64,000 bases of DNA from Cellulomonas hominis (GTDB lineage Bacteria; Actinomycetota; Actinomycetes; Actinomycetales; Cellulomonadaceae), in NCBI RefSeq assembly GCF_014201095.1, contig NZ_JACHDN010000001.1:1860001-1924000 (forward strand), written 5' to 3'. Of this stretch, positions 1-64,000 are shown piece after piece. The first letter of the stretch is position 1. Every line of letters begins with the position of its first letter. The notes under the pieces are model-generated. The model saw nothing but the letters and a program-made list of their open reading frames with translations, made no database searches and was not told where the DNA came from. Both the position numbers and the translations under genes were made by a program.

Positions 1-1
1 G

Positions 2-280
2 CCGCTCACCGGGGCCGAGGCCGACGCGCTGCGGTCGATGATGCGTGCCGTCGTCACCGAGGGTGGCGGGGACTTCCTGCAGGACGTGCCCGGGGCCGAG
101 GTCATCGCGAAGTCCGGGACGGCGCAGTACGGCAGCGGTGCGGACCTGCAGAACCACGCGTGGATGATCGCGGGGTACGGGGACCTGGCCGTCGCGGTGT
201 TCGTGGAGACCGGGGACTTCGGGTCGACGACGTCCGGGCCGCTGCTCGAGGACTTCCTGCGGGCGGTGCCGCAGGGCTGA
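2..280 (+). CDS. Penicillin-binding protein transpeptidase, C-terminal end (partial)
   Basis: The gene enters from outside the window and only its last 92 residues are visible. They carry AKSGTAQ, which fits the KTG-type box (K-S/T-G) of the penicillin-binding transpeptidase fold, with K at visible residue 37. It is followed by the usual strand pattern NHAWMIAGY and VFVETGDFG seen in class B or PbpA-like enzymes. Such proteins cross-link peptidoglycan on the outer face of the membrane. The reading frame ends at TGA 278-280. Whether it is PbpA, FtsI or another class cannot be decided because the SxxK and SxN motifs lie outside the window. Confidence 0.85.
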   Translation, partial: PLTGAEADALRSMMRAVVTEGGGDFLQDVPGAEVIAKSGTAQYGSGADLQNHAWMIAGYGDLAVAVFVETGDFGSTTSGPLLEDFLRAVPQG

Positions 281-551
281 CGGGTGCACCCGGTGGAGTG
301 CCCGGCTGGACCGGTGGAGTGGCGCCCGGCGGGGCCGCGACGGCGCCGGTCGTCGCCCGCGCGGGTGCGCGCCGGGGCGTCCGCCGGCCGGCGTCCCCGG
401 GCCGGCTGAACCTGTTCGGGGGCCGCTGGCCTGCGACTTCATCAGGTCTGCGCCGTTCGCGCCGTTTGTCCGATTTCGCCCGAGTGGGTGAAATGGGAGT
501 TCTGTCCGACTGATTCACCCGTGACCCCTTCCGTCAGGGTGACGCCGGGCC
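281..551. other. Intergenic region, no gene seen
   Basis: No reading frame with a plausible start and ribosome binding site was found between the penicillin-binding protein stop and the riboswitch. A GC-rich self-complementary core (CGCCGGCCGGCG, 382-393) flanked by GGGG and CCCC could form a hairpin and end the upstream transcript. It has no T tract and no real loop, so I do not call it a terminator. Confidence 0.4.
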
Positions 552-557
552 TACAGT
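529..557 (+). promoter_or_regulatory. Possible promoter of the riboswitch transcript
   Basis: TACAGT at 552-557 fits the actinobacterial -10 pattern TANNNT. It would place transcription initiation near 563-565, just ahead of the aptamer. TTCCGT at 529-534 lies 17 nt upstream but is a poor -35 element. The call rests mainly on position relative to the riboswitch. Confidence 0.35.
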
Positions 558-562
558 CAGAG

Positions 563-642
563 CCGTCAGCGACAAGGGCAAACCCTCCGCGAGGAGGGGA
601 CGCAAAGCCACGGGACCCCCGCAGGTCAGCCGGGCTGCCGAA
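563..642 (+). promoter_or_regulatory. Cyclic-di-GMP-I (GEMM-I) riboswitch aptamer
   Basis: The conserved GEMM-I blocks occur in order. AGGGCAAACC (575-584) is followed by a stem CCCTCC/GGAGGG (583-588 with 593-598) capped by the GNRA tetraloop GCGA (589-592). GGACGCAAAGCC (598-609) follows at once, then a variable hairpin, and a terminal stem GGTCAGC/GCTGCC (about 624-639). This is the known fold in which the tetraloop docks to a receptor and c-di-GMP binds at the three-way junction. The Shine-Dalgarno-like AAGGA (645-649) lies directly after the aptamer, so control of translation initiation on the ORF at 656 is the simplest model. Whether ligand switches expression on or off cannot be read from the sequence. 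Confidence 0.93.
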
Positions 643-655
643 CGAAGGATCTGCC

Positions 656-829
656 ATGGAACAGCGCGGCTTCTACGAGCCGGCCGAGCGCGACCGCACC
701 GGCGCCGAGCTGCGGCCCGACGGTGTCCGCTCCGCCACCCGCCTCTCCTCCTGGTCCCGCATCGCGGCGTCCCTCGCCACGCACGGCGACCACGTCCCGA
801 CGCAGCGGGAGTGCACCGCCGCGTCCTGA
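656..829 (+). CDS. 57-residue protein under c-di-GMP riboswitch control
   Basis: The ATG at 656 sits 6 nt after AAGGA (645-649), and the frame runs 57 codons to TGA 827-829. The product starts MEQRGFYEPAERDRTG and is polar and charged. It has one cysteine (residue 53), no signal peptide and no membrane segment. I recognise no domain. It is the only gene downstream of the c-di-GMP aptamer, because the next gene lies on the opposite strand with its stop codon 4 nt away. The riboswitch therefore serves either this small protein or an RNA function. The start is well supported by ribosome binding site spacing; the function is unknown. Confidence 0.7.
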   Translation: MEQRGFYEPAERDRTGAELRPDGVRSATRLSSWSRIAASLATHGDHVPTQRECTAAS

Positions 830-833
830 GCCG

Positions 834-3356
834 CTACAGCTCGCCGACGCGCTGCAGGTACCGCATCGCCGCCCAGCCGACGGGGATGCGGAGCCAGTAC
901 GTGAGCACCCGGAACAGCACGGCGACCGACGTCGCGACGCCGGGGTTCACGCCGACCACGGTCAGCGCGCCCGCGAGCGCGATCTCGGTGGTGCCGATGC
1001 CGCCCGGCGTCGGGGCGATCGACCCGGCGGTGTTGCCCGCGAGGAACACGATCGCGACCTGCACCAGGGACAGCTCCTGGCCGAACGCCCGCAGGCAGAC
1101 CTCGAAGGCCAGGATGTAGCCGAACGTCGTCAGCACGTTGCCGGCCAGGCCCAGCGCGAGGCGCCACGGCTGCCCGACGATCTCGATGAGACGCGGCCAG
1201 GTCTGCTGCAGCGTGGGCAGCGTCTTGGCGGCGACCCACTTGCGCACCATCGGCACGAGCAGCGCCGAGGCCACGAGCGCGGCCAGGATCCCGATCGCGA
1301 TGACCACCGCGGGGGAGATGGTGAACCGCTCGAGCTGGTTCGTCCCCGACGCGACCGACAGGCCGAGCAGCAGCAGCACGGTCACGAAGAACTGGGCGAC
1401 CTGCACCAGCGCGACCGTCGCGGTCGCCAGCGAGGCCGACGTGCCGCGCCGGGTGAGCAGCCGCAGGTTCAGCGCCGCCGGACCGATGCCCGCCGGGGCG
1501 GCCAGCGCGACGAACGTCGCGGCGGACTGGGCGATCGTCGCGCGCCACAGCGGCAGCTTCACCGGCGAGAACGCCACCAGCGACAGCGCCGCGCCGAACA
1601 GGGACGCCATGCCCAGCGCGAACGCCAGGACGCTGAGCCGCCAGTCGGTCGAGCCCAGGGCGTCGAGGATCGTCTGCAGGTTGATCGACGTGAGGACGAC
1701 GATCACCGCGGCGGTGGTCAGCAGGATCGTCAGGACGGTCCGCGCGCCGAACCGGATGAGCTGCACGGGCTCGACGTCGGCCTCGGGCAGCCGGGCGACC
1801 AGCGCCGACCGCAGCTCGGCCAGCACCTCCTTGTGCGCGCGCAGCTCCTCGCGGGTGCGGCGGGGGAGGGTGATCGTCTGCAGCAGCGGTCCGATCGCGG
1901 CGATGTCGGCCTCGGGCAGCACGGCCACCGCGGACTCCAGGGCGCGCGCCGGGCCGACGCGCAGCGCGAGGAGGGCGACCATCTGCGTGCGGTCCATCCG
2001 CTGCGCGAGCTCCGAGGACGCGACGTCGCCCTGGTCCCAGCCGACCAGCCACACCTCCGGGCGCTCGCGGTCGCCGGAGACGAGGATGACGTCGGCCGTC
2101 AGCGCGCGGTGCGCGAGGCCCGCGTCGTGCGCCGTGCCGAGCTGCCCCCAGATGCCCTGCAGCACCTCGTCGGTGATGGCCTCGGGCTCGAGGTCGGACA
2201 GGGGCGTCGCGTCGGGCACCCGGTCCTGGACCAGGATCATCGAGGAGTCGGCCTCCGCGATGCCGCGCAGCGCGGGCGCCCGGACCCCGGCCCGGGTCGC
2301 GGTGTACGAGAGCAGCGCGGCGCGCTCGGCGGCCTGCCGCAGCGACACCACGGAGCGCCCGTCCAGGCCGCGCAGCCGCAGCGAGCGCCACAGGCGGGTG
2401 AGGACGCCGACCACCTGGCGGTCGCCGTCGAGCACGAGCACGTCGAGCTGCCGGCCGTCCTCGGTGGTCATCTCGTACACGCGGTTGTCGGTGTACCGGA
2501 GCACCGCGCGGGCGGCGGGGGTGCCGACGGCGTCCGCGTCCGGGTCCTCCTCGTCCTCGTCCGGCACGCGCTCCAGCAGGGCCGGCCGCCAGCCCGCGCG
2601 CCGGATGCCGGCCACCAGGCTGGCCCCGTACGCGCGCTCCGACTTCACGCCGGACACGTACCGGACGCCGAGGCCGGTCGCCCGGCCGATCAGCAGCGCG
2701 ACCGCGACGCCCGGCAGCGAGACGCCCGCCGTGATGACCATGACGCCGATCGCGACCCACACGAGGTTCCAGGACCACGCCACCGTCCGGCGCCGGGTGC
2801 GGGGCCCGGTGGCGGTGAGCAGCGCGGCGATGAGGGCGATGTACCCCGGGATCGTCAGCGTGAGCTCGCCGCGCAGGCGCACCGACAGCCCGGCGACGAG
2901 CTGGTCCGACCCCAGGTGCTCGACCAGCCACGCCACGGTCGCCGTCACCAGGACCGCGAGGATCGCCGCGACGGACGCCTCGATCATCTGGCGACCGAGG
3001 CGCCGGATCGCCAGCTCCGCCAGCACCGCGACCGGCACCAGGTACGTCACGACCGTCTCGAGCAGCGCGACCGGGACGATGAGGATCTGCCCGAGCAGCG
3101 CGGCGAAGCCCTGCACGTCCTCCGCGACGCCGGTCGTCGTGTTGTGGGCGTAGGTCGCCAGCACCATGACGGCCACCGCGCCGAGCAGGCTGAGCACGAC
3201 GCCGAGCAGGTCGCTCGGGTGGTGCACCCGCACCTCGGGGGTGTCCAGCACCTGCGGTCGCGTCAGGCCGTCCGCCGGACGCGGGTGGTGGGCACCCGGG
3301 GCGGGCCCGTCGGGTCGACCGGGCGCCGCCGGCGCGCTGGTCGAGGCGTCGGGCAT
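834..3356 (-). CDS. Flippase-like (LPG synthase transmembrane/YbhN family) membrane protein with pseudokinase-like domain
   Basis: This protein of 840 residues has several membrane segments in its first 230 residues. A soluble middle part (about 240-500) resembles a protein kinase fold, and the C-terminal multi-helix domain (about 520-835) is typical of the lysylphosphatidylglycerol synthetase transmembrane/UPF0104 family, including AAPAGIGPAALNLRLL and APTPGGIGTTEIALAG. In the kinase-like part the catalytic loop reads AHRALTADV, so the HRD aspartate is alanine and phosphotransfer is unlikely. Family members are thought to move or modify lipids across the membrane; the substrate here is unknown. 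The ATG at 3356 is preceded 7 nt upstream by a -10-like TAGACT (3364-3369, minus strand), which suggests a leaderless transcript. Confidence 0.8.
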   Translation of the reverse strand: MPDASTSAPAAPGRPDGPAPGAHHPRPADGLTRPQVLDTPEVRVHHPSDLLGVVLSLLGAVAVMVLATYAHNTTTGVAEDVQGFAALLGQILIVPVALLETVVTYLVPVAVLAELAIRRLGRQMIEASVAAILAVLVTATVAWLVEHLGSDQLVAGLSVRLRGELTLTIPGYIALIAALLTATGPRTRRRTVAWSWNLVWVAIGVMVITAGVSLPGVAVALLIGRATGLGVRYVSGVKSERAYGASLVAGIRRAGWRPALLERVPDEDEEDPDADAVGTPAARAVLRYTDNRVYEMTTEDGRQLDVLVLDGDRQVVGVLTRLWRSLRLRGLDGRSVVSLRQAAERAALLSYTATRAGVRAPALRGIAEADSSMILVQDRVPDATPLSDLEPEAITDEVLQGIWGQLGTAHDAGLAHRALTADVILVSGDRERPEVWLVGWDQGDVASSELAQRMDRTQMVALLALRVGPARALESAVAVLPEADIAAIGPLLQTITLPRRTREELRAHKEVLAELRSALVARLPEADVEPVQLIRFGARTVLTILLTTAAVIVVLTSINLQTILDALGSTDWRLSVLAFALGMASLFGAALSLVAFSPVKLPLWRATIAQSAATFVALAAPAGIGPAALNLRLLTRRGTSASLATATVALVQVAQFFVTVLLLLGLSVASGTNQLERFTISPAVVIAIGILAALVASALLVPMVRKWVAAKTLPTLQQTWPRLIEIVGQPWRLALGLAGNVLTTFGYILAFEVCLRAFGQELSLVQVAIVFLAGNTAGSIAPTPGGIGTTEIALAGALTVVGVNPGVATSVAVLFRVLTYWLRIPVGWAAMRYLQRVGEL

Positions 3357-3536
3357 GAGGTGGAGTCTAGGCAGCGGCGGCCCCGCTGAGCGGGTCCTCA
3401 GGCCCTCCGCGGCGGATTCCGTCCTCGAGGATGAGGGCGCGCCGCCGTGCCTCCGTCGCGAGGATGACCCCCGGGGTCTAGCGTGACCGCAGGGAGGCGG
3501 GCTGGCCCGCGGCACGCTCGAGGACGGGGGGCGCTC

Positions 3537-4097
3537 GTGGCTCAGGACGTGGACGGCCGGGTCGCGGCGGTGCTGCGGTCGGTCTGGTGGCTGCCGGTGC
3601 TGCGCGGGCTGCTGATGATCGTGCTGGGGCTGCTGCTGCTCGTCGAGCCGCTGGGCACGCTCGTCGCCCTCGTGTGGGTGTTCGGCGTGTTCGCCGTGGT
3701 CGACGGCGCGGTGGTGCTCATGCAGGCGCTGCTGGCCCGCGGGCGGCCGGGGTTCGGCTGGCTCGTCGCGGAGGGCGTCGTGAGCATCGCGTTCGGCGTC
3801 GTCATCATGCTGTGGCCCGACGTCACCGCGCTCGTGCTGTTCTACCTGCTGGCGCTGTGGGTGCTCGTGCTGGGGGTGACGGCCGTGGTCGTGGCCGTGA
3901 CGCAGTACCGGGCGCGGGACCTCGCCTGGGCCGGGACGCTGGTGTTCGGCCTGATCGCGTTCCTGTTCGGTCTGCTGCTGGCGATCAAGCCGCAGGGCAC
4001 GGTCGACGTCATCGTGACGGTGTACGGGCTGTTCGCGTTCGTCGCCGGGGTGGTCATGGTGGTGTCGGGGTTCGCGACGCGGTCGCTCGGGCGGTAG
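3537..4097 (+). CDS. DUF308 / HdeD-family membrane protein
   Basis: The protein of 186 residues is almost entirely hydrophobic, with about six membrane segments arranged as three similar hairpins (for example GLLMIVLGLLLLVEPLGTL and GLIAFLFGLLLAIKPQGT). This is the hallmark of the HdeD/DUF308 family, which is linked to acid resistance in enterics but is of unknown role in actinobacteria. The GTG at 3537 was chosen because it follows a GGGGGG stretch (about 3525-3531) and starts just before the first amphipathic stretch. An upstream in-frame start at 3483 would add an unlikely Arg-rich tail. It is divergent from the flippase-like gene and convergent with the CPBP gene. Confidence 0.8.
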   Translation: MAQDVDGRVAAVLRSVWWLPVLRGLLMIVLGLLLLVEPLGTLVALVWVFGVFAVVDGAVVLMQALLARGRPGFGWLVAEGVVSIAFGVVIMLWPDVTALVLFYLLALWVLVLGVTAVVVAVTQYRARDLAWAGTLVFGLIAFLFGLLLAIKPQGTVDVIVTVYGLFAFVAGVVMVVSGFATRSLGR

Positions 4098-4143
4098 CTC
4101 GCGGCGGCCGGCCGGGCGCCGGCGGCCTGAGCGGTTCCCGGGG

Positions 4144-4998
4144 TCAGCGGATCCCCAGCGCCTCGCGCCACTCCGCCGGGATCAGCGCGTACCCGACGAA
4201 CGCCACCACGTCGAGCACCGTGTGCGCGACCACCAGCGGCATCGTGCGCCGTCGCCGGCGGTAGTACTCCGCGAACACCAGGCCCATGACGACGTTCCCG
4301 ACGAACGGCCCGATGCCCTGGTACAGGTGGTAGGACCCGCGGACCAGCGCGCTGGTGGCGAGGATCGCCGGGGTGCGCCAGCGCAGCTCGCGCAGCCGCT
4401 CCATGAGGTACCCGACGACGACCACCTCCTCCAGCAGCGCGTTCTGCAGCGCGGCCAGCACCAGCACCGGCACCGTCCACCACGCCGCGTTCAGCGCGGA
4501 CGCCTGCACCTCGACCGTGATGCCGACCGCCCGGCCGACCGCGTACAGCGCGAGGCCCGGCAGCCCGATCAGCGCCGCCAGCCCCACGCCGACGCCGAGG
4601 TCCCGGCCCGGGCGGGTGCCGTCCAGGCCGATCCGGCGCACCGCGCTGCGGCCGTTCGCGGACAGCAGGTACAGCGCCAGCGCGACCGGGACCAGGGCGA
4701 ACCCGATCTGCAGGAGCTGGTAGGTCAGGTCGAGGTACGGGCGCGGGGACCGGCTCGCGTTGAGGGTCGTCGACTGCTGCGCGAGCGGGGTGCCTTCCGT
4801 CAGCCGGGCCACGATGTTCACCAGCGCGTACACGCCGGACTTCCCGAGCGACAGCCCGAGGACGATCCACACCTCGGCGGTCAGCCGGCGGCGCCACGCG
4901 CGGTCCGACACCGGCGGGGTGCCCGCGGGCCGCACGCCGGCGGCGACGGCGGCGGGCTCGGCGGCCGGGAGGCCCGGCTCGGACGCGGCGGAGGTCAC
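4144..4998 (-). CDS. CPBP-family intramembrane metalloprotease
   Basis: The 284-residue membrane protein has about eight hydrophobic segments and the three motifs of CAAX-protease/bacteriocin-processing (Rce1-like) enzymes: the paired glutamates in ALLEEVVVVGYL, an arginine-histidine motif in RGSYHLYQG, and a late histidine in VVAHTVLDV. In known members these residues ligate zinc or activate water within the membrane. The substrate is unknown. The GTG at 4998 begins the sequence VTSAASEP, ahead of a disordered Ala/Pro-rich N-terminus of about 45 residues. It is convergent with the DUF308 gene and has no operon partner. Confidence 0.85.
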   Translation of the reverse strand: MTSAASEPGLPAAEPAAVAAGVRPAGTPPVSDRAWRRRLTAEVWIVLGLSLGKSGVYALVNIVARLTEGTPLAQQSTTLNASRSPRPYLDLTYQLLQIGFALVPVALALYLLSANGRSAVRRIGLDGTRPGRDLGVGVGLAALIGLPGLALYAVGRAVGITVEVQASALNAAWWTVPVLVLAALQNALLEEVVVVGYLMERLRELRWRTPAILATSALVRGSYHLYQGIGPFVGNVVMGLVFAEYYRRRRRTMPLVVAHTVLDVVAFVGYALIPAEWREALGIR

Positions 4999-5084
4999 GC
5001 GGCCAGCGTAGGCCGGGCGGCTGGACGGGCCCTGGACGCGGGCTGAACCCCGGCCGCCCCCCCGACGCCGCGTGCCGACCTCGC

Positions 5085-5152
5085 CGAGGTCGAGGGTTCG
5101 CGCCTCCGCTCGGCGTGTCGCGGCGGCGTGCCGGCCGAGACCCTCGACCTCG
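5085..5152. repeat. REP-like inverted repeat, copy A
   Basis: CGAGGTCGAGGGT (5085-5097) and its exact inverse ACCCTCGACCTCG (5140-5152) flank a 42-nt GC-rich core. The same 13-mer recurs three times at 24447-24514, inside hemG. The element sits in the intergenic gap between the CPBP gene and the promoter of the ABC operon. Confidence 0.7.
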
Positions 5153-5184
5153 CGGCTGCCGGGACGGCGGCGTCCCGGGCGGCC

Positions 5185-5225
5185 TTGCCGCCGAACGTGC
5201 GCAGCGAGTACTTTGCAGCGCAAAG
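5185..5225 (+). promoter_or_regulatory. Promoter with overlapping operator for the ABC operon
   Basis: TTGCCG (5185-5190) and TACTTT (5209-5214) are 18 nt apart and fit a housekeeping promoter. The perfect inverted repeat CTTTGC-N3-GCAAAG (5211-5225) overlaps the -10 box. This is where a repressor would block initiation. The winged-helix regulator encoded second in the operon is the obvious candidate to bind here. Confidence 0.6.
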
Positions 5226-5256
5226 CAGTTCGCCCCGAGCGGTTCCTGGAGGATCG

Positions 5257-5913
5257 ATGCCGCGCTCCATCCCCGAGGCCGCCGGCGCGCCCGACGCCGC
5301 CGACGCGCCGCTCGACCCCGCCGCCGCGCGCGCGATCATCGACGCCCAGCGCTCCCGCGTCCGCGCGCAGGCCTACACCGACGACCGCCTGCTGTTCGCC
5401 GTCTGGGCCGTCGCCTGGGGGATCGGCTACAGCGTGCTCTGGGCGACCTGGGACGGCACGGCCGGCAGCAACCCGGGGTGGGCGTGGGGCGTGTTCGGCG
5501 CGCTCATCGTCGGCGGCGTCGTCACGACGATCGTGCACGCCCTGCGCCGGATGTCCGGCATGGGCGGGGTCAGCCGCCGGACCGGCCAGTACTACGGCTG
5601 GTCCTGGTTCGTGGCGTTCGCCGCCGCGCAGGTGCTGATCGGCGGGGTGGCGTCGGCCGGTCTGCCGCCCGAGACGGTCACGGTGCTCGCCAACGGCGTG
5701 TCCGCGCTGATCGTCGGCACCCTCTACATGGCGGGCGGCGCGCTCTGGCAGGACCGGGCGCAGTTCGTGATCGGGGTGTGGATGGCGCTCGTCGCCGGCG
5801 CCGCCACCGTCGCCGGGCTGCCCGGCACGTACGCGGTGATGGCGCTCGCTGGCGGCGGGGGGATGGCCGTCGGTGCGCTGGTCGCGCAGGCGCAGGGGCG
5901 CCGCCGCGGATGA
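5257..5913 (+). CDS. Membrane protein of unknown function, first gene of ABC operon
   Basis: The 218-residue protein has an Ala/Asp-rich cytoplasmic N-terminus of about 40 residues followed by roughly six membrane segments in three hairpins (for example VFGALIVGGVVTTIVHAL and FVAFAAAQVLIGGV). The ATG at 5257 follows GGAGGA (about 5247-5252), which fixes the start. The stop overlaps the start of the winged-helix gene by 4 nt, so the two are translationally coupled. Actinobacteria often pair such a membrane protein with a small winged-helix repressor and an ABC exporter, but its own role is not known. Confidence 0.75.
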   Translation: MPRSIPEAAGAPDAADAPLDPAAARAIIDAQRSRVRAQAYTDDRLLFAVWAVAWGIGYSVLWATWDGTAGSNPGWAWGVFGALIVGGVVTTIVHALRRMSGMGGVSRRTGQYYGWSWFVAFAAAQVLIGGVASAGLPPETVTVLANGVSALIVGTLYMAGGALWQDRAQFVIGVWMALVAGAATVAGLPGTYAVMALAGGGGMAVGALVAQAQGRRRG

Positions 5914-6212
5914 CCGACGCCGACCTCGACCCCGTCATCCACGCGCAGTCGCGGCTGCGCGTCGTCGCCACGCTCGCGGCGCTCGCGCCGGGGGACCGCC
6001 TGACCTTCCCGCGGCTGCAGCAGCTGCTCGACATGACCGCGGGCAACCTGTCCACCCACCTGCGCAAGCTGGAAGAGGCCGAGTACGTGACCGTGCACAA
6101 GACCTTCGAGGGCCGCACGCCTGCGACCTACGTCGAGCTGTCGGCGACCGGACGGGCCGCGTTCGAGCGGTACACGGCCGCGCTCACGGCGCTGCTGGGC
6201 GGTGCCCGATGA
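5910..6212 (+). CDS. Small winged-helix (MarR/ArsR-like) transcriptional regulator
   Basis: The 100-residue protein is a single winged-helix domain. The recognition region reads MTAGNLSTHLRKLEEAEYV, followed by the wing KTFEGRTPATYVELSATGR. This is the compact type of regulator often encoded next to ABC exporters. It overlaps its upstream neighbour and the downstream ATPase by 4 nt each (ATGA), so the four genes 5257-7908 form one operon. A CTTTGC-N3-GCAAAG palindrome over the operon promoter is a plausible autoregulatory site. No metal-binding cysteine pair is visible, so the inducer is unknown. Confidence 0.85.
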   Translation: MTDADLDPVIHAQSRLRVVATLAALAPGDRLTFPRLQQLLDMTAGNLSTHLRKLEEAEYVTVHKTFEGRTPATYVELSATGRAAFERYTAALTALLGGAR

Positions 6213-7132
6213 GCGCCGCCGCCGCGACCGCCGCCACCCCGCTCGTCGAGCTCGACCACGTCACCCGTCGCTACGGCTCCGTCACCGCCCTCGACGACGT
6301 GTCCCTGCGGATCGGCGCCGGCGAGATGGTCGGCCTCCTGGGCCCGAACGGCGCGGGCAAGTCGACGCTGCTCGCCCTGGTGAGCGGCCTGCGCCGCCCG
6401 GACGCGGGCACCGTCCGCCTCTTCGGCGCCGACCCCCGCGACCCCGCGGCCCGGACCACCCTGGGCACCACCCCGCAGGAGACCGGCCTGCCCGAGACGC
6501 TGCGCGTCGGCGAGGTCGTCGACCTGGTCGCCGGGCACTACACGGCGCCGATGCCGCGCGAGGAGGTGCTCGAGCGGTTCGGCCTCACGGACCTCGCGCG
6601 GCGGCAGACCGGCGGCCTGTCGGGCGGCCAGCGCCGCCGGCTCGCGGTCGCGCTGTCCCTGGTCGGCCGGCCGCGCCTGGTGCTGCTGGACGAGCCGACG
6701 ACCGGGCTCGACGTCGAGGCCCGGCACATCCTGTGGCAGGCGCTGCGCGACTACCAGGCCGACGGGGCGACCGTCGTGGTGACGAGCCACTACCTCGAGG
6801 AGATCGAGGCGCTCGCCCGCCGGGTGGTCGTCATCGGCGCGGGCCGGGTGCTGGTGGACGACGACCTGCCGACCGTCCTGTCGATGGCCGCGGCCCGGCG
6901 CGTGCTGCTCGAGGTGCCGGCCGAGGACGAGCCCCGCCTCGCCGCCCTGCCCGGCGTCCTGGACACCCGCCGCGAGGGCCGGCGGTCCGTGCTGCTCGCC
7001 GCCGACGCCGACTCCGTCGTGCGCGCGCTGGTGCACGCCGACGTGCCGTTCCGCGACCTGGAGGTCCGCGGCGCCTCCCTCGAGGAGGCCTTCCTCGCGC
7101 TCACCGCCGCCACCCCGGAGGACCCCCGATGA
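6209..7132 (+). CDS. ABC transporter ATP-binding protein (exporter type)
   Basis: The 307-residue ATPase has Walker A GPNGAGKS, the signature LSGGQRRRLAVALSL, Walker B RLVLLDEPTTGLD and the switch histidine in VVVTSHYLEE. After residue about 215 comes the C-terminal extension usual for drug/antibiotic ABC-2 exporters (DrrA or CcmA-like). It starts at an ATG overlapping the regulator stop and itself overlaps the permease start by 4 nt. It powers the permease encoded next. The substrate cannot be named. Multidrug or lipid export is common for this family. Confidence 0.93.
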   Translation: MSAAAATAATPLVELDHVTRRYGSVTALDDVSLRIGAGEMVGLLGPNGAGKSTLLALVSGLRRPDAGTVRLFGADPRDPAARTTLGTTPQETGLPETLRVGEVVDLVAGHYTAPMPREEVLERFGLTDLARRQTGGLSGGQRRRLAVALSLVGRPRLVLLDEPTTGLDVEARHILWQALRDYQADGATVVVTSHYLEEIEALARRVVVIGAGRVLVDDDLPTVLSMAAARRVLLEVPAEDEPRLAALPGVLDTRREGRRSVLLAADADSVVRALVHADVPFRDLEVRGASLEEAFLALTAATPEDPR

Positions 7133-7908
7133 CCGCCGCCGCCCCGACCGCGACCCGCTCCTGGTGGCGCCTCGCCTGGCTGCACACCCGGTTCCAGGTG
7201 CGCGAGACCGTGCGTGTGCCGATCGCCCTGATCGGGAACCTCGTGTTCCCGGCGCTCGCGCTGCTGTTCTTCGTCGTCCCGCAGCGCGCCCTGGCCGAGG
7301 ACCCGCTCGCCTCCCTCGCGGCCGTCGCGCAGCTCGGGACCTTCGCCGTCATGTCGTCCTGCCTGTTCACGCTCGGCGCGGGCGTCGCGGAGGACCGGCA
7401 GCTCGCGTTCGACCCGTACGTGCGGACGCTGCCCGCCGGCGCGGGCCCGCGGCTGGCCGGGCGGATCGCGAACGCGGTGATGTTCTGCCTGCTCGCGCAG
7501 GTGCCGGTGATCCTCATCGCGATCGTCCTGACCGCGGCGTCCACCTCGCCGGCCCGCGCGCTCGGCGGCCTGGCGATGGTGCCCGTCATCGCGGTGCCGT
7601 TCACGCTGCTCGGCCTGGCCATCGGCTACGCGCTGCCCGCCAAGGCGGCGATCGCGGTCGTGCAGGTGGTGCTGTTCCCGCTCGCGTTCGCCGGCGGACT
7701 GTTCATGCCGCCGGAGATCTTCCCGCCCTGGCTCGACGCGATCTCCCAGGCGCTGCCGTCGCGGGCGGCGCGGGACCTCGCGGTGCAGGTCACGACCGGG
7801 ATCGAGGGGTCGGCGTGGGCCCTGCCGGTGCTGCTCGGGTGGACGGCGGTGTTCGCGGCCCTCGCGGTGCTGGCGTACCGGCGGGACGAGGGGCGCCGGT
7901 TCCGGTAG
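7129..7908 (+). CDS. ABC-2 type transporter permease
   Basis: The 259-residue protein has six predicted membrane segments, the first at about residues 30-50 (PIALIGNLVFPALALLFFVV). Near the end is FAGGLFMPPEIFPPWLDAIS, a common motif before the last helix of ABC-2 permeases. It is translationally coupled to the ATPase and ends the operon, 7 nt before the end of a convergent gene. Together with the ATPase it should form a 2+2 half-transporter complex in the cytoplasmic membrane. Confidence 0.9.
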   Translation: MTAAAPTATRSWWRLAWLHTRFQVRETVRVPIALIGNLVFPALALLFFVVPQRALAEDPLASLAAVAQLGTFAVMSSCLFTLGAGVAEDRQLAFDPYVRTLPAGAGPRLAGRIANAVMFCLLAQVPVILIAIVLTAASTSPARALGGLAMVPVIAVPFTLLGLAIGYALPAKAAIAVVQVVLFPLAFAGGLFMPPEIFPPWLDAISQALPSRAARDLAVQVTTGIEGSAWALPVLLGWTAVFAALAVLAYRRDEGRRFR

Positions 7909-7914
7909 CCCGGC

Positions 7915-8538
7915 CTACCCGGCGACGCGAGCCACCGGCTGCCGCACGATCGTCCGCCGCCGATCCGGCGCCACCCGCCGGAAGTCGCTCAGGTAGATCT
8001 CGTGGTGCCGCCCCGTCGGCCGCAGCCCGTGCGCGGGCAGGAACTCGTCGTGCATCCGGGCGATCGTCTCCGCCTCGTCGTCGAACGACCCGACGTGCAG
8101 CGTCTGCACGGCCAGCCCCTCGGCCAGGGTCTCCAGCCGGACGTCGTCGAGGCGCGCCGGGGCGTTCCGGTCCCGGACCTGCGCGAGGGCCGCGTCGACG
8201 TCGGGCGCGTCGAGCCACTCCGGCACCAGCATGAGCAGCGTCCAGTCCCACGCCGACGTGTCCCGCGCGGTCGTGAACACGGCCGCGTCGCGGGCCCACC
8301 ACAGGCCCTCGAGGGGCGGGACGACGTAGTCGCGGCCGCGCACCTTGCTCGCGAGCTTCAGCGTCCACGAGACGGGTTGCAGCGCGGCGATCGCCTCGGC
8401 GAACGCGGGGGCGGTGTTCGGGTCGCCGTGGCCGTCGACCGCGAGGTACCGCAGCTCGGGCACCTCGACGACCCGGAACCGGCCGCCGGGCGCGCGGTAG
8501 GAGTCCAGGTCCTTCTTCGCGTCCCACTTCTCGCTCAT
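7915..8538 (-). CDS. GyrI-like small-molecule-binding domain protein
   Basis: The 207-residue protein matches a conserved actinobacterial/firmicute family with a GyrI-like fold: YLAVDGHGDPNTAPAFAEAI near residue 30, PLEGLWWA near 75, DEFLPAHGL and HHEIYLSD near the end. GyrI-like domains bind small hydrophobic ligands; some members hydrolyse reactive compounds. No DNA-binding domain is attached. The ATG at 8538 gives the usual start (MSEKWDAKKDLDSY). The gene is separated by about 30 nt from the next minus-strand gene and may be cotranscribed with it. Confidence 0.8.
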   Translation of the reverse strand: MSEKWDAKKDLDSYRAPGGRFRVVEVPELRYLAVDGHGDPNTAPAFAEAIAALQPVSWTLKLASKVRGRDYVVPPLEGLWWARDAAVFTTARDTSAWDWTLLMLVPEWLDAPDVDAALAQVRDRNAPARLDDVRLETLAEGLAVQTLHVGSFDDEAETIARMHDEFLPAHGLRPTGRHHEIYLSDFRRVAPDRRRTIVRQPVARVAG

Positions 8539-8571
8539 GACGTCAGCCCACACCCTCGCACGGTGCGAGGG

Positions 8572-9144
8572 TCAAGCCCCGGGGGTCGCGAGGTGGACGA
8601 GGACGACCGGCTCCTCCTGGCCGGGCCAGGTGCCGGTGAGGGTCGCGCCCCCCGCGGCGGCGGCCCCGGGCTCCGGGAACCGCACCACGACCGGCACCGA
8701 CGCCCCCGGCGCCGCCCCGCCGCTGCCGCGCACCCGCATCGTCGGCTCCCGCTCCTCGGGCCCCTCGGGTGTCTCGACGAACATCCGCACCTGCGTGCCC
8801 GCCTCGCGGACCACCCGGGTCACCTCGTCGCGGTAGACCGGGTCGCCGGGGCCGTCGTAGACCCAGCGGGTGCCGAGGACGGAGTGCTCCATGGTGCCGA
8901 CGAGCCACTCCTCGGCGCCGGGCAGCGGCGCGCCGCGGTAGGTCAGCGGGACGTGCACCAGGCGGCCGTCGACGTCGAGCAGGTGCGACTCGATGCCGAC
9001 CTCCCCGGCGGGGTCGTCGAAGCGGTAGGCCGCGACGGGGCGCACGGACGCCGCGCGACCGTCGAACCACGGGCGACCCGGCAGCCAGGCCGCGACGAGC
9101 TCCGCCTTGGACGGCACCAGGGTCGCCCGGTGGATGATCGCCAC
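8572..9144 (-). CDS. Maltokinase N-terminal cap-like domain protein
   Basis: The 190-residue protein begins VAIIHRATLVPSKAELVAAW, which resembles the N-terminal cap domain of mycobacterial maltokinase and its stand-alone homologues (CG0192-like). The pattern includes VGIESHLLDVDGRLVHVPLTY and VGTMEHSVLGTRWVYDGPGDP. No kinase catalytic residues follow, so it is not a maltokinase. The GTG at 9144 lies 2 nt from the stop of cutC, suggesting one transcript with it. The role of the stand-alone form is not established. Confidence 0.72.
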   Translation of the reverse strand: MAIIHRATLVPSKAELVAAWLPGRPWFDGRAASVRPVAAYRFDDPAGEVGIESHLLDVDGRLVHVPLTYRGAPLPGAEEWLVGTMEHSVLGTRWVYDGPGDPVYRDEVTRVVREAGTQVRMFVETPEGPEEREPTMRVRGSGGAAPGASVPVVVRFPEPGAAAAGGATLTGTWPGQEEPVVLVHLATPGA

Positions 9145-9146
9145 GG

Positions 9147-9890
9147 TCAGCCCCGCGCCAGCGCCGCCGCGGCCTCCGCCACGACGTCGGGGTCCGTCAC
9201 GGTGTGGCCGGAGGCGCCGCCCCCGCCGGGGCCGCCGTCGCCGGCGACCGGGCGGCTCGCGGACAGGTGCACGGCGTCCACGCCGGCGGCGATGAGCGCG
9301 CCGATGTCCACGGGGCGCACCCCTCCGCCCGCCATGACCTGCACGGCGCCGGCGGTGTGCTCGACCATCGCGGCGAGCCGTCGGACGCCGTCGATGCTGC
9401 GGGCCTCGCCGCCGGAGGACAGCACGCGGGTGACGCCGGCGGCGGCGAGGGCGTCGAGGACGGCGAACGGGTCCTCGACCGAGTCGACCGCCCGGTGGAA
9501 CGTGACCTCCCGGCCGTCGGCGGCGACCACCAGCGCGGCGAGCGCGGCGGTGTCGACGCGGCCGTCCGCCGTGAGCGTGCCGACGACCACGCCGTCGACG
9601 CCGGCCTCGACCGCGGCGCGCACGTCGCGGACCTGGACGTCGAGCTCGTCGGCGTCGTAGACGAAGGAGCCGGGCCGCGGGCGGATCAGCGGGTGCACGC
9701 CGGGGGTGCCGGGGCCGCGGGCGTCGCGCTCGGCGACCAGGGCGGCGAGCAGGCCGGCGCTCGGCGTGAGGCCGCCGGTGGCCGCGAGCGCGCTGCACAG
9801 CTCGGTCCGCGCGGCGCCGGCGTCGGCGGCGACGCGGTAGCCCGCGAGGTCCTGCACGGCGATCTCGAGGACGGGTCGGGACGCGGGCAC
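9147..9890 (-). CDS. cutC: Copper homeostasis protein CutC
   Basis: The 247-residue protein is a TIM-barrel CutC: LEIAVQDLAGYRVAADAGAART near the N-terminus, HPLIRPRPGSFVYDADE, VVGTLTADGRVD, VTFHRAVDSVEDP and VLSSGGEARSIDG. The family is tied to copper tolerance, though its biochemical role is unsettled. The GTG at 9890 was chosen because AAGGAGA lies just upstream on the coding strand. It sits beside the CsoR-CopZ-CopA genes, which supports a copper link. Confidence 0.88.
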   Translation of the reverse strand: MPASRPVLEIAVQDLAGYRVAADAGAARTELCSALAATGGLTPSAGLLAALVAERDARGPGTPGVHPLIRPRPGSFVYDADELDVQVRDVRAAVEAGVDGVVVGTLTADGRVDTAALAALVVAADGREVTFHRAVDSVEDPFAVLDALAAAGVTRVLSSGGEARSIDGVRRLAAMVEHTAGAVQVMAGGGVRPVDIGALIAAGVDAVHLSASRPVAGDGGPGGGGASGHTVTDPDVVAEAAAALARG

Positions 9891-9916
9891 GCGGGCTCTC
9901 CTTCGCGGTCGGGCGG

Positions 9917-10042
9917 TCAGGTGCGTCGCAGCCGCCGGACCACGGCGTGCGCGGTCACGAAGGCGACGGGGAACGCGAGGGCGAACGCGATCGCGAAGGC
10001 GATCGGGAACGCCGGGTCGTCGGTGGGCCGGTCGGTCGTCAT
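9917..10042 (-). CDS. Small single-span membrane protein in the copper cluster
   Basis: This 41-residue frame runs from ATG 10042 to TGA 9917. It has a charged start (MTTDRPTDDP), one hydrophobic helix of about 22 residues made of repeated Ala-Phe units (AFPIAFAIAFALAFPVAF) and a basic end (VVRRLRRT). This layout gives a good single membrane span with a positive cytoplasmic tail. It lies between copA and cutC on the same strand. No clear ribosome binding site is seen, which lowers confidence. I do not recognise a family. Confidence 0.5.
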   Translation of the reverse strand: MTTDRPTDDPAFPIAFAIAFALAFPVAFVTAHAVVRRLRRT

Positions 10043-10128
10043 GGTGCACCGTAGCGGCTCGCCGCCGCCCCGGGACCGGATGGGGGTCCCAGGACGGCGG
10101 CGGGTGGCCGGGCGGACCGGCGGACGGC

Positions 10129-12672
10129 TCAGGCGAACCGGCGCAGCCGCAGGGAGTTCGTCACGACCAGCACCGAGGAGAACGCCATGGCCGCGCCGGC
10201 GATCATCGGGTTCAGCAGGCCGAGCGCCGCGAGCGGGATCGCCGCGACGTTGTAGGCGAACGCCCAGAACAGGTTCTGCTTGATGACCCGCAGGGTCCTG
10301 CGGGACAGCCGCACCGCCTGCGCGGCGGACCGCAGGTCGCCCCGGACCAGGGTGACGTCGGCCGCCTCGATGGCGACGTCCGTGCCGGTGCCCATCGCCA
10401 GGCCCAGGTCGGCGGTGGCGAGCGCCGCCGCGTCGTTCACGCCGTCGCCGACCATCGCGACCCGGCGGCCCTCGGACTGCAGCCGGGCCACGACGTCGAC
10501 CTTGTCGGCGGGCAGCACCTGCGCGATGACGTCGGACTCGTCGATGCCGACCTCCCGGGCGACCGCGCGGGCCGCGCCGGCGTTGTCCCCGGTCAGCAGG
10601 ACCGGACGCAGGCCCAGCGCCCGCAGGTCGGCGACCGCCGCGGCGGACGTGGCCTTCACCGGGTCGCGCAGCACGAGCACGCCGCGGGCGGCGCCGTCCC
10701 ACGCGACCATGACCGCGGTCGCCCCGTCGGCCTCGGCGGCGGCGAACCGCTCCGCGAGGTCCTCGGCGGGCGTGACGCCCTGGGTGGCGAGCCACGCCGG
10801 CCGGCCGACCAGCACGCGCCGGGACAGCCCGACGCCGCTGTGCGCGGTGCGGACCACGCCGCTGACGCCGTGCCCGGCCTCCGCGCGGAAGTCGTGCACC
10901 TGGTCCGAGCCGATCGCCACCCCGTCGCCACCGACGCCGTCCGTCCCGGGCGCGGGCGCGACCGCCGCCGCGGCGTCCGCCACGGCACGGGCGATCGGGT
11001 GCTCCGCGAGCCCCTCGACCGCGCCGGCCAGGCGCAGCACCGCCTCGCGGTCCTCGCCCGCGGCGGGCAGAACGTCGACGAGCGCCATCCGGCCCTCGGT
11101 GACCGTGCCGGTCTTGTCCAGCACGACCGTGTCGACGGTGCGGGTCTGCTCGAGCGTCTCCGGGCCCTTGATGAGGACGCCGAGCTGCGCGCCGCGGCCC
11201 GTCCCGACCAGCAGGGCGGTCGGGGTGGCCAGGCCGAGGGCGCAGGGGCAGGCGATGATCAGCACGGCGACGGCCGCGGTGAACGCCGCCTGCACGGACG
11301 AGCCGGTCAGCAGCCACGTGGCGAGCGTCGCCAGCGCGAGCACCAGCACCACGGGGACGAACACCGCGGAGATCCGGTCGGCCAGCCGCTGCACGGGGGC
11401 CTTGCCGGTCTGGGCGGCGGCCACGAGCCGGCCGATCTGGGCCAGCCGGGTCTCGTCGCCGACCTTCGTCGCGCGGACGACCAGGTGGCCGCCGGTGTTG
11501 AGGGTCGCGCCGGTCACGTCGTCGCCGGGGCCGACGTCGACGGGCACGGGCTCGCCGGTCAGCAGGCTGGTGTCGACGGCGCTGGTGCCGGAGACGACCA
11601 CGCCGTCCGTGGCGATCTTCTCGCCCGGGCGGACGGCGAACTCGTCGCCCGCGCGCAGCCGCTCGACCGGGACGCGCTGCTCGGCGCGCCGGCCGTCCGG
11701 GCCGGCGACCAGCAGGGCCACGTCCTTGGCGCCGAGGTCCAGCAGCGCGCGCAGGGCGTCGCCGGCGCGGCGGCGGGACCGGTGCTCGGCGTACCGGCCG
11801 GCCAGCAGGAACGTCGTGACGACCGCGGCGACCTCGAAGTACAGCTCCGGCATGTGCGAGCCCATGCCCGCGTCGGCGGCCGGCCACAGGGTCGGCGTCA
11901 TCGTCATGCCGAGCTCGCCCGCGCCGCCGAGCAGCAGCGCCCACAGCGACCAGCCGGTCGCCGCGACGATGCCGATCGACACCAGGGTGTCCATCGTCGA
12001 GGCGCCGTGCCGGGCGGCCCTGACCGCGGCGCGGTGGAACGGCCACGCCGCCCACGTGGCGACGGGCAGCGCGAGGACCGCCACCAGCCACTGCCAGCCG
12101 CGGAACTGCCACGCCGGCACCATGGAGAGCAGCAGCACCGGCACGGTCAGCACGGTGGCGACCCGCAGCCGCCGGCGCAGGTCGGTGCCGCGCGCGTCGG
12201 TCGGGGCGGAGGTGTCCTCGTCGGGCTCCATCTCGTGCCCGGGAGCCATGGCGTGCCCGGACAGCGCGTGCTCGACGGGGTCCATCCCGGCGTGGTGCTC
12301 CCCGGTCGAGGGGGCATCGGGCGTGCGTCCGGGGTGCTCCGCGGAGTGCCCCGGGTGCGCGTGGCGTGCCGCCTCGGCCGGTGCCGGTGCCGCGGCCGAG
12401 CCGCGCCGCGCCGTCACGGTGGCGTCGTAGCCCGCCGCCTGGACGGCCGCCACCAGCGCGGCACCGTCGGGGACGGTGCCGTCCGGCGCGGGCGCCAGCT
12501 CGACGTGCGCGGACTCCAGCGCGAGGTTGACGGTGGCCCGGGCGCCGGGCACGCGGTTGAGGCGCTTCTCGACCCGGGCGACGCAGGACGCGCAAGTCAT
12601 GCCCTCGACCGCGAGGTCGATCGTCCCGACGGGGGCCACGGGGACGTCGAGCGGGGTGTCGTCGGCTGTCAC
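10129..12672 (-). CDS. copA: Copper-translocating P1B-type ATPase
   Basis: The 847-residue pump has an N-terminal heavy-metal-associated domain (GMTCASC, Cys27 and Cys30) and a His-rich linker of about 45 residues (103-146). P-type motifs follow: TGE (372-374), the membrane metal site CPC (475-477), DKTGT with the phosphorylated Asp519, an HP locus (EHPIARA), and GDGVND near residue 755. These define P1B-1 ATPases that export Cu(I) using ATP. The start overlaps the copZ stop by 4 nt. The His-rich linker is an extra metal-binding element not present in all CopA proteins. Regulation by CsoR is likely from the operator upstream of csoR. Confidence 0.95.
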
Positions 12673-12902
12673 AGCAGCGACCCCCGCGGGGTGACCGCGT
12701 AGCCGGCCTCGTCCACGGCGGCGGCGATCGACTCGTCGGACAGCGGCGCGTCCGAGGTGACCGTCACGGGCGAGGACCCGCCGGTGACGAGCTGCACCTG
12801 CACGTCGGTCACGCCGGGGAGGGCGGTGAGCTCCTCGGTGACGTGCTTGACGCAGTTGCCGCAGGTCATGCCGTCGACGGAGAACGTGGTGGTCTGGCTC
12901 AT
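12669..12902 (-). CDS. copZ: CopZ-like copper chaperone
   Basis: The 77-residue protein is a single HMA ferredoxin-like domain with the metal motif GMTCGNC at residues 11-17. Such chaperones hand Cu(I) to the N-terminal domain of CopA. It overlaps copA by 4 nt (ATGA) and lies 29 nt after csoR. The cysteine motif CGNC differs from the CASC of CopA but keeps both ligands. Confidence 0.93.
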
Positions 12903-12931
12903 GGGGGGTTCCTCTCGGGGGTTTCGGGGGG

Positions 12932-13213
12932 TCAGGAGCGGACGAGCCGGGCGATCGCCTCGGAGGCCTCGCGGACCTTCTCGGCGCCGGCCTCGGGGGA
13001 CTGGCGGGCGGCGTCCACGACGCAGTGGCCCAGGTGGTCCTCGACCAGCCCGATGCTCACCGCCTGCAGCGCCTTCGTGACGGCCGCGACCTGGGTGAGC
13101 ACGTCGATGCAGTACACGTCCTCGTCGACCATGCGGGCGATCCCGCGGACCTGGCCCTCGATGCGCTTGAGGCGCTTGAGGTAGTCGTCCTTGTCGCTCG
13201 TGTACCCGTGCAT
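12932..13213 (-). CDS. csoR: Copper-sensing transcriptional repressor CsoR
   Basis: The 93-residue four-helix protein carries the CsoR Cu(I) triad Cys35 (DVYCIDVL), His60 and Cys64 (EDHLGHCVV). The N-terminal [16 protein letters not shown] helix is typical of the CsoR/RcnR family. It represses the operon in the absence of copper and releases DNA on Cu(I) binding. A canonical operator lies 59 nt upstream of its start, so it should control itself, copZ and copA. Confidence 0.95.
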
Positions 13214-13271
13214 CGCCCGGCTCCCCTCGGTCGCAGGGACGCACCGCGCGCCCCGCCACTACCCCAACCGT

Positions 13272-13288
13272 ATACCCCCCAGGGGTAT
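13272..13288. promoter_or_regulatory. CsoR operator
   Basis: ATACCCC-N3-GGGGTAT is a perfect 7-3-7 inverted repeat and matches the GC-rich core with TA flanks known for CsoR sites. It lies upstream of csoR and is the only such site in the region. Confidence 0.88.
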
Positions 13289-13319
13289 TCCACCCCGGGA
13301 CCTCCGAGCCGCCGGGAAC

Positions 13320-13363
13320 GCAGACGATGCGGGCCCCGGACGCCCGGGACCCGCATCGTCTGC
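13320..13363 (-). terminator. Terminator of the peptide ABC operon
   Basis: GCAGACGATGCGGG (13320-13333) pairs perfectly with 13350-13363 (14 bp), with more pairing possible inside the 16-nt loop. It lies just beyond the stop of the last peptide-transport gene. It has no T tract, as is usual for actinobacterial terminators, and may work in both directions. Confidence 0.75.
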
Positions 13364-13390
13364 CACCTCGCCGCGCGCGACGGCCGGGGA

Positions 13391-15097
13391 TCAGGCCAGC
13401 GCGCGCCACGCCTCCCGGCGGGCCGCCTGCTCCTCCGGGTCGGGCACCGGCAGGCTCGCGAGCAGCCTGCGCGTGTACTCCTCGCGCGGGCTGCCGAGCA
13501 CCTGCTCCCCGGTGCCCTCCTCGACCAGCCGGCCGCGGTGCAGCACCGCGATCCGGTCGGCCAGCAGGTCGACCACGGCCAGGTCGTGGCTGATGAACAG
13601 GCACGCGAACCCGAGGCTCTCCTGGAGCTCCGAGAACAGCTCCAGCACCCGCGCCTGCACCGACACGTCCAGGGCGGAGGTCGGCTCGTCGGCGATGAGC
13701 AGCTCCGGGTCCAGGGCCAGCGCCCGGGCCAGGGACGCGCGCTGCCGCTGGCCGCCGGACAGCTCGTGCGGGAACCGGTCGCCGTACGCCCGCGGGAGCT
13801 GCACGGACTCGAGCAGCTCGTCCACGCGCCCCCGCGCGGCCCGGGCGTCGGACGCCCGCCCGTGCACGACCAGCGGCTCCGCCACGCACTCCGCGATGGT
13901 GAGCAGCGGGTTGAACGACGTCGCCGGGTCCTGGAACACGAACCCGATCCGCGGACGGACCGGGCGCAGCGCCCGCTCCTTGACCCCGTTCATCTCCAGG
14001 CCGAGCACCTGCAGCGACCCGCCGGTGACGCGGGTGAGGCCCGCGATCGCCCGGCCGATGGTGGTCTTGCCGGAGCCGGACTCGCCGACCAGGCCGACCA
14101 CCTCGCCGGGGCGGATCGCCAGCGACACCCCGTCGACCGCCCGGAACCCGGGCTGCCGCAGCCGGCCGGGGTAGGTGATCTCCAGGTCGCGCGCCTCGAC
14201 GACGGGCGTGGCAGCCGCCCAGCCCTCCGGCCGGGCCGCCGCGCGTGCGCGGGCGTGCGCGCCACCCCCGCCGATCCGCGGCACGGCGTCCAGCAGCGCC
14301 CGGGTGTACTCGTGCGCGGGCGCCGAGAACAGCTGCCGGACCGGGGCCTGCTCGACGATCTCGCCCTGGTACATCACGGCCACCGTGTCGGCCAGGTCCG
14401 CGACGACGCCCATGTTGTGCGTGATGAGCACCACGGCGGCGCCGAACTCGTCCCGGCAGCGCCGGATGAGGTCGAGGATCTCGGCCTGCACCGTCACGTC
14501 CAGGGCCGTGGTCGGCTCGTCGGCGATGATGACGCCCGGGTCGAGCACGAGGGCCTGGGCGATGACGATGCGCTGCTTCTGCCCGCCGGAGAACTGGTGC
14601 GGGTAGTGGTCGATCCGGTGCTCGGGGTCGGGGATGCCGACCTTGCGCAGGATCTCGACCGCCTTCGCCCGGGCCTCCGCCTTGCCGATCTTCCCGTGGG
14701 CGCGCAGGCCCTCGATGATCTGCCAGCCGACCGGGTAGACCGGGTTCAGGGCGGTCGACGGCTCCTGGAACACCATGGCGGCGTCCCGGCCGCGCACCCG
14801 CCGCAGCGCGGCGTTGTCGAGCCCGACGACGTCGGACCGGGTGCTGCCGTCCTTCGACGTGAGGACGACGGCCCCCCGCGTGCGGGCGGTCTCCGGGAGC
14901 AGCCCGAGGATCGTCTTCGCGGTGACCGACTTGCCGCTGCCGGACTCGCCGACGACGGCCAGCACCTCGCCGGCGCGCACGGACAGCGACACCCCGGCGA
15001 CGGCGCGGACGTCGCCGGCGTCGGTCGCGAACGTGACGGACAGGTCGGTGATCTCGACGACCGGCGCGGCGGCGTCGGTCTGCGGTGCGGCGGTCAT
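13391..15097 (-). CDS. Peptide ABC transporter, fused tandem ATPase (OppD-OppF type)
   Basis: The 568-residue protein contains two complete ATPase cassettes. The first has Walker A GESGSGKS and signature FSGGQKQRIVIAQAL with Walker B IIADEPTTALD. The second has GESGSGKT, LSGGQRQRASLARAL and LLIADEPTSALD. Each is followed by the peptide-transporter C-terminal zone (for example HEYTRALLDAVPRI and EEYTRRLLASLPVP). In many bacteria these are separate DppD and DppF subunits; here they are one chain joined by an Ala/Arg-rich linker near residue 275. The ATG at 15097 overlaps the permease stop. It powers the two permeases encoded upstream. Confidence 0.93.
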   Translation of the reverse strand: MTAAPQTDAAAPVVEITDLSVTFATDAGDVRAVAGVSLSVRAGEVLAVVGESGSGKSVTAKTILGLLPETARTRGAVVLTSKDGSTRSDVVGLDNAALRRVRGRDAAMVFQEPSTALNPVYPVGWQIIEGLRAHGKIGKAEARAKAVEILRKVGIPDPEHRIDHYPHQFSGGQKQRIVIAQALVLDPGVIIADEPTTALDVTVQAEILDLIRRCRDEFGAAVVLITHNMGVVADLADTVAVMYQGEIVEQAPVRQLFSAPAHEYTRALLDAVPRIGGGGAHARARAAARPEGWAAATPVVEARDLEITYPGRLRQPGFRAVDGVSLAIRPGEVVGLVGESGSGKTTIGRAIAGLTRVTGGSLQVLGLEMNGVKERALRPVRPRIGFVFQDPATSFNPLLTIAECVAEPLVVHGRASDARAARGRVDELLESVQLPRAYGDRFPHELSGGQRQRASLARALALDPELLIADEPTSALDVSVQARVLELFSELQESLGFACLFISHDLAVVDLLADRIAVLHRGRLVEEGTGEQVLGSPREEYTRRLLASLPVPDPEEQAARREAWRALA

Positions 15098-16143
15098 CGG
15101 CCTGCCTCCGGGGTCTCGAGGTCCGCGATCCCGCCGGGCGCCGTGAGCACGCCGCCCGGGACGACCGAGGTCGCGGCGACCTCGCCGTCGTCGGAGCCGG
15201 CGGCCCGGCGGGCGCGCAGGCGGGGGTCGGCGAGGTCGTTCAGCGACTCGCCCATCAGCGTCATGCCGAGCACCGACAGCACGATCGCGACACCCGGGGC
15301 CACGGACGTCCACCAGATGCCGGAGGTGACGTCCGCGATGGCGCGGTTGAGGTCGTAGCCCCACTCGGCGCCCTGCGTCGGCTCGATGCCGAACCCGAGG
15401 AAGCCCAGGCCGGCGAGCGTGAGGATCGCCTCGGACGCGTTCAGCGTGATGATGAGCGGCAGCGTCCGGGTCGCGTTGCGCAGCACGTGCACGAACATGA
15501 TCCGGCCGTTGCTCGCGCCGATCACGCGCGCCGACTCGACGAACGCCTCGGACTTGATCCGGATCGTCTCCGCCCGGACGACGCGCAGGTACTGGGGTGT
15601 GAACACGACCATCAACGACAACGCCGCGGCCAGCACGCCGCCCATGAGGTCCGCCTGCCCGCCGCTGATCGCGATCGCCAGCACGATGGCGAGCAGCAGG
15701 GAGGGGAACGCGTAGATCGCGTCGGCGATGACGACGAGAACCCGGTCGAGCCAGCCGCCGAAGTACCCGGAGACCAGGCCGAGCAGCACGCCGAGGAACA
15801 GCGACGCCGCGATGGCGATGAGGATGACGAGCACGGCGGTCCGGGTGCCCCAGATGACCCGGGACAGCACGTCGTACCCGCCGACGGTGGTGCCGAGCCA
15901 GTGCTCGGCGGACGGCGGCTGCTGCGCGCCGAACGGGCCGTTCGCGTCGCGCAGCTGCGCGAACCCGTAGGGCGCGACCCACGGCGCGACGATCGCGGTG
16001 ACGACCAGCAGGCCGACGAGGACCAGGCCGGTGATCAGCATGCCGCGCTGCAGCCCGACGCTCTGCCGGAGCTGGTGCACGACGGGCAGGTTGCGCCAGG
16101 TGCGGCGGGTGCGCCCGGCGGCCACGGGGGTGGCGGTGGTCAT
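15094..16143 (-). CDS. Peptide ABC transporter permease (OppC/DppC family)
   Basis: The 349-residue permease has six membrane segments and the binding-protein-dependent transport EAA loop (ESARVIGASNGRIMFVHVLRN). The N-terminal segment precedes a large external loop that includes EHWLGTTVGGYDVLSR, a family hallmark of DppC/OppC. It overlaps the ATPase gene by 4 nt and lies 1 nt after the partner permease, so all three are coupled. The C-terminal 45 residues are a flexible Ala/Gly-rich tail. Confidence 0.92.
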   Translation of the reverse strand: MTTATPVAAGRTRRTWRNLPVVHQLRQSVGLQRGMLITGLVLVGLLVVTAIVAPWVAPYGFAQLRDANGPFGAQQPPSAEHWLGTTVGGYDVLSRVIWGTRTAVLVILIAIAASLFLGVLLGLVSGYFGGWLDRVLVVIADAIYAFPSLLLAIVLAIAISGGQADLMGGVLAAALSLMVVFTPQYLRVVRAETIRIKSEAFVESARVIGASNGRIMFVHVLRNATRTLPLIITLNASEAILTLAGLGFLGFGIEPTQGAEWGYDLNRAIADVTSGIWWTSVAPGVAIVLSVLGMTLMGESLNDLADPRLRARRAAGSDDGEVAATSVVPGGVLTAPGGIADLETPEAGR

Positions 16144-16144
16144 C

Positions 16145-17275
16145 TCAGTACCTCACCCTCGGGTCGATCAGCGCGGCGATGATGTCGACCAGGAAGTTCG
16201 TCACGGCCACGATCACCGCGAGCATGACGACGATGCCCTGCACCGCCACGAAGTCGCGGGCCTGCAGGTACTCCGAGATCTGGAAGCCGAGGCCCCGCCA
16301 CTCGAAGGTGGTCTCCGTGAGCACGGCGCCCACCAGGAGCATCGCGATCTGCATGCCGATGACGGTGACGATCGGGATGAGCGCCGGCCGGTACGCGTGC
16401 TTGCGCAGCAGCCGGGACTCCCGCACGCCGCGCGACCGGGCCGCGTCGACGTAGCCGGAGCCGAGCGTGCCGATGACGTTGGTGCGCACCAGCCGCAGGA
16501 ACACGCCCGCGGTCAGCAGGCCGAGCGTCAGCGCCGGCAGGATCGCGTGCTGCAGGACGTCCACGACGACGTCCGGGTTGCCGGTGCGGATGGCGTCGAT
16601 CAGGTAGATGCCCGTCGGGTCGTCGAGCCGCCGCATCGCGATCTCCGACCGGGTGGACGCCCGCCCCGACACCGGCAGCCAGTCGAGCTGCACGGAGAAC
16701 ACGAGCTTGAACATGAGGCCCGCGAAGAACACCGGCGTCGCGTAGCAGACGATCGCGAACACCCGCAGCAGCGCGTCCGGGACGCGGTCGCGGAAGTAGG
16801 CGGCCGCCAGGCCGAGCGGGATGCCGACGACGAACGCGACGATCAGCGCGTAGAACGCGAGCTCGAGCGTCGCGGCCCCGAACGTGAGGATGACCTCGGT
16901 GACCGGCCGGGTGTCGCTCAGGGTGGTGCCGAAGTCCCCGCGCACGAGCTGGCCGAGGTACTCCACGTACTGGGTGAGGACCGGCCGGTCGTAGCCGGCG
17001 GCGTGGATGCGCTCGGCGAGCTGGTCGGCGGGGAGCCGGCCGCCCTGCGCGGCGGTGATCGGGTCGCCGGTGGTCCGCATGAGCAGGAAGACGACCGTCA
17101 CCAGGATGAAGACCGTCGGGATGATGAGGAGGAACCGGACCAGCAGGTAGCGGCCCAGCCCGCCGCCGGATCGGGCGCGGCGGCCCTGCCGGCCGGTGGT
17201 CGCGTCCCCGCCGGGTGCGGTGCCGGACGGCAGGCCGGTGGGCTGCTGCGGTCCGGTGAGGGAGGTGGAGGTCAT
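16145..17275 (-). CDS. Peptide ABC transporter permease (OppB/DppB family)
   Basis: The 376-residue permease begins with about 40 disordered residues, then the DppB-type start GRYLLVRFLLIIPTVFILVT. Six membrane helices follow, with the EAA-like loop YVDAARSRGVRESRLLRKHA. It pairs with the OppC-type permease to form the membrane channel. A strong hairpin separates it from the binding-protein gene upstream, so it is probably expressed at a lower level than the binding protein. Confidence 0.92.
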   Translation of the reverse strand: MTSTSLTGPQQPTGLPSGTAPGGDATTGRQGRRARSGGGLGRYLLVRFLLIIPTVFILVTVVFLLMRTTGDPITAAQGGRLPADQLAERIHAAGYDRPVLTQYVEYLGQLVRGDFGTTLSDTRPVTEVILTFGAATLELAFYALIVAFVVGIPLGLAAAYFRDRVPDALLRVFAIVCYATPVFFAGLMFKLVFSVQLDWLPVSGRASTRSEIAMRRLDDPTGIYLIDAIRTGNPDVVVDVLQHAILPALTLGLLTAGVFLRLVRTNVIGTLGSGYVDAARSRGVRESRLLRKHAYRPALIPIVTVIGMQIAMLLVGAVLTETTFEWRGLGFQISEYLQARDFVAVQGIVVMLAVIVAVTNFLVDIIAALIDPRVRY

Positions 17276-17297
17276 GTCTCTCGCTTCACAAGCCCGT

Positions 17298-17344
17298 GAC
17301 GCCCGGTGCGGGTCGCTCGCGAGGAGCGACCCGCACCGGGCGTC
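17298..17344. terminator. 21-bp perfect hairpin between binding protein and permease genes
   Basis: The arm starting GACGCCCGGTGCGGG (17298-17318) pairs without mismatch with 17324-17344 around a 5-nt loop GCGAG. It lies 15 nt beyond the binding-protein stop, inside the operon. Such intra-operon hairpins act as partial terminators or 3'-end stabilisers and raise binding protein over permease. Confidence 0.8.
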
Positions 17345-17359
17345 GGGTGGGGCGGTGCG

Positions 17360-19027
17360 TCAGCCGACGGCCAGCGCGCCGTAGCGGAACTTGAAGGACG
17401 CGTCGAGGGTGTCCTCGGCGCCGGTCACGTCGGTGCCGACCACGGCCACCTGCGCGCCCTGGAGGTACGGGACCGTCGAGAGGTCCTGCGCCACCGCGTC
17501 CTGGATCTGCTCGATGAGCGCGGTGCGCTCGCCGGCGTCGGGGGTGACGGCCTGCTGGAGGATCAGGTCGTTCACCTCCTGGTTGTCGTAGTGGTTGCCC
17601 AGGAAGTTGTCCGTGAGGAAGAACGGCGTGAGGTAGTTGTCCGCGTCGGAGTAGTCCGGGAACCAGCCGAGCTGGTAGGCCGGGTAGACGTCGGACGTGC
17701 GGTCCTTGGCGTACTGCACCCACTCGGTGGTCTGCAGGTCGACCTGGAAGAGGCCGGTGGCCTCGAGCTGGTCCTTGATCAGCGCGTACTCCTCGCCGGA
17801 GGACGGGCCGTAGTGGTCGTTGCTGTACTGCAGCGACAGCTGGACCGGGGTCTCGACGCCCGCGGCGGACAGCCGCTCGGCGGCCTTGTCGGCGTCCGCG
17901 CCGCCGTCGCCGTCGCCGTACAGCGGCTTGAGCGACTCGGTGGCACCCGTCAGGCCCTCGGGCACGAACGAGTACAGCGGCGTGTAGGTGCCCTTGTAGA
18001 CCTGGTCGGCGATCTCCTCGCGGTCGATCAGGTCGGCCACCGCCTGGCGGACGGCCAGCGCCTTGGCCGGGTCGGCCTCCGGCGTGGTCGCGCCGTACGG
18101 CTGGGTGTTGAAGTTGAACGTGATGTAGCGGATCTCGCCGCCGGGGCCGTCGACGACCTTCACGTTGTCGTCGCCGCGCAGGTCCTCGATGTCGGTCGCG
18201 GACAGGCTGCGGAACGCGACGTCGATGTTGCCCTGCTGGATGTCCAGCTTCAGGTTGGAGGCGTCGGCGAAGTAGGTCACCGTGACCTCGTCGTTCTTCG
18301 GCGCGCCGAGCAGGCCCTGGTAGTCCGGGTTCGCGGCGTACGAGACGAGGTCGTTCTGGCTGTAGTCCGTGATCGTGTACGGGCCGGCGAACGCCTGGCC
18401 GTCGACGATGTCCGCGTCCGGGGTGAGCGCGTCGGCCGCGAACACGTCCTCGTCCACGATCGGGCCCGCGGGGCTCGACAGGATCTGCGGGAACACCTGG
18501 TCGTTCTCGGACTTCAGGTGGAAGACGACGGTGGTGTCGTCGGGGGCGTCCACGCTCTCCAGGTTGTAGAGCAGCGAGCCGGGGCCGTTGCCGCCGTCCG
18601 CGCCGGACTCGAAGATCGCGAGCTGGCGGTCGAACGTGAACTTCACGTCGGACGAGGTGAGGTCGTTGCCGTTCGCGAAGGTCAGGCCCTCCTTGAGGGT
18701 GACCGTGTACTCGGTCGGCGAGGTGAACTCGGCCGACTCGGCGATGTCCGGCTCGACGTCCGGGCTGCCGAACGGGGTGTTCATGAGGAACGGGTAGACC
18801 TGGTTCATCACCGCGAACGAACCGTTGTCGTACGAGCCCGCCGGGTCGATCGTCGTGATCTTGTCGGTCGTGCCGATCAGCAGCGAGCCGCCGGTGCTCT
18901 CGCCGCCGCCGTCCGTCTCGTCGTCGCCGCCGGAGCCGCCGCTGCACGCGGCGAGGACCAGTGCGGTGGCGACCAGGCCGGCACCGGCCGCGAAGCCGCG
19001 TCGGCGGCCGTGGGGAACCGCAGTCAT
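17360..19027 (-). CDS. Peptide ABC transporter substrate-binding lipoprotein
   Basis: The 555-residue protein starts with a twin-arginine-like HGRRRGF stretch, a hydrophobic segment and a lipobox LVLAACSGG, so it should be a lipoprotein anchored at the outer face of the membrane. After a Gly/Asp/Glu-rich linker comes the family 5 solute-binding fold: LRDLRGDDNVKVV-type features, EIRYITFNFN and QLGWFPDYSDADNYL. It captures peptides or similar solutes for the permeases encoded downstream. The ATG at 19027 follows GGGAAGAGG on the coding strand. Substrate is inferred only from family. Confidence 0.92.
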   Translation of the reverse strand: MTAVPHGRRRGFAAGAGLVATALVLAACSGGSGGDDETDGGGESTGGSLLIGTTDKITTIDPAGSYDNGSFAVMNQVYPFLMNTPFGSPDVEPDIAESAEFTSPTEYTVTLKEGLTFANGNDLTSSDVKFTFDRQLAIFESGADGGNGPGSLLYNLESVDAPDDTTVVFHLKSENDQVFPQILSSPAGPIVDEDVFAADALTPDADIVDGQAFAGPYTITDYSQNDLVSYAANPDYQGLLGAPKNDEVTVTYFADASNLKLDIQQGNIDVAFRSLSATDIEDLRGDDNVKVVDGPGGEIRYITFNFNTQPYGATTPEADPAKALAVRQAVADLIDREEIADQVYKGTYTPLYSFVPEGLTGATESLKPLYGDGDGGADADKAAERLSAAGVETPVQLSLQYSNDHYGPSSGEEYALIKDQLEATGLFQVDLQTTEWVQYAKDRTSDVYPAYQLGWFPDYSDADNYLTPFFLTDNFLGNHYDNQEVNDLILQQAVTPDAGERTALIEQIQDAVAQDLSTVPYLQGAQVAVVGTDVTGAEDTLDASFKFRYGALAVG

Positions 19028-19118
19028 GCGTGTACCTCTTCCCTGGAGTGAAGCCCCTGCCCGGCGCCGCGACGCCGGTTGTCTCGCGTGTCGGTCACCT
19101 GTGCCCGATACGTGGGAC

Positions 19119-19147
19119 ATAGGACTAGCACAGTGTGGGGCGTCACA
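19119..19147 (-). promoter_or_regulatory. Probable promoter of the peptide ABC operon
   Basis: On the minus strand TGTGAC (19142-19147) and TCCTAT (19119-19124) are separated by 17 nt. This is the best housekeeping-type promoter in the 231-nt gap upstream of the binding-protein gene and leaves a leader of about 85 nt. Confidence 0.4.
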
Positions 19148-19258
19148 GGACATCCGCGTGTTACGGGAGGATTGCGAACCGGTCACGGTGCAGATCAGCG
19201 CGCCGAACTCCACCGGGCAGCTGCCCGCCCCGCGGACGTGGGTCGGGACGTGGCGGGG

Positions 19259-20572
19259 TCAGGCGGCGGGCGGCGTCGCCTCCGCGGCCGCGCGGGCCGC
19301 CGCGGGGAGCGCGTCCAGGACGCGGGCCAGGGCCCGCTCGTCGTGCGCGGCCGAGACGAACCACGCCTCGAACGCCGACGGGGGCGCGTACACGCCGTCG
19401 CGCAGCAGGCTGTGGAAGAACGCCGGGTAGCGCCACGACTCGGACGCGAGCACCTGCGCGTAGTCCCGCGCACCGGCGTCCGTGCCCAGCACGGTCGAGA
19501 ACAGGTTGCTCGCCCGCTGCACCGCGTGCGGGACGCCCGCCGCGGCGAGCGCCTCGTCCACGCCCTCCCGCAGCGTCGCCGCCGCGGCGTCCACCCGGGC
19601 GTACACCGCGTCGTCCGCGAGCCGCAGGGTGGCGAGCCCGGCGGCGGTCGCGACCGGGTTCCCGGACAGCGTGCCCGCCTGGTAGACCGGGCCGGTGGGC
19701 GCGAGCGCGTCCATCACCGCGGCGGACCCGCCGAGCGCCGCGACCGGCATCCCGCCGCCGACGACCTTGCCGAACGTCAGCAGGTCCGGGCTCCAGCCCT
19801 CGCGCGCGGCCTCCAGCCCCCACCAGCCGGCCGGGCCGACGCGGAAGCCGGTCAGCACCTCGTCCTGGATGAGCAGGGCCCCGTGCGCGTGCGCGATCCG
19901 GGCCAGCCCGGCGTTGAAGCCCGGCGCCGGCGGGACGACGCCCATGTTCGCGGGCGCGGCCTCCGTGATGACGGCGGCGATGTCCGCGCCGTGCTCGGCG
20001 AACGCGGCCTCGACGGCGGTGAGGTCGTTGTAGGGCAGCACGATCGTCTCGGCGGCGATCGTCGCGGGCACGCCCGCCGACCCCGGCAGCGCGAACGTCG
20101 CGACGCCCGAGCCGGCGGCGGCCAGCAGGCCGTCGGAGTGCCCGTGGTAGCAGCCGGCGAACTTCACGACCTTGTCGCGCCCGGTGACGCCGCGGGCCAG
20201 CCGGATCGCGGTCATCGTCGCCTCGGTGCCGGTCGACACCAGACGCAGCCGATCGATCACCGGCACGCGGGCCCGAACGGCCCCGGCGAGCTCGACCTCG
20301 GCCAGCGTCGGGGCGCCGAAGGACAGCCCGCGCCCGGCGGCCTCCCGCACGGCCTCGACGACCTCCGGGTGCGCGTGCCCCAGGATCGCGGGCCCCCAGG
20401 ACCCGACGAGGTCCACGTACTCCCGGCCGTCCACGTCCGTGACGTAGGCGCCGCGCGCGGAGGCGAGGAACCGCGGCGTGCCGCCGACCGAGCCGTAGGC
20501 GCGCACCGGCGAGCTCACCCCGCCGGGGATGACCCCCCGGGCCCGGTCGAACAGCTCCTCCGAGACGGTCAT
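19259..20572 (-). CDS. hemL: Glutamate-1-semialdehyde 2,1-aminomutase
   Basis: The 437-residue PLP enzyme converts glutamate-1-semialdehyde to 5-aminolevulinate, the second step of the C5 heme pathway. It shows [25 protein letters not shown], the phosphate-binding [15 protein letters not shown], and the PLP lysine at about residue 269 in [17 protein letters not shown]. The ATG at 20572 overlaps the hemB stop and has GGAGG 7 nt upstream. A GTG two codons earlier would be too close to that site. It is the last gene of the hem operon. Confidence 0.95.
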
Positions 20573-21594
20573 CGCCACTCCTCCCGCAGCCAGCAGGCCA
20601 GCTCCACGGCCCAGTAGGTCAGCACCTGGTCGGCGCCCGCGCGCTTGATGGCCAGCACGGACTCGGTGATCGCCCGCCGCCGGTCCAGCCAGCCCTGCGC
20701 GGACGCGGCCTCGATCATCGCGTACTCGCCGGACACCTGGTACGCCGCGACCGGCACGGTGCTCGCGGCGGCGACGTCGGACAGCACGTCCAGGTACGCA
20801 CCCGCGGGCTTCACCATGACGACGTCCGCGCCCTCGGCGATGTCCAGCGCCACCTCGCGCAGCGCCTCGCGGCGGTTGCCCGGGTCCATCTGGTAGGTCC
20901 GGCGGTCGCCGTCCAGGGTGGACTCGACGGCGTCCCGGAACGGGCCGTACAGGGCGCTCGCGTACTTGGCGGCGTACGCCAGCACGGCGACGTCGGCGCG
21001 GCCGGCGGCGTCCAGCGCGTCCCGGACCACGCCGACCTGGCCGTCCATCATGCCGCTGGGGGCGACCATGTGGGCGCCCGCCTCGGCCTGGACCAGCGCC
21101 ATCTCGGCGTACCGGACCAGCGTCGCGTCGTTGTCCACGGTGCCGTCGGCGGTCAGCACGCCGCAGTGGCCGTGGTCGGTGAACTCGTCGAGGCAGAGGT
21201 CCGCCTGGATGACGAGCGCGTCGCCGACCTCGGACCGCACGTCCGCGAGCGCCTGGTTGAGGATGCCGTCGGGGTCCGTGGCGCCCGAGCCGACCGCGTC
21301 CCGGACCAGCGGGACGCCGAACAGGTTCACGCCCCCGATCCCGGCGGCGGCGGCCTCGGCGGCGGCGCGGCGCAGGGTGTCCCGGCTGTGCTGCACGACG
21401 CCCGGCATGGAGGCGATCGGCTGCGGCTCGGTCAGGCCCTCCTTGACGAACATCGGCAGCACCAGGTCGGCCGGGTGCAGCCGGGTCTGGGTCACCGAGC
21501 GGCGCAGCGCCGGGGTGGCGCGCAGGCGGCGGGGCCGGACGCGGCCGGGCCGGGCGGCCGCCGCGGCGGCGGAGGCGGTGGGGTCGGGGCTCAT
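20569..21594 (-). CDS. hemB: Delta-aminolevulinic acid dehydratase (porphobilinogen synthase)
   Basis: The 341-residue enzyme condenses two 5-aminolevulinates to porphobilinogen. The Schiff-base lysines are in [11 protein letters not shown] and [17 protein letters not shown]. The metal-site region reads [15 protein letters not shown], keeping two cysteines but with aspartate at the middle position of the zinc triad, a mixed form. The ATG at 21594 overlaps the hemD stop. The Ala-rich N-terminal 25 residues are not conserved. Confidence 0.95.
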
Positions 21595-22400
21595 GCGTGC
21601 TCTCCGTCGGTGTCGCGGGTCGAAGGGGTGCCGGCGGCGGATGCCAGGGCGGCGACCAGGCCGCCGGGCGTCTGCTCCTCGGCGACGGCGGCGACGTCCA
21701 GCCCGGCGCGGCGCGCCTCGGCCGCGGTCGACTCGCCGATGCAGCAGACCAGGGTGCCCGGCGGCGGGGCGCCGAGCATGGTCAGCAGGTTCCGGGCGGT
21801 GCTGCCGGAGGTGAGCAGCACGGCGCCGACCTCCCCGGCGGCCCACGCGGCGCGGACGTCCTCGTCGGGGGCGGGGCCCGGCACCGTGCGGTAGGTCTCG
21901 ACGACGTCGACCGGCCAGCCGTGCGCGGTCAGGCCCTCGGCCAGGGTCGGGGCGGCGAGGTCGCCCAGCGGCAGCAGCACCCGGTCCGGCTCCTCGCCGG
22001 CGGGCGGCCAGGCGGCGAGCAGCGTCACGGCGGACGACCGGCCCGCCGGCACCAGGTCCACCCGCACGCCGGCCTCGCGCAGCGCCCGCGCGGTGGTGCC
22101 GCCGACCGCGGCGACCCGGACGCCCGCGAGCAACCCGGCCAGCGTGTGCCCGGTCTCCTCGGCGCGGTCCACGAGCACGGGGACGGCGGCGGCACTGGTG
22201 ACGGCCACCCAGCCGTAGTAGCCGACCTCGAGGGCGAGCAGGACGTCGTCCAGCTCGGTGGGGTCCAGCGGCGGGACGGTCTGGATCAGCGGGACCACCA
22301 GCGGCTCCGCCCCGGCGGCGCGCAGGGCGATCACCAGCGGGTCGGGCCCGGGCGTCTCGCGGGGGACCAGCACCCGCAGGCCGGCGAGCGGCCCCGTCAC
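21591..22400 (-). CDS. hemD: Uroporphyrinogen-III synthase
   Basis: The 269-residue protein has the two-lobe HemD layout: an N-terminal strand GLRVLVPRE, the hinge residues [15 protein letters not shown], and the C-terminal [17 protein letters not shown] that lines the active cleft. HemD closes hydroxymethylbilane to uroporphyrinogen III. Sequence identity in this family is low, so the assignment leans on its place between hemC and hemB. It is joined to both by 4-nt overlaps (GTGA and ATGA). The GTG at 22400 is the natural start. Confidence 0.9.
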
Positions 22401-23359
22401 GCCGCGAGTCCCGCGAGGGCGGCGGCGCCGGCGTCCAGCAGCTCCTCGGCCAGCCGGGTGCCGAGCGCGGCGGCGGCCAGGGCGGTCGCCGCGGGCTCGT
22501 CCGCCGGGGCGGCGGGCAGGGTCGCCGACGCGGTGCGCCGCAGCGAGGCGGTGCCGTCCGGGCGGAGCACGACCGCGTCCAGCGTGAGCACGTCGTCGCC
22601 GCCGACCCGCGCGTACGCGCCCACCGGGGCCGCGCACCCGGCCTCGAGGCGGCTGAGCAGCGCCCGCTCGGCCAGCACGGCGAGGTGGGTCGGGCGGTGG
22701 TCCAGCGCGGCGAGCGCCCGGGCCAGCGGTGCGGCGCCCGCGGCCTCCTCGGCGCGGACCTCGACGGCCAGCGCGCCCTGGGCCGGGGCCGGGGTCATGA
22801 CGGCGAACGGCAGCGCCTCCGTCACGGCGTCCAGCCGGCCCAGCCGCGCGAGGCCCGCGCGGGCCAGCACGACGGCGTCCAGGTCGTCCTCGATCCGCCG
22901 CAGCCGGGTGTCGACGTTGCCGCGGATGTCCACCACCGTGAGGTCGGGCCGGGCGGCGAGCAGCTGCGCGGCGCGGCGCGGCGAGCCGGTGCCGACCGAC
23001 GCGCCCTCGGGGAGCTCGGCCAGCGTGCGGCCGTCGCGGGCGCACAGGGCGTCGCAGGGGTCCTCCCGCACGGGCACGGCGGCGACCACCAGGCCGTCCG
23101 CGGGCGCGGTCGGGAGGTCCTTGAACGAGTGCACGGCGACGTCGCACCGGCCGTCCAGCAGGGCGTCGCGCAGGGCGGTCACGAACACGCCGGTGCCGCC
23201 CAGGCTGGCCAGCGAGCCGGTCAGCCGGTCGCCGTCGGTGCGCACCCGGACCAGCTCGTGCTCCCCGGCGCCGAGGGCGGTCAGGGCGTCCGCCACGTGT
23301 CCCGTCTGCGTGAGGGCGAGCGTGCTCGCACGGGTGCCGACCCGGAGCGTGTGGGGCAT
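22397..23359 (-). CDS. hemC: Porphobilinogen deaminase (hydroxymethylbilane synthase)
   Basis: The 320-residue enzyme polymerises four porphobilinogens. It begins [20 protein letters not shown], has [14 protein letters not shown] and [18 protein letters not shown], and the dipyrromethane cofactor cysteine in [13 protein letters not shown]. The ATG at 23359 is preceded by a 77-nt gap to hemG, in which I see no terminator, so it probably continues the same transcript. Confidence 0.95.
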
Positions 23360-23436
23360 GGGGCCAGTCTCGGCCACGCTTCCGGGGGTTGTCGAAACCG
23401 GCTGGTCGGGGCGGGGCGAAGGGCGGGGCGCGGGGC

Positions 23437-25005
23437 TCACGGCGCGGTCAGGGACCGAGCGGTGGCCCGGGCGTCGGGCACCACGGACGCCAGGCCGTTG
23501 CCGGACACCCAGGCGCCGACGACGGCCAGGCCCGGGACCCCGCCGACCGCCGCGCGCACCCGCTCGACCGTCCGGCGGTGCGCGGCGCTCGGCACCGGCA
23601 GGCCCTGCGACCAGGACACCCGGGCGGACGCGCGCACCTGCTCCGGGGCCAGGGGCACGCCCAGCACCGCCGCGGCGTCGCGCAGCGCCAGGTCGGTCAG
23701 CCCGCCGAGGTCCGGCGGCAGCGCCTCGCTCTCGCCCGAGCGGCCGTAGGACAGGCGGACCACGTGCCGGCCCGGTCCGGCGGCGTCCGCGAGCCAGCCC
23801 CACTTCGCGGTGGCGTGCGTGAGCGCCTTCGCGCGGACACCGGGGACGGCCCGGGCGACCAGCACGCCGGTCCCGCGCGGGGCGGAGTCCAGCGCCGGGG
23901 CGTCCAGCACGAGCGTGGCCAGCACGACGTCCGCGCCCGGGTCGGTGTGCAGCCCGGCGAGGTCGGGCGCCACGCCGGCCAGCAGCTCGGTCGCGCGCGG
24001 GGTGGCCACGACCAGGCGGTCCGCCGCGAGGACCCGCCGGGACCCGCCGGACTCGACCGTCACCCGGAACCCGTCCGCGTCCCGCTCGACCGCCACGGCG
24101 CGGGTGCTCGTGCGGAGCTCGCCGCCGCGCGCGGTCAGGTCGGCGACCAGGGCGTCAACGAGCACGTGCAGGCCGCCGCGGAACCCCGCGACCGCCGACC
24201 CCGCGGGGGCCAGGGCGCGCAGGTCGGCGACGGCGGCGGCGAGGGAGCCGGTGCGGCGGACGGCGGCCGACAGGCCCGGGGCGACGGCGTCGACGGCGAT
24301 GTCGTCCGGCTCCGCGGCGTGCACCCCGGCCACGACCGGGCGGACGAGCCGATCCAGCACGCGGCGGCCCATCCGCGCCCGCACGAGCCCGCCGAGCGTG
24401 GCGCCGGCGCTCGCGCTGCTCCCGCTCCCGCTCCCCCCGCTGCCGCCGAGGTCGAGGGTCTGCGGCGAGGTCGAGGGTTTCGGGGCACCTTCTCGCGCGA
24501 AACCCTCGACCTCGGCGGGCGCGGGTGGCGCGCCGAGGCCGGCCGAGGGGGGCAGCACGCGGTCCAGCGCGGCGCGCAGCGAGCCCAGGGTGCCGATCGT
24601 GCGGCGCACGTCGGAGGCCCACGGGTCCGCCGGGATGCCGAGCAGCCCGGTGCGGGGCAGGGGGCCCGCGCCGTGCGGGAGGCGCACCCACGCGCCGTGC
24701 GGCTCCGGCGCGACGACCCGGTCCGCCAGGCCGAGCTCGTCGGCCAGCGCGGCGACCACCCCGCCGCGGGTCGCGAACGACTCCGCTCCGGCGTCGAGCC
24801 GCAGCCCGTCGACCTCGTGCCGACCGACCACCCCGCCGGGCGCGCGCCACGCCTCGAGCACGAGCGGTCGCAGCCCGGCCAGGGCGAGCTCGCGTGCGGC
24901 GACCAGGCCGGCGACGCCGCCGCCCACCACCACCGCGTCGTGCCGGGACGGCTCCGGCGACTCCTGCGTGCCCCGACCCGCGGGTCGGGCGTCGTGCTCG
25001 CTCGT
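23437..25005 (-). CDS. hemG: Protoporphyrinogen/coproporphyrinogen oxidase (HemY/CgoX type), with unusual ACG start
   Basis: The 522-residue flavoprotein has the FAD-binding motif AVVVGGGVAGLVAARELA, LRLDAGAESFATRGG, and the C-terminal FAD-binding GLAVVGAWVSGNGLASVV. In Gram-positives this type oxidises coproporphyrinogen III to coproporphyrin III. No ATG, GTG or TTG lies in frame near the expected start. A well placed AGGAG is followed 5 nt later by ACG at 25005, giving TSEHDARP. The first in-frame GTG (24933) lies inside the FAD motif and lacks such a site. Residues about 162-187 are encoded by a palindromic repeat (24447-24514) placed in frame in a variable linker before LVRARMGRRVLDRLV. 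Confidence 0.85.
   Translation of the reverse strand, partial: TSEHDARPAGRGTQESPEPSRHDAVVVGGGVAGLVAARELALAGLRPLVLEAWRAPGGVVGRHEVDGLRLDAGAESFATRGGVVAALADELGLADRVVAPEPHGAWVRLPHGAGPLPRTGLLGIPADPWASDVRRTIGTLGSLRAALDRVLPPSAGLGAPPAPAEVEGFAREGAPKPSTSPQTLDLGGSGGSGSGSSASAGATLGGLVRARMGRRVLDRLVRPVVAGVHAAEPDDIAVDAVAPGLSAAVRRTGSLAAAVADLRALAPAGSAVAGFRGGLHVLVDALVADLTARGGELRTSTRAVAVERDADGFRVTVESGGSRRVLAADRLVVATPRATELLAGVAPDLAGLHTDPGADVVLATLVLDAPALDSAPRGTGVLVARAVPGVRAKALTHATAKWGWLADAAGPGRHVVRLSYGRSGESEALPPDLGGLTDLALRDAAAVLGVPLAPEQVRASARVSWSQGLPVPSAAHRRTVERVRAAVGGVPGLAVVGAWVSGNGLASVVPDARATARSLTAP
24447..24514. repeat. REP-like inverted repeat, copy B, inside hemG
   Basis: CGAGGTCGAGGGTTTCG (24466-24482) is followed after 15 nt by its exact inverse (24498-24514). 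A further direct copy of the 13-mer core lies at 24447-24459. The same core forms the element at 5085-5152. All copies here are coding and stay in frame with hemG. Confidence 0.8.
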
Positions 25006-25091
25006 GGCTGCTCCTCGGCTCGTCGTCGGGCGGTCGGTCGGTGCCCCACTCTGCCGCGCCGGCGCCGCGGGCGGGTGGGACCTGCGGGTCC

Positions 25092-26225
25092 TCAGGCGGT
25101 GTGCACGAGCTCCACGACGCGGGTCAGCACGTCGGGGTCGGTCTCCGGCGGGACGCCGTGCCCGAGGTTGACCACGTGCCCCGGCGCGGCCGCCCCGCGC
25201 GCGAGCACGTCGCGGACGTGCGCCTCCAGCACCGGCCACGGCGCGGCGAGCAGCGCGGGGTCGACGTTCCCCTGCACCGGGACGCGGCCGTCGAGCCGCC
25301 GCACGGCCTCGTCCAGCGGGATCCGGTGGTCGACGCCGACGACGTCCGCGCCGACGTCCCGCATCGCCGCGAGCAGCTCGCCGGTGCCGGTGCCGAAGTG
25401 CACCCGCGGGACGCCGAGGTCCGCGACGTGCGCGAGCGCCCGGGTGGAGGCGGGGGCGACGTACGCGGTGTAGTCCGCCAGCGACAGGGAGCCCGCCCAG
25501 GAGTCGAACAGCTGCGCGGCGCTCGTGCCGGCCAGCACCTGGGCCCGCAGGAACGCGCCGGTGAGGTCGGCGGCCCACTCCGTCAGCGCGCGCCACGTGG
25601 CCGGGTCGGCGTGCATGAGCGTGCGTGCGGCCAGGTGGTCGCGCGACGGCCGGCCCTCGACCAGGTAGGCGGCCAGCGTGAACGGCGCTCCGGCGAACCC
25701 GATGAGCGGCGTGCTGCCGAGCGCCGCGGTGGTCAGGCGGACGGCCTCGGTCACCGGGGCCAGCACCTCGGCGGTCAGCGACTCGGCGGGCGAGGCGTCC
25801 CGCAGCCGGGCCACGTCGTCGGCGGTCCGCACCGGCGCGCCGAGCACCGGCCCGACGCCGGGCTGGATGTCCACGTCCACGCCCGCGAGCCTGAGGGGGA
25901 TGACGATGTCCGAGAAGAAGATCGCCGCGTCCACCCCGTGCCGGCGCACCGGCTGCAGGGTGATCTCCGAGGCGAGCTCCGGGGTCAGGCAGGCGTCCAG
26001 CATCGCGGTGCCGGCGCGCGCGGCCCGGTACTCCGGCAGCGACCGCCCGGCCTGGCGCATGAACCACACCGGCCGGCGCGCGGGCGTGCGGCCCCGGTAG
26101 GCGTCCACCAGGGGCGCGCGGGTCGTGCGGCCGTCGACGAGCGGGTGCCCGGCGGGCAGGCCGGCGCCGTCGGGCAGCGAGGGCAGGGGCATCGGGGGCT
26201 CAGCGGGGAGTGACGAAGTCGACAT
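25092..26225 (-). CDS. hemE: Uroporphyrinogen decarboxylase
   Basis: The 377-residue enzyme removes four carboxyls from uroporphyrinogen III to give coproporphyrinogen III. It shows [16 protein letters not shown], the substrate-binding [35 protein letters not shown] and VQGNVDP. It opens the minus-strand hem operon. Its start is 54 nt from divergent hemA. The ATG at 26225 was chosen; a GTG one codon earlier is equally possible. CACAAT on the minus strand (26234-26239) would be a -10 box for a nearly leaderless transcript. Confidence 0.95.
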
Positions 26226-26278
26226 CACCGACGATTGTGCCCCCTCTTCCCTGGAGTGATTCAATCGTAGGCGTGGTG
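26226..26278. promoter_or_regulatory. Overlapping divergent promoters of hemE and hemA
   Basis: CGATTG and CAATCG form an inverted pair (26231-26236 and 26262-26267). Read leftwards, TTGAAT...CACAAT serves hemE; read rightwards, TTGTGC...TTCAAT serves hemA. In each case the -35 of one promoter overlaps the -10 of the other and spacing is about 19 nt. Both transcripts would begin within a few bases of the start codon. The hem genes of both strands are likely balanced at this point. Confidence 0.5.
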
Positions 26279-27532
26279 ATGCTGTCGTTGGTGGCGAGCC
26301 ATCACGACCTCGATCTGGCCGTGCTGGAGCGGTTGTCCGCCGACACGCACGCCGTCGGGCGGGAGATCGTGACCGGCTGCCACCCCGTCTCGGGGGCGGT
26401 CGTGCTCGCGACCTGCAACCGGTTCGAGCTGTACCTGGACATCCCCGACCCCGCCGACGCCGAGGCCGCCCGGACCGCCGTCGCCGCCACCGTCGCCGCC
26501 CGCTCCGGCTACACCCCGCAGCACGTCGCGGACGCCCTCGCCCCCGCCACCGGCGGCGCGGTCGTCGAGCACCTGTTCGCCGTCGCGTCCGGCCTGGAGT
26601 CCATGGTCGTGGGCGAGCGGGAGATCGCCGGCCAGGTGCGCCGGGCGCTGACCGCGGCCCGCCGCGACGGCACCACGACCTCCGACCTCGAGGCGCTGTT
26701 CCAGGCCGCCTCCCGCGCGTCGCGCGCCGTCGAGGGCCGGACCGGCCTCGGTGCCGCCGGGCGCTCCGTCGTGGGCGTCGCGCTCGACCTCGTCGAGGAG
26801 GGCCTGCCCGACTGGTCCGACGTCCGCTGCCTGCTCATCGGCACCGGCTCCTACGCCGGCGCCAGCCTCGCCGCGCTCAAGGCCCGCGGCTGCCGCGACG
26901 TGCTCGTGTACTCGGCCAGCGGCCGCGCCGGGCAGTTCGCCGCGCAGCGGGGGGTCAGCGCCGCGACGTCCGACCTCGCCGCGAGCCTCGCCGGGGTGGA
27001 CCTGGTCGTCGCGTGCAGCGGCGCCGCCGGGGCCGTGCTCGACGTCGACGCCCTGATCCGCGCCCGGTCCGCCGAGGCCTCCATCGGTGCCCGGCCGCTC
27101 GCCGTCCTCGACCTCGCGCTCCAGCACGACGTGGACCCCGCCGTCGGCGAGCTGCCCGGCGTGCGGCTGGTGAGCCTGACCACCGTCGCGGAGCAGGCGC
27201 CCGACGGGCACTCCGCGACCGTCGCCGAGGCGCTGGCCCTCGTCGCCGAGCAGGCCGAGGCGTTCGAGCGCACCCGCCGCACGCGCGAGTGGAACCCGCC
27301 GGTGGTCGCCGAGCGGCGCCGGGTGCTGGAGGAGCTCGCGACCGCCGCGGACGGGCTGCCCGAGCGGGAGGCGCGCGCACTGCGCCGCCGGGTGCGGTCC
27401 GCGCTGCACGGCCCGACCGTCCGGGCCCGCGCGGCCGCCGCCGCGGGGGATGCGGCGGAGTACGCGGCGGCGCTCGCGGAGCTGGCGACGGTCACGGTCC
27501 CGGCCCGGGACCTGGCGACCCCGCGCGCCTGA
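26279..27532 (+). CDS. hemA: Glutamyl-tRNA reductase
   Basis: The 417-residue enzyme makes glutamate-1-semialdehyde from glutamyl-tRNA and NADPH, the committed step of the C5 pathway. The catalytic cysteine is Cys46 in [32 protein letters not shown] is the family signature, and [18 protein letters not shown] is the NADPH-binding loop. The C-terminal dimerisation helices are present. Two GTG codons directly precede the ATG (26273, 26276), and the transcript is probably leaderless, so the exact first codon is uncertain by two residues. It is divergent from the rest of the hem genes. Confidence 0.95.
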
Positions 27533-27667
27533 CCCCGCACGCGGTCGCTCGCCGCGTCGGCCCTGCGCCCGCCGCCCCACGGGCTCGCCCTGGGCCCCGC
27601 GCTCTGGGACACCGCGCCCCGGACACCGCGCCCCATGCGCTCGCCCCGGGCACGCCCTCCGTGCGGT

Positions 27668-27802
27668 CGCCGAGATAGGTCCGTGCGCCGCCCTGTCTCG
27701 GCGCGACAGTCCTATCGGCGGCAGTCGCGCCGAGATCGGTCGTCCGCGCCGAGATCGGTCGCTCTACGCGCCGATCTCGGCGCGAAGTACCGATCTCGGC
27801 GA
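27668..27802. repeat. Cluster of inverted repeats built on CGCCGAGATCGGT
   Basis: Between convergent hemA and purB the core occurs forward at 27668 (TCGCCGAGATAGGT), 27724 and 27745 (CGCGCCGAGATCGGTCG). It is reversed at about 27694 (degenerate), 27767 and 27789 (ACCGATCTCGGCGA). The outer arms pair with one mismatch and the inner arms pair with each other, so the whole 135 nt can fold into large hairpins. It could serve as a bidirectional terminator or as a REP/BIME-type element. Confidence 0.75.
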
Positions 27803-27833
27803 GCGGAACGGCGAGCGCGGGGGCCGGGGCGCC

Positions 27834-27862
27834 CGCGGGTGCACGCGGGTGCACGCGGGTGC
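27834..27862. repeat. Three tandem copies of a 10-mer
   Basis: CGCGGGTGCA is repeated at 27834, 27844 and 27854 (last copy lacks the final base). It lies 12 nt beyond the purB stop, downstream of that gene. Confidence 0.85.
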
Positions 27863-27873
27863 GTTCGGCGGGG

Positions 27874-29325
27874 TCAGTCGTCCAGGAGCGCGACCAGGGA
27901 CTCCGCGAGGCCCGTGTACGCGGCCGGGGTCAGCGCCTGGAGGCGAGCCGCGACGTCGGCCGGCAGGCCCAGCCCGGCGATGAACTCCCGCATGTCCCCG
28001 GCCGTGAGGCGGCGGCCCCGCGTGAGCTCCTTGAGCCGCTCGTACGGGTTCTCCATCCCGGTGACCCCGGCGACCGAGGCCGCGCGCATCGCGGACTGCA
28101 CCGGCTCGCCCAGGACCTCCCAGTTCTGGTCGAGCTCGCGGGCCAGGAGGTCCCGGTCGACGGACAGCGCGCCGAGGCCGCGGCGCACGTTGTCGACCGC
28201 GAGCAGCGCGTGCCCGAAGGCCGGGCCGATGTTCCGCTGGGTGGTGGAGTCGGTGAGGTCGCGCTGCAGGCGGCTGGTGACCAGCGTGGCGCTCAGGGTG
28301 TGGAGCAGCGCGCAGGACAGCTCGAGGTTGGCCTCGGCGTTCTCGAACCGGATGGGGTTCACCTTGTGCGGCATCGTGGACGAGCCGGTGGCCCCCGCGA
28401 CGGGGATCTGCACGAACACCCCGCGGGAGATGTACGTCCACACGTCGGTCGCGAGGTTGTGCAGCACGCGGTTGAACCGGGCGACGTCGGCGTACAGCTC
28501 GGCCTGCCAGTCGTGCGACTCGATCTGCGTGGTCAGCGGGTTCCACGTGAGGCCGAGGTGCTCGACGAACGTGCGGCTGACCTCGGGCCAGTCGGCGTCG
28601 GGGACGGCCACGACGTGCGCGCCGTACGTGCCGGTCGCGCCGTTGAGCTTGCCCAGGTACTCCGCGCCCGCGACCCGGCGGAGCTGCCGGCGCAGCCGGT
28701 GCGCGAGGACCGCGAGCTCCTTGCCGAGGGTGGTCGGGGTGGCGGGCTGCCCGTGGGTGAGCGCGAGCATCGGCACGTCGGCGAGGTCGCGGGCCATCGT
28801 CGCGAGGTCGTCGACCAGGCCGGTCGCGGCGGGCAGCCACACGTCGCGCACCGCGCCGCGGACCATGAGCGCGTAGGACAGGTTGTTCACGTCCTCGCTG
28901 GTGCAGCAGAAGTGCACGAGCTCCGACACGGACGGCAGCACGGTCTCGCCGAGGACCGCCGGCGCGGCCGCGATCTTCTCCTTGAGGTAGTACTCGACGG
29001 CCTTCACGTCGTGCACGGTCGTCCGCTCGAGCTCGGCGAGCCGGGCGACGTCCGCCGCCCCGAAGTCCGTGACGACCGCCCGCAGGTAGGCCTGCTCCGC
29101 GTCGGACAGCGCCGGGGCGCCCGGGACGACGCCGTGCGTGGTCAGGTGGATCAGCCACTCGACCTCGACGTGCACCCGCTCGCGGTTCAGCGCCGCCTCG
29201 GACAGGTGGTCCACGAGGGGGGCGACGGTCCGCCGGTACCGGCCGTCGAGCGGGCCGAGCGCCAGGGGCGGCTCGACGTCGGCCAGCGGGCGGCGGGCAG
29301 CGGGGGCGAGGTCGGTCGCGGGCAT
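27874..29325 (-). CDS. purB: Adenylosuccinate lyase
   Basis: The 483-residue enzyme cleaves SAICAR and adenylosuccinate in purine synthesis. The fumarase/aspartase superfamily signature [18 protein letters not shown] is present, along with the early substrate motif [17 protein letters not shown] and the catalytic-region [20 protein letters not shown]. The length matches the longer PurB class found in gamma-proteobacteria and some actinobacteria. The ATG at 29325 starts MPATDLAP. It is transcribed alone, divergent from the chemoreceptor gene. Confidence 0.94.
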
Positions 29326-29488
29326 GGCCCGCATCCTCCCACGGACGGGCGCACCGGGGCCGGGGCCGACCGGGGAGGCGCTCTCCCGCGACGCCTCAGG
29401 CCGGGCCCCGGGCTGCCGATGGGGACACCACTCAGGGGGAGCCGCGCGGAGCAGACGCCGGCGGGCGTGCGGGGACGAGGGGTACGAC

Positions 29489-31048
29489 ATGGCGCTGCTC
29501 GGGCGACGGGGACGCGGGGCCGGGACGCCGGAGACCGCCGGCGGCGACGTGGGCCGGGAGCTGCGCGCGCTCGACGACGTGGTGCGGGCGCTCGGCGCGC
29601 TGCGCGGGGACTGCGGGCTGCCGGAGGTGCTCGAGGTCGTGCGCACCGGCCTGGGCTACGACTACGGCTCGGCCTGGGTCGTGGACGACGCGCGCGGCGA
29701 CCTCGCGTTCGTGGCGCAGTCGGGGGAGCTGTCGGCGGCGGTGTCGCGGATGTCGCCCGGCTTCCGGATGCCGAAGGGCGTCGGCCTGTGCGGGCTGGCG
29801 TGGCAGCGGGACGGCGTCCTCGTGCTGGCGGACGCCCGGGAGCACCCCGCGACGTGTGAGCGCGGGGAGCAGGCGGTCCGGGACGGCGCCCGCGGGGCGA
29901 TGACGATGCCGCTGTGGCGCGACGGCCGGGTCGTGGCGGTGCTGGACTTCGCGTCCCGCGAGGTGCGCGGCGAGGGGCCGGACCAGGTGCTCGTGCTCGA
30001 CGTGCTGGCCCGGACGGTGTCGCAGACCCTCGAGGCCCGGCGGTCCGCGGCGGAGATCGCCCAGGTCGCGCGCGACCAGCAGGCCGTGACGACGTCGGTC
30101 ACCCGGGTCGGCGCGTGCGCCGACGAGGAGGCGGCGCTCCGCACCGCCCTGGACACCGTCCGCGAGGAGTTCGGCTGGGACTACGGCTCGTACTGGGCGG
30201 TGGACCCGGAGGCGCGCGTGCTGCGGTTCCAGGTGGAGTCCGGCACGGCGGGGGAGGAGTTCCGCCGGGTCACCCTGTCCGCGAGCTTCGCGGAGGGCGT
30301 CGGGCTGGCCGGCCGGGCCTGGCGGGCGCGGGACCTGGTGTTCGTGCGCGACCTCGGCGAGCTGACCGACTGCGTGCGCGCCCCGGCGGCCCAGCGCGCG
30401 GGCGTGCGGTCCGGGGTGTGCCTGCCGGTCGTCGTCGGCGACGAGGTCGTCGGCACCATGGACTTCTTCACGACGCAGACCATCGAGCTGAGCGACAGCC
30501 GCCGCGGCTCGCTGCGCAACGTCGCCCGGCTGGTCTCGCAGCGGCTGGACATCCTGCGGGCGGCGGCCCGCGACCGGGCGGCGTCGGAGGCGCTGCTCGG
30601 CAGCGTCGCGCGGCTGTCGGAGAGCGCGGCCGAGGCGGCGCGGGTGGCCGAGGAGGCGGTCGCGCAGACCGCCGCGATGGCGGAGGAGGTCCGGACCCTG
30701 GAGGAGTCGTCGTCGGCGGTGGGCGACGTGATCCGCGTGATCTCGTCGATCGCGGACCAGACGAACCTGCTCGCGCTGAACGCGACGATCGAGGCGGCCC
30801 GCGCCGGGCAGGCCGGGCGCGGGTTCGCGGTGGTGGCCACGGAGGTCAAGGACCTGGCGGGCGGCACGTCCGCGGCGACCTCCCGCGTCGAGCAGCAGGT
30901 CGCCGACATCCAGGCGAACACCGGCGCGGTGTCCCGGGGCATCGACGCGGTGAGCACGACGATCGGCCGGATGGACGAGGTGCAGGCCCGCATCGGCGAG
31001 GTGCTGGACGAGCAGCGGGAGATGGCGCGGGCGTTCCGGGCGTCCTGA
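29489..31048 (+). CDS. Cytoplasmic chemoreceptor with two GAF domains
   Basis: The 519-residue protein has two similar GAF domains (about 40-180 and 215-355; compare [11 protein letters not shown] with [11 protein letters not shown]). They are followed by a short methyl-accepting signalling domain (about 365-519) containing the conserved hairpin tip [20 protein letters not shown] and [16 protein letters not shown]. There is no membrane segment and no HAMP. Such soluble receptors sense internal or diffusible ligands and signal to CheA/CheW, none of which is in this window. The ATG at 29489 follows GAGGGG at about 29477. Confidence 0.85.
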
Positions 31049-31052
31049 GCGG

Positions 31053-31769
31053 TCAGGCCTCGCCCGGGTCGAGGTGCAGCAGGCACCAGCCGGGGCCGGC
31101 GAACGGCGTGAGGTCGGTCGCCGTGACCGGTCCGCCCGCGCGGGCGAGCACCGTCCGGGCGAGCCCGAGGTGCACGGCGCAGACGACGTCCGCGCGCTCG
31201 CGGGCCAGGTCGAGCACCGGGCACCGCCGCAGCCGCACCGCCGTCCCGTCGGGCCGGACCTCCGGGTCGTAGCCGAGCCGGGCGAAGTGCGCGCCGAGCG
31301 CGGCGAGCTGGCCCTCGCGGGCGGCCGCCGGGTCGTCGGCCGCGACGCCGGCGGCGGTCGGCGGGGTCCCGGCGAGCGCGACCGCCGCCTCGGCCGCCGC
31401 GGACCCGGGCGCCGCGAGGTCCCGCCCGTATCCCGCCAGCAGCACGCGGCTGAGGTGCTCGCGCACCCAGCGCTCGCCGTCGCCGGGCTCGTTCGCCGCG
31501 GCGTACAGGGTGTGCGGGCGGCCGCGGGCGTGCCGGTTCTCGACGGTCCGCTCGACCAGGCCGGTGTCGACCAGCGCGGCCAGGTGCTCGCGCGCGGTGC
31601 TGACCCCGAGGCCGACCTCGGCGGCGAGGTCCTGGACGGTGACGGGGACCGCCGCGCGCCGCAGGGCCTGGAGCAGCGCGGCGCGGCTGGGCACCGCGAG
31701 CACCCGGTGCCGCACCGCGTCGTCGGCCGGGCCCGGCGGCGGCGGGGGCGTCGGCCCCAGGCGGGTCAC
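31053..31769 (-). CDS. Winged-helix regulator with C-terminal cysteines (SufR-like)
   Basis: The 238-residue protein has an N-terminal ArsR/DeoR-like winged helix (about 20-95: VQDLAAEVGLGVSTAREHLA then wing NRHARGRPHTLY). The C-terminal domain carries three cysteines spaced as RCP-x-VVCAVHLGL and GWCLLHL. SufR-type regulators hold a [4Fe-4S] cluster through a similar set, so a redox- or iron-sulfur-sensing role is plausible but inferred. The GTG at 31769 overlaps the chelatase stop by 4 nt, placing it last in the nitrite reductase/siroheme operon. It may regulate that operon. Confidence 0.72.
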   Translation of the reverse strand: MTRLGPTPPPPPGPADDAVRHRVLAVPSRAALLQALRRAAVPVTVQDLAAEVGLGVSTAREHLAALVDTGLVERTVENRHARGRPHTLYAAANEPGDGERWVREHLSRVLLAGYGRDLAAPGSAAAEAAVALAGTPPTAAGVAADDPAAAREGQLAALGAHFARLGYDPEVRPDGTAVRLRRCPVLDLARERADVVCAVHLGLARTVLARAGGPVTATDLTPFAGPGWCLLHLDPGEA

Positions 31770-32455
31770 CGCGCGGCGTCCCGGAACCGGTCGAGCGCGA
31801 TCCGGGCGAGCAGCGGGTGCGGGCCGAGCGGCGCGGTGACCACGTCGGCACCGGCCCCGGCGAGGGCGCCGTGGAAGTGCCCGGGCGCCAGCAGGTACGA
31901 CGCGACGACGACGCGGCGCGCGCCCGTCGCCCGCGCGGCGGCCACGGCGTCCCCGACCGACGGGCGTGCGGCGGCGCCGTAGCCCACCGTGACCGGCCCG
32001 GGCCAGCGGGCGCGCAGCCCGGCCAGCACCTCGGCGACGGCCTCCGCGGCGGCGGGGTCGGAGGAGCCGGCGGCGGCGAGCACCACGGCGTCGTCCGCGG
32101 TCGCCCCGGCCTCGGTCAGCCGCTCGACGAGGATCGTCACCAGCCGGTCGTCCGGCCCCAGCGGACCGGCTGCGACCGCGGGCCGGCGGGCGACCGCGGC
32201 GCCGATGTCGTGCCGCACGTGGAACCCGGTGGACAGCAGCAGCGGCACGACCACGGCGACGCCGCCCGCGCGCACCGCGTCGCCGACCGCCGGGCCGACC
32301 GCGGGCTCCTGGACGTCGACGAACGCCTCGCGCACCGGGGTGCCGCCGACGAGCGCCCGCAGGTCCTCGACCACGGACCGCACCACGGCCCGGCCCGCCT
32401 CGCTGCGGGTCCCGTGCGCGCACGCCACGAGCACCGCGCCCCCGGCCTCAGACAC
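31766..32455 (-). CDS. Sirohydrochlorin chelatase-like protein (CbiX/SirB family)
   Basis: The 229-residue protein has the CbiX metal-site histidine in LVACAHGTRSEAG and a second histidine-rich turn STGFHVRHDIGAAV. It continues with the second half-domain (VTVGYGAAARPSVGDAVAAA and YLLAPGHFHGAL). CbiX/SirB inserts Fe2+ into sirohydrochlorin to complete siroheme. It overlaps the siroheme synthase gene and the regulator gene. Its GTG start lies within the end of the siroheme synthase gene. The context with nirBD makes iron the likely metal, not cobalt. Confidence 0.88.
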   Translation of the reverse strand: MSEAGGAVLVACAHGTRSEAGRAVVRSVVEDLRALVGGTPVREAFVDVQEPAVGPAVGDAVRAGGVAVVVPLLLSTGFHVRHDIGAAVARRPAVAAGPLGPDDRLVTILVERLTEAGATADDAVVLAAAGSSDPAAAEAVAEVLAGLRARWPGPVTVGYGAAARPSVGDAVAAARATGARRVVVASYLLAPGHFHGALAGAGADVVTAPLGPHPLLARIALDRFRDAAR

Positions 32456-33740
32456 CGGCGACCGCCCGGCGCTCCTCGCGGGTCGGCAGCGCGACCGCGC
32501 GCCCGGGGCTGCCCGGGTCCAGGAACCCGGGCCGTGCGACCTCGCCCACGACGACGACGCCCGGGGACCGGATGCCGGCCGCCGCGCAGACGGCGGGCAG
32601 GTCGGCCAGGGTCGCGCGGACGGCGCGCTCGCCGGGCAGGGTGGCGCGGGCGACCACCGCGGCCGGGGTCGCCGGGTCGACGCCGCCGTCGAGCGCCTGG
32701 GCCACCAGGTCGCCGAGCGTCGCGACGCCCATGAGCACCACGACGGTGACGTCCGGCCGGCGCAGCGCGTCCAGGTCCAGGTCCGTGAACGGCCAGTGGC
32801 CGTTGACCACGTGCACCCGGTCGCTCGTGCCGCGGTGGGTCACGGGGATGTCCGCGGCGCCGGCGGCGGCGATCGCGGAGGTCACGCCGGGCACCACGCG
32901 CACCGGCACCCCGGCGGCGCGGCAGGCCAGCACCTCCTCGCCGCCGCGGCCGAACAGGTACGGGTCGCCGCCCTTGAGCCGGACGACGCGGTTCCCGGCG
33001 CGGGCCTCGTCGACGAGGATCCGCTCGATGCCCTGCTGCGACACGTGCGCGGCGCCCGGGGCCTTGCCGACGGGGACCACGCGGACGTGGTCGCCGAGGT
33101 CGTCCAGCACCGCGGCCGGGCCGAGGCGGTCCGCGACGACGACGTCGGCCTGGGCGAGCAGGGTGCGGGCGCGCACCGTCATGAGGCCGGGGTCGCCGGT
33201 GCCGCCGCCCACGAGGGCGACCTCGCCGGGGTGCAGCACGTCGGGGCCGGTGGCGCCGCCGCGCACGGGCCGCAGGTCGGCATCGGCCGTGCCCGCGACC
33301 AGGGAGGCGACCAGCGCGTCCCGGACGGCGGCGGCGCGGCGGGGGTCGGCCGCGCCCTCGGACAGCACGCCGACGCGCAGGCCCGCGACCTCGGCGGCGG
33401 CGGGCAGGCGGGCGCTGCCGCGCTCCGCGTCGGAGGCCACCACGCAGAACAGCCGGCGGTCCTCGGCCCAGCGGGCCAGGTCGGCGTCCACCGCGGCGTC
33501 GCCGGTGCACGCGAGCACCAGCCAGACGTCCGCGAGGTCGTCCGCGGCGACGGGGCGCCGGTGCACGGTCAGCCGGCCCTCGGCCGCCCAGGCGGCGAGC
33601 TCGTCGGTGACCTCCGGCGCGACGACGCGCACGCAGGCGCCCGCCGACAGCGCCGCACCGGCCCGGCGCGCGCCGACCGGCCCGCCGCCCGCCACCAGCA
33701 CGGGCCGGCCGGTCAGGTCGAGCCCGGCGAGCAGGGTCAC
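32448..33740 (-). CDS. cysG: Siroheme synthase: precorrin-2 dehydrogenase fused to uroporphyrinogen-III C-methyltransferase
   Basis: The 430-residue protein joins two enzymes. Residues about 1-195 form the NAD-dependent precorrin-2 dehydrogenase (PVLVAGGGPVGARRAGAAL). Residues about 205-425 form the SAM-dependent uroporphyrinogen-III methyltransferase (GEVALVGGGTGDPGLMTVRA, VRLKGGDPYLFGRGGEE, PGVTSAIAAAGAADIPVTHR). The dehydrogenase lobe lacks the C-terminal chelatase region in full form, which fits the presence of a separate CbiX-like chelatase next door. The GTG at 33740 overlaps the nirD stop. It supplies siroheme for NirB. Confidence 0.9.
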   Translation of the reverse strand: MTLLAGLDLTGRPVLVAGGGPVGARRAGAALSAGACVRVVAPEVTDELAAWAAEGRLTVHRRPVAADDLADVWLVLACTGDAAVDADLARWAEDRRLFCVVASDAERGSARLPAAAEVAGLRVGVLSEGAADPRRAAAVRDALVASLVAGTADADLRPVRGGATGPDVLHPGEVALVGGGTGDPGLMTVRARTLLAQADVVVADRLGPAAVLDDLGDHVRVVPVGKAPGAAHVSQQGIERILVDEARAGNRVVRLKGGDPYLFGRGGEEVLACRAAGVPVRVVPGVTSAIAAAGAADIPVTHRGTSDRVHVVNGHWPFTDLDLDALRRPDVTVVVLMGVATLGDLVAQALDGGVDPATPAAVVARATLPGERAVRATLADLPAVCAAAGIRSPGVVVVGEVARPGFLDPGSPGRAVALPTREERRAVAGV

Positions 33741-34093
33741 GTCGTCACCACCAGCACGTCGCCGTCCACGACGAGGACGGGGTAGGTCCGCAGGTCGACG
33801 GGCTCCTTGCCGACGGCGTCCAGGCAGGCGCCGGTCATCAGGTCCCACACCTGCTTGTACATGGGGGACGTGACCGTGGGGACCCCGTCGACGTCGCCGA
33901 CGATGCCGCGGCTGAGCACGTTGGCCCCGCAGAACGGGTCGTGCTGCTGCACGGCGAGCACGCGGTCGTCCGCGAGGCGGAACAGGGCCACGCGGTGCTC
34001 GCCGATCAGGGCGCCGGAGCCGCGCTCGGGCAGCAGGTCGGTCAGGCGGCAGACGCGGGTGGCGCCGTCGGTGTCGGTGCTCGGCGGGGTCAC
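33737..34093 (-). CDS. nirD: Nitrite reductase small subunit NirD
   Basis: The 118-residue protein is the Rieske-like small subunit of NADH-dependent assimilatory nitrite reductase. It shows the family run GEHRVALFRLADDRVLAVQQ, DPFCGANVLSRGIVGD and SPMYKQVWDLMTGACLD. As in most NirD proteins, the full Cys/His set of a Rieske cluster is missing, so it is structural. The GTG at 34093 overlaps the nirB stop by 4 nt. Confidence 0.93.
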   Translation of the reverse strand: MTPPSTDTDGATRVCRLTDLLPERGSGALIGEHRVALFRLADDRVLAVQQHDPFCGANVLSRGIVGDVDGVPTVTSPMYKQVWDLMTGACLDAVGKEPVDLRTYPVLVVDGDVLVVTT

Positions 34094-36666
34094 GGCTGGG
34101 TCTCCAGGGCTCGGGCGGTGCGCAGGTCGGGGACGCCGTGCTCGCCGGGGCGGGCCGGGCGGGCCTGGCCGCGCTCGGGCACGTACGCCAGGTCGGGGTC
34201 GCCGACGCCGGGGGCGTTCACGTACGGGGTGAACCGGCGGAGCTTCTCCGGGTCCTCGAGGGTGGTGCGCCACTCGTCGGCGTACGACGCCACGTGCCGC
34301 TCGATCTCGGCGTCCAGCTCGGCGCCGATGCCCTCGGAGTCCTCGACGACGACGCGCCGCAGCTCCTCGATGCCGCCCGGGAACCCGGCGACGAACGGGG
34401 CCGTGCGCTGCAGCCGGTCGCCGCGCCGCACGTAGAGCGCGAGGAACCGGTCGACCACCTGGATCATGCGCGCGTCGTCCAGGTCCTCCGCCAGCAGGTC
34501 GGCGTGCCGGGGCGTGAAGCCGCCGTTGCCGCCGACGTAGACGTTCCAGCCCTTCTCGGTGGCGATGACGCCGACGTCCTTCGCGCGGGCCTCGGCGCAC
34601 TCGCGGGCGCAGCCGGAGACGCCCATCTTGAACTTGTGCGGGGCGCGCAGGCCGCGGTACCGCAGCTCGAGCCGCACGGCCATCGACGCCGAGTCCTGCA
34701 CGCCGAACCGGCACCACGTGGCGCCGATGCAGGTCTTCACCTGCCGCAGGGACTTGCCGTACGCGTGCCCCGACTCGAAGCCGGCGTCCACCAGGCGCCG
34801 CCAGATCTCCGGCAGCTGGTCCTGCCGGGCGCCGAACATGCCGATCCGCTGCGCGCCGGTGATCCGGGTGAACAGGCCGAAGTCGCGGGCGACCTCCGCG
34901 AACGCCAGCAGCTTCTCCGGGGTGACCTCGCCCCCGGGCATCCGCGGGACGACCGAGTACGTGCCGTCCTTCTGCAGGTTCGCGAGCAGGTGGTCGTTGG
35001 TGTCCTGCAGCGGCGCCTGGTCCGAGGACAGCACGTGGCCGATGCCGAGCGACGCGAGGATCGAGGCGACCACCGGGCGGCAGATCGCGCAGCCGCGGCC
35101 CCGGCCGTGCCGGCTCACGACCTCGGTGAACGTCCGCAGGCCCTCGGTCCGGACCAGGGCGAACAGCTCGGCGCGAGACATCGCGAAGTGCTCGCACATC
35201 GCGGACGACACCTCGAAGCCGGCCTGCTCGAGCGTCGTGTTGACGACCTTCGTCAGCAGGGGGACGCACGACCCGCAGACCGTGCCCGCGCGGGTGCAGG
35301 TCTTCACCTCGCCGACGGTGCGGCAGCCGTGCTCGGTCACCGCGGCGCGCACGGTCCCGGCGGTCACGTTCGAGCACGAGCAGAGGACGACGTCGTCCGG
35401 CACGTCGGTGACGACCGGGCCGCCGCCCTGGGCCAGGAACGCCGACGGGTCCGCGCCGAGCGGCCGGCCGAGCAGGGGTCGCAGCTGCGCGTACAGGTCG
35501 GTGTCGCCGACGAACACGCCGCCGAGCAGCAGCCGCGCGTCGTCCGAGACCACGAGCTTGCGGTAGGTGCGGGCCACGGGGTCGGCGAACGTCACCTCCA
35601 GCGCGCCCGGCGTCAGGCCGAGCACGTCGCCGAAGGACGCCGCGTCGACGCCGGCGCCCTTGAGCTTCGTGCCGTCCGGGGTCCGCGCGTAGGAGCGGAT
35701 GCCGCCGCAGAGCTGGTCGACGACGACGTCCGCCATCGCGTTGCCCGGGGCGATCAGGCCGGCGCACTCGCCGTCCACGCTCGCGCACTCGCCGATCGCC
35801 CAGACCGCGGGGTCGGACGTCCGGCAGGTCGGGCCGACGACGACGCCGCCGCGCTCCGCGACCGCGAGCCCGCACTCCCGGGCCAGGCGGTCGCGCGGGC
35901 GGATGCCGGTCGAGTAGACGAGGACGTCGACGTCGAGGGTGTCGCCGGTCGTGAGGACCAGGCCGCCCACGGCGCCGTCCCCGGTCGCGAGCACGCGCTC
36001 GGCGCCGGCGCCCGTCCGCACGTCCATCCCGCGCTCGGTCACGAGCTGGCGGAGCGTCTCCCCGCCGCCCGCGTCGAGCTGGACGGCCATCAGCCGGTCG
36101 GCGAACTCCACGACGGCGGGCTGCGCGACGCCGAGCGTCTGCAGCGCCGCGGCGGCCTCCAGGCCGAGCACGCCGCCCCCGACGACGGCCCCGCGCAGCG
36201 GGCGGCCCAGCGCCGCGGACCGGTCCCGGACCCAGGACTGCAGGTCCGCGATGTCGCCGAGCGTCCGGTAGCAGAGCACGCCGGGCAGGTCGGTGCCCTC
36301 GGTGCGCGGGACCCAGGGGCGCGAGCCCGTGGCGAGGACGAGGGTGTCGTAGTGCTCGACGCGGCCGCGGTGCGTGGTCACGGTCTGCGCGGCGAGGTCG
36401 ATCGCGATGACCCGCTCGTCCACGACGAGGGTCACGCGCTCGTCGTCCCACGGCGACGGGTCCAGCGTCAGGCTCTCGACGGTCCGGCCGCCGACGACCT
36501 CGGACAGGTGCACGCGGTCGTACGGGCGGTGCGGCTCCTCGCCGATGACGGTCATCCGCCACGGCGGCGCGTCCGCGCGGGAGCACAGCTGCTCCGCGAA
36601 GCGGTGGGCGACCATGCCGCCCCCGACGACGACGACGTGCCCCGGACCGACTGCTGCGCTGTGCAT
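34090..36666 (-). CDS. nirB: Assimilatory nitrite reductase large subunit NirB
   Basis: The 858-residue protein reduces nitrite to ammonium with NADH. In order it has an FAD/NAD oxidoreductase part (VVVVGGGMVAHRFAEQL; second nucleotide site GAVVGGGVLGLEAAAALQ), BFD-like [2Fe-2S] cysteines (CSCSNVTAGTV, CTRAGTVCGSCVPLL) and the sulfite/nitrite reductase domain. The last holds the siroheme-4Fe-4S ligands as CIGATWC (C-x5-C) and SGCARECAEA (C-x3-C). The ATG at 36666 was chosen; a TTG at 36681 is possible. It starts an operon of five coupled genes. I could not recognise a convincing GlnR site upstream. Confidence 0.94.
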   Translation of the reverse strand: MHSAAVGPGHVVVVGGGMVAHRFAEQLCSRADAPPWRMTVIGEEPHRPYDRVHLSEVVGGRTVESLTLDPSPWDDERVTLVVDERVIAIDLAAQTVTTHRGRVEHYDTLVLATGSRPWVPRTEGTDLPGVLCYRTLGDIADLQSWVRDRSAALGRPLRGAVVGGGVLGLEAAAALQTLGVAQPAVVEFADRLMAVQLDAGGGETLRQLVTERGMDVRTGAGAERVLATGDGAVGGLVLTTGDTLDVDVLVYSTGIRPRDRLARECGLAVAERGGVVVGPTCRTSDPAVWAIGECASVDGECAGLIAPGNAMADVVVDQLCGGIRSYARTPDGTKLKGAGVDAASFGDVLGLTPGALEVTFADPVARTYRKLVVSDDARLLLGGVFVGDTDLYAQLRPLLGRPLGADPSAFLAQGGGPVVTDVPDDVVLCSCSNVTAGTVRAAVTEHGCRTVGEVKTCTRAGTVCGSCVPLLTKVVNTTLEQAGFEVSSAMCEHFAMSRAELFALVRTEGLRTFTEVVSRHGRGRGCAICRPVVASILASLGIGHVLSSDQAPLQDTNDHLLANLQKDGTYSVVPRMPGGEVTPEKLLAFAEVARDFGLFTRITGAQRIGMFGARQDQLPEIWRRLVDAGFESGHAYGKSLRQVKTCIGATWCRFGVQDSASMAVRLELRYRGLRAPHKFKMGVSGCARECAEARAKDVGVIATEKGWNVYVGGNGGFTPRHADLLAEDLDDARMIQVVDRFLALYVRRGDRLQRTAPFVAGFPGGIEELRRVVVEDSEGIGAELDAEIERHVASYADEWRTTLEDPEKLRRFTPYVNAPGVGDPDLAYVPERGQARPARPGEHGVPDLRTARALETQP

Positions 36667-36816
36667 GCGCCGAGTTTTCAACGGCCGGGAGCGTCTTTAT
36701 TGGGTCGAACGGCCCAGCGGCGGGGCTGACCAGCCCACAGGCCGCGCGGTGGATCCCCTGGGGCCGGCACGCCGAGGCGTGTCCGCGCCGGTGGGGCCAC
36801 CCGGCAGGAGGTCGTG

Positions 36817-36858
36817 CCCCCGGCCGGTGGCGGGCCCGCACCTGCCACCGGCCGGGGG
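36817..36858. terminator. Hairpin terminator (second of two)
   Basis: CCCCCGGCCGGTGGC (36817-36831) pairs perfectly over 15 bp with 36844-36858. It lies downstream of the chaplin-like gene and upstream of nirB, in a 307-nt gap that otherwise holds only the first terminator and the nirB promoter region. Confidence 0.75.
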
Positions 36859-36913
36859 CCGCTCCGACGTTCCTCCTTCGGTCCGGTGCGGGAGGACGGG
36901 TCGTGTCAGCGAT

Positions 36914-36957
36914 GCCTCCGGCCGGCGACGGTCCCGCACCCGTCGCCGACCGGAGGC
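36914..36957 (-). terminator. Hairpin terminator of the chaplin-like gene (first of two)
   Basis: GCCTCCGGCCGGCGACGG (36914-36931) pairs over 18 bp with one mismatch with 36940-36957 around an 8-nt loop, starting 17 nt beyond the stop codon. No T tract follows, as is common in actinobacteria. Confidence 0.8.
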
Positions 36958-36973
36958 GTTCACGCCCGGGCGG

Positions 36974-38089
36974 TCAGAGGGCCGTCCGGGGGAGACGACG
37001 GAGCAGCAGCCCGAGGGCCACCAGCGCCGCCGCCGTCAGGGAGAGCACCGCGGCCGGGGCGCCCGTCGGGGCGAGGGCCGCGGGTGCGAGGCGCACACCC
37101 GCCGCGGCGGACGCGTCGAGCGCGGCCGCCACGTCCGCCGCGGCGAGGACCGCGGAGGTGACGGCGGAAGCCGGGGTGGCGGTGCCGTCGGGGGTGGTGC
37201 CGGTGCCGGGCGTGGTGCCCGGGGTGGTGGTGCCGGTGCCCGGGTCCGCGACCGTCGCGTCGCCGCCGACGCCGAGCGCCAGGCCGCCGAGCGTCACCGG
37301 GACGGAGACCGGCACCGCGAGCCCGAGGCGCGCGAGCAGCCCCTCGCCGGAGCCGGCGCCGACGGTGGCGGCCGGGGCGTCCGCGGCGGTGCCGGACGAG
37401 CCGGCGATCGCGGAGTCCCCGAGCAGGCCGACGGCCAGGCTGCCGACGGTGACCGGGATGCTGATCGGCGCGGCGGCGCCGGTGCCCGAGGCGATCCCGG
37501 CGGAGTCGCCGCCGCCGACCGTGGCGGCCGGGGCGTCGGAGGCCGGCGCGGTGCCGTCGTCCGGCCCGGTCCCCGTGACGGCGGCGTCGCCCAGGACGCC
37601 GAGCGCCACGGAGTCGACCGTCACCGGGACGCCGACCGGCACGGCGACGGCCGTGCCGGAGGCGAGGCCCTCGCCGTCGCCCTGCTCCACCGTGGCGGAG
37701 GGGGCGGCCGCGGGGGCCGGGGTGCCGGATCCGGCGACCGCCGCGTCCCCGAGGACGCCGACCGCGACGGCCGACACGTCGACGGGCACGTGCACCGGGG
37801 CGGCGACCTCGGTGCCGGAGACGGCGCCCCCGGCGGACCCGCCGGGCACCGACGCCGTGGGCGCGGGTGCGGGGTCCGCCGGGGCGCCGCCGGCCCCCGT
37901 CACGGTGGCGTCGCCGAGAAGGCCGGCGGCGAGACCGGACACCTCCACGGGGACGTCGACGGGGGCCTGGATGCCGAGGCCGGCCAGGAGGCCGTCGTCC
38001 TCGGCGGCATGGGCCGCGACCGATCCGGCGACGACGAGGCCGCCGGTCAGGAGCGCGGTGTGGATCGCTCGTCTGACAGCTGTGTGCAT
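36974..38089 (-). CDS. Secreted surface protein with five chaplin-like repeats and sortase-like C-terminus
   Basis: The 371-residue protein has a signal peptide (1-28, ending SVAAHA). Five repeats of a chaplin-like core start at about residues 42, 97, 149, 207 and 258; a typical one is APVDVPVEVSGLAAGLLGDA. Chaplins (DUF320) have VPVxVxGN...VGLL and usually two cysteines; here the cysteines are absent. Repeats are joined by Ala/Gly/Pro/Thr spacers. The end is LAPTG (339-343), a hydrophobic helix and a basic tail LLRRLPRTAL, the layout of a sortase substrate, though LAPTG departs from LPXTG. It is probably a hydrophobic cell-surface fibre or coat protein. GGGAG lies just before the ATG. Confidence 0.75.
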   Translation of the reverse strand: MHTAVRRAIHTALLTGGLVVAGSVAAHAAEDDGLLAGLGIQAPVDVPVEVSGLAAGLLGDATVTGAGGAPADPAPAPTASVPGGSAGGAVSGTEVAAPVHVPVDVSAVAVGVLGDAAVAGSGTPAPAAAPSATVEQGDGEGLASGTAVAVPVGVPVTVDSVALGVLGDAAVTGTGPDDGTAPASDAPAATVGGGDSAGIASGTGAAAPISIPVTVGSLAVGLLGDSAIAGSSGTAADAPAATVGAGSGEGLLARLGLAVPVSVPVTLGGLALGVGGDATVADPGTGTTTPGTTPGTGTTPDGTATPASAVTSAVLAAADVAAALDASAAAGVRLAPAALAPTGAPAAVLSLTAAALVALGLLLRRLPRTAL

Positions 38090-38173
38090 GGTCCTGCTCC
38101 CTGCGTTGAGTCGGGTGCGCCGCGCTGCGGCGCGGTGGCCGGACGGCGGCTGACGTGCCGCCGGGGGCCGGAC

Positions 38174-39430
38174 TCAGGCAGGGAAGACGGGGACCTCGCG
38201 CAGGCGGAGGGGCAGCTCGACGCGGCCCCGGGCCGCGGCCACGAGGCGGGAGGCGCCGAGCACGAGCACGGCGGCGGTGAGGACGGCCAGCACGTCGCCG
38301 CCGCCGGAGGTGCGCAGCGGGCTGCCGCTGGATCCGGTGCCCGTGCCGGAAGGGGCAGGGGTGCCGGGCGCCGGCGGCGCGGGGCGGTCGGAGCCCGCGG
38401 GGGTCGCCGGCGCGGGCGCGGACGCGTCGCCGGGCACCGCGGCGCCGGCGGCGGCCGGCGGGTGCGCGGCGGGTGCGCGGTCGACCGCGGCGGGTGCGGT
38501 CGGTCCCGTGCCGGGGCCGGATCCGTCACCCCAGGGCCCGAAGGGCGTGGCGGCGCGGTCCGGGCCCGCGGGGACCGCGGGGGCCACCGGCGCGGCCGGG
38601 GTGCCCTCGGGCGCGGGTGCGGCGGGCGGCAGCACGCCGGGCAGGACGGGCCGCAGGACCTGCACCACCGGGGCGAGGACGGTGCCCAGGGGCGTGCCCT
38701 CGAGCGCGTCGGCCACCGGCGTCAGCGCGGCGTCGGTGACGGGTGCCGTCACGGGCCGCAGGGCCGGCGCGAGCCCGGCGGCGACGGGGCCGAGACCCGG
38801 CGTCACCAGGTCGAGGAGCGGGCCGACGAGGCCCTCGGCGGCCGGGGTGACGACGGGGCGCAGCGGCTCGGTGGCCTGCGCCGCGGGTCCGACGACGTCG
38901 TCCGCGAGCGCCTCGACGGCCGGGGCCACCGCGTCCGCCACGGGTGCGACCACCGGGTCGCCCAACGCGGTCGGGACGTGGGCGAGCGCGGTGCCGAGGG
39001 CGGCGGGGGCGGTCGGCCGGGCGGCCTCGGCGGCCGGCGGCGTGGTGGACGCGGGTGCGGCGGGTGCCGCCGGCGGGGCGGGTGCGGCGGCCGGGGCTGC
39101 GGCGGCCGGGGGCGCGGCGGGCCGGGCAGGGGCGGCGGGCCGGGCCGGGGTGGCGGGGGGCGGCGCGGGGACCGCCCGCTGCGCCACCGGCGCCACGACG
39201 TGCTCCGTGACCGGCTGCACGACGGCGCCGACCGCGTCCCGGACCCCGCCGAGCAGCGCGCTCACGGGCCCGGCGGGCGGTGCGGGCGCCTCCTGCGCGG
39301 AGGCGGCCGGCGCGAGGCCGACGGCGGCGGCCCCGGCGAGGGCCAGCCCCCCGGCGGCGTACAGGCCCCGGCGGAGCCAGCGGGACGCGACGGAGCGCAC
39401 GCGCGGTGCACTGCTCGGTCGCGTCGGCAT
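38174..39430 (-). CDS. Secreted Ala/Pro-rich protein with C-terminal membrane anchor
   Basis: The 418-residue protein has a long basic signal peptide (1-45, ending PAASA). A low-complexity Ala/Pro/Val region follows, in which units such as PVVAPVADAVAPAVEALAD recur. A C-terminal membrane helix (about 378-400, DVLAVLTAAVLVLGASRLV) is followed by a short tail. No domain is recognised. It lies 84 nt upstream of the chaplin-like gene on the same strand, so the two may be coexpressed as surface components. GGGGGAG 5 nt before the ATG supports the start. Its composition makes homology claims unsafe. Confidence 0.65.
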   Translation of the reverse strand: MPTRPSSAPRVRSVASRWLRRGLYAAGGLALAGAAAVGLAPAASAQEAPAPPAGPVSALLGGVRDAVGAVVQPVTEHVVAPVAQRAVPAPPPATPARPAAPARPAAPPAAAAPAAAPAPPAAPAAPASTTPPAAEAARPTAPAALGTALAHVPTALGDPVVAPVADAVAPAVEALADDVVGPAAQATEPLRPVVTPAAEGLVGPLLDLVTPGLGPVAAGLAPALRPVTAPVTDAALTPVADALEGTPLGTVLAPVVQVLRPVLPGVLPPAAPAPEGTPAAPVAPAVPAGPDRAATPFGPWGDGSGPGTGPTAPAAVDRAPAAHPPAAAGAAVPGDASAPAPATPAGSDRPAPPAPGTPAPSGTGTGSSGSPLRTSGGGDVLAVLTAAVLVLGASRLVAAARGRVELPLRLREVPVFPA

Positions 39431-39657
39431 GGCGACTCCCCCGGGTCTCCTGCGGTCGGCCGCGCCGTCTCTGGCGCGACCTCGACCCGACCGACGGTAG
39501 GAGCGCCCGCGGACGTCGGCAACGGCGGCTTACTCCGGTCGGGTGACCCCGGCCCGCTGACGTGCGCCGACGCGGGGGCCCGCTCGGCCCCGCCGAGAGA
39601 GGTCCGGCGGAGTGGCCCGGCGGGGTGAGGGGGATGGGCGGCGTGGCGGCGTCGCGG

Positions 39658-40038
39658 TCAGTCGCGGCTGCGCGGGATCGCGACGCTCAGCGCGAAGGAG
39701 ACGACCGACACGATGAGCGCGCCGACGAACGCGTCGCCGAAGTCGTCGATCCGCAGGCCCCACGAGGTCTGCTCGGTGATCCACGCGGTGAGCATGAGCA
39801 TCAGCGCGTTCACGACCAGCGTGAACAGGCCGAGCGTGAGGATGTAGAGCGGGATGGACAGCACCGCCACGATCGGCTTCACCACGGCGTTCACGATGCC
39901 GAAGACCAGGGCGACCAGCAGGATCACCCCGATGCGCCCCCAGGTGGTGTCGGCGCCGATGATGCTGATGCCGGGCAGGAGCACCTCGGCCAGCCACAGG
40001 GCGACGCCGCTGATCAGGACGCGCAGCACGAAGCTCAT
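39658..40038 (-). CDS. YvlD / phage-holin-superfamily IV membrane protein
   Basis: The 126-residue protein has four membrane helices and matches the family of small four-helix proteins known as YvlD or holin superfamily IV: LRVLISGVALWLAEVLLPGI, GIVNAVVKPIVAVLSIPLYI and LTLGLFTLVVNALMLMLTAW. No phage genes are nearby, so a lytic role is unlikely. The function is unknown in most species. The ATG at 40038 starts directly at the first helix. The gene stands alone. Confidence 0.82.
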   Translation of the reverse strand: MSFVLRVLISGVALWLAEVLLPGISIIGADTTWGRIGVILLVALVFGIVNAVVKPIVAVLSIPLYILTLGLFTLVVNALMLMLTAWITEQTSWGLRIDDFGDAFVGALIVSVVSFALSVAIPRSRD

Positions 40039-40162
40039 GGATCGATCCTGCCATCCGCGGCCCTGACGCGGCAGGGTCCGGGCGTGCGGGCCCGTCCCGG
40101 CGCGCGTCCGCCTGCTGACCGGCCGCGCGGCCGGGGGGTGGCCCGGTGGCATCCTGGCGGGC

Positions 40163-41227
40163 GTGAAGCGCGTCCCCCTGCGTCCCGCCCTCGCCTCCCT
40201 GCCGCCGTACGTCCCCGGTGCGCGCGCCCCCGTCGGCGCGGCCGCGTACAAGCTGTCGTCGAACGAGAACCCGTACCCGCCGCTGCCGTCCGTGGTCGCG
40301 GCGATCGCGGACGGGGCCGTGGACGTGAACCGCTACCCGGACATGTACGCGACCGAGCTGACCGAGGCCGTGGCCGCGCACCTCGGCGTGCAGCCGGACC
40401 AGGTCGTCGCGGGCTGCGGGTCGGTCGCGGTGCTGGGGCACGTCCTGGCGGCGTTCTGCGACGCGGGCGACGAGGTCGTGCACGCGTGGCGGTCGTTCGA
40501 GGCCTACCCGATCATGGTCACGCTCGCGGGGGCGACCGGCGTCCCGGTGCCCGTCCGTGCGGACGGCCGGCTGGACCTGCCGGCGATGGCCGCCGCCGTC
40601 ACCGAGCGCACCCGGGTCGTCCTGGTCTGCACGCCGAACAACCCGACCGGCCCGGCGGTGCACGCCGACGAGCTCGACGCCTTCCTCGCGGCCGTCCCGC
40701 CCGACGTGCTGGTGGTGCTGGACGAGGCGTACGTGGAGTTCGTGCGCGACCCCGACGCGCCGGACGGTCTCGCTGTGCTGGCCGCGCACCCGAACGTGGT
40801 GCTGCTGCGGACCTTCTCGAAGGCGTACGGGCTCGCGGGCCTGCGGGTCGGGTTCGCGGTCGCGGAGGCGCGGCTCGCGGCGGGCATCCGGGCGGCGTCG
40901 ACGCCGTTCGGGGTGTCGCACCTCGCGCAGCTCGCGGGCGTCGCCTCCCTCCAGGCCGCGGACGAGCTCCTGGACCGGGTGGACCGCATCGTCCGGGAGC
41001 GCACCCGGATGCTCGCGGGGCTGCGCGCGCACGGCTGGGACGTCCCGGACAGCCAGGCGAACTTCGTCTGGCTGGGCATCGGCGACGACACCGCGCGGTT
41101 CGCGGCCGAGGCGACCCGGGCGGGCGTGCTGGTGCGGCCGTTCGCGGGCGACGGGGTGCGCATCAGCGTCGGCGAGCCCGAGGCGACGGACGTCGTGCTC
41201 GAGGTCGCGCGGGAGCTGCGCCGCTGA
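40163..41227 (+). CDS. Histidinol-phosphate/aromatic aminotransferase-like enzyme
   Basis: The 354-residue fold-type I PLP enzyme has KLSSNENPYPPLPSVVAAI, VVLVCTPNNPTGPAVHADEL, LDEAYVEFV and the PLP-lysine motif RTFSKAYGLAGLRVGFAVAE. These mark the HisC/Pat subgroup. No other his genes are near, so an aromatic aminotransferase (Pat) or a second HisC are both possible. The GTG at 40163 is preceded by a -10-like CATCCT only 9 nt away, so the mRNA may be leaderless. The C-terminal ISVGEPEATDVVLEVARELR completes the domain. Confidence 0.85.
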   Translation: MKRVPLRPALASLPPYVPGARAPVGAAAYKLSSNENPYPPLPSVVAAIADGAVDVNRYPDMYATELTEAVAAHLGVQPDQVVAGCGSVAVLGHVLAAFCDAGDEVVHAWRSFEAYPIMVTLAGATGVPVPVRADGRLDLPAMAAAVTERTRVVLVCTPNNPTGPAVHADELDAFLAAVPPDVLVVLDEAYVEFVRDPDAPDGLAVLAAHPNVVLLRTFSKAYGLAGLRVGFAVAEARLAAGIRAASTPFGVSHLAQLAGVASLQAADELLDRVDRIVRERTRMLAGLRAHGWDVPDSQANFVWLGIGDDTARFAAEATRAGVLVRPFAGDGVRISVGEPEATDVVLEVARELRR

Positions 41228-41241
41228 CCCCCGCCACCGGC

Positions 41242-41279
41242 TTGCGGGCGGCGGCTGCTCGCCTATGCTGCCGAGCAGC
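41242..41279 (+). promoter_or_regulatory. Promoter with inverted repeat around the -10 box
   Basis: TTGCGG (41242-41247) and TATGCT (41264-41269) are 16 nt apart. GCTGCTCG (41254-41261) and its exact inverse CGAGCAGC (41272-41279) bracket the -10 element. A DNA-binding protein at this palindrome would block the signalling operon that follows. Confidence 0.5.
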
Positions 41280-41297
41280 GCAGGGAGGGTGGGCCGG

Positions 41298-42530
41298 GTG
41301 ACGGAGAGCACGACCCCCGACGGGACCATCCCGTCGGGCTGGCCCGGCCACGTCCCCGACCCCGCCGACCCGGCCGGCGACGGGCAGATCGCGCTCCTCC
41401 TGGTCGAGGACGACGACGGCGACGCCCTCCTGGTCGAGGAGCACCTCGCCGACGCGGGGCTCGACGTGCTGCTCCGGCGGGCCCGGACCCTGGACGAGGC
41501 GGTCGCGCGCCTGGACGTCGACTGCGTGCTGCTCGACCTCGGCCTGCCCGACGCGGTCGGGCTGGGGGCGCTCGAGCGGCTGCTCGCCGCGGGTGCCCCG
41601 GCCGTCGTCGTGCTCACGGGCCGCACCGACACCGGCACCGGCCTGCAGGCGGTGTCGGCGGGCGCGCAGGACTACCTCGTCAAGGGCGAGGTCGACGGCG
41701 AGCTGCTCGGCCGGTCCGTGCGGTACGCCGTCCAGCGCCGCCGGCTCGAGGCGGTCGACCGCGCGCTCTACCGGAGCATGGTCCGCGCCGAGGAGACCTT
41801 CCGGTTCGAGAGCGCGCTGCTGCCGCGCCCGGCGGTCCGCGACGCGCGGCTGGAGGTCGGCGTCGGCTACCGCGCGGGCCGCGACGGCGTGCTGGGCGGG
41901 GACTTCTACGACGTGGTGGAGCGGCCGGACGGCACCGTGCTCGCGGTGATCGGCGACGTCTGCGGGCACGGCCCCGACGAGGCGGCGCTCGGCGCGGTGC
42001 TCCGCACGGCCTGGCGGACGCTCGTGCTCGCGGACACCCCGGTGGCGGACCTGCTGCCTCTGGTCGAGCGGGTGCTGCAGTCCGAGCGGGCGCGCGACGA
42101 GATCTTCACGACGATGGCGATGGTCGTCGTGGCGCCGGAGCGGACCGAGGTCGACCTGTACCTCGCCGGGCACCCGGTGCCGTTCCTGCTCGGCGACCCG
42201 GGCGCGGCCCGGCCGTCGGCGCTGCTGCCGACCGACCGCCGCGGGCGCGCGCTCGGCATCCCCGTGGACGGCACCTGGCTGCCGCGCCGGCTCGAGCTCG
42301 ACGGCGCGTGGCGGCTGCTCATGTACACGGACGGCCTGCTGGAGGCGACGGTCGGCGGCACCGCGGACCGGATCGGCAAGTCCGGGCTGCTCGAGGTCGT
42401 CGACGGGTCGCTCGCCGCGCCGGACGACGGCGTCGTCGAGGACGTGCTGCGCGAGGTGCGGCGGCGGCACGGCGGCGACCTGGTCGACGACACCGCCGTC
42501 GTCGTGCTCGGCTGGGCGGGCGGCGCGTGA
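41298..42530 (+). CDS. Response regulator fused to SpoIIE/PP2C phosphatase
   Basis: The 410-residue protein has an N-terminal receiver domain (about 32-145; phosphoacceptor Asp80 in [10 protein letters not shown], conserved Lys in AQDYLVKGE). It is followed by a SpoIIE-type PPM phosphatase (about 190-408: [40 protein letters not shown] and the final DDTAVVVL). RsbU/RsbP-like proteins dephosphorylate anti-sigma antagonists, but no STAS or RsbW gene is in this window. The GTG at 41298 has AGGGAGGG upstream. Its stop overlaps the histidine kinase start (GTGA). Confidence 0.9.
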
Positions 42531-44143
42531 CCGCCGCCCCCGCCGCCCCCGCGGCCCCGCGCGCCCGCGTGACGATCCGCCGCCGCCTCGGCCTCGCCCT
42601 CGTCGCCGCCGGCGTGCTGCTCGGCCTGGTGCTCGTCGGCTCCGGCGTCGCCCTGTGGCGGATGCTCGACGCGCAGGACCTGGTGACGGACCGGTACTTC
42701 ACCGCGATCACGGACGCGGAGACCTCGTACACCCGGCTCGTCGACGCGGAGACGGCCGTCCGCGGCTACGCGCTGACCGGGTACGACGGCACGCTGGAGC
42801 CGTACGAGCGCGCCATGGACGCGACGTCCTCCCTCGCGACCGTCGCGGCCCCCGACGTCGCCGCCTCCCCCGCGGTGCGGGACGCCGCGGCCGCCGCCGT
42901 CGCCGCCGCCGAGCGGTGGGACGAGGAGTTCGCGCGCCCGACCATCGCCGCCGTCGCGGCCGGCGGGACCGCCGCCGTCAGCCCCGAGCAGATCGAGCAG
43001 GGCCGCGACCTGTTCGACGGGACCCGCACGGCCGTCGAGGCGTACCTCGACGTGCTGCGCGAGGGTCGCGACGAGGCCGCGTCCGACCTGGCCGCGTGGA
43101 CCCGGATCGTCATCGGCTCGCTCGTCGCGCTGGTGGTGGCCGGCGTGGTCGCGGGCGCGGTGCTGTGGCGGACGCTGCGCGCCTGGATCACCGAGCCGCT
43201 GGACGCCCTCGCCGCCGACGCGCGGACGGTCTCGGCCGGCGACCTGCACCACGTCGTGCACGCCACCGGCCCCGGGGAGATCGCCGACCTGGCCGAGGCC
43301 GTCGAGCGGATGCGCCTGCACCTGGTCGCCCAGGTGCAGGAGGTCGAGCGCTCGCGGTCCGAGATCGCCGACGCGCACGACCGGCTGTCCGAGCAGGCGG
43401 AGGAGCTGCGCCGGTCCAACCGCGACCTCGAGCAGTTCGCCTACGTCGCCTCGCACGACCTGCAGGAGCCCCTCCGCAAGGTCGCCTCGTTCACGCAGCT
43501 GCTGCAGAAGCGGTACGGCGGGCAGCTGGACGAGCGCGCCGACCAGTACATCGGCTTCGCCGTGGACGGCGCGAAGCGCATGCAGCAGCTCATCCAGGAC
43601 CTGCTCGGGTTCTCCCGGGTCGGGCGGCTCGGCGGCGAGCTGTCCGACGTCTCCCTGGAGCAGTCGCTCGCGGACGCGCTGGAGAACCTCGGCGGGCTCG
43701 TGGAGGAGACCGGCGCCGTCGTCACGCACGACCCGCTGCCGGTCGTCCGCGGCGAGCGGCCGCTGCTCGTGCAGCTGTTCCAGAACCTCGTCGGCAACGC
43801 GATCAAGTTCCGCGACCCGGGGCGTGCGCCGGTGGTCCGGATCACCGCCGCGCAGGTGGCAGACTCGTGGGAGCTCGAGTGCCGGGACAACGGGATCGGC
43901 ATCGACCCGCAGTACGCGGAGCGCGTCTTCGTGATCTTCCAGCGGCTGCACCCCAAGGACGTGTACGAGGGCACCGGCATCGGCCTGGCCCTGTGCAAGA
44001 AGATCGTCGAGTACCACGGCGGTCGCATCTGGCTCGGCGAGCTCGACGGACCCGAGGCGCACGGCACCAGCATCCGCTGGACCCTGCCGGCCGCCGAGGA
44101 GCCCGCGCCGGACGCACCGGCCGGACCGGAGGAATCGGAGTGA
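42527..44143 (+). CDS. Membrane sensor histidine kinase (CHASE3-HAMP-HisKA-HATPase)
   Basis: The 538-residue kinase has helices at about 22-44 and 193-214 enclosing an external helical sensor of CHASE3 type ([21 protein letters not shown] run). HAMP (about 215-268), a coiled coil (268-305) and the H-box [14 protein letters not shown] with His310 follow. The ATPase motifs are [30 protein letters not shown] and [18 protein letters not shown]. This H-box is typical of kinases that signal to Rcp1-type single receivers. The GTG at 42527 and the stop are joined to both neighbours by 4-nt overlaps, so the three proteins form one pathway. Confidence 0.93.
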
Positions 44144-44586
44144 ACGTGGCACGCACCGGCAAGGTCATCGACGTCCTGCTCGTCGAGGACGACCCGGGCG
44201 ACGTCCTCATGACGCGCGAGGCGTTCGAGGACAACAAGGTCGCCAACCGGCTCGCGGTCGTGTCCGACGGCGTCAGCGCGCTGGCGTACCTGCGCAAGGA
44301 GGGCGAGCACGCCGACGCCCGCACCCCGGACCTGGTGCTGCTCGACCTCAACCTGCCCCGGATGGACGGGCGGGAGGTCCTCGAGGCGATGAAGAACGAC
44401 GACGCGCTGCGCAGCATCCCCGTCGTCGTCCTCACGACGTCGGAGGCCGAGGAGGACGTGGTGCGGTCGTACTCGCTGCACGCCAACGCCTACGTCACCA
44501 AGCCCGTGGACTTCGAGCGGTTCATCGAGGTCGTCCGGCAGATCGACGAGTTCTTCGTCGAGGTCGTGCGCCTGCCGCAGCGCTGA
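44140..44586 (+). CDS. Single-domain response regulator (Rcp1 family)
   Basis: The 148-residue protein is a lone receiver: [18 protein letters not shown], phosphoacceptor in [19 protein letters not shown], the switch threonine in [13 protein letters not shown] and the lysine in [12 protein letters not shown]. Rcp1-type receivers pair with CHASE3/phytochrome kinases and lack an output domain. The GTG at 44140 overlaps the kinase stop, and GGAGGA lies 8-13 nt upstream. It may compete with or relay phosphate to the receiver-phosphatase two genes upstream. Confidence 0.93.
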
Positions 44587-44624
44587 GCGCGGCGCCCGCG
44601 AGGCGGGCGAGGATGCTGGTCGCC

Positions 44625-44894
44625 ATGGCTGAGGACTGGACGGACGACGAGGTCTGGTAGTGGCTCACCGGCGGGGTCGGCATCGTCCTCGTCGCCGTGG
44701 TGTGGCTGCTCCTGCTGATCGCCTACATCCGCGTGATCCAGAAGGCCGGGTACTCCGGCCGGTGGGTCCTGCTGGGCCTGGTCCCGGTGGTGAACCTCGT
44801 GATGTTCGTGGTGTTCGCGTACTCCCGGTGGCCGGTGCAGCGCGAGGTCGACGAGCTGCGCCTGCGCGCCGGCCAGGGCGGCCCCCCGCGCTGA
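44625..44894 (+). pseudogene. Small membrane protein gene interrupted by an in-frame amber codon
   Basis: From ATG 44625 the frame reads MAEDWTDDEVW and then TAG at 44658-44660. It then continues open for 77 codons to TGA 44892-44894. The continuation has a membrane segment (VGIVLVAVVWLLLLIAYIRV), a Gly-Tyr-Ser turn, a second segment (WVLLGLVPVVNLVMFVVFAY) and a charged tail. The downstream part is normal in composition, and the TAG lies between two tryptophan codons. A single base change from GAG, AAG, CAG or TGG would explain it. A sequencing error, a recent pseudogene, or restart at GTG 44694/44697 (66 or 65 residues) are the options. Confidence 0.6.
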
Positions 44895-44937
44895 CGCCCG
44901 GGGGTTGTCGGGACCCCACAACGGGGGACGTCCCGTC

Positions 44938-44990
44938 TTGACGCGCCCCGGGGCCTCGGACCTACGGTTGCGTAGCCTACGCTGGCGTAG
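44938..44990 (+). promoter_or_regulatory. Promoter with two tandem palindromic operators
   Basis: TTGACG (44938-44943) and TACGGT (44963-44968) form a promoter with a 19-nt spacer. Over and just after the -10 lie two copies of CTACG-N4-CGTAG, at 44962-44975 and 44977-44990, one base apart. This is a clear double operator for a dimeric regulator controlling the dehydrogenase operon that starts at 45046. I do not recognise the regulator. Confidence 0.72.
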
Positions 44991-45045
44991 GTTGCGACAG
45001 GCCCCCCGGTCCCCGGGCGGGCGCCCCCAGGCGAAGGAGTACCGC

Positions 45046-46170
45046 GTGAGCCCCAGCGGTCCGCTCACCGACGACGGCCTGGTCCAGCTGCTCACCCCCG
45101 CGGGCGAGCGCGTGGACCACCCCGACTACGCACCCCGGGTCGCGCACCTCGACGCCGGCGCCCTGCGCGGGCTGTACCGCGACATGGTGCTGGTCCGGCG
45201 GTTCGACACCGAGGCGACCGCCCTGCAGCGGCAGGGCGAGCTCGGGCTCTGGGCGCAGAGCCTCGGGCAGGAGGCCGCGCAGATCGGCTCCGGCCGCGCG
45301 CTCGCCCCGCAGGACTACGTCTTCCCGTCCTACCGGGAGCACGGCGTCGCGCACACCCGCGGCCTCGACCTCACGCAGGTGCTCCGGCTGTTCCGCGGCA
45401 TCGACCACGGCGGCTGGGACCCCGAGGAGTTCCGGTTCCACCTGTACACGCTGGTCATCGGCTCGCACACCCTGCACGCGACCGGGTACGCCATGGGCGT
45501 GCAGCGCGACGGCGACGTCGGCACCGGCGACCTCGCGCGGGACACCGCCGTCGTCACCTACTTCGGCGACGGCGCGACCTCCCAGGGCGACGTCAGCGAG
45601 GCGCTGGTCTTCGCCGCCGTGAACAACGCGCCGCTCGTGCTGTTCTGCCAGAACAACCAGTGGGCCATCTCCGAGCCGACGACCCGGCAGGCCCGCGTCC
45701 CGCTCGCGGCGCGCGGCCCCGGCTTCGGCGTCCCGAGCGTGCGGGTCGACGGCAACGACGTGCTGGCCTGCTACGCGGTCACCCTCGAGGCGGCCGAGCG
45801 CGCGCGGTCCGGCGGCGGCCCGACCCTGATCGAGGCGTTCACCTACCGGATGGGCGCGCACACCACCTCCGACGACCCGTCGCGGTACCGGTCCGCCGCG
45901 GAGGAGGAGTACTGGCGGCAGCGCGACCCGATCGACCGCCTGGAGAAGCACCTCGAGGCGGCCGGCGAGCTCCCCGCGGAGTTCCGCGCCGGGCTCGAGG
46001 CCGAGGCCGACGCCCTGGGCGAGCGGGTCCGCGTGACGGCCCGCGCGCTCGGCCGGCCCGAGACGAGCACCATGTTCGAGCACGTGTACGCGACGCCGCA
46101 CAGCGTGGTGGACGCCGAGCGTGCCTGGTTCGAGCGCTACGAGGCGTCGTTCACGGGGGGCGGCAAGTGA
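45046..46170 (+). CDS. 2-oxo acid dehydrogenase E1 alpha subunit (branched-chain type likely)
   Basis: The 374-residue thiamine-diphosphate enzyme has FGDGATSQGDVSEALVFAAVNNAP (cofactor-binding GDG...NN motif, given here in part at about residues 171-194). It also shows LGLWAQSLGQEAAQIGSGRA and the phosphorylation-loop-like YRMGAHTTSDDPSRYR. Actinobacterial pyruvate dehydrogenase is usually a single-chain AceE, so this split E1 is more likely a branched-chain 2-oxo acid dehydrogenase, although databases often call it PdhA. GAAGGAG precedes the GTG at 45046. It overlaps the E1 beta start. Confidence 0.85.
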   Translation: MSPSGPLTDDGLVQLLTPAGERVDHPDYAPRVAHLDAGALRGLYRDMVLVRRFDTEATALQRQGELGLWAQSLGQEAAQIGSGRALAPQDYVFPSYREHGVAHTRGLDLTQVLRLFRGIDHGGWDPEEFRFHLYTLVIGSHTLHATGYAMGVQRDGDVGTGDLARDTAVVTYFGDGATSQGDVSEALVFAAVNNAPLVLFCQNNQWAISEPTTRQARVPLAARGPGFGVPSVRVDGNDVLACYAVTLEAAERARSGGGPTLIEAFTYRMGAHTTSDDPSRYRSAAEEEYWRQRDPIDRLEKHLEAAGELPAEFRAGLEAEADALGERVRVTARALGRPETSTMFEHVYATPHSVVDAERAWFERYEASFTGGGK

Positions 46171-47156
46171 GCCAGAAGCTGACGTTCGCCAAGGCGATCA
46201 ACACGGGCCTGCGCAAGGCCCTCGAGCGGGACCCGAAGGTCCTCCTGATGGGCGAGGACATCGGCGCGCTCGGCGGCGTGTTCCGGGTGACCGACGGCCT
46301 CGCGAAGGACTTCGGCACCGACCGCGTCGTCGACACCCCGCTCGCGGAGTCCGGCATCGTCGGCACCGCCATCGGCCTCGCCCTGCGCGGCTACCGCCCG
46401 GTGTGCGAGATCCAGTTCGACGGGTTCATCTTCCCGGCGTTCGACCAGATCACCACCCAGCTGTCGAAGATGCACTACCGGTCCGCCGGGCGGCTGAACC
46501 TGCCCGTCGTCATCCGGGTCCCGTTCGGCGGCGGGATCGGCGCGGTCGAGCACCACTCCGAGTCGCCCGAGGTGCTGTTCGCGCACACCGCCGGCCTCCG
46601 GGTGGTCAGCCCGTCCGACCCGCAGGACGCGTACACGATGATCCAGCAGGCCATCGCCTCGCCGGACCCCGTGATGTTCTTCGAGCCGAAGGGCCGCTAC
46701 TGGGAGAAGGGCGAGGTCGACCTCGACGCCGACCCGCTCGACGCCCCCTCGACGCTCGACGGCGCCCGGGTGCTGCGCCGCGGCACGGACGTCACCCTCG
46801 TCGCCCACGGACCGACCGTCGCGACCGCGCTCAAGGTCGCCGACGCCGCCGCGTCCGAGGGCCGGTCCGTCGAGGTCGTCGACCTGCGCGCCATCTCGCC
46901 GCTCGACATCACGACCGTCGCCGAGTCGGTGCGCCGCACCGGGCGCTGCGTCGTCGTGCACGAGGCCCCGGTGCTGTACGGCACGGGCGCCGAGGTCGCC
47001 GCGCGCGTCACCGAGGAGTGCTTCTACCACCTGGAGGCCCCGGTGCTGCGCGTCGGCGGGTTCCACACCCCGTACCCCGTCGCCAAGCTCGAGCACGAGT
47101 ACCTGCCCGGCCTCGACCGCGTCCTCGACGCCGTCGACCGGGTGCTCGCGCACTGA
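46167..47156 (+). CDS. 2-oxo acid dehydrogenase E1 beta subunit
   Basis: The 329-residue subunit pairs with E1 alpha to form the decarboxylase. It has KVLLMGEDIGALGGVFRVTD, the substrate-side DTPLAESGIVGTAIGLALRG, the histidine in GAVEHHSESPEVLF, and the C-terminal transketolase domain (SVEVVDLRAISPLD, RCVVVHEAP). The GTG at 46167 overlaps the E1 alpha stop by 4 nt, ensuring equal synthesis of the two chains. Confidence 0.93.
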   Translation: MSQKLTFAKAINTGLRKALERDPKVLLMGEDIGALGGVFRVTDGLAKDFGTDRVVDTPLAESGIVGTAIGLALRGYRPVCEIQFDGFIFPAFDQITTQLSKMHYRSAGRLNLPVVIRVPFGGGIGAVEHHSESPEVLFAHTAGLRVVSPSDPQDAYTMIQQAIASPDPVMFFEPKGRYWEKGEVDLDADPLDAPSTLDGARVLRRGTDVTLVAHGPTVATALKVADAAASEGRSVEVVDLRAISPLDITTVAESVRRTGRCVVVHEAPVLYGTGAEVAARVTEECFYHLEAPVLRVGGFHTPYPVAKLEHEYLPGLDRVLDAVDRVLAH

Positions 47157-47187
47157 CCGACTCGTCCCACCCGAGGGAGCACCACCC

Positions 47188-48702
47188 GTGCCGTCCTACC
47201 AGCAGTTCCGCCTCCCCGACGCCGGCGAGGGCCTGACCGAGGCCGAGATCGCCGCCTGGCACGTCGCCGTCGGGGACACCGTGGCGATCAACCAGACCGT
47301 CGTGGAGATCGAGACCGCGAAGTCCCTGGTCGACCTGCCGTCGCCGTTCGCCGGCGTCGTCACGCGGCTGCTCGTCGCCGAGGGGGAGACCGTCGAGGTC
47401 GGCACGCCGATCATCGAGATCGACACCGATCCCACCGGGGAGCACCCGGACGGGCCCGGGGCGACCGGGGTCGGGCCGGAGGTGCCGGTGCACGGGCCGA
47501 CGTCGGACGCGGACCCGGTGGCGGCGGCGCCCGCGGCCCCCGCCGCTCCCGCGGAGGAGGCCGAGGAGGCCGGCGGCGCGGTGCTCGTCGGGTACGGGAC
47601 GGCCGCGGCGCCGACGCGCCGCCGGGCGCGGTTCACCTCCGCCGAGGGCGACCCGGAGGCGGGGGCGCCCGCCGCCGCCGACGCCGGTGCCCCGGCGGTG
47701 CGGCCGACGACGGCCGGCCCCGGCGCGTCGAGGGCTGCCGCCGAGCCCGCGGCGCCGGTCGGCGCGCCCGCCGGGGAGCTCGCCGCGGCGTCCGGCCGCC
47801 GCGCGCTCGCCAAGCCGCCGGTCCGCAAGCTCGCCCGCGACCTTGGCGTGGACCTCGACTCCGTGCAGGCGACCGGACCGGGCGGCATCGTCACCCGCGA
47901 GGACGTCCTCGCCCACCAGGCCGCCGCCGAGGCGCGCCAGCTCGCGACCTACCCCGGCGACGACCAGCCGTGGCTCGCGTCCGGCACGGTCTCGCCCGAC
48001 GGCCGGCAGACCCGCGTCCCGGTGAAGTCCGTGCGCAAGCGCACCGCGGAGGCCATGGTGACCTCGGCGTTCACCGCGCCGCACGTCACCGTGTTCCACA
48101 CGGTCGACGTCACCCGGACGATGAAGCTCGTCGCCCGGCTGCGCGAGGACCGCGAGTTCCGGGACGTGCGCGTGACGCCGCTGCTCATCGCCGCCAAGGC
48201 GCTGCTGCTCGCCGTCCGCCGGCACCCCGACGTCAACGCGTCCTGGGACGAGGCCGCGCAGGAGATCGTCTACAAGCACTACGTGAACCTCGGCATCGCC
48301 GCGGCCACCCCGCGGGGGCTCGTCGTGCCGAACATCAAGGACGCGCACCGCCTCGGCCTGCACGACCTCGCGCTCGGGCTCGCCGACCTCACCGCGACCG
48401 CCCGCGCCGGCAAGACCACCCCGCGGGACATGTCCGACGGCACGATCACCATCACGAACGTCGGCGTCTTCGGCATCGACACCGGCACCCCGATCCTCAA
48501 CCCCGGCGAGGCCGCGATCCTCGCGTTCGGCGCCATCCGCGAGCAGCCGTGGGTGCACAAGGGGAAGATCAAGGTCCGGCACGTCACGCAGCTCGCGCTG
48601 TCCGTCGACCACCGGCTGGTGGACGGGGAGCTCGGGTCGCGGGTGCTCGCGGACGTCGCGGCGGTGCTGGCCGACCCGGCGCAGGCGCTGGTCTGGGGCT
48701 GA
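47188..48702 (+). CDS. 2-oxo acid dehydrogenase E2 (dihydrolipoamide acyltransferase)
   Basis: The 504-residue acyltransferase has one N-terminal lipoyl domain (lipoyl Lys45 in EIETAKSLVDLPSP), a long Ala/Pro/Glu linker (about 85-200), a peripheral-subunit-binding domain (KPPVRKLARDLGVDL to GIVTREDVL) and a catalytic domain with the active-site LSVDHRLVDGELG. It transfers the acyl group to CoA and forms the complex core. GAGGGAG precedes the GTG at 47188. No E3 gene follows, so lipoamide dehydrogenase is supplied from elsewhere. Confidence 0.93.
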   Translation: MPSYQQFRLPDAGEGLTEAEIAAWHVAVGDTVAINQTVVEIETAKSLVDLPSPFAGVVTRLLVAEGETVEVGTPIIEIDTDPTGEHPDGPGATGVGPEVPVHGPTSDADPVAAAPAAPAAPAEEAEEAGGAVLVGYGTAAAPTRRRARFTSAEGDPEAGAPAAADAGAPAVRPTTAGPGASRAAAEPAAPVGAPAGELAAASGRRALAKPPVRKLARDLGVDLDSVQATGPGGIVTREDVLAHQAAAEARQLATYPGDDQPWLASGTVSPDGRQTRVPVKSVRKRTAEAMVTSAFTAPHVTVFHTVDVTRTMKLVARLREDREFRDVRVTPLLIAAKALLLAVRRHPDVNASWDEAAQEIVYKHYVNLGIAAATPRGLVVPNIKDAHRLGLHDLALGLADLTATARAGKTTPRDMSDGTITITNVGVFGIDTGTPILNPGEAAILAFGAIREQPWVHKGKIKVRHVTQLALSVDHRLVDGELGSRVLADVAAVLADPAQALVWG

Positions 48703-48711
48703 CGAGCCCCG

Positions 48712-49188
48712 TCAGGCGTCCAGGCGCGCGGCGACGTCCGCGGGGAAGCCGCCGGTCGCGACCGGCCCCCAGCGGGTCGGCGTGACCCGGATGAGCGACT
48801 TGCCCTGCACCCGCATCGCGGCGCGGTACTCGTCCCAGTCGGGGTGCTCGCCCGCGATGCACCGGTAGTAGTCCACCAGCGCGTCCTCGGCCTCGGGCAT
48901 GTGCAGCACCTCGGCGTCCCCGTCGACCTGCACCCACGGGCCGTTCCAGTCGTCGGAGAGGACGACGACCGAGACGCGGGCGTCGCGCTCGGCGTTCACC
49001 GTCTTCGCGCGCCCCGGGTAGGTCGAGACGACGATGCGGCCCGACGCGTCGACGCCGCCGCTGACCGGGGAGACCTGCGGGCGGCCGTCGCGGCGGTTCG
49101 TCACCAGCAGCAGGTGGTGCCGCGGGCGGACGAAGTCGAGGAGCTCGGGCAGGTCGACGGCGCGGTTCGTCGCGATGGTGCGGGCCAT
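48712..49188 (-). CDS. PPOX-class (pyridoxamine oxidase fold) probable F420/flavin-dependent protein
   Basis: The 158-residue protein has the split-barrel flavin/F420-binding fold: HHLLLVTNRRDGRPQVSPVS, GRIVVSTYPGRAKTVNAERD and VSVVVLSDDWNGPWVQVDGDA. This pattern matches the actinobacterial PPOX class F420-dependent enzymes in the F420-binding FDOR-B group. The substrate is unknown. The ATG at 49188 starts MARTIATNRAVDLP, a usual beginning in this family. Its stop is close to the convergent E2 stop. Confidence 0.82.
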   Translation of the reverse strand: MARTIATNRAVDLPELLDFVRPRHHLLLVTNRRDGRPQVSPVSGGVDASGRIVVSTYPGRAKTVNAERDARVSVVVLSDDWNGPWVQVDGDAEVLHMPEAEDALVDYYRCIAGEHPDWDEYRAAMRVQGKSLIRVTPTRWGPVATGGFPADVAARLDA

Positions 49189-49284
49189 GGGGTCGAGGGT
49201 AGGCGCGGCCCGCGCGGGGCGTCCCGTCGTCCGCGGGGGCGGGGGGCGTGCCGCGCACCGCCCCGGGGTGGAGAGCCTCGCCGC

Positions 49285-49689
49285 TCAGGCCGCGGCGCCG
49301 CCGCCCAGCGCGAGCAGGTCCACCGTGAGCGGCGCCAGCGGCAGCCGCCCCGCCTCCTCGGGCGTGACCCACACGGCCTCGGCGATCTCCGCGGTCGCGA
49401 CCACGTCGGTCACCCCGTCCACGGCGAACACGTGCGCCTCGAGCCGGTGCCCCGGCTCGTTCGCGGCCGCCGCCTCGCGCCGCCCGACGGACCGCACCCG
49501 CGCGGGGTCGACGACGACGGCCAGCTCCTCGCCGATCTCCCGGACCACGGCGTCGCGCGGGTCCTCGCCCGGTTCGATCTTGCCGCCGGCCTGCATGTAC
49601 GCCGCGGTGTCCCGCTTGCGCACGAGCAGCCACCGCCCGTCGGGGTCGGTGATGACGGCGGCGGCGATGCGGATCACGGGCTGGCTCAC
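49285..49689 (-). CDS. NUDIX hydrolase
   Basis: The 134-residue protein carries an intact NUDIX box at residues 35-57: GGKIEPGEDPRDAVVREIGE followed by EL, with all metal-binding glutamates. Short NUDIX proteins of this type hydrolyse oxidised or surplus nucleotides; the substrate is not predictable. The ATG at 49689 starts MSQPVIRIAAAVI, directly at the first strand. It lies 6 nt from the RadC-like stop and is probably in one transcript with it. Confidence 0.9.
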   Translation of the reverse strand: MSQPVIRIAAAVITDPDGRWLLVRKRDTAAYMQAGGKIEPGEDPRDAVVREIGEELAVVVDPARVRSVGRREAAAANEPGHRLEAHVFAVDGVTDVVATAEIAEAVWVTPEEAGRLPLAPLTVDLLALGGGAAA

Positions 49690-49695
49690 AGGACG

Positions 49696-50385
49696 TCATC
49701 CTGCCCGGGCGGCACCGGCCTCCGCCACGCTCGTCCACGCGTCGCCCGCGAGCACCAGGTGGTCGAGCAGCCGGACCCCGCAGTGCGCGGCCGCGTCGGC
49801 GACGGCCGCCGTGGCGTCCCGGTCGGCGGGCGCGGGCAGCGGCTCGTGCTCGTCGTGCCGGTGCGCGAGCGCGAGCGTCACCCCGCCGCGGCGCAGGGTC
49901 TCGGCGAGCACCTCGCGCACCGCGAACGGCCGGCCGTGCGCGACGGCCCCGGGGACGACGACCGCCCCGAGCAGCCGCGACGCCCGGTCGCCCGCGACGG
50001 CGACCACCCGCCCGTCGGCGGGGCCGCGGAGCAGGGGACCGGCGATCCGCGCGACGTCCGCGGGCGTGCGGACGGTCTCCCGGCGGTCGGTCGAGGTCCC
50101 GAACCGCCGGGCCAGCGCGAGGGCGGCGACGACCCGCGTGGCCTTGGCCGGGCCGACGCCCGGTGCGCCCAGCAGCGCCGCGGAGTCGGCGTGCGCGAGT
50201 CCGGCGAGCCCGCCGTGCGCGACGAGCAGGTCCCGGGCCGTGTCGAGGGCGCTCGACCCGCGCCGCCCGGACCCGAGCAGCAGCGCGACGAGCTCGACGT
50301 CGGACAGCGCGTCGGCCCCGAGCCGCAGCATGCGCTCGCGCGGCCGCTGCGCGGGGTCCAGGTCGGCGATCGTCACGGTCGTCAC
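49696..50385 (-). CDS. RadC-like JAB-domain protein with divergent active site
   Basis: The 229-residue protein starts with the RadC/UPF0758 lead-in PRERMLRLGADALSDVELVA and a helix-hairpin-helix stretch (LLGAPGVGPAKATRVVAALA). A JAB/MPN domain follows. The usual metal motif HNHPSG...PSxxD reads AHRHDEHEPLPAPADRD, so both histidines and the last aspartate remain while the serines are lost. Catalysis is therefore doubtful or altered. The GTG at 50385 has a second in-frame GTG three codons later. RadC was once tied to DNA repair, but its role is unproven. Confidence 0.75.
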   Translation of the reverse strand: MTTVTIADLDPAQRPRERMLRLGADALSDVELVALLLGSGRRGSSALDTARDLLVAHGGLAGLAHADSAALLGAPGVGPAKATRVVAALALARRFGTSTDRRETVRTPADVARIAGPLLRGPADGRVVAVAGDRASRLLGAVVVPGAVAHGRPFAVREVLAETLRRGGVTLALAHRHDEHEPLPAPADRDATAAVADAAAHCGVRLLDHLVLAGDAWTSVAEAGAARAG

Positions 50386-50575
50386 GTCCTCGACACTAGG
50401 GGCGGCCCGGGGCGCCGCCGCGGTTGTCCACAGGCCCGGTTTCCCCGCGGACGGGACGCAGGCCGCCATGATCGACCCGGCCACCGACACGACCGCCGGC
50501 GCGGCCGCCCGCGCAGCCGCGTGACGCCCGCCACCCCCGCAGCGGAGCGGCCGTCGCGCGGGTGATGATGGGGGC

Positions 50576-51205
50576 GTGACTTCCTCCGTGCGCCGGACCG
50601 GCGCGCCCCTGACCCTCGTGCTCCTGCCGGCGCTGCTCGCCCTGCTGGTGCTGCTGGCCGGCGCGCCCCGGGCGGCCGCGCACAACACCCTGCAGGGCAC
50701 CGACCCGGCCGACGGCTCGACGGTGGACACCCCGCCGTCCCACGTCACGCTGACGTTCGGCCAGCCGGCGCAGGCGCTCGGCACCGAGGTCGTCGTGCTG
50801 GGCCCGGACGGGGCGGTCGCCAGCACGGGGTCCGCGGAGCTCGTGGACACCACGGTCGCGCAGGCGCTCGCCGGCGGCCTGGCGGCCGGCACGTACACCG
50901 TGCAGTGGCGTGTGACGTCGGCGGACGGGCACCCGCTGTCCGGCGAGCTCACCTTCACCGCTGCCGCGCCGTCGCCCGCCGCGACCGAGGCCCCGCCGAC
51001 CGCCGACCCGACCGAGCCGGCCCCGGTCGCGCCGTCCCCGGCGGCCACGATCTCGGCGCAGCAGGAGGTCGTGGAGGACGAGGACGCCGGCCTGGAGGCG
51101 GGCGTCGTCGCCGCGATCGTCGTCGCGGTGCTGGCCGCGGGCGCGGTCGCGGTGTTCGTCGTGCGGGAGCGGCGCCGGTCGGGGACGGACCGGTCGGAGG
51201 ACTGA
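50576..51205 (+). CDS. CopC-domain copper resistance protein
   Basis: The 209-residue protein has a signal peptide (1-35) whose cleavage would leave the N-terminal histidine of AHNTLQGTDPADGSTVD, the CopC copper ligand. It also has the second motif VTSADGHPLSGELTFT. A Thr/Pro/Ala linker and a C-terminal membrane helix (VVAAIVVAVLAAGAVAVFVV) anchor it. CopC binds copper outside the membrane and passes it to CopD. The GTG at 50576 lies 5-10 nt after TGATG, suggesting a leaderless transcript. The stop shares a base with the next start. Confidence 0.88.
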   Translation: MTSSVRRTGAPLTLVLLPALLALLVLLAGAPRAAAHNTLQGTDPADGSTVDTPPSHVTLTFGQPAQALGTEVVVLGPDGAVASTGSAELVDTTVAQALAGGLAAGTYTVQWRVTSADGHPLSGELTFTAAAPSPAATEAPPTADPTEPAPVAPSPAATISAQQEVVEDEDAGLEAGVVAAIVVAVLAAGAVAVFVVRERRRSGTDRSED

Positions 51206-53319
51206 TGGCACCGGGCGTCGCCGCCGCACCTCGCCCCGCCCGCGCCGACCGGGCGGCGGACGGGGGCGACCGCGCGTCGTCGTGGCTGCGCCTGGTCGCG
51301 CTCGGCGTGGCGGCGGTCGCCGCCGTGGTCGCCGGGATGGCCTTCACGGGCGCCGCCGCCCCGACCGCGCTGCGCGACCCCGGGGCGCTCGTGCGCTGGG
51401 GGCTGCCGGTCGCGTCGACGGCCGCGGAGCTCGCGGCGTCCGCGACGCTGGGCGGCCTCGTCCTGCTCGCGACCGTGCTGGTCCGCCGGCAGGACGGCGC
51501 GGTGGTCCGCGCGGCCTCCGGCGTCACGGGGGTCGCCGCCGCGGTCTGGACGCTCGCCGCCGTCGTCGAGCTGGTCCTGACGTACGCGAACGTCGCCGGC
51601 CTGCCGCTGGACGACCCGGCCTTCGGCGGCGAGCTCGGGCAGTTCGTCTCGCAGTTCGAGCTGGGCCGGGTGCTGCTGTTCGTCGCGGTGGCCGCCGCCG
51701 TGGTGACCGCGCTCGCGCTGATGACGACGTCCCCGGTCGCGGCGGTGTGGACGGCGGTCCTGGTGCTCACGGCGCTGTGGCAGTCCGCGCAGACCGGGCA
51801 CGCGGCGGGCGCGGCCAGCCACGACCTCGCGACGTCGTCGATGTACCTGCACCTGGTGGGCGCGGCGCTGTGGATCGGCACGCTGGTCGCGCTGTCCCCG
51901 CTGGCGCACCGGCTCGGCGCCGACCTCGCGCCGGCGGTCGCCCGGTTCTCCGTGATCGCGGGGTGGTCCCTGGTCGCCGTGGCCGTGTCCGGCGTCGTCA
52001 ACTCCGTCATCCGGCTCGGCGCGTGGTCCGACCTGGGCTCCCGGTACGGCGTGCTGCTGCTGGTCAAGGTGGCGCTGTTCGGGGTGCTCGGGCTGCTGGG
52101 CCTGGCGCACCGCCGCCGGGTCGTCGGCCGCCTGGCCGGCGACGAGCGCGCGCCCGCGACGTGGCTGTTCTGGCGCCTGGTGCTGGTGGAGCTCGCCGTG
52201 ATGGGCGCGGTGTCCGGCGTGGCCGTCGCGCTCGCGTCGTCGCCGCCGCCCGTGCCGGACGAGCCGATCGCGGACCCGACCCCGGCGGAGATCGTCACCG
52301 GCCACGCCCTGCCGCCGCAGCCGGGCACGGCCGAGTGGCTGACGCAGTGGCGGTGGGACGTGCTGCTGGCGAGCGCGGCCGTCGCCGGCCTGGTCGTCTA
52401 CGTGCGCTGGGTGCTGCGGCTGCGCCGGCGCGGCGACGCGTGGCCGTGGCTGCGCACCGCGTCCTGGGTGACCGGGATGGCGCTGTTCCTCTGGACCACG
52501 TCGGGTGGCCCGGCGATGTACGGGCACGTGCTGTTCAGCGCGCACATGGTGCAGCACATGCTCCTGGCGATGGTCGTCCCGGTGCTGCTGGCGCTCTCGG
52601 CCCCGGTGACCCTGGCGCTGCGCGCGCTGCCGTCCCGGGCGGCGGCGTCGCGCGGCGCGGGCCGAGCGCCGGGAGCCGGCCCGGACACCTCGAAGGGCCC
52701 GCGCGAGTGGCTGCTCGGCCTGGTGCACAGCCGCTGGGGCCGGTTCTTCGCGAACCCCGTGGTCGCCGCGGTGAACTTCGCCGGGTCGATGGTGGTCTTC
52801 TACTACACCGACGTCTTCCGCTGGGCCCTGACCTCCGAGGTCGGGCACTACGCGATGGTCGTGCACTTCTCGCTGGCCGGGTACCTGTTCGTCAACGCGC
52901 TCGTGGGCATCGACCCCGGCCCGACCCGGCCCGGCTACCCGCAGCGCCTGCTGCTGCTGTTCGCGACGATGGCGTTCCACGCGTTCTTCGGCGTCGCGCT
53001 GACCACCGGCGACGTGCTGCTGGTGCCGGACTGGTTCGGCCTGCTCGGGCGCGAGTGGGGGCCGTCGGCGATCGTCGACCAGCAGCGCGGCGGCGGCGTC
53101 GCGTGGGGGATCGGCGAGCTGCCGACGCTCGCGCTGGCGATCGGGGTGGCCTTCGCCTGGGCCCGCGACGACGAGCGCACGGCCCGGCGCCGGGACCGCA
53201 AGGTCGACCGCGACGGGGACACGGAGATGGACGAGTACAACGCGATGCTGGCCCGGCTGGCGGCGCGGGACGGCGACGACGCCCCGCGGGGCGGAGCAGC
53301 GCGGCCCGGGGACGACTAG
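51205..53319 (+). CDS. CopD fused to CtaG-like cytochrome c oxidase assembly protein
   Basis: The 704-residue membrane protein has two halves. The N-terminal half (about 30-335, eight helices) is CopD, with HAAGAASHDLATSSMYLHLV and GAALWIGTLVAL, which takes copper from CopC. The C-terminal half (about 370-640) is of the CtaG/Caa3 type: MYGHVLFSAHMVQHMLLAM, histidine-rich FAGSMVVFYYTDVFRWAL and TMAFHAFFGVALTT. Such fusions are frequent in actinobacteria and supply copper to cytochrome oxidase. The ATG at 51205 overlaps the CopC stop by one base (TGATG). Confidence 0.92.
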   Translation: MAPGVAAAPRPARADRAADGGDRASSWLRLVALGVAAVAAVVAGMAFTGAAAPTALRDPGALVRWGLPVASTAAELAASATLGGLVLLATVLVRRQDGAVVRAASGVTGVAAAVWTLAAVVELVLTYANVAGLPLDDPAFGGELGQFVSQFELGRVLLFVAVAAAVVTALALMTTSPVAAVWTAVLVLTALWQSAQTGHAAGAASHDLATSSMYLHLVGAALWIGTLVALSPLAHRLGADLAPAVARFSVIAGWSLVAVAVSGVVNSVIRLGAWSDLGSRYGVLLLVKVALFGVLGLLGLAHRRRVVGRLAGDERAPATWLFWRLVLVELAVMGAVSGVAVALASSPPPVPDEPIADPTPAEIVTGHALPPQPGTAEWLTQWRWDVLLASAAVAGLVVYVRWVLRLRRRGDAWPWLRTASWVTGMALFLWTTSGGPAMYGHVLFSAHMVQHMLLAMVVPVLLALSAPVTLALRALPSRAAASRGAGRAPGAGPDTSKGPREWLLGLVHSRWGRFFANPVVAAVNFAGSMVVFYYTDVFRWALTSEVGHYAMVVHFSLAGYLFVNALVGIDPGPTRPGYPQRLLLLFATMAFHAFFGVALTTGDVLLVPDWFGLLGREWGPSAIVDQQRGGGVAWGIGELPTLALAIGVAFAWARDDERTARRRDRKVDRDGDTEMDEYNAMLARLAARDGDDAPRGGAARPGDD

Positions 53320-53348
53320 CCCCCGGGGGTGCGCCCGCCCGGCCGTCC

Positions 53349-54050
53349 TCACGCACCTCGCCGCTGCACGGAACGCGCCGTCGCCGGCGGGACCCCGACC
53401 TCCTCGATGCCGTGGCCCTCGCAGGGGATCGAGGTCACAGCGGCGTGCCCGATCCGCGTCACGACGAACCACCGGATGCCGCCGCGCAGCCGGCACCAGC
53501 CGATCAGGTACCACCGCCCGTTCCGGGAGCCGAACATGATCGGCTCGACGTCGCGCACGGTGTCGCTGCCGTCCCCGGAGGTGTAGCGGATGCGCACGAC
53601 GCGCTGCTCGGTCATCGCCTCCTCGAGCGCCGACCGGACCGTGCGGGCGGCGGACGACGGCGGCGCGTCCACCCACACGCGGCTCGCGAGCGCGTCGGCT
53701 CGCGCCCGGGTCCGGGGGTCGAGCACGTCGAGGATCTTCTGGATCCCGGCCGAGGCCAGGTCGGCGTAGGGCGCGTCCGGGGCGGCGGAGACGGCCGCGA
53801 GCAGGGCGACCGCCTGCGCGGGGCTCAGGCTCACCGGCGGGAGGTTCGCCCCGGCCGCCAGGCCGTAGCCGCCGCCCGGACCCGGGCGCGACCAGACCGG
53901 CGCACCGCTGCGGTCGAGGGCGTCGAGGTCCCGCTTGATCGTCCGCACCGAGACGCCGAACTCCGCCGCCAGCCGCTCGGCCGTGCACCCGCGGGACCCG
54001 CTGCGGCGCAGCAGCTCGGTCAGCGCGTGGAGCCGCTCGGCCCGCTTCAT
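53349..54050 (-). CDS. WYL-domain (YafY-type) transcriptional regulator
   Basis: The 233-residue protein has a DeoR-like helix-turn-helix (CTAERLAAEFGVSVRTIKRDL) and a C-terminal WYL domain with the motif RWYLIGWCRLRGGIRWFVVTRI. WYL domains bind nucleic acid or small ligands and often control stress or defence genes. It is divergent from the alpha/beta hydrolase gene at 54124. A TGTCA-N7-TGACA palindrome in the 73-nt gap is its likely target. No phage-defence genes are nearby, so local control of the hydrolase is the best guess. Confidence 0.85.
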   Translation of the reverse strand: MKRAERLHALTELLRRSGSRGCTAERLAAEFGVSVRTIKRDLDALDRSGAPVWSRPGPGGGYGLAAGANLPPVSLSPAQAVALLAAVSAAPDAPYADLASAGIQKILDVLDPRTRARADALASRVWVDAPPSSAARTVRSALEEAMTEQRVVRIRYTSGDGSDTVRDVEPIMFGSRNGRWYLIGWCRLRGGIRWFVVTRIGHAAVTSIPCEGHGIEEVGVPPATARSVQRRGA

Positions 54051-54072
54051 CGCGGCGATCCGGTCGAGATCA

Positions 54073-54089
54073 TGTCAGAGATGGTGACA
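54073..54089. promoter_or_regulatory. Palindromic operator between WYL regulator and hydrolase
   Basis: TGTCA (54073-54077) and TGACA (54085-54089) form an inverted pair 7 nt apart in the 73-nt divergent region. It overlaps the probable -10 (CATGAT) of the regulator on the minus strand. Confidence 0.5.
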
Positions 54090-54123
54090 CACCGGTGTCC
54101 GCCGGGGGTGCGAGGGTCGCCGC

Positions 54124-54849
54124 ATGACGACCACGACGACAGAACCGACCATCATCCTGATCCCCGGCCACTGGCTGGGGGCGTGGGCCTGGGACGAGGT
54201 GGTGGCGCACCTGACGGCCGCCGGCCGGCGCGCCGTCCCGATGACCCTTCCCGGCCTCGACGCGACCGACGACGACCGGGCGTCCCGGACCCTGGACGAC
54301 CAGGTGGCGGCCATCGAGCAGACCCTGGACCGCGCGGGGGCATCCGCCGAGCGGCCGGTGGTCGTCGTGGCGCACAGCGGAGCCAACGCCCCGGTCAGCG
54401 TCGTGCTCGACCGGCACGCCGAGCGCGTCGGCCGCGTGGTCTGGGTCGACAGCGGGCCGGTCGCGCCCGGGACCGTCTTCGCCCCGGGCGATCTGGACGA
54501 GCTGCCCCTGCCGCCCTTCGACGCGCTGGCGCAGCAGGCCAGCCTCGAGGGACTGAGCAGCCAGGTGCTGGAGCGTTTCCGGGCGCGCGCCGTCCCGGAG
54601 CCCGGCCCCGTGCTCCGCCAGCCGGTGGACCTCGCCGACGACGCCCGCCTGCAGGTCCCGACCACGCTGGTGTGCTGCTCGATCCCCGGCGCCCAGGTGC
54701 TGGAGCTCGCCCGGGCCGGCCACCCGGTGTTCGCCGAGGTCGCGAGGCTCCGGGACGTCGACACCGTCGACCTCCCCACGGGTCACTGGCCGATGTGGAG
54801 CCGCCCCGACGACCTCGCCCGGCTCATCGCCGCCGCTGCGACGCGCTGA
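54124..54849 (+). CDS. Alpha/beta hydrolase
   Basis: The 241-residue enzyme has the fold's oxyanion loop LIPGHWLGAWAWDEVV. The nucleophile elbow is VVVAHSGANAP with Ser85, a variant of GxSxG with alanine first. The catalytic histidine is in PTGHWPMWSRPDDLA. The acid residue is not certain. The family resembles esterases such as salicylate- or MenH-like hydrolases. It is divergent from a WYL regulator and only 17 nt ahead of the peptidase gene, so the two enzymes may share a transcript. Confidence 0.85.
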   Translation: MTTTTTEPTIILIPGHWLGAWAWDEVVAHLTAAGRRAVPMTLPGLDATDDDRASRTLDDQVAAIEQTLDRAGASAERPVVVVAHSGANAPVSVVLDRHAERVGRVVWVDSGPVAPGTVFAPGDLDELPLPPFDALAQQASLEGLSSQVLERFRARAVPEPGPVLRQPVDLADDARLQVPTTLVCCSIPGAQVLELARAGHPVFAEVARLRDVDTVDLPTGHWPMWSRPDDLARLIAAAATR

Positions 54850-54866
54850 GGTGATAGGACGGCGGG

Positions 54867-56978
54867 GTGACCGATGACGCCGCCACCCCGCCCAGCCCCT
54901 TCCACGACCTCGACGCCTACGTCGCCCTGCCCCGGATGTCCGGCCTGGCGCTGTCCCCGGACGGCAGCCGCCTGGTCACCGCGGTCTCGACGCTGGACGC
55001 CAAGCGCACCCGGTACCTGACCGCCCTGTGGGAGGTCGACCCCGAGGGCGTCCGCCCGGCCCGCCGCCTGACCCGCTCCGCGAAGGGCGAGTCCTCGGCG
55101 CGGTTCGCCTCGACCGGCGACCTGCTGTTCACCTCGGCCCGCCCGGACGCCGACGCGGAGGCCCCGGACGACGAGCCGCCCGCCGCGCTCTGGCTCCTGC
55201 CCGCCGACGGCGCGGAGGCCCGGGTGGTCGCGTCCCGCAAGGCGGGGATCGACGGCGTCGTGGTCGCGCAGGACGCGCCCGTCGTGGTCGTCCCGTCCGA
55301 GGTGCTGCCGAGCGCGGCCGACGACGCCGAGGACGAGCGGCTGATCGGGGTCCGCAAGGACGCGAAGGTGTCCGCGATCCTGCACACGCAGTACCCGGTG
55401 CGGTTCTGGGACCACGACCTCGGCCCGTCGGAGCCGCACCTGTTCGCCGGCGACCTCACGACCGTGGCCGCCTCCCCGGAGGCCGGCGCCCCGGCGCCGC
55501 GGCTCGCCCTCCGCGACCTGACGCCGCGGCCGGGCGTGGGGCTGCGGCACCAGGACGCCGTGCTGTCGCCGGACGGCCGGACGCTCGTCACCTCCTGGAC
55601 CCGCCCGGGCGCGCGCGGCGCCCTGCGCCAGGTGCTCGTCGCGGTCGACGTGGCGACCGGTGCCCGGCGCACCCTGGTGGACGACCCGACGGCGGACGCC
55701 GGCTCCCCGGTGGTCTCCCCGGACTCGCGTCGCGTCGCCTACCTGCGCGAGACGGTCAGCACCCCGACCGCCGCGCCGCAGGTGCAGCTGTGGGTGCTCG
55801 ACCTCGACGCCCCGGACGCCGCCCGCCGCGTGGCCGCCGACTGGGACCGCTGGCCGCACGAGGTCGCCTGGACCCGTGACGGTGCCGGGCTGCTCGTGCA
55901 GGCCGACGACCTGGGCCGCGGGCCGGTGTTCCACGTGGCCCTGGACTCGGGGGCCGTGACCCGGGTCACCGCGGACGACGCCGTGTTCTCGGACCTCCGG
56001 GTCTCGCCCGACGGCCGGACGCTGTACGCGCTGCGGGCCTCGTACGCCGCCCCGGCGCACCCCGTCCGGCTCGACCTGGCCGGGGCGCTCGCGGACGGCG
56101 TCCCGGTCGAGGCCGTGGCCCTGCCCGCGCCGGCGCCGCTGCCCGCCCTGCCCGGCACGCTGACCGAGGTCACCGCGACGGCGGAGGACGGCGCGGAGGT
56201 CCGTGCGTGGCTGGCGCTCCCGGAGGGCGCGTCCGCGGCGTCGCCCGCCCCGCTGCTGCTGTGGATCCACGGCGGCCCGCTCGGCTCCTGGAACGCCTGG
56301 TCCTGGCGCTGGAACCCGTGGATCCTCGCCGCCCGCGGCTACGCCGTGCTGCTCCCCGACCCGGCGCTGTCCACCGGCTACGGCCAGGACTTCGTCCAGC
56401 GCGGCTGGGGCGCGTGGGGCGCCGCGCCGTTCACCGACCTCATGGCCGTCACCGACGCCGCCGTCGCGCGCGCGGACGTCGACGAGACCCGCACGGGTGC
56501 GATGGGCGGCTCGTTCGGCGGGTACATGGCGAACTGGGTCGCCGGGCACACCGACCGGTTCCGGGCGGTCGTCACGCACGCGAGCCTGTGGGCGCTGGAC
56601 CAGTTCGGCCCCACGACGGACGACTCGTTCTACTGGGAGCGGGAGATGACGCCGGAGATGGCGCTCGCGAACTCCCCGCACCTCTCGGTCGACAAGATCG
56701 TCACGCCGATGCTCGTGGTGCACGGCGACAAGGACTACCGGGTGCCGATCGGCGAGGGCCTGCGGCTCTGGTACGAGCTCCTGTCCCGCTCCGCGCTGCC
56801 GGCGGACGACGACGGGAACACCCCGCACCGGTTCCTCTACTTCCCGGACGAGAACCACTGGGTGCTCACGCCGCAGCACGCGAAGGTCTGGTACCAGGTG
56901 GTGGAGTCGTTCCTGGCGGAGCACGTGCTGGGCCTGGGCGGGGACGACGTCCCGGCGCTGCCGGAGGTGCTGGGCTGA
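54867..56978 (+). CDS. S9-family prolyl oligopeptidase-like serine peptidase
   Basis: The 703-residue protein begins with a beta-propeller (about 20-430; GLALSPDGSRLVTAV, DAVLSPDGRTLVTSW, LRVSPDGRTLYALR) and ends with a peptidase domain. There the nucleophile is GAMGGSFGGYMANWV, the acid is VVHGDKDYRVP and the histidine is FPDENHWVL. This is the layout of acylaminoacyl-peptidase/dipeptidyl-peptidase IV enzymes. It has no signal peptide, so it should act inside the cell on short peptides. The GTG at 54867 is 17 nt after the hydrolase stop. A strong terminator follows. Confidence 0.93.
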   Translation: MTDDAATPPSPFHDLDAYVALPRMSGLALSPDGSRLVTAVSTLDAKRTRYLTALWEVDPEGVRPARRLTRSAKGESSARFASTGDLLFTSARPDADAEAPDDEPPAALWLLPADGAEARVVASRKAGIDGVVVAQDAPVVVVPSEVLPSAADDAEDERLIGVRKDAKVSAILHTQYPVRFWDHDLGPSEPHLFAGDLTTVAASPEAGAPAPRLALRDLTPRPGVGLRHQDAVLSPDGRTLVTSWTRPGARGALRQVLVAVDVATGARRTLVDDPTADAGSPVVSPDSRRVAYLRETVSTPTAAPQVQLWVLDLDAPDAARRVAADWDRWPHEVAWTRDGAGLLVQADDLGRGPVFHVALDSGAVTRVTADDAVFSDLRVSPDGRTLYALRASYAAPAHPVRLDLAGALADGVPVEAVALPAPAPLPALPGTLTEVTATAEDGAEVRAWLALPEGASAASPAPLLLWIHGGPLGSWNAWSWRWNPWILAARGYAVLLPDPALSTGYGQDFVQRGWGAWGAAPFTDLMAVTDAAVARADVDETRTGAMGGSFGGYMANWVAGHTDRFRAVVTHASLWALDQFGPTTDDSFYWEREMTPEMALANSPHLSVDKIVTPMLVVHGDKDYRVPIGEGLRLWYELLSRSALPADDDGNTPHRFLYFPDENHWVLTPQHAKVWYQVVESFLAEHVLGLGGDDVPALPEVLG

Positions 56979-56989
56979 CGTCCGGCCGG

Positions 56990-57017
56990 GGCCGCGGGGT
57001 GTCAACACCCCGCGGCC
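56990..57017 (+). terminator. Terminator after the S9 peptidase
   Basis: GGCCGCGGGGTGT (56990-57002) and its exact inverse (57005-57017) form a 13-bp stem with a tight loop at TCAA. It lies 12 nt beyond the stop codon. Confidence 0.85.
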
Positions 57018-57035
57018 CTCAGGACTTGCACGGGC

Positions 57036-57398
57036 ATGACTGACGACGACGACCCCGGGGGGCCGGTCTTCGACGACTGTGGGTCTACGCCACGGCGCTG
57101 AACGAGGTGCGGCGCTCCTGGCGCCGGTCCGCGCTCGAGCGCCGCTGCGCGGAGCGGCTGCGCTCCGAGGACGTGCCAGCACCGGCGCTCCCCGACTCCG
57201 CGCTGTGGCGCGCCGTCGCGGACCTGTCGCCCCGGGCCCGCACCGCGGTGGCGCTGCGGTACGTCGCCGACCTCACCGAGGCCGAGGTCGCGGACGCGAT
57301 GAACGTGTCGCGCGGCACCGTCGCCACCACCGGCGTCCCGCGCGCGCCGGCAGCTCGCCCGCGTGCTGGAGCCCAGCCTGAACGGAGACCCGGCATGA
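57036..57398 (+). pseudogene. Decayed ECF sigma factor (region 2 lost, frameshifted)
   Basis: An ATG at 57036 starts MTDDDDPGGPVFDD, a usual ECF beginning. The frame then jumps straight to LWVYATALNEVRRSWRRSAL, so the DNA encoding region 2 is missing. The region 4 part is well kept (LSPRARTAVALRYVADLTEAE, ADAMNVSRGTVATT), but an extra base near 57337 then shifts the frame away from SRARRQLARVLEPSLNGDPA, which would have ended at TGA 57396-57398. As it stands the start frame ends after 21 codons. An intact version would have overlapped the next gene by 4 nt, as sigma/anti-sigma pairs do. Confidence 0.78.
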
Positions 57399-58522
57399 AC
57401 GCGCCCCTCGACCTCGTGACCCTCGGCGACGACGCCGACGCCCGGCCCGTCCCGCCCGTCGAGCGCGTGCACGCCCGCGCGGCCGTCCTGCGGCGCCGGC
57501 GGCGGCGGACGGCGTCCGCGCTGTCGGTGGGCGCGGTGGCGGCGGCGATCGCCGTGGCGGGCGTCGTGCTCCCGCAGGGCACCGGCCCGGCGGGGGAGGC
57601 GCCCGCGGTCGCGCAGTTCCTCGGCGTGGTCCCGGCGAGCGCCGCCACGGGGGACGTGGACTGCCGGATCGGGGTCGGCGACGGGGAGATCCCGTACGAG
57701 GACTGGGCGGCCGACCCGGTGACCGCGGCGCTGCCGGTGCTGCTGGACTCGACCGACCTCGCGCCGATGCGCGGGGTGTCGATGGGGTCGTACACGCACA
57801 ACTGCGCGCCCGCGGTGCCGACCGCGGTGCTGTACGCCGACGGGACGCCCGTGCGCGCCCTGGCCCTCTACACCGACGTCGCGAACCCCTACTCGGCGGA
57901 GGGCGGCCTCGCGGACGTCGCCGTGCGCGGGACGACGGCGCAGGTCATGACCTTCGACGACGGCGGGCAGGTGCTGTCCTGGGTCGAGCCCGACGGGAAG
58001 CGGTGGGTGGCCTGGGCCGGGGGCATGGCCGGGGACGAGGCGGTCGGCCTGCTCGACTCGCTCGCGCTGGTGCCCGACGGCGGCGTCGAGGCGTCGAGCG
58101 TCCCCGCGGACATGCTGACCGCCGAGGTCCCGGCTCCGACGACGGAGCGGCGCGAGGTGTCGTTCGGCGTCGACTACGGCGCGCCGGTCGCGCAGTGGAC
58201 GGCCGACCGCGTGCACGTGAACGTCAGCACGAGGCCGAGCGCGACCGTGGAGTGGGCGGCGACCGGGGCGCCCGGCGTCGTCCTGACCGAGGTCGGCGGG
58301 CACCTGGCGGAGTACGCGCCGCAGCCGGGCGCGCCCGAGGAGTTCGGCGAGGACTACGGCGAGCTGCGCTGGTCGGCGGGCGGGCTGACCTCCTTCGTGT
58401 CCGGCTCGGGCGGGATGGACCGGCTCGTGGCGCTGGCGGAGTCGCTCGAGCACGTCGCGCCGGACGACCCGCGGATGGTCGCGGCGGTGAACCTGCCGGA
58501 GCTGCCCGACCTGGGCGGCTGA
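57395..58522 (+). CDS. Membrane protein, likely former anti-sigma partner
   Basis: The 375-residue protein has a cytoplasmic N-terminus of about 38 residues, a basic stop (RRRRRR), one membrane helix (about 40-57) and a large external domain with no recognised motif (two cysteines, DCRIGVGDG and THNCAPAV). This layout and its coupling to an ECF sigma gene are typical of anti-sigma factors or sigma-associated membrane proteins, but there is no zinc-binding ZAS motif. The ATG at 57395 overlaps the end of the decayed sigma gene. The protein appears intact although its partner is lost. Confidence 0.75.
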   Translation: MNAPLDLVTLGDDADARPVPPVERVHARAAVLRRRRRRTASALSVGAVAAAIAVAGVVLPQGTGPAGEAPAVAQFLGVVPASAATGDVDCRIGVGDGEIPYEDWAADPVTAALPVLLDSTDLAPMRGVSMGSYTHNCAPAVPTAVLYADGTPVRALALYTDVANPYSAEGGLADVAVRGTTAQVMTFDDGGQVLSWVEPDGKRWVAWAGGMAGDEAVGLLDSLALVPDGGVEASSVPADMLTAEVPAPTTERREVSFGVDYGAPVAQWTADRVHVNVSTRPSATVEWAATGAPGVVLTEVGGHLAEYAPQPGAPEEFGEDYGELRWSAGGLTSFVSGSGGMDRLVALAESLEHVAPDDPRMVAAVNLPELPDLGG

Positions 58523-58525
58523 CAG

Positions 58526-58565
58526 CCGGCCCGTTGCGCAACCCGGCCGTTGCGCAACGGGCCGG
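58526..58565 (+). terminator. Terminator with 17-bp perfect stem
   Basis: CCGGCCCGTTGCGCAAC (58526-58542) pairs perfectly with 58549-58565 around the loop CCGGCC, 4 nt beyond the stop of the membrane protein. Confidence 0.88.
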
Positions 58566-58660
58566 TTGTCCGGTTTCGACGCGCGGGATCGCGTCCGCCG
58601 TTCCAGACTCGCCCTCAGACCCGGGCCACCCGTGCCCGGGCCGGCGGAAGGAGTCCGACC

Positions 58661-58888
58661 ATGGGCATCGGCGGCGGCATCGCCCTGATCGTCATCGGCG
58701 CGATCCTCGCGTTCGGCGTCAGCGACAACATCGCGAACGTCGACCTGACGGTCATCGGGTACATCTGCATGGGCGCGGGGCTGCTCGCGCTGATCCTCGC
58801 GCTGGTCATCAACCAGCAGCGGGCGCACACCTCGCACCGCGAGGTCGTCGAGCGGTACGAGGACCGGACCCCGCCGCCCGCGGTCTGA
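58661..58888 (+). CDS. Small two-helix membrane protein (DUF6458-like)
   Basis: The 75-residue protein begins MGIGGGIALIVIGAILAFGV, has a short Asp/Asn turn, a second helix (GYICMGAGLLALILALVI) and a charged tail. This is the pattern of a small actinobacterial family (DUF6458) of unknown role. GGAAGGAG 7 nt before the ATG makes the start secure. It is a monocistronic gene following a strong terminator. Confidence 0.85.
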   Translation: MGIGGGIALIVIGAILAFGVSDNIANVDLTVIGYICMGAGLLALILALVINQQRAHTSHREVVERYEDRTPPPAV

Positions 58889-58991
58889 CGGGCACCAACC
58901 CGCGCCGTCCGCCCCGCCCCGCCGGTGTCACGCCGGCCCGCGGGGCGGACGCGCGGGACGACCCGCGCGCGGCGTCGTGTTGACTTGTCCC

Positions 58992-60950
58992 GTGACCACC
59001 AGCCCCACCCGACTCCCGAAGGTCCGCGCGTCCGAGCTCGTCGGCCGCGGCTGGCTCAACACCGGCGGGCGGGACGTCGCGCTCGGGGACCTGCGCGGGA
59101 AGATCGTCCTCTTGGATTTCTGGACCTTCTGCTGCATCAACTGCCTGCACGTCCTGGACGAGCTGCGCGAGCTGGAGGAGCAGCACCGGGACGTCCTGGT
59201 GATCATCGGCGTGCACTCGCCGAAGTTCGTGCACGAGGCGGACCCGGACGCGCTGGCCGCGGCGGTCGAGCGGTACGAGGTGCACCACCCCGTGCTGGAC
59301 GACCCGGAGCTCGTCACCTGGTCCGCGTACACCGCGCGCGCCTGGCCGACGCTGGTCGTCGTCGACCCCGAGGGCTACGTCGTCGCGCAGATGGCGGGCG
59401 AGGGGCACCAGAGCAACGTCGCGCGCCTGGTGGCCGACCTGGTCGCCGAGCACGAGGCGAAGGGCACGCTGCACCGCGGCGCCGGCCCGTACGTGCCGCC
59501 GGAGCCGACCGCGGGGACGCTGCGGTTCCCCGCGAAGGCCGTCGCGCTGCCGGACGGGACGCTGCTGGTCGCGGACGCCGGGCACCACTCGCTCGCCCTG
59601 CTCGACGCGGACGGCGAGACGCTGCTGCGCCGCATCGGGTCGGGGGAGCGCGGGCTGGTCGACGGCGGCCCGGACGCGGCCCGGTTCAGCGAGCCCAACG
59701 GCCTGGCCGTGCTGCCCGCGGACGTGGCGGAGGCCGCGGGCTACGACGTGCTGGTCGCGGACACCGTGAACCACGCGCTGCGCGGCGTGCGGCTCGCCGA
59801 CGGCCACGTCACGACCGTCGCCGGCACCGGGGCGCAGTACCTGGTGGGGGACCCCACGGTCCCGTCGCCGCTGCCCGGGCGCCCCGACCTGTGGCGCACC
59901 GACGGCGCCCCGCGCCCGGGCACGGACGTCCCGCTGTCCTCGCCGTGGGACGTGACCTGGTCCCCGCAGACCGGAACCGCGCTGGTCGCGATGGCCGGCG
60001 ACCACCAGCTGTGGGCGTTCGACCCGCGCACCGGGGCGGTCGAGCCGGTCGCCGGGACGATGAACGAGGGCCTGGTCGACGGCGACCCCCGCGAGGCGTG
60101 GTTCGCGCAGACCTCCGGCGTCGCGCTCGCGCCCGGCGGGCGGGTGTGGCTCGCGGACTCCGAGGTGTCGGCGCTGCGCTGGATCGACCCGGGCGACGCC
60201 GCCGCCGGTGCGGGACCGGCCGACGCCTGGGCCGCCGCGACCGTCGGGACCGCCGTCGGCGCCGGGCTGTTCGACTTCGGGCACCGGGACGGGGCCGCGG
60301 ACCAGGCGCTGCTCCAGCACCCCCTCGGCGTGGCGGTGCTGCCGGACGGGTCGGTCGTCGTCGCGGACACGTACAACGGGGCGGTGCGCCGCTGGGCGCC
60401 CGGGGCGGACGGCGGGCCGGGCGAGGTCAGCACCCTCGCGACCGGCCTCGCGGAGCCGAGCGGGATCGTCGTCCAGGCCGAGGGCGACGGCGTGACGCTG
60501 GTCGTCGTGGAGTCCGCCGCGCACCGGCTCACCCGCGTGGCCCTGCCGGCGACGCTCGCCGGCGAGGTCCTGGACTCCGGGGCGCACCGCACCCAGCGGC
60601 CCGTCACCGAGATCGCCCCGGGCGAGCTCGCGCTCGAGGTGGTGTTCACCCCGGCCGCCGGGCAGAAGTACGACGACCGCTACGGCCCGTCGACGCTGCT
60701 CAAGGTGTCCGCGACGCCGCCGGAGCTGCTGCTCGACGGGGCGGGCGACGACGTGCCGCTGACCCGGACGCTCCGCATCGACCCGTCGGTCGCGGAGGGC
60801 GTGCTGCACGTGACCGCGCGGGCGGCGTCCTGCGACGCGGACCCGGCGATCGAGTTCCCGGCCTGCCACCTGAGCTCGCAGGACTGGGGCGTCCCGGTGC
60901 GCGTGGTCGCGGGGGCGCCGGACGCGCTGACGCTGCCGCTGCACGGGTAG
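58992..60950 (+). CDS. NHL-repeat protein with thioredoxin-like domain
   Basis: The 652-residue protein has an N-terminal thioredoxin-like domain (LLDFWTFCCINCLHVLDEL, redox CINC at residues 48-51). An NHL-type beta-propeller follows (about 165-500, repeats such as VALPDGTLLVADAGHHSLAL, GLAVLPADVAEAAGYDVLV and GVAVLPDGSVVVADTYNGAV), then a small C-terminal domain. This is the NHLRC2-like architecture found in bacteria and animals. There is no signal peptide, so it should be cytoplasmic. The GTG at 58992 was preferred because the conserved sequence begins there; an upstream TTG at 58977 is possible. Confidence 0.88.
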   Translation: MTTSPTRLPKVRASELVGRGWLNTGGRDVALGDLRGKIVLLDFWTFCCINCLHVLDELRELEEQHRDVLVIIGVHSPKFVHEADPDALAAAVERYEVHHPVLDDPELVTWSAYTARAWPTLVVVDPEGYVVAQMAGEGHQSNVARLVADLVAEHEAKGTLHRGAGPYVPPEPTAGTLRFPAKAVALPDGTLLVADAGHHSLALLDADGETLLRRIGSGERGLVDGGPDAARFSEPNGLAVLPADVAEAAGYDVLVADTVNHALRGVRLADGHVTTVAGTGAQYLVGDPTVPSPLPGRPDLWRTDGAPRPGTDVPLSSPWDVTWSPQTGTALVAMAGDHQLWAFDPRTGAVEPVAGTMNEGLVDGDPREAWFAQTSGVALAPGGRVWLADSEVSALRWIDPGDAAAGAGPADAWAAATVGTAVGAGLFDFGHRDGAADQALLQHPLGVAVLPDGSVVVADTYNGAVRRWAPGADGGPGEVSTLATGLAEPSGIVVQAEGDGVTLVVVESAAHRLTRVALPATLAGEVLDSGAHRTQRPVTEIAPGELALEVVFTPAAGQKYDDRYGPSTLLKVSATPPELLLDGAGDDVPLTRTLRIDPSVAEGVLHVTARAASCDADPAIEFPACHLSSQDWGVPVRVVAGAPDALTLPLHG

Positions 60951-61002
60951 CGCCCCAGGGGGGCCCAGGTCGAAGGTGGACGGTTGCGGTGAGCGGGCGC
61001 CG

Positions 61003-62340
61003 TCAGGCCGCGCCCAGCACCGCCAGCGACAGCAGAGTCTGGAGCGTCGTCCGCACGGTCCGGTCGTCCGCGGGAAGCGTCGACTCGAGCGTGACCACCC
61101 ACGGCGCCCGCGCGAGCTCGATCTGCCGCATCCCGCTCACGTGCAGCGACGACGTGCCGCCGCGCGCCACGACGACCGGCCCGTCCCCGTCGGGGCCCTC
61201 GGCGCGCGCGACCACCCACCCGGAGCCGCCCATCGCCTCGGTCACGGCGGCGGCGAGCGCGCAGACCCGGGGCAGGACGGCCGGGCCGGTGGCGGCGAGC
61301 GCGGTGACGCCGGCGGACACGGCCCGGCCGAGCACCGCCCCGGGGTCGTCCGCCCGGTACTGCCGCGCCCGCGCCGCCGCGTGGCTGCGCTTGGCGTGGT
61401 ATTGCGCGGCGTCGGCCCGGCGGAACAGCGAGCGCGGCGTCGGCGCCGCGGACAGCGAGCCCCGGGCGGAGGACGCGATCCCGTAGGAGATCGACGCCCC
61501 GTACGGCAGCGCGGAGTCGCCGACGGTGGCGTCCACGACCTGCACGACGGTGGTGCGCGGGATGCCGCAGGTGACGATGCAGAACTCGTCGCCGCCGATG
61601 CGGGCGGCGGTCGACCCGGGCAGCCCGCTGCTCGCGCGACGGAGCACCCCGGCCACGGCGCGGAGCAGCTCGTCGCCGGCGTCGTGCCCGAGCTCGTCGT
61701 TGACCCGCTTGAGGCCGTCGACGTCGCACATGACGATGCAGGTCTCGTCGCCCGAGTCGATCGCGGCCTGCGCCGCCTCGTCCGCGACCCGGCGGGTGCT
61801 GAGCCCGGTCAGCGGGTCGTCCGAGACGAGGTGCCGCACCTGCTCCGCGAGGTCCAGCCGGGCGATGTGCGCGCCGACCAGGGCGCCGAGCACCTCGCCG
61901 CGGGCCGCGTCGTCGGACCCGAACGGGGCCGCCCGCTCGTCGCGGACCGCGCACAGCACGCCCCACAGGTCGCCGTTCACGACGACCGGCGCCACGAGCA
62001 CCGGCCGGGTGCGCAGGGGGTCGGCGCCCGGCGCGCCGCGCCAGGTCTCCCGGGTCCGGGCGAGCGCGCGCACGGCCTCGCCGTCCTTGAGGGCGTCCTC
62101 CGCGGCGGCTGCCTCGTCGGTGGGGTCGGCGACGAGCACGCGCCACTCGTCCTGCTCGACGCGGGCCAGCGCGGCGACCCCGGCGGCCAGCACGTCGCGC
62201 GCCGCGACCACCCCCGCCTCGTGGACCTCGGCGAGCGTCAGGAGGTCCCCGAGCCGGTGCGCGAGCAGGGCGAAGTGCCGGGCGTCGTCCCCGTCGCCGC
62301 GGGGTGCGCTCGTCCGGGCCGGCGGCGGTGCGTCGGTCAC
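61003..62340 (-). CDS. GGDEF-domain diguanylate cyclase with GAF-like sensor
   Basis: The 445-residue protein has an N-terminal GAF-like domain (about 25-165), then a GGDEF domain (about 170-330) with DDPLTGLSTRRVADEA and an intact active site RIGGDEFCIV (residues 249-253). A further domain of about 110 residues is not recognised. It should make c-di-GMP from GTP. The inhibitory I-site RxxD expected five residues before GGDEF is replaced by PGST, so product inhibition is probably absent. The GTG at 62340 is the natural start. No membrane segment is visible, so it senses an internal signal. Confidence 0.9.
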   Translation of the reverse strand: MTDAPPPARTSAPRGDGDDARHFALLAHRLGDLLTLAEVHEAGVVAARDVLAAGVAALARVEQDEWRVLVADPTDEAAAAEDALKDGEAVRALARTRETWRGAPGADPLRTRPVLVAPVVVNGDLWGVLCAVRDERAAPFGSDDAARGEVLGALVGAHIARLDLAEQVRHLVSDDPLTGLSTRRVADEAAQAAIDSGDETCIVMCDVDGLKRVNDELGHDAGDELLRAVAGVLRRASSGLPGSTAARIGGDEFCIVTCGIPRTTVVQVVDATVGDSALPYGASISYGIASSARGSLSAAPTPRSLFRRADAAQYHAKRSHAAARARQYRADDPGAVLGRAVSAGVTALAATGPAVLPRVCALAAAVTEAMGGSGWVVARAEGPDGDGPVVVARGGTSSLHVSGMRQIELARAPWVVTLESTLPADDRTVRTTLQTLLSLAVLGAA

Positions 62341-62411
62341 GCGTCCATCATCCCCGGTCGGGGCCCGGACCACACGGGAACGCCCGCGGCGGGTGGGTGA
62401 ACGGGCGCCGG

Positions 62412-63041
62412 TCAGGCCGGGACGGGCTCCGCGACGGGTCGCTCGGCGCGCTCCCCGGCGCCGACCGCGCGGAGCACGAACCGCACGGTCGACTCCACGG
62501 TCTGCTCGCGCGCCGGCCCGTCGTCGGGCAGCGACCGGCTGGTCAGGCAGGCGTTCACCAGGGAGACGCTGGTGCCGAGGTCCTGCTCGGCGAACTCCCC
62601 GCACTCGATGCCGGCGGCGAGGATCCGCCGGAGCAGGGACTCCACCATCACGACGTGCTCGCGGACCCGCTGCTGGGTGCCGCGGGACAGCACCGAGCGC
62701 AGGTCGGGGCCGGGGGCCAGGTGGTAGTCCCGCTTGAGCTCGCACTGGGCGCGGACGAACGCGCGGAGCTGCTCGGTCGGGTCGTCGACGCCGGCGAGCT
62801 CGGCCTCCAGGGCGGCCACGTACTGCTCGGTCTCGTGCATGATGAAGCCGACGAGCATCGACTCCTTGTCGGCGAAGTGGTTGTACACCGCGGTGCGGCC
62901 CACGCCCGCCGCCTGGGCGATGTCGGCGAGGGTGATCGCGTCGAACCCGCGCTCGGCCATGAGCCGGGACAGCGCGCCGAACAGCTTGAGGCGCGTCTGC
63001 TCGCGGTGCTCGTGCAGCGAGCCGCCGATGATCTTGGGCAT
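62412..63041 (-). CDS. TetR-family transcriptional regulator
   Basis: The 209-residue protein has a typical TetR N-terminal domain: RLKLFGALSRLMAERGFDAI, then helix-turn-helix ITLADIAQAAGVGRTAVYNH and FADKESMLVGFI. The C-terminal ligand domain is not assignable. The ATG at 63041 begins MPKIIGGSLHEHREQ; a longer form from 63080 would overlap heme oxygenase and is unlikely. A TGCTGACA-N13-TGTCAGCA palindrome overlaps its start. It sits 35 nt behind the heme oxygenase gene and probably controls it and itself. Confidence 0.9.
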   Translation of the reverse strand: MPKIIGGSLHEHREQTRLKLFGALSRLMAERGFDAITLADIAQAAGVGRTAVYNHFADKESMLVGFIMHETEQYVAALEAELAGVDDPTEQLRAFVRAQCELKRDYHLAPGPDLRSVLSRGTQQRVREHVVMVESLLRRILAAGIECGEFAEQDLGTSVSLVNACLTSRSLPDDGPAREQTVESTVRFVLRAVGAGERAERPVAEPVPA

Positions 63042-63069
63042 GCTGACATTCTCGCACGAAGTGTCAGCA
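63041..63069. promoter_or_regulatory. Likely TetR operator
   Basis: TGCTGACA (63041-63048) and TGTCAGCA (63062-63069) are exact inverses separated by 13 nt, covering the start of the tetR gene and the gap to heme oxygenase. Size and spacing fit a TetR-family site. Confidence 0.6.
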
Positions 63070-63076
63070 CATCCGG

Positions 63077-63778
63077 TCATGCGGACGGGTGGACCTCCGC
63101 GAGCGCGGCGAACAGGGCCCGGTTGTGCCGGAACGCCGCCCGGGCCTCCTCGACGACCGCGGCCCGCCCGGCGGCGTCGAGCTCGAGGGCGTCGACGCGG
63201 GCGCGGTACAGGTCCTTGAACGGCTTCGGCTTCGGGATCGCGGGGAACGCGTAGAACGCCACGCCCGCATCCGGCACGCCGTAGTGCCGCTGCACCATCC
63301 GGCCGATGACCTGGCCGCCGGACAGGTCGCCGAGGTACCGGGTGTACGCGTGCGCCACGTAGGCGCCCACGTCGTCCCCGCCGGCCCGGATCGCCGCCGC
63401 GTAGCCCGCGGTGGCCGGGTGCGGGGCGGTCGAGTCCCGCCAGCCCGGGCCGAGCAGGTGCGCGAGGTCGGACTCCAGCGCGGGCACCCGGGCGAGCTCG
63501 TCGAACACCACGCCCGCGCCGGCCGGCGTGCGGCGCACCTGCTCGCCGACCTCCTCGAGCGCCGTGTACACCGTGTGCAGCTGCGCGGCGAGGTCGGCGT
63601 ACGCGCCGACGGTGAGGCGTCCGCCGAGCAGGTCCTCCACGAAGCGCGATCCCTCGGCCGCCTCGTGCTCGGACCGGGTGCCCTCGCGGAGCAGGACGGA
63701 GAGCGGGGCTGTGCCGGCGGGGTCGGCGGCGCCGCCGTCGGCCGGCGAGGTGGCGGCGAGCTCGTGCGTGGCGGTCAT
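63077..63778 (-). CDS. Heme oxygenase (biliverdin-producing)
   Basis: The 233-residue protein is a HO-1/HmuO-type heme oxygenase that opens heme to biliverdin, CO and iron. The proximal histidine is in EGTRSEHEAAEGSRFV, and the distal helix signature is TRYLGDLSGGQVIGRMVQRH. The rest fits the all-helical fold (AFYAFPAIPKPKPFKDLYR). The first 20 residues are a variable leader. The ATG at 63778 was chosen over an upstream start that would add a basic tail. An iron-box-like site and a palindrome lie upstream, which agrees with iron-starvation induction as in Corynebacterium hmuO. Confidence 0.92.
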   Translation of the reverse strand: MTATHELAATSPADGGAADPAGTAPLSVLLREGTRSEHEAAEGSRFVEDLLGGRLTVGAYADLAAQLHTVYTALEEVGEQVRRTPAGAGVVFDELARVPALESDLAHLLGPGWRDSTAPHPATAGYAAAIRAGGDDVGAYVAHAYTRYLGDLSGGQVIGRMVQRHYGVPDAGVAFYAFPAIPKPKPFKDLYRARVDALELDAAGRAAVVEEARAAFRHNRALFAALAEVHPSA

Positions 63779-63810
63779 CGGGGCTCCCGGGAGAAGGACG
63801 GGGCGTCGTT

Positions 63811-63825
63811 CTGACGCCGCGTCAG
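63811..63825. promoter_or_regulatory. Palindrome upstream of heme oxygenase, sharing a TetR half-site
   Basis: CTGACGC-N1-GCGTCAG is a perfect 7-1-7 palindrome in the heme oxygenase leader. With the next two bases its right half reads GTCAGCA, the same as in the proposed TetR operator at 63062-63069. Confidence 0.45.
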
Positions 63826-63837
63826 CAAGGTACCCGA

Positions 63838-63856
63838 TCAAGTAAGGATTGCCTAC
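63838..63856. promoter_or_regulatory. IdeR/DtxR-like iron box upstream of heme oxygenase
   Basis: Read on the minus strand, GTAGGCAATCCTTACTTGA agrees at about 14 of 19 positions with the DtxR/IdeR consensus TWAGGTTAGSCTWACCTWA, including the TAGG and CTTAC cores. In corynebacteria heme oxygenase is repressed by such a regulator when iron is plentiful. Confidence 0.6.
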
Positions 63857-63931
63857 CCTTCTCGACCGAGGCGTGGACACCCGCCGCCGGACGCTCCCGC
63901 GCGGAGGGGCGCACGGGTTAGCGTGCGGGAC

Positions 63932-64000
63932 GTGACCGCTGACGCCGCCCCCCTGCCCGACGAGCCCGACGAACGGGCCGACGCGTACGCGCCCGCCGAC
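63932..64000 (+). CDS. Start of an unidentified gene (partial)
   Basis: GTG at 63932 begins VTADAAPLPDEPDERADAYA and stays open to the end of the window (23 codons). TAGCGT at 63919-63924 fits a -10 box 7 nt before the GTG, so a leaderless transcript is likely. The visible residues are a disordered acidic N-terminus; the product cannot be named. Confidence 0.45.
   Translation, partial: MTADAAPLPDEPDERADAYAPAD

Follow-up and report, generated by a model that had tools for sequence, protein, structure and literature searches.

What does a class-I c-di-GMP riboswitch control at a locus where the only co-directional gene within its reach codes for 57 residues? The question is raised by a 64-kb window (the window being the whole stretch of 64,000 nucleotides analysed) of the Cellulomonas hominis genome, a single contig of 4,489,147 bases. 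The best explanation, which we regard as modestly probable, is that a translational class-I c-di-GMP riboswitch governs a small protein with a regulatory part in a c-di-GMP circuit of BldC and WhiG. The features on which the argument depends are as follows.

2..280, plus strand: penicillin-binding transpeptidase (PF00905, Pfam match), C-terminal part, upstream and co-directional
529..534, plus strand: candidate -35 element TTCCGT, followed by a 17-nt spacer (by eye, from the window sequence and the leaders of relatives)
552..557, plus strand: candidate -10 element TACAGT (by eye, from the same sources)
568..643, plus strand: class-I c-di-GMP riboswitch aptamer (RF03167, 68.5 bits; G20 = 577, A47 = 604, C92 = 638)
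645..649, plus strand: Shine-Dalgarno sequence AAGGA, directly 3' of the aptamer
656..829, plus strand: gene for the 57-residue small protein (ATG at 656, stop codon 827-829)
834..3515, minus strand: gene for an LPG_synthase_TM protein (PF03706, Pfam match), a syntenic neighbour and no target of the riboswitch

A sequence-only reading of the locus had described a GEMM-I aptamer with a GCGA tetraloop and a GGACGCAAAGCC block ahead of a small ORF with a good ribosome binding site, the next gene being on the opposite strand and ending 4 nt further on. This description is borne out. In the Rfam scan the sole match above the gathering score in the whole window is RF03167 (c-di-GMP-I-GGC) at 568-643 of the plus strand, which scores 68.5 bits where 59 is the cut-off (E = 4.3e-14), and the P2 stem with its GCGA loop and the GGACGCAAAGCC block are both present. 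The ribosome binding site ends a few nucleotides before the ATG, and the convergent gene leaves a gap of 4 nt after the ORF. The small protein is thus the only possible co-directional target of the riboswitch within the window.

The proposed covariance check against RF01051 came out in part: the aptamer is matched above a gathering score, and its best label is RF03167 instead. The consensus of RF03167 has a G at position 47, where the window has an A (A604), and the "GGC" in the name of that family presumably refers to positions 20, 47, and 92. With conserved class-I positions taken from PMC3764141 and mapped onto the window by ourselves, the pocket carries G20, A47, and C92, which is the canonical set for c-di-GMP. 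A47 is found in all 113 readable aptamers from 115 distinct contexts, the pattern used to select these placing no constraint on position 47. Because G20, A47, and C92 are present, with A47 and not the consensus G, the window aptamer is, by its base identities, of the canonical c-di-GMP class-I kind even though its best Rfam label is RF03167. The aptamers of relatives match the covariance models of either RF03167 or RF01051, the latter being the best match in 4 of the 18 relatives of one batch; in 12 near relatives, the aptamer stretch compared is identical in 10 and differs only at position 20 in the other two. The riboswitch itself is ordinary in kind, and from its pocket it would be expected to respond to c-di-GMP.

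That the window riboswitch senses another cyclic dinucleotide, for example 3',3'-cGAMP, is a reading that draws on the A found at position 20 in four related loci (L004, L007, L209, and L210) and on the binding of cGAMP by a G20A class-I aptamer mutant, as reported in PMC7288161, but the window aptamer carries the canonical c-di-GMP set and the C. hominis genome contains 13 GGDEF matches, and we consider this reading very unlikely for the window. The four loci with A20 all have their aptamer ahead of the small ORF, and a change of ligand is possible in these few Cellulomonadaceae. One of the 13 GGDEF matches lies within the window, at 61381-61818 of the minus strand.

The ORF behind the aptamer was examined across 12 near relatives, which together give a pN/pS of 0.37, or 0.31 with the Jukes-Cantor correction; the differences per first, second, and third codon position are 0.128, 0.081, and 0.264, which amounts to a third-position excess, and length changes occur in whole codons. 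For six of these sequences, all frames were compared, and pN/pS is 0.32 in the frame of the ORF and 1.86, 2.22, 1.41, 0.43, and 1.41 in the other five, the value of 0.43 belonging to an antisense frame. By these comparisons the ORF at 656-829 is a protein-coding gene under frame-specific purifying selection. The suggestion that the product might be a regulatory RNA does not agree with this pattern of conservation, which follows the reading frame. A related possibility, that the product is a short RNA or regulates the convergent gene in antisense, with the ORF being incidental, has in its favor the gap of only 4 nt, across which readthrough would be antisense to that gene. We judge it highly improbable, given the frame-specific selection, the whole-codon indels, and the retention of the protein family at 14 loci where the convergent neighbor was not found in the fetched flank. 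A leader peptide or attenuator was also considered; as the ORF of the window has no co-directional gene behind it, this was rejected there.

Neither Pfam nor NCBIfam gives a match for the window protein. The ORF had been called an orphan, and this has to be revised: a profile search finds 88 homologous proteins, none with a Pfam domain, and relatives of 38-63 residues are present in 86 of 200 Cellulomonadaceae genomes. Those of the 88 that carry an organism name are assigned to Cellulomonas, Actinotalea, Pengzhenrongella, or Cellulomonadaceae, all of them as "hypothetical proteins", and the named close relatives of the ORF are from Cellulomonas species. In the sequences searched here, the family is found only in Cellulomonadaceae. 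An alignment of 50 sequences shows M1, P48, and Q50 to be invariant and W33 and A37 nearly so. AlphaFold2 predicts a single helix at residues 23-42, which appears amphipathic by eye, with lower confidence elsewhere (mean pLDDT 69.4); the N-terminal part is predicted at low confidence only. The proteins end in a C-terminal tail of the form [VIL]PxQ(R), and tail counts on the 56 ORF loci described below are partly circular, as a PxQ or PxP tail was among their selection criteria. An ssrA-like degron was considered and set aside: 26 of the 50 distinct proteins end in AA, but the tmRNA tag of the genome is ADNKRTDFALAA, and the window protein ends in AAS.

The association of the ORF with the aptamer extends well beyond C. 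hominis. RF03167 matches occur in 96 of the 200 Cellulomonadaceae genomes and the ORF, as found by profile, in 86, all of which are among the 96; the remaining 10 aptamer genomes are without an ORF match. The aptamer precedes the ORF in 47 of 49 distinct loci examined, which derive from two sets of 30 and 20 with G164 common to both. In the first set, aptamer motifs lie within 130 nt upstream of the ORF in 30/30 loci, and in the second, an Rfam match is found in 18/20 fetched loci. Only L224 and L225, from two genomes, depart from this; their profile matches are weak (E = 7.5e-4 and 8.6e-4; for L224, 6.5e-5 in a smaller search set) and lie inside frames of 308 and 445 residues, without an aptamer. 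Conservation of the small ORF beside the aptamer in related genomes had been set as the test that could refute the earlier proposal, and the ORF is found conserved. Because the pair is conserved in relatives, its occurrence in the window is more than chance.

For a broader view of aptamer targets, 115 distinct aptamer contexts were chosen by a sequence pattern, which 12 of the loci L001-L144 fail; six of these were read separately. The 115 comprise 56 ORF loci (36-70 residues, a PxQ or PxP tail, and no VAV), 41 bldC loci, and 18 that were dropped, namely longer targets and the short ORFs L020, L118, L120, L122, L126, L129, and L144. As read, the aptamer has further targets, among them response regulators, secreted proteins, and proteins with GGDEF or EAL domains. 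At L120, L122, and L126, from another family of the order, the aptamer is followed by an ORF of 34-36 codons that ends in HE; its end runs into the first codons of a response-regulator gene, and it may be a coupled leader peptide. At L085, L129, L144, L114, and L117, aptamers stand ahead of a small domain gene with a GGDEF gene behind it and, at L117, ahead of an EAL gene (by eye), an arrangement in which feedback on c-di-GMP metabolism is possible.

The layout of the window leader bears on how the riboswitch would act. TAATGT, TACTGT, or TACAGT is found by eye at about the same place in the leaders of many relatives, and transcription from the candidate promoter would probably begin at the 5' strand of P1, so that the RNA would start at the aptamer itself and have the ribosome binding site directly behind it. 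The aptamer ends 12 nt before the start codon, and translational control is favored because this short distance leaves no room for a terminator. When ligand-bound, a closed P1 would mask the ribosome binding site, and c-di-GMP would then lower translation of the small protein.

In folding calculations, forcing P1 closed makes the Shine-Dalgarno sequence less accessible in 35/51 ORF loci and 28/41 bldC loci, with mean accessibility going from 0.55 to 0.47 and from 0.49 to 0.35, respectively; for the start codon, it goes from 0.63 to 0.55 in ORF loci and from 0.49 to 0.54 in bldC loci. The extended pairing between P1 and the Shine-Dalgarno region has an energy of -5.59 kcal/mol in native ORF loci, -5.41 with swapped flanks, and -3.73 when shuffled (bldC loci: -5.62, -5.45, and -3.85 kcal/mol). 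As native pairing is hardly stronger than that with swapped flanks, support from covariation is weak. When folded freely, the window leader is unexceptional (z = -0.91). We favor an OFF switch, in which c-di-GMP represses, as somewhat more probable than not; given the swapped-flank results and the start-codon results of the bldC loci, this sign is weakly supported.

A search of the C. hominis genome with RF03167 alone gives two matches. The second precedes, elsewhere in the genome, the gene of a 74-residue BldC-type protein, closely similar to proteins that carry the name BldC family transcriptional regulator, and a bldC-type gene stands behind the aptamer in 41 of the 115 contexts of the fetched relatives. 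A gene that regulates development in Streptomyces, bldC, is thus seen downstream of a c-di-GMP riboswitch in unicellular relatives; in the literature searched by full text, no paper joins c-di-GMP, riboswitch, and BldC. The regions upstream of the aptamers were also compared with the BldC repeat AATTCGGAC, taken from PMC5859096. Two sites of the window resemble it.

468..476, plus strand: GTCCGATTT, one mismatch to the reverse complement of the BldC repeat
504..512: a weaker BldC-repeat-like site with two mismatches

Upstream sites with at most one mismatch are present at 9 of 42 non-redundant ORF loci (3.5% of shuffles), 7 of 22 bldC loci (2.8%), and 2 of 18 other loci (1.7%). The enrichment at the ORF and bldC aptamer loci is suggestive only, because BldC sites are described in PMC6428758 as not predictable bioinformatically. 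By eye, CGGGTGA and TTCACCCG words recur upstream of aptamers, at 464-520 of the window and in the leaders of many aptamer loci.

These results could also mean that the small protein is a BldC-side partner, which would use a common [VI]PxQ(R) tail to compete with BldC for the binding target of that tail, the riboswitch setting the amounts of both. In keeping with this, one of the two RF03167 aptamers in the genome serves bldC and the other the ORF, a [VI]PxQ tail is present in 111 of the 120 best listed BldC hits, and the BldC-like repeats are enriched upstream of both genes. However, the tail is absent from the BldC dimer contacts published in PMC5859096, as far as the available portion of that paper goes, the likeness covers few residues and has no significance in the profile search, and the small protein lacks a helix-turn-helix: no winged helix-turn-helix (wHTH) domain is found, there being no Pfam match and the model consisting of a single helix. 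We regard a role of this kind as possible, if on the unlikely side.

Our preferred reading, a small regulatory protein of a BldC/WhiG circuit, depends further on the distribution of a sigma factor. A TIGR02479 (FliA_WhiG) protein above cut-off is present in 112 of the 200 genomes. It is found in 85 of the 86 genomes with the ORF and in 27 of the 114 without; one genome, G155, has the ORF and no above-cut-off sigma, and 87 have neither. For the aptamer, the corresponding counts are 94 with both, 2 with the aptamer only, 18 with the sigma only, and 86 with neither. By genus, the ORF occurs in 5/12 WhiG genera and 0/13 others (Fisher p = 0.015) and the aptamer in 7/12 and 0/13 (p = 0.0016), both tests being uncorrected for phylogeny. 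The identity of the sigma was read from G173, whose TIGR02479 protein matches 6pfj_A, an entry listed as RNA polymerase sigma factor, with 292 bits; its score is 161 bits against FliA and 105 bits against 7lq4_A, a chain that bears the name WhiG and aligns over just 76 residues. We take 6pfj_A to be the WhiG of the Streptomyces RsiG complex. In both C. hominis and G173, the sigma gene lies in a xerC - sigma - tsf context (gene names by our reading). From these matches, we infer that the above-cut-off class is WhiG-type in all 112 genomes. Flagellar FliA had been considered as the linked sigma and was dropped, since the above-cut-off protein of G173 matches 6pfj best and flagellin was found beside the other, below-cut-off sigma gene.

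In G173, which carries an ordinary ORF as well (L216), an aptamer lies directly before the WhiG-type sigma gene (L091/L166). In G115 (L103), the aptamer is followed by an additional family ORF and, after 5 nt, by a FliA/WhiG-family sigma gene below the cut-off; the order of aptamer, additional ORF, and sigma gene is that of L103, L107, and L174 (genomes G115 and G102), and as G102 (L107) has the same ORF as L103, the two are counted as one event.

A short motif recurs in the three proteins. The N-terminal extension of the WhiG-type proteins contains [VIL]PxQR in 9 of the 11 Cellulomonas loci read and IPRQQ in the other two, C. hominis included, while in other genera [VIL]PxQR is seen in 1 of 11 sigma loci. 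As background, the motif appears 15 times in 136,808 residues of the gene-like frames of the loci; of the 14 background frames listed, 9 have a VPFQRLG or LPFQRLG block and 2 are WhiG-type. The profile of the ORF family against WhiG or BldC tails gives nothing significant (best E = 0.8), and the 4-5 residues common to the tails of the ORF proteins, WhiG, and BldC are, at the level of sequence, a lead.

The link to WhiG might instead reflect the ancestry of motile lineages, the small protein acting elsewhere in motility or the envelope, for example on the flagellum or the convergent membrane protein. The LPG_synthase_TM gene is indeed a conserved neighbor, convergent in 42 of 56 ORF loci, in another orientation in none, and not found in the fetched flank in 14, and flagellin is present in all seven Cellulomonas genomes tested. 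But the neighbor differs elsewhere, as at L116, where the adjacent frame was read as gyrB/parE-like, and G161 and G176 lack both the above-cut-off sigma and the ORF despite having flagellin; G155, the third Cellulomonas genome without this sigma, keeps the ORF. As G155, G161, and G176 all have flagellin without an above-cut-off sigma, the sigma link is not simply one to flagella. In a look for the empty site in G161 and G176, no close homolog of the neighbor gene was found (matches of 34% and 28% in G161, none in G176). We would give a motility or envelope role a limited chance, similar to that of the BldC-side partner.

Taken together, the co-occurrence with WhiG-type sigma factors, the shared riboswitch, and the tail motif suggest that the small protein belongs to the BldC/WhiG regulatory circuit and that c-di-GMP would set its amount. 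In this reading, it would be a short regulatory adaptor that docks through its helix and [VIL]PxQ(R) tail on a partner in this circuit, most likely a WhiG-type sigma factor. A more specific proposal, which we consider rather doubtful, is that in Cellulomonadaceae it is a c-di-GMP-controlled anti-sigma factor or co-factor of the WhiG-type sigma, mimics the N-terminal tail of WhiG, and stands in place of a c-di-GMP-binding RsiG or an exported FlgM. If this is true, one riboswitch class would govern bldC, a WhiG-binding peptide and, in one genome, whiG. According to PMC4255298 (2013), the role of WhiG in simple, motile actinobacteria was then unstudied, and the control of WhiG in these organisms was open; the small-protein family is a concrete, testable candidate. 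A riboswitch dedicated, at nearly every locus examined, to a small-protein family unnamed in Pfam or NCBIfam, together with its pairing with bldC and WhiG, is new as far as our searches of the literature go.

Among known systems, the closest to the window riboswitch is the c-di-GMP-I riboswitch (GEMM-I, RF01051; clan CL00126), with which it shares the fold, the tetraloop and receptor blocks, and G20, A47, and C92; it differs in having no terminator room before the start codon, a Shine-Dalgarno sequence directly 3' of the aptamer, and a single 57-residue protein as its target. RF03167 is the best Rfam match, above the gathering score, whereas A47 replaces the G of its consensus. The BldC family, small MerR-like wHTH regulators, is found behind the same riboswitch family in Cellulomonas and has a similar short [VI]PxQ(R) tail, but the small protein is without a helix-turn-helix. 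FlgM, the anti-sigma factor of FliA, is likewise a short partner of a FliA/WhiG-family sigma, by analogy only, whereas nothing in Pfam or NCBIfam matches the small protein. RsiG, the c-di-GMP-armed anti-sigma factor of WhiG, has the c-di-GMP-binding coiled-coil motif E(X)3S(X)2R(X)3Q(X)3D, which, by eye, does not occur in the window protein. The WhiG-bearing actinobacteria in question encode no FlgM-like protein according to PMC4255298 (2013), and RsiG itself binds c-di-GMP (PMC8325347). The small protein too would couple c-di-GMP to WhiG, but as a different, shorter protein whose amount c-di-GMP would set through the RNA.
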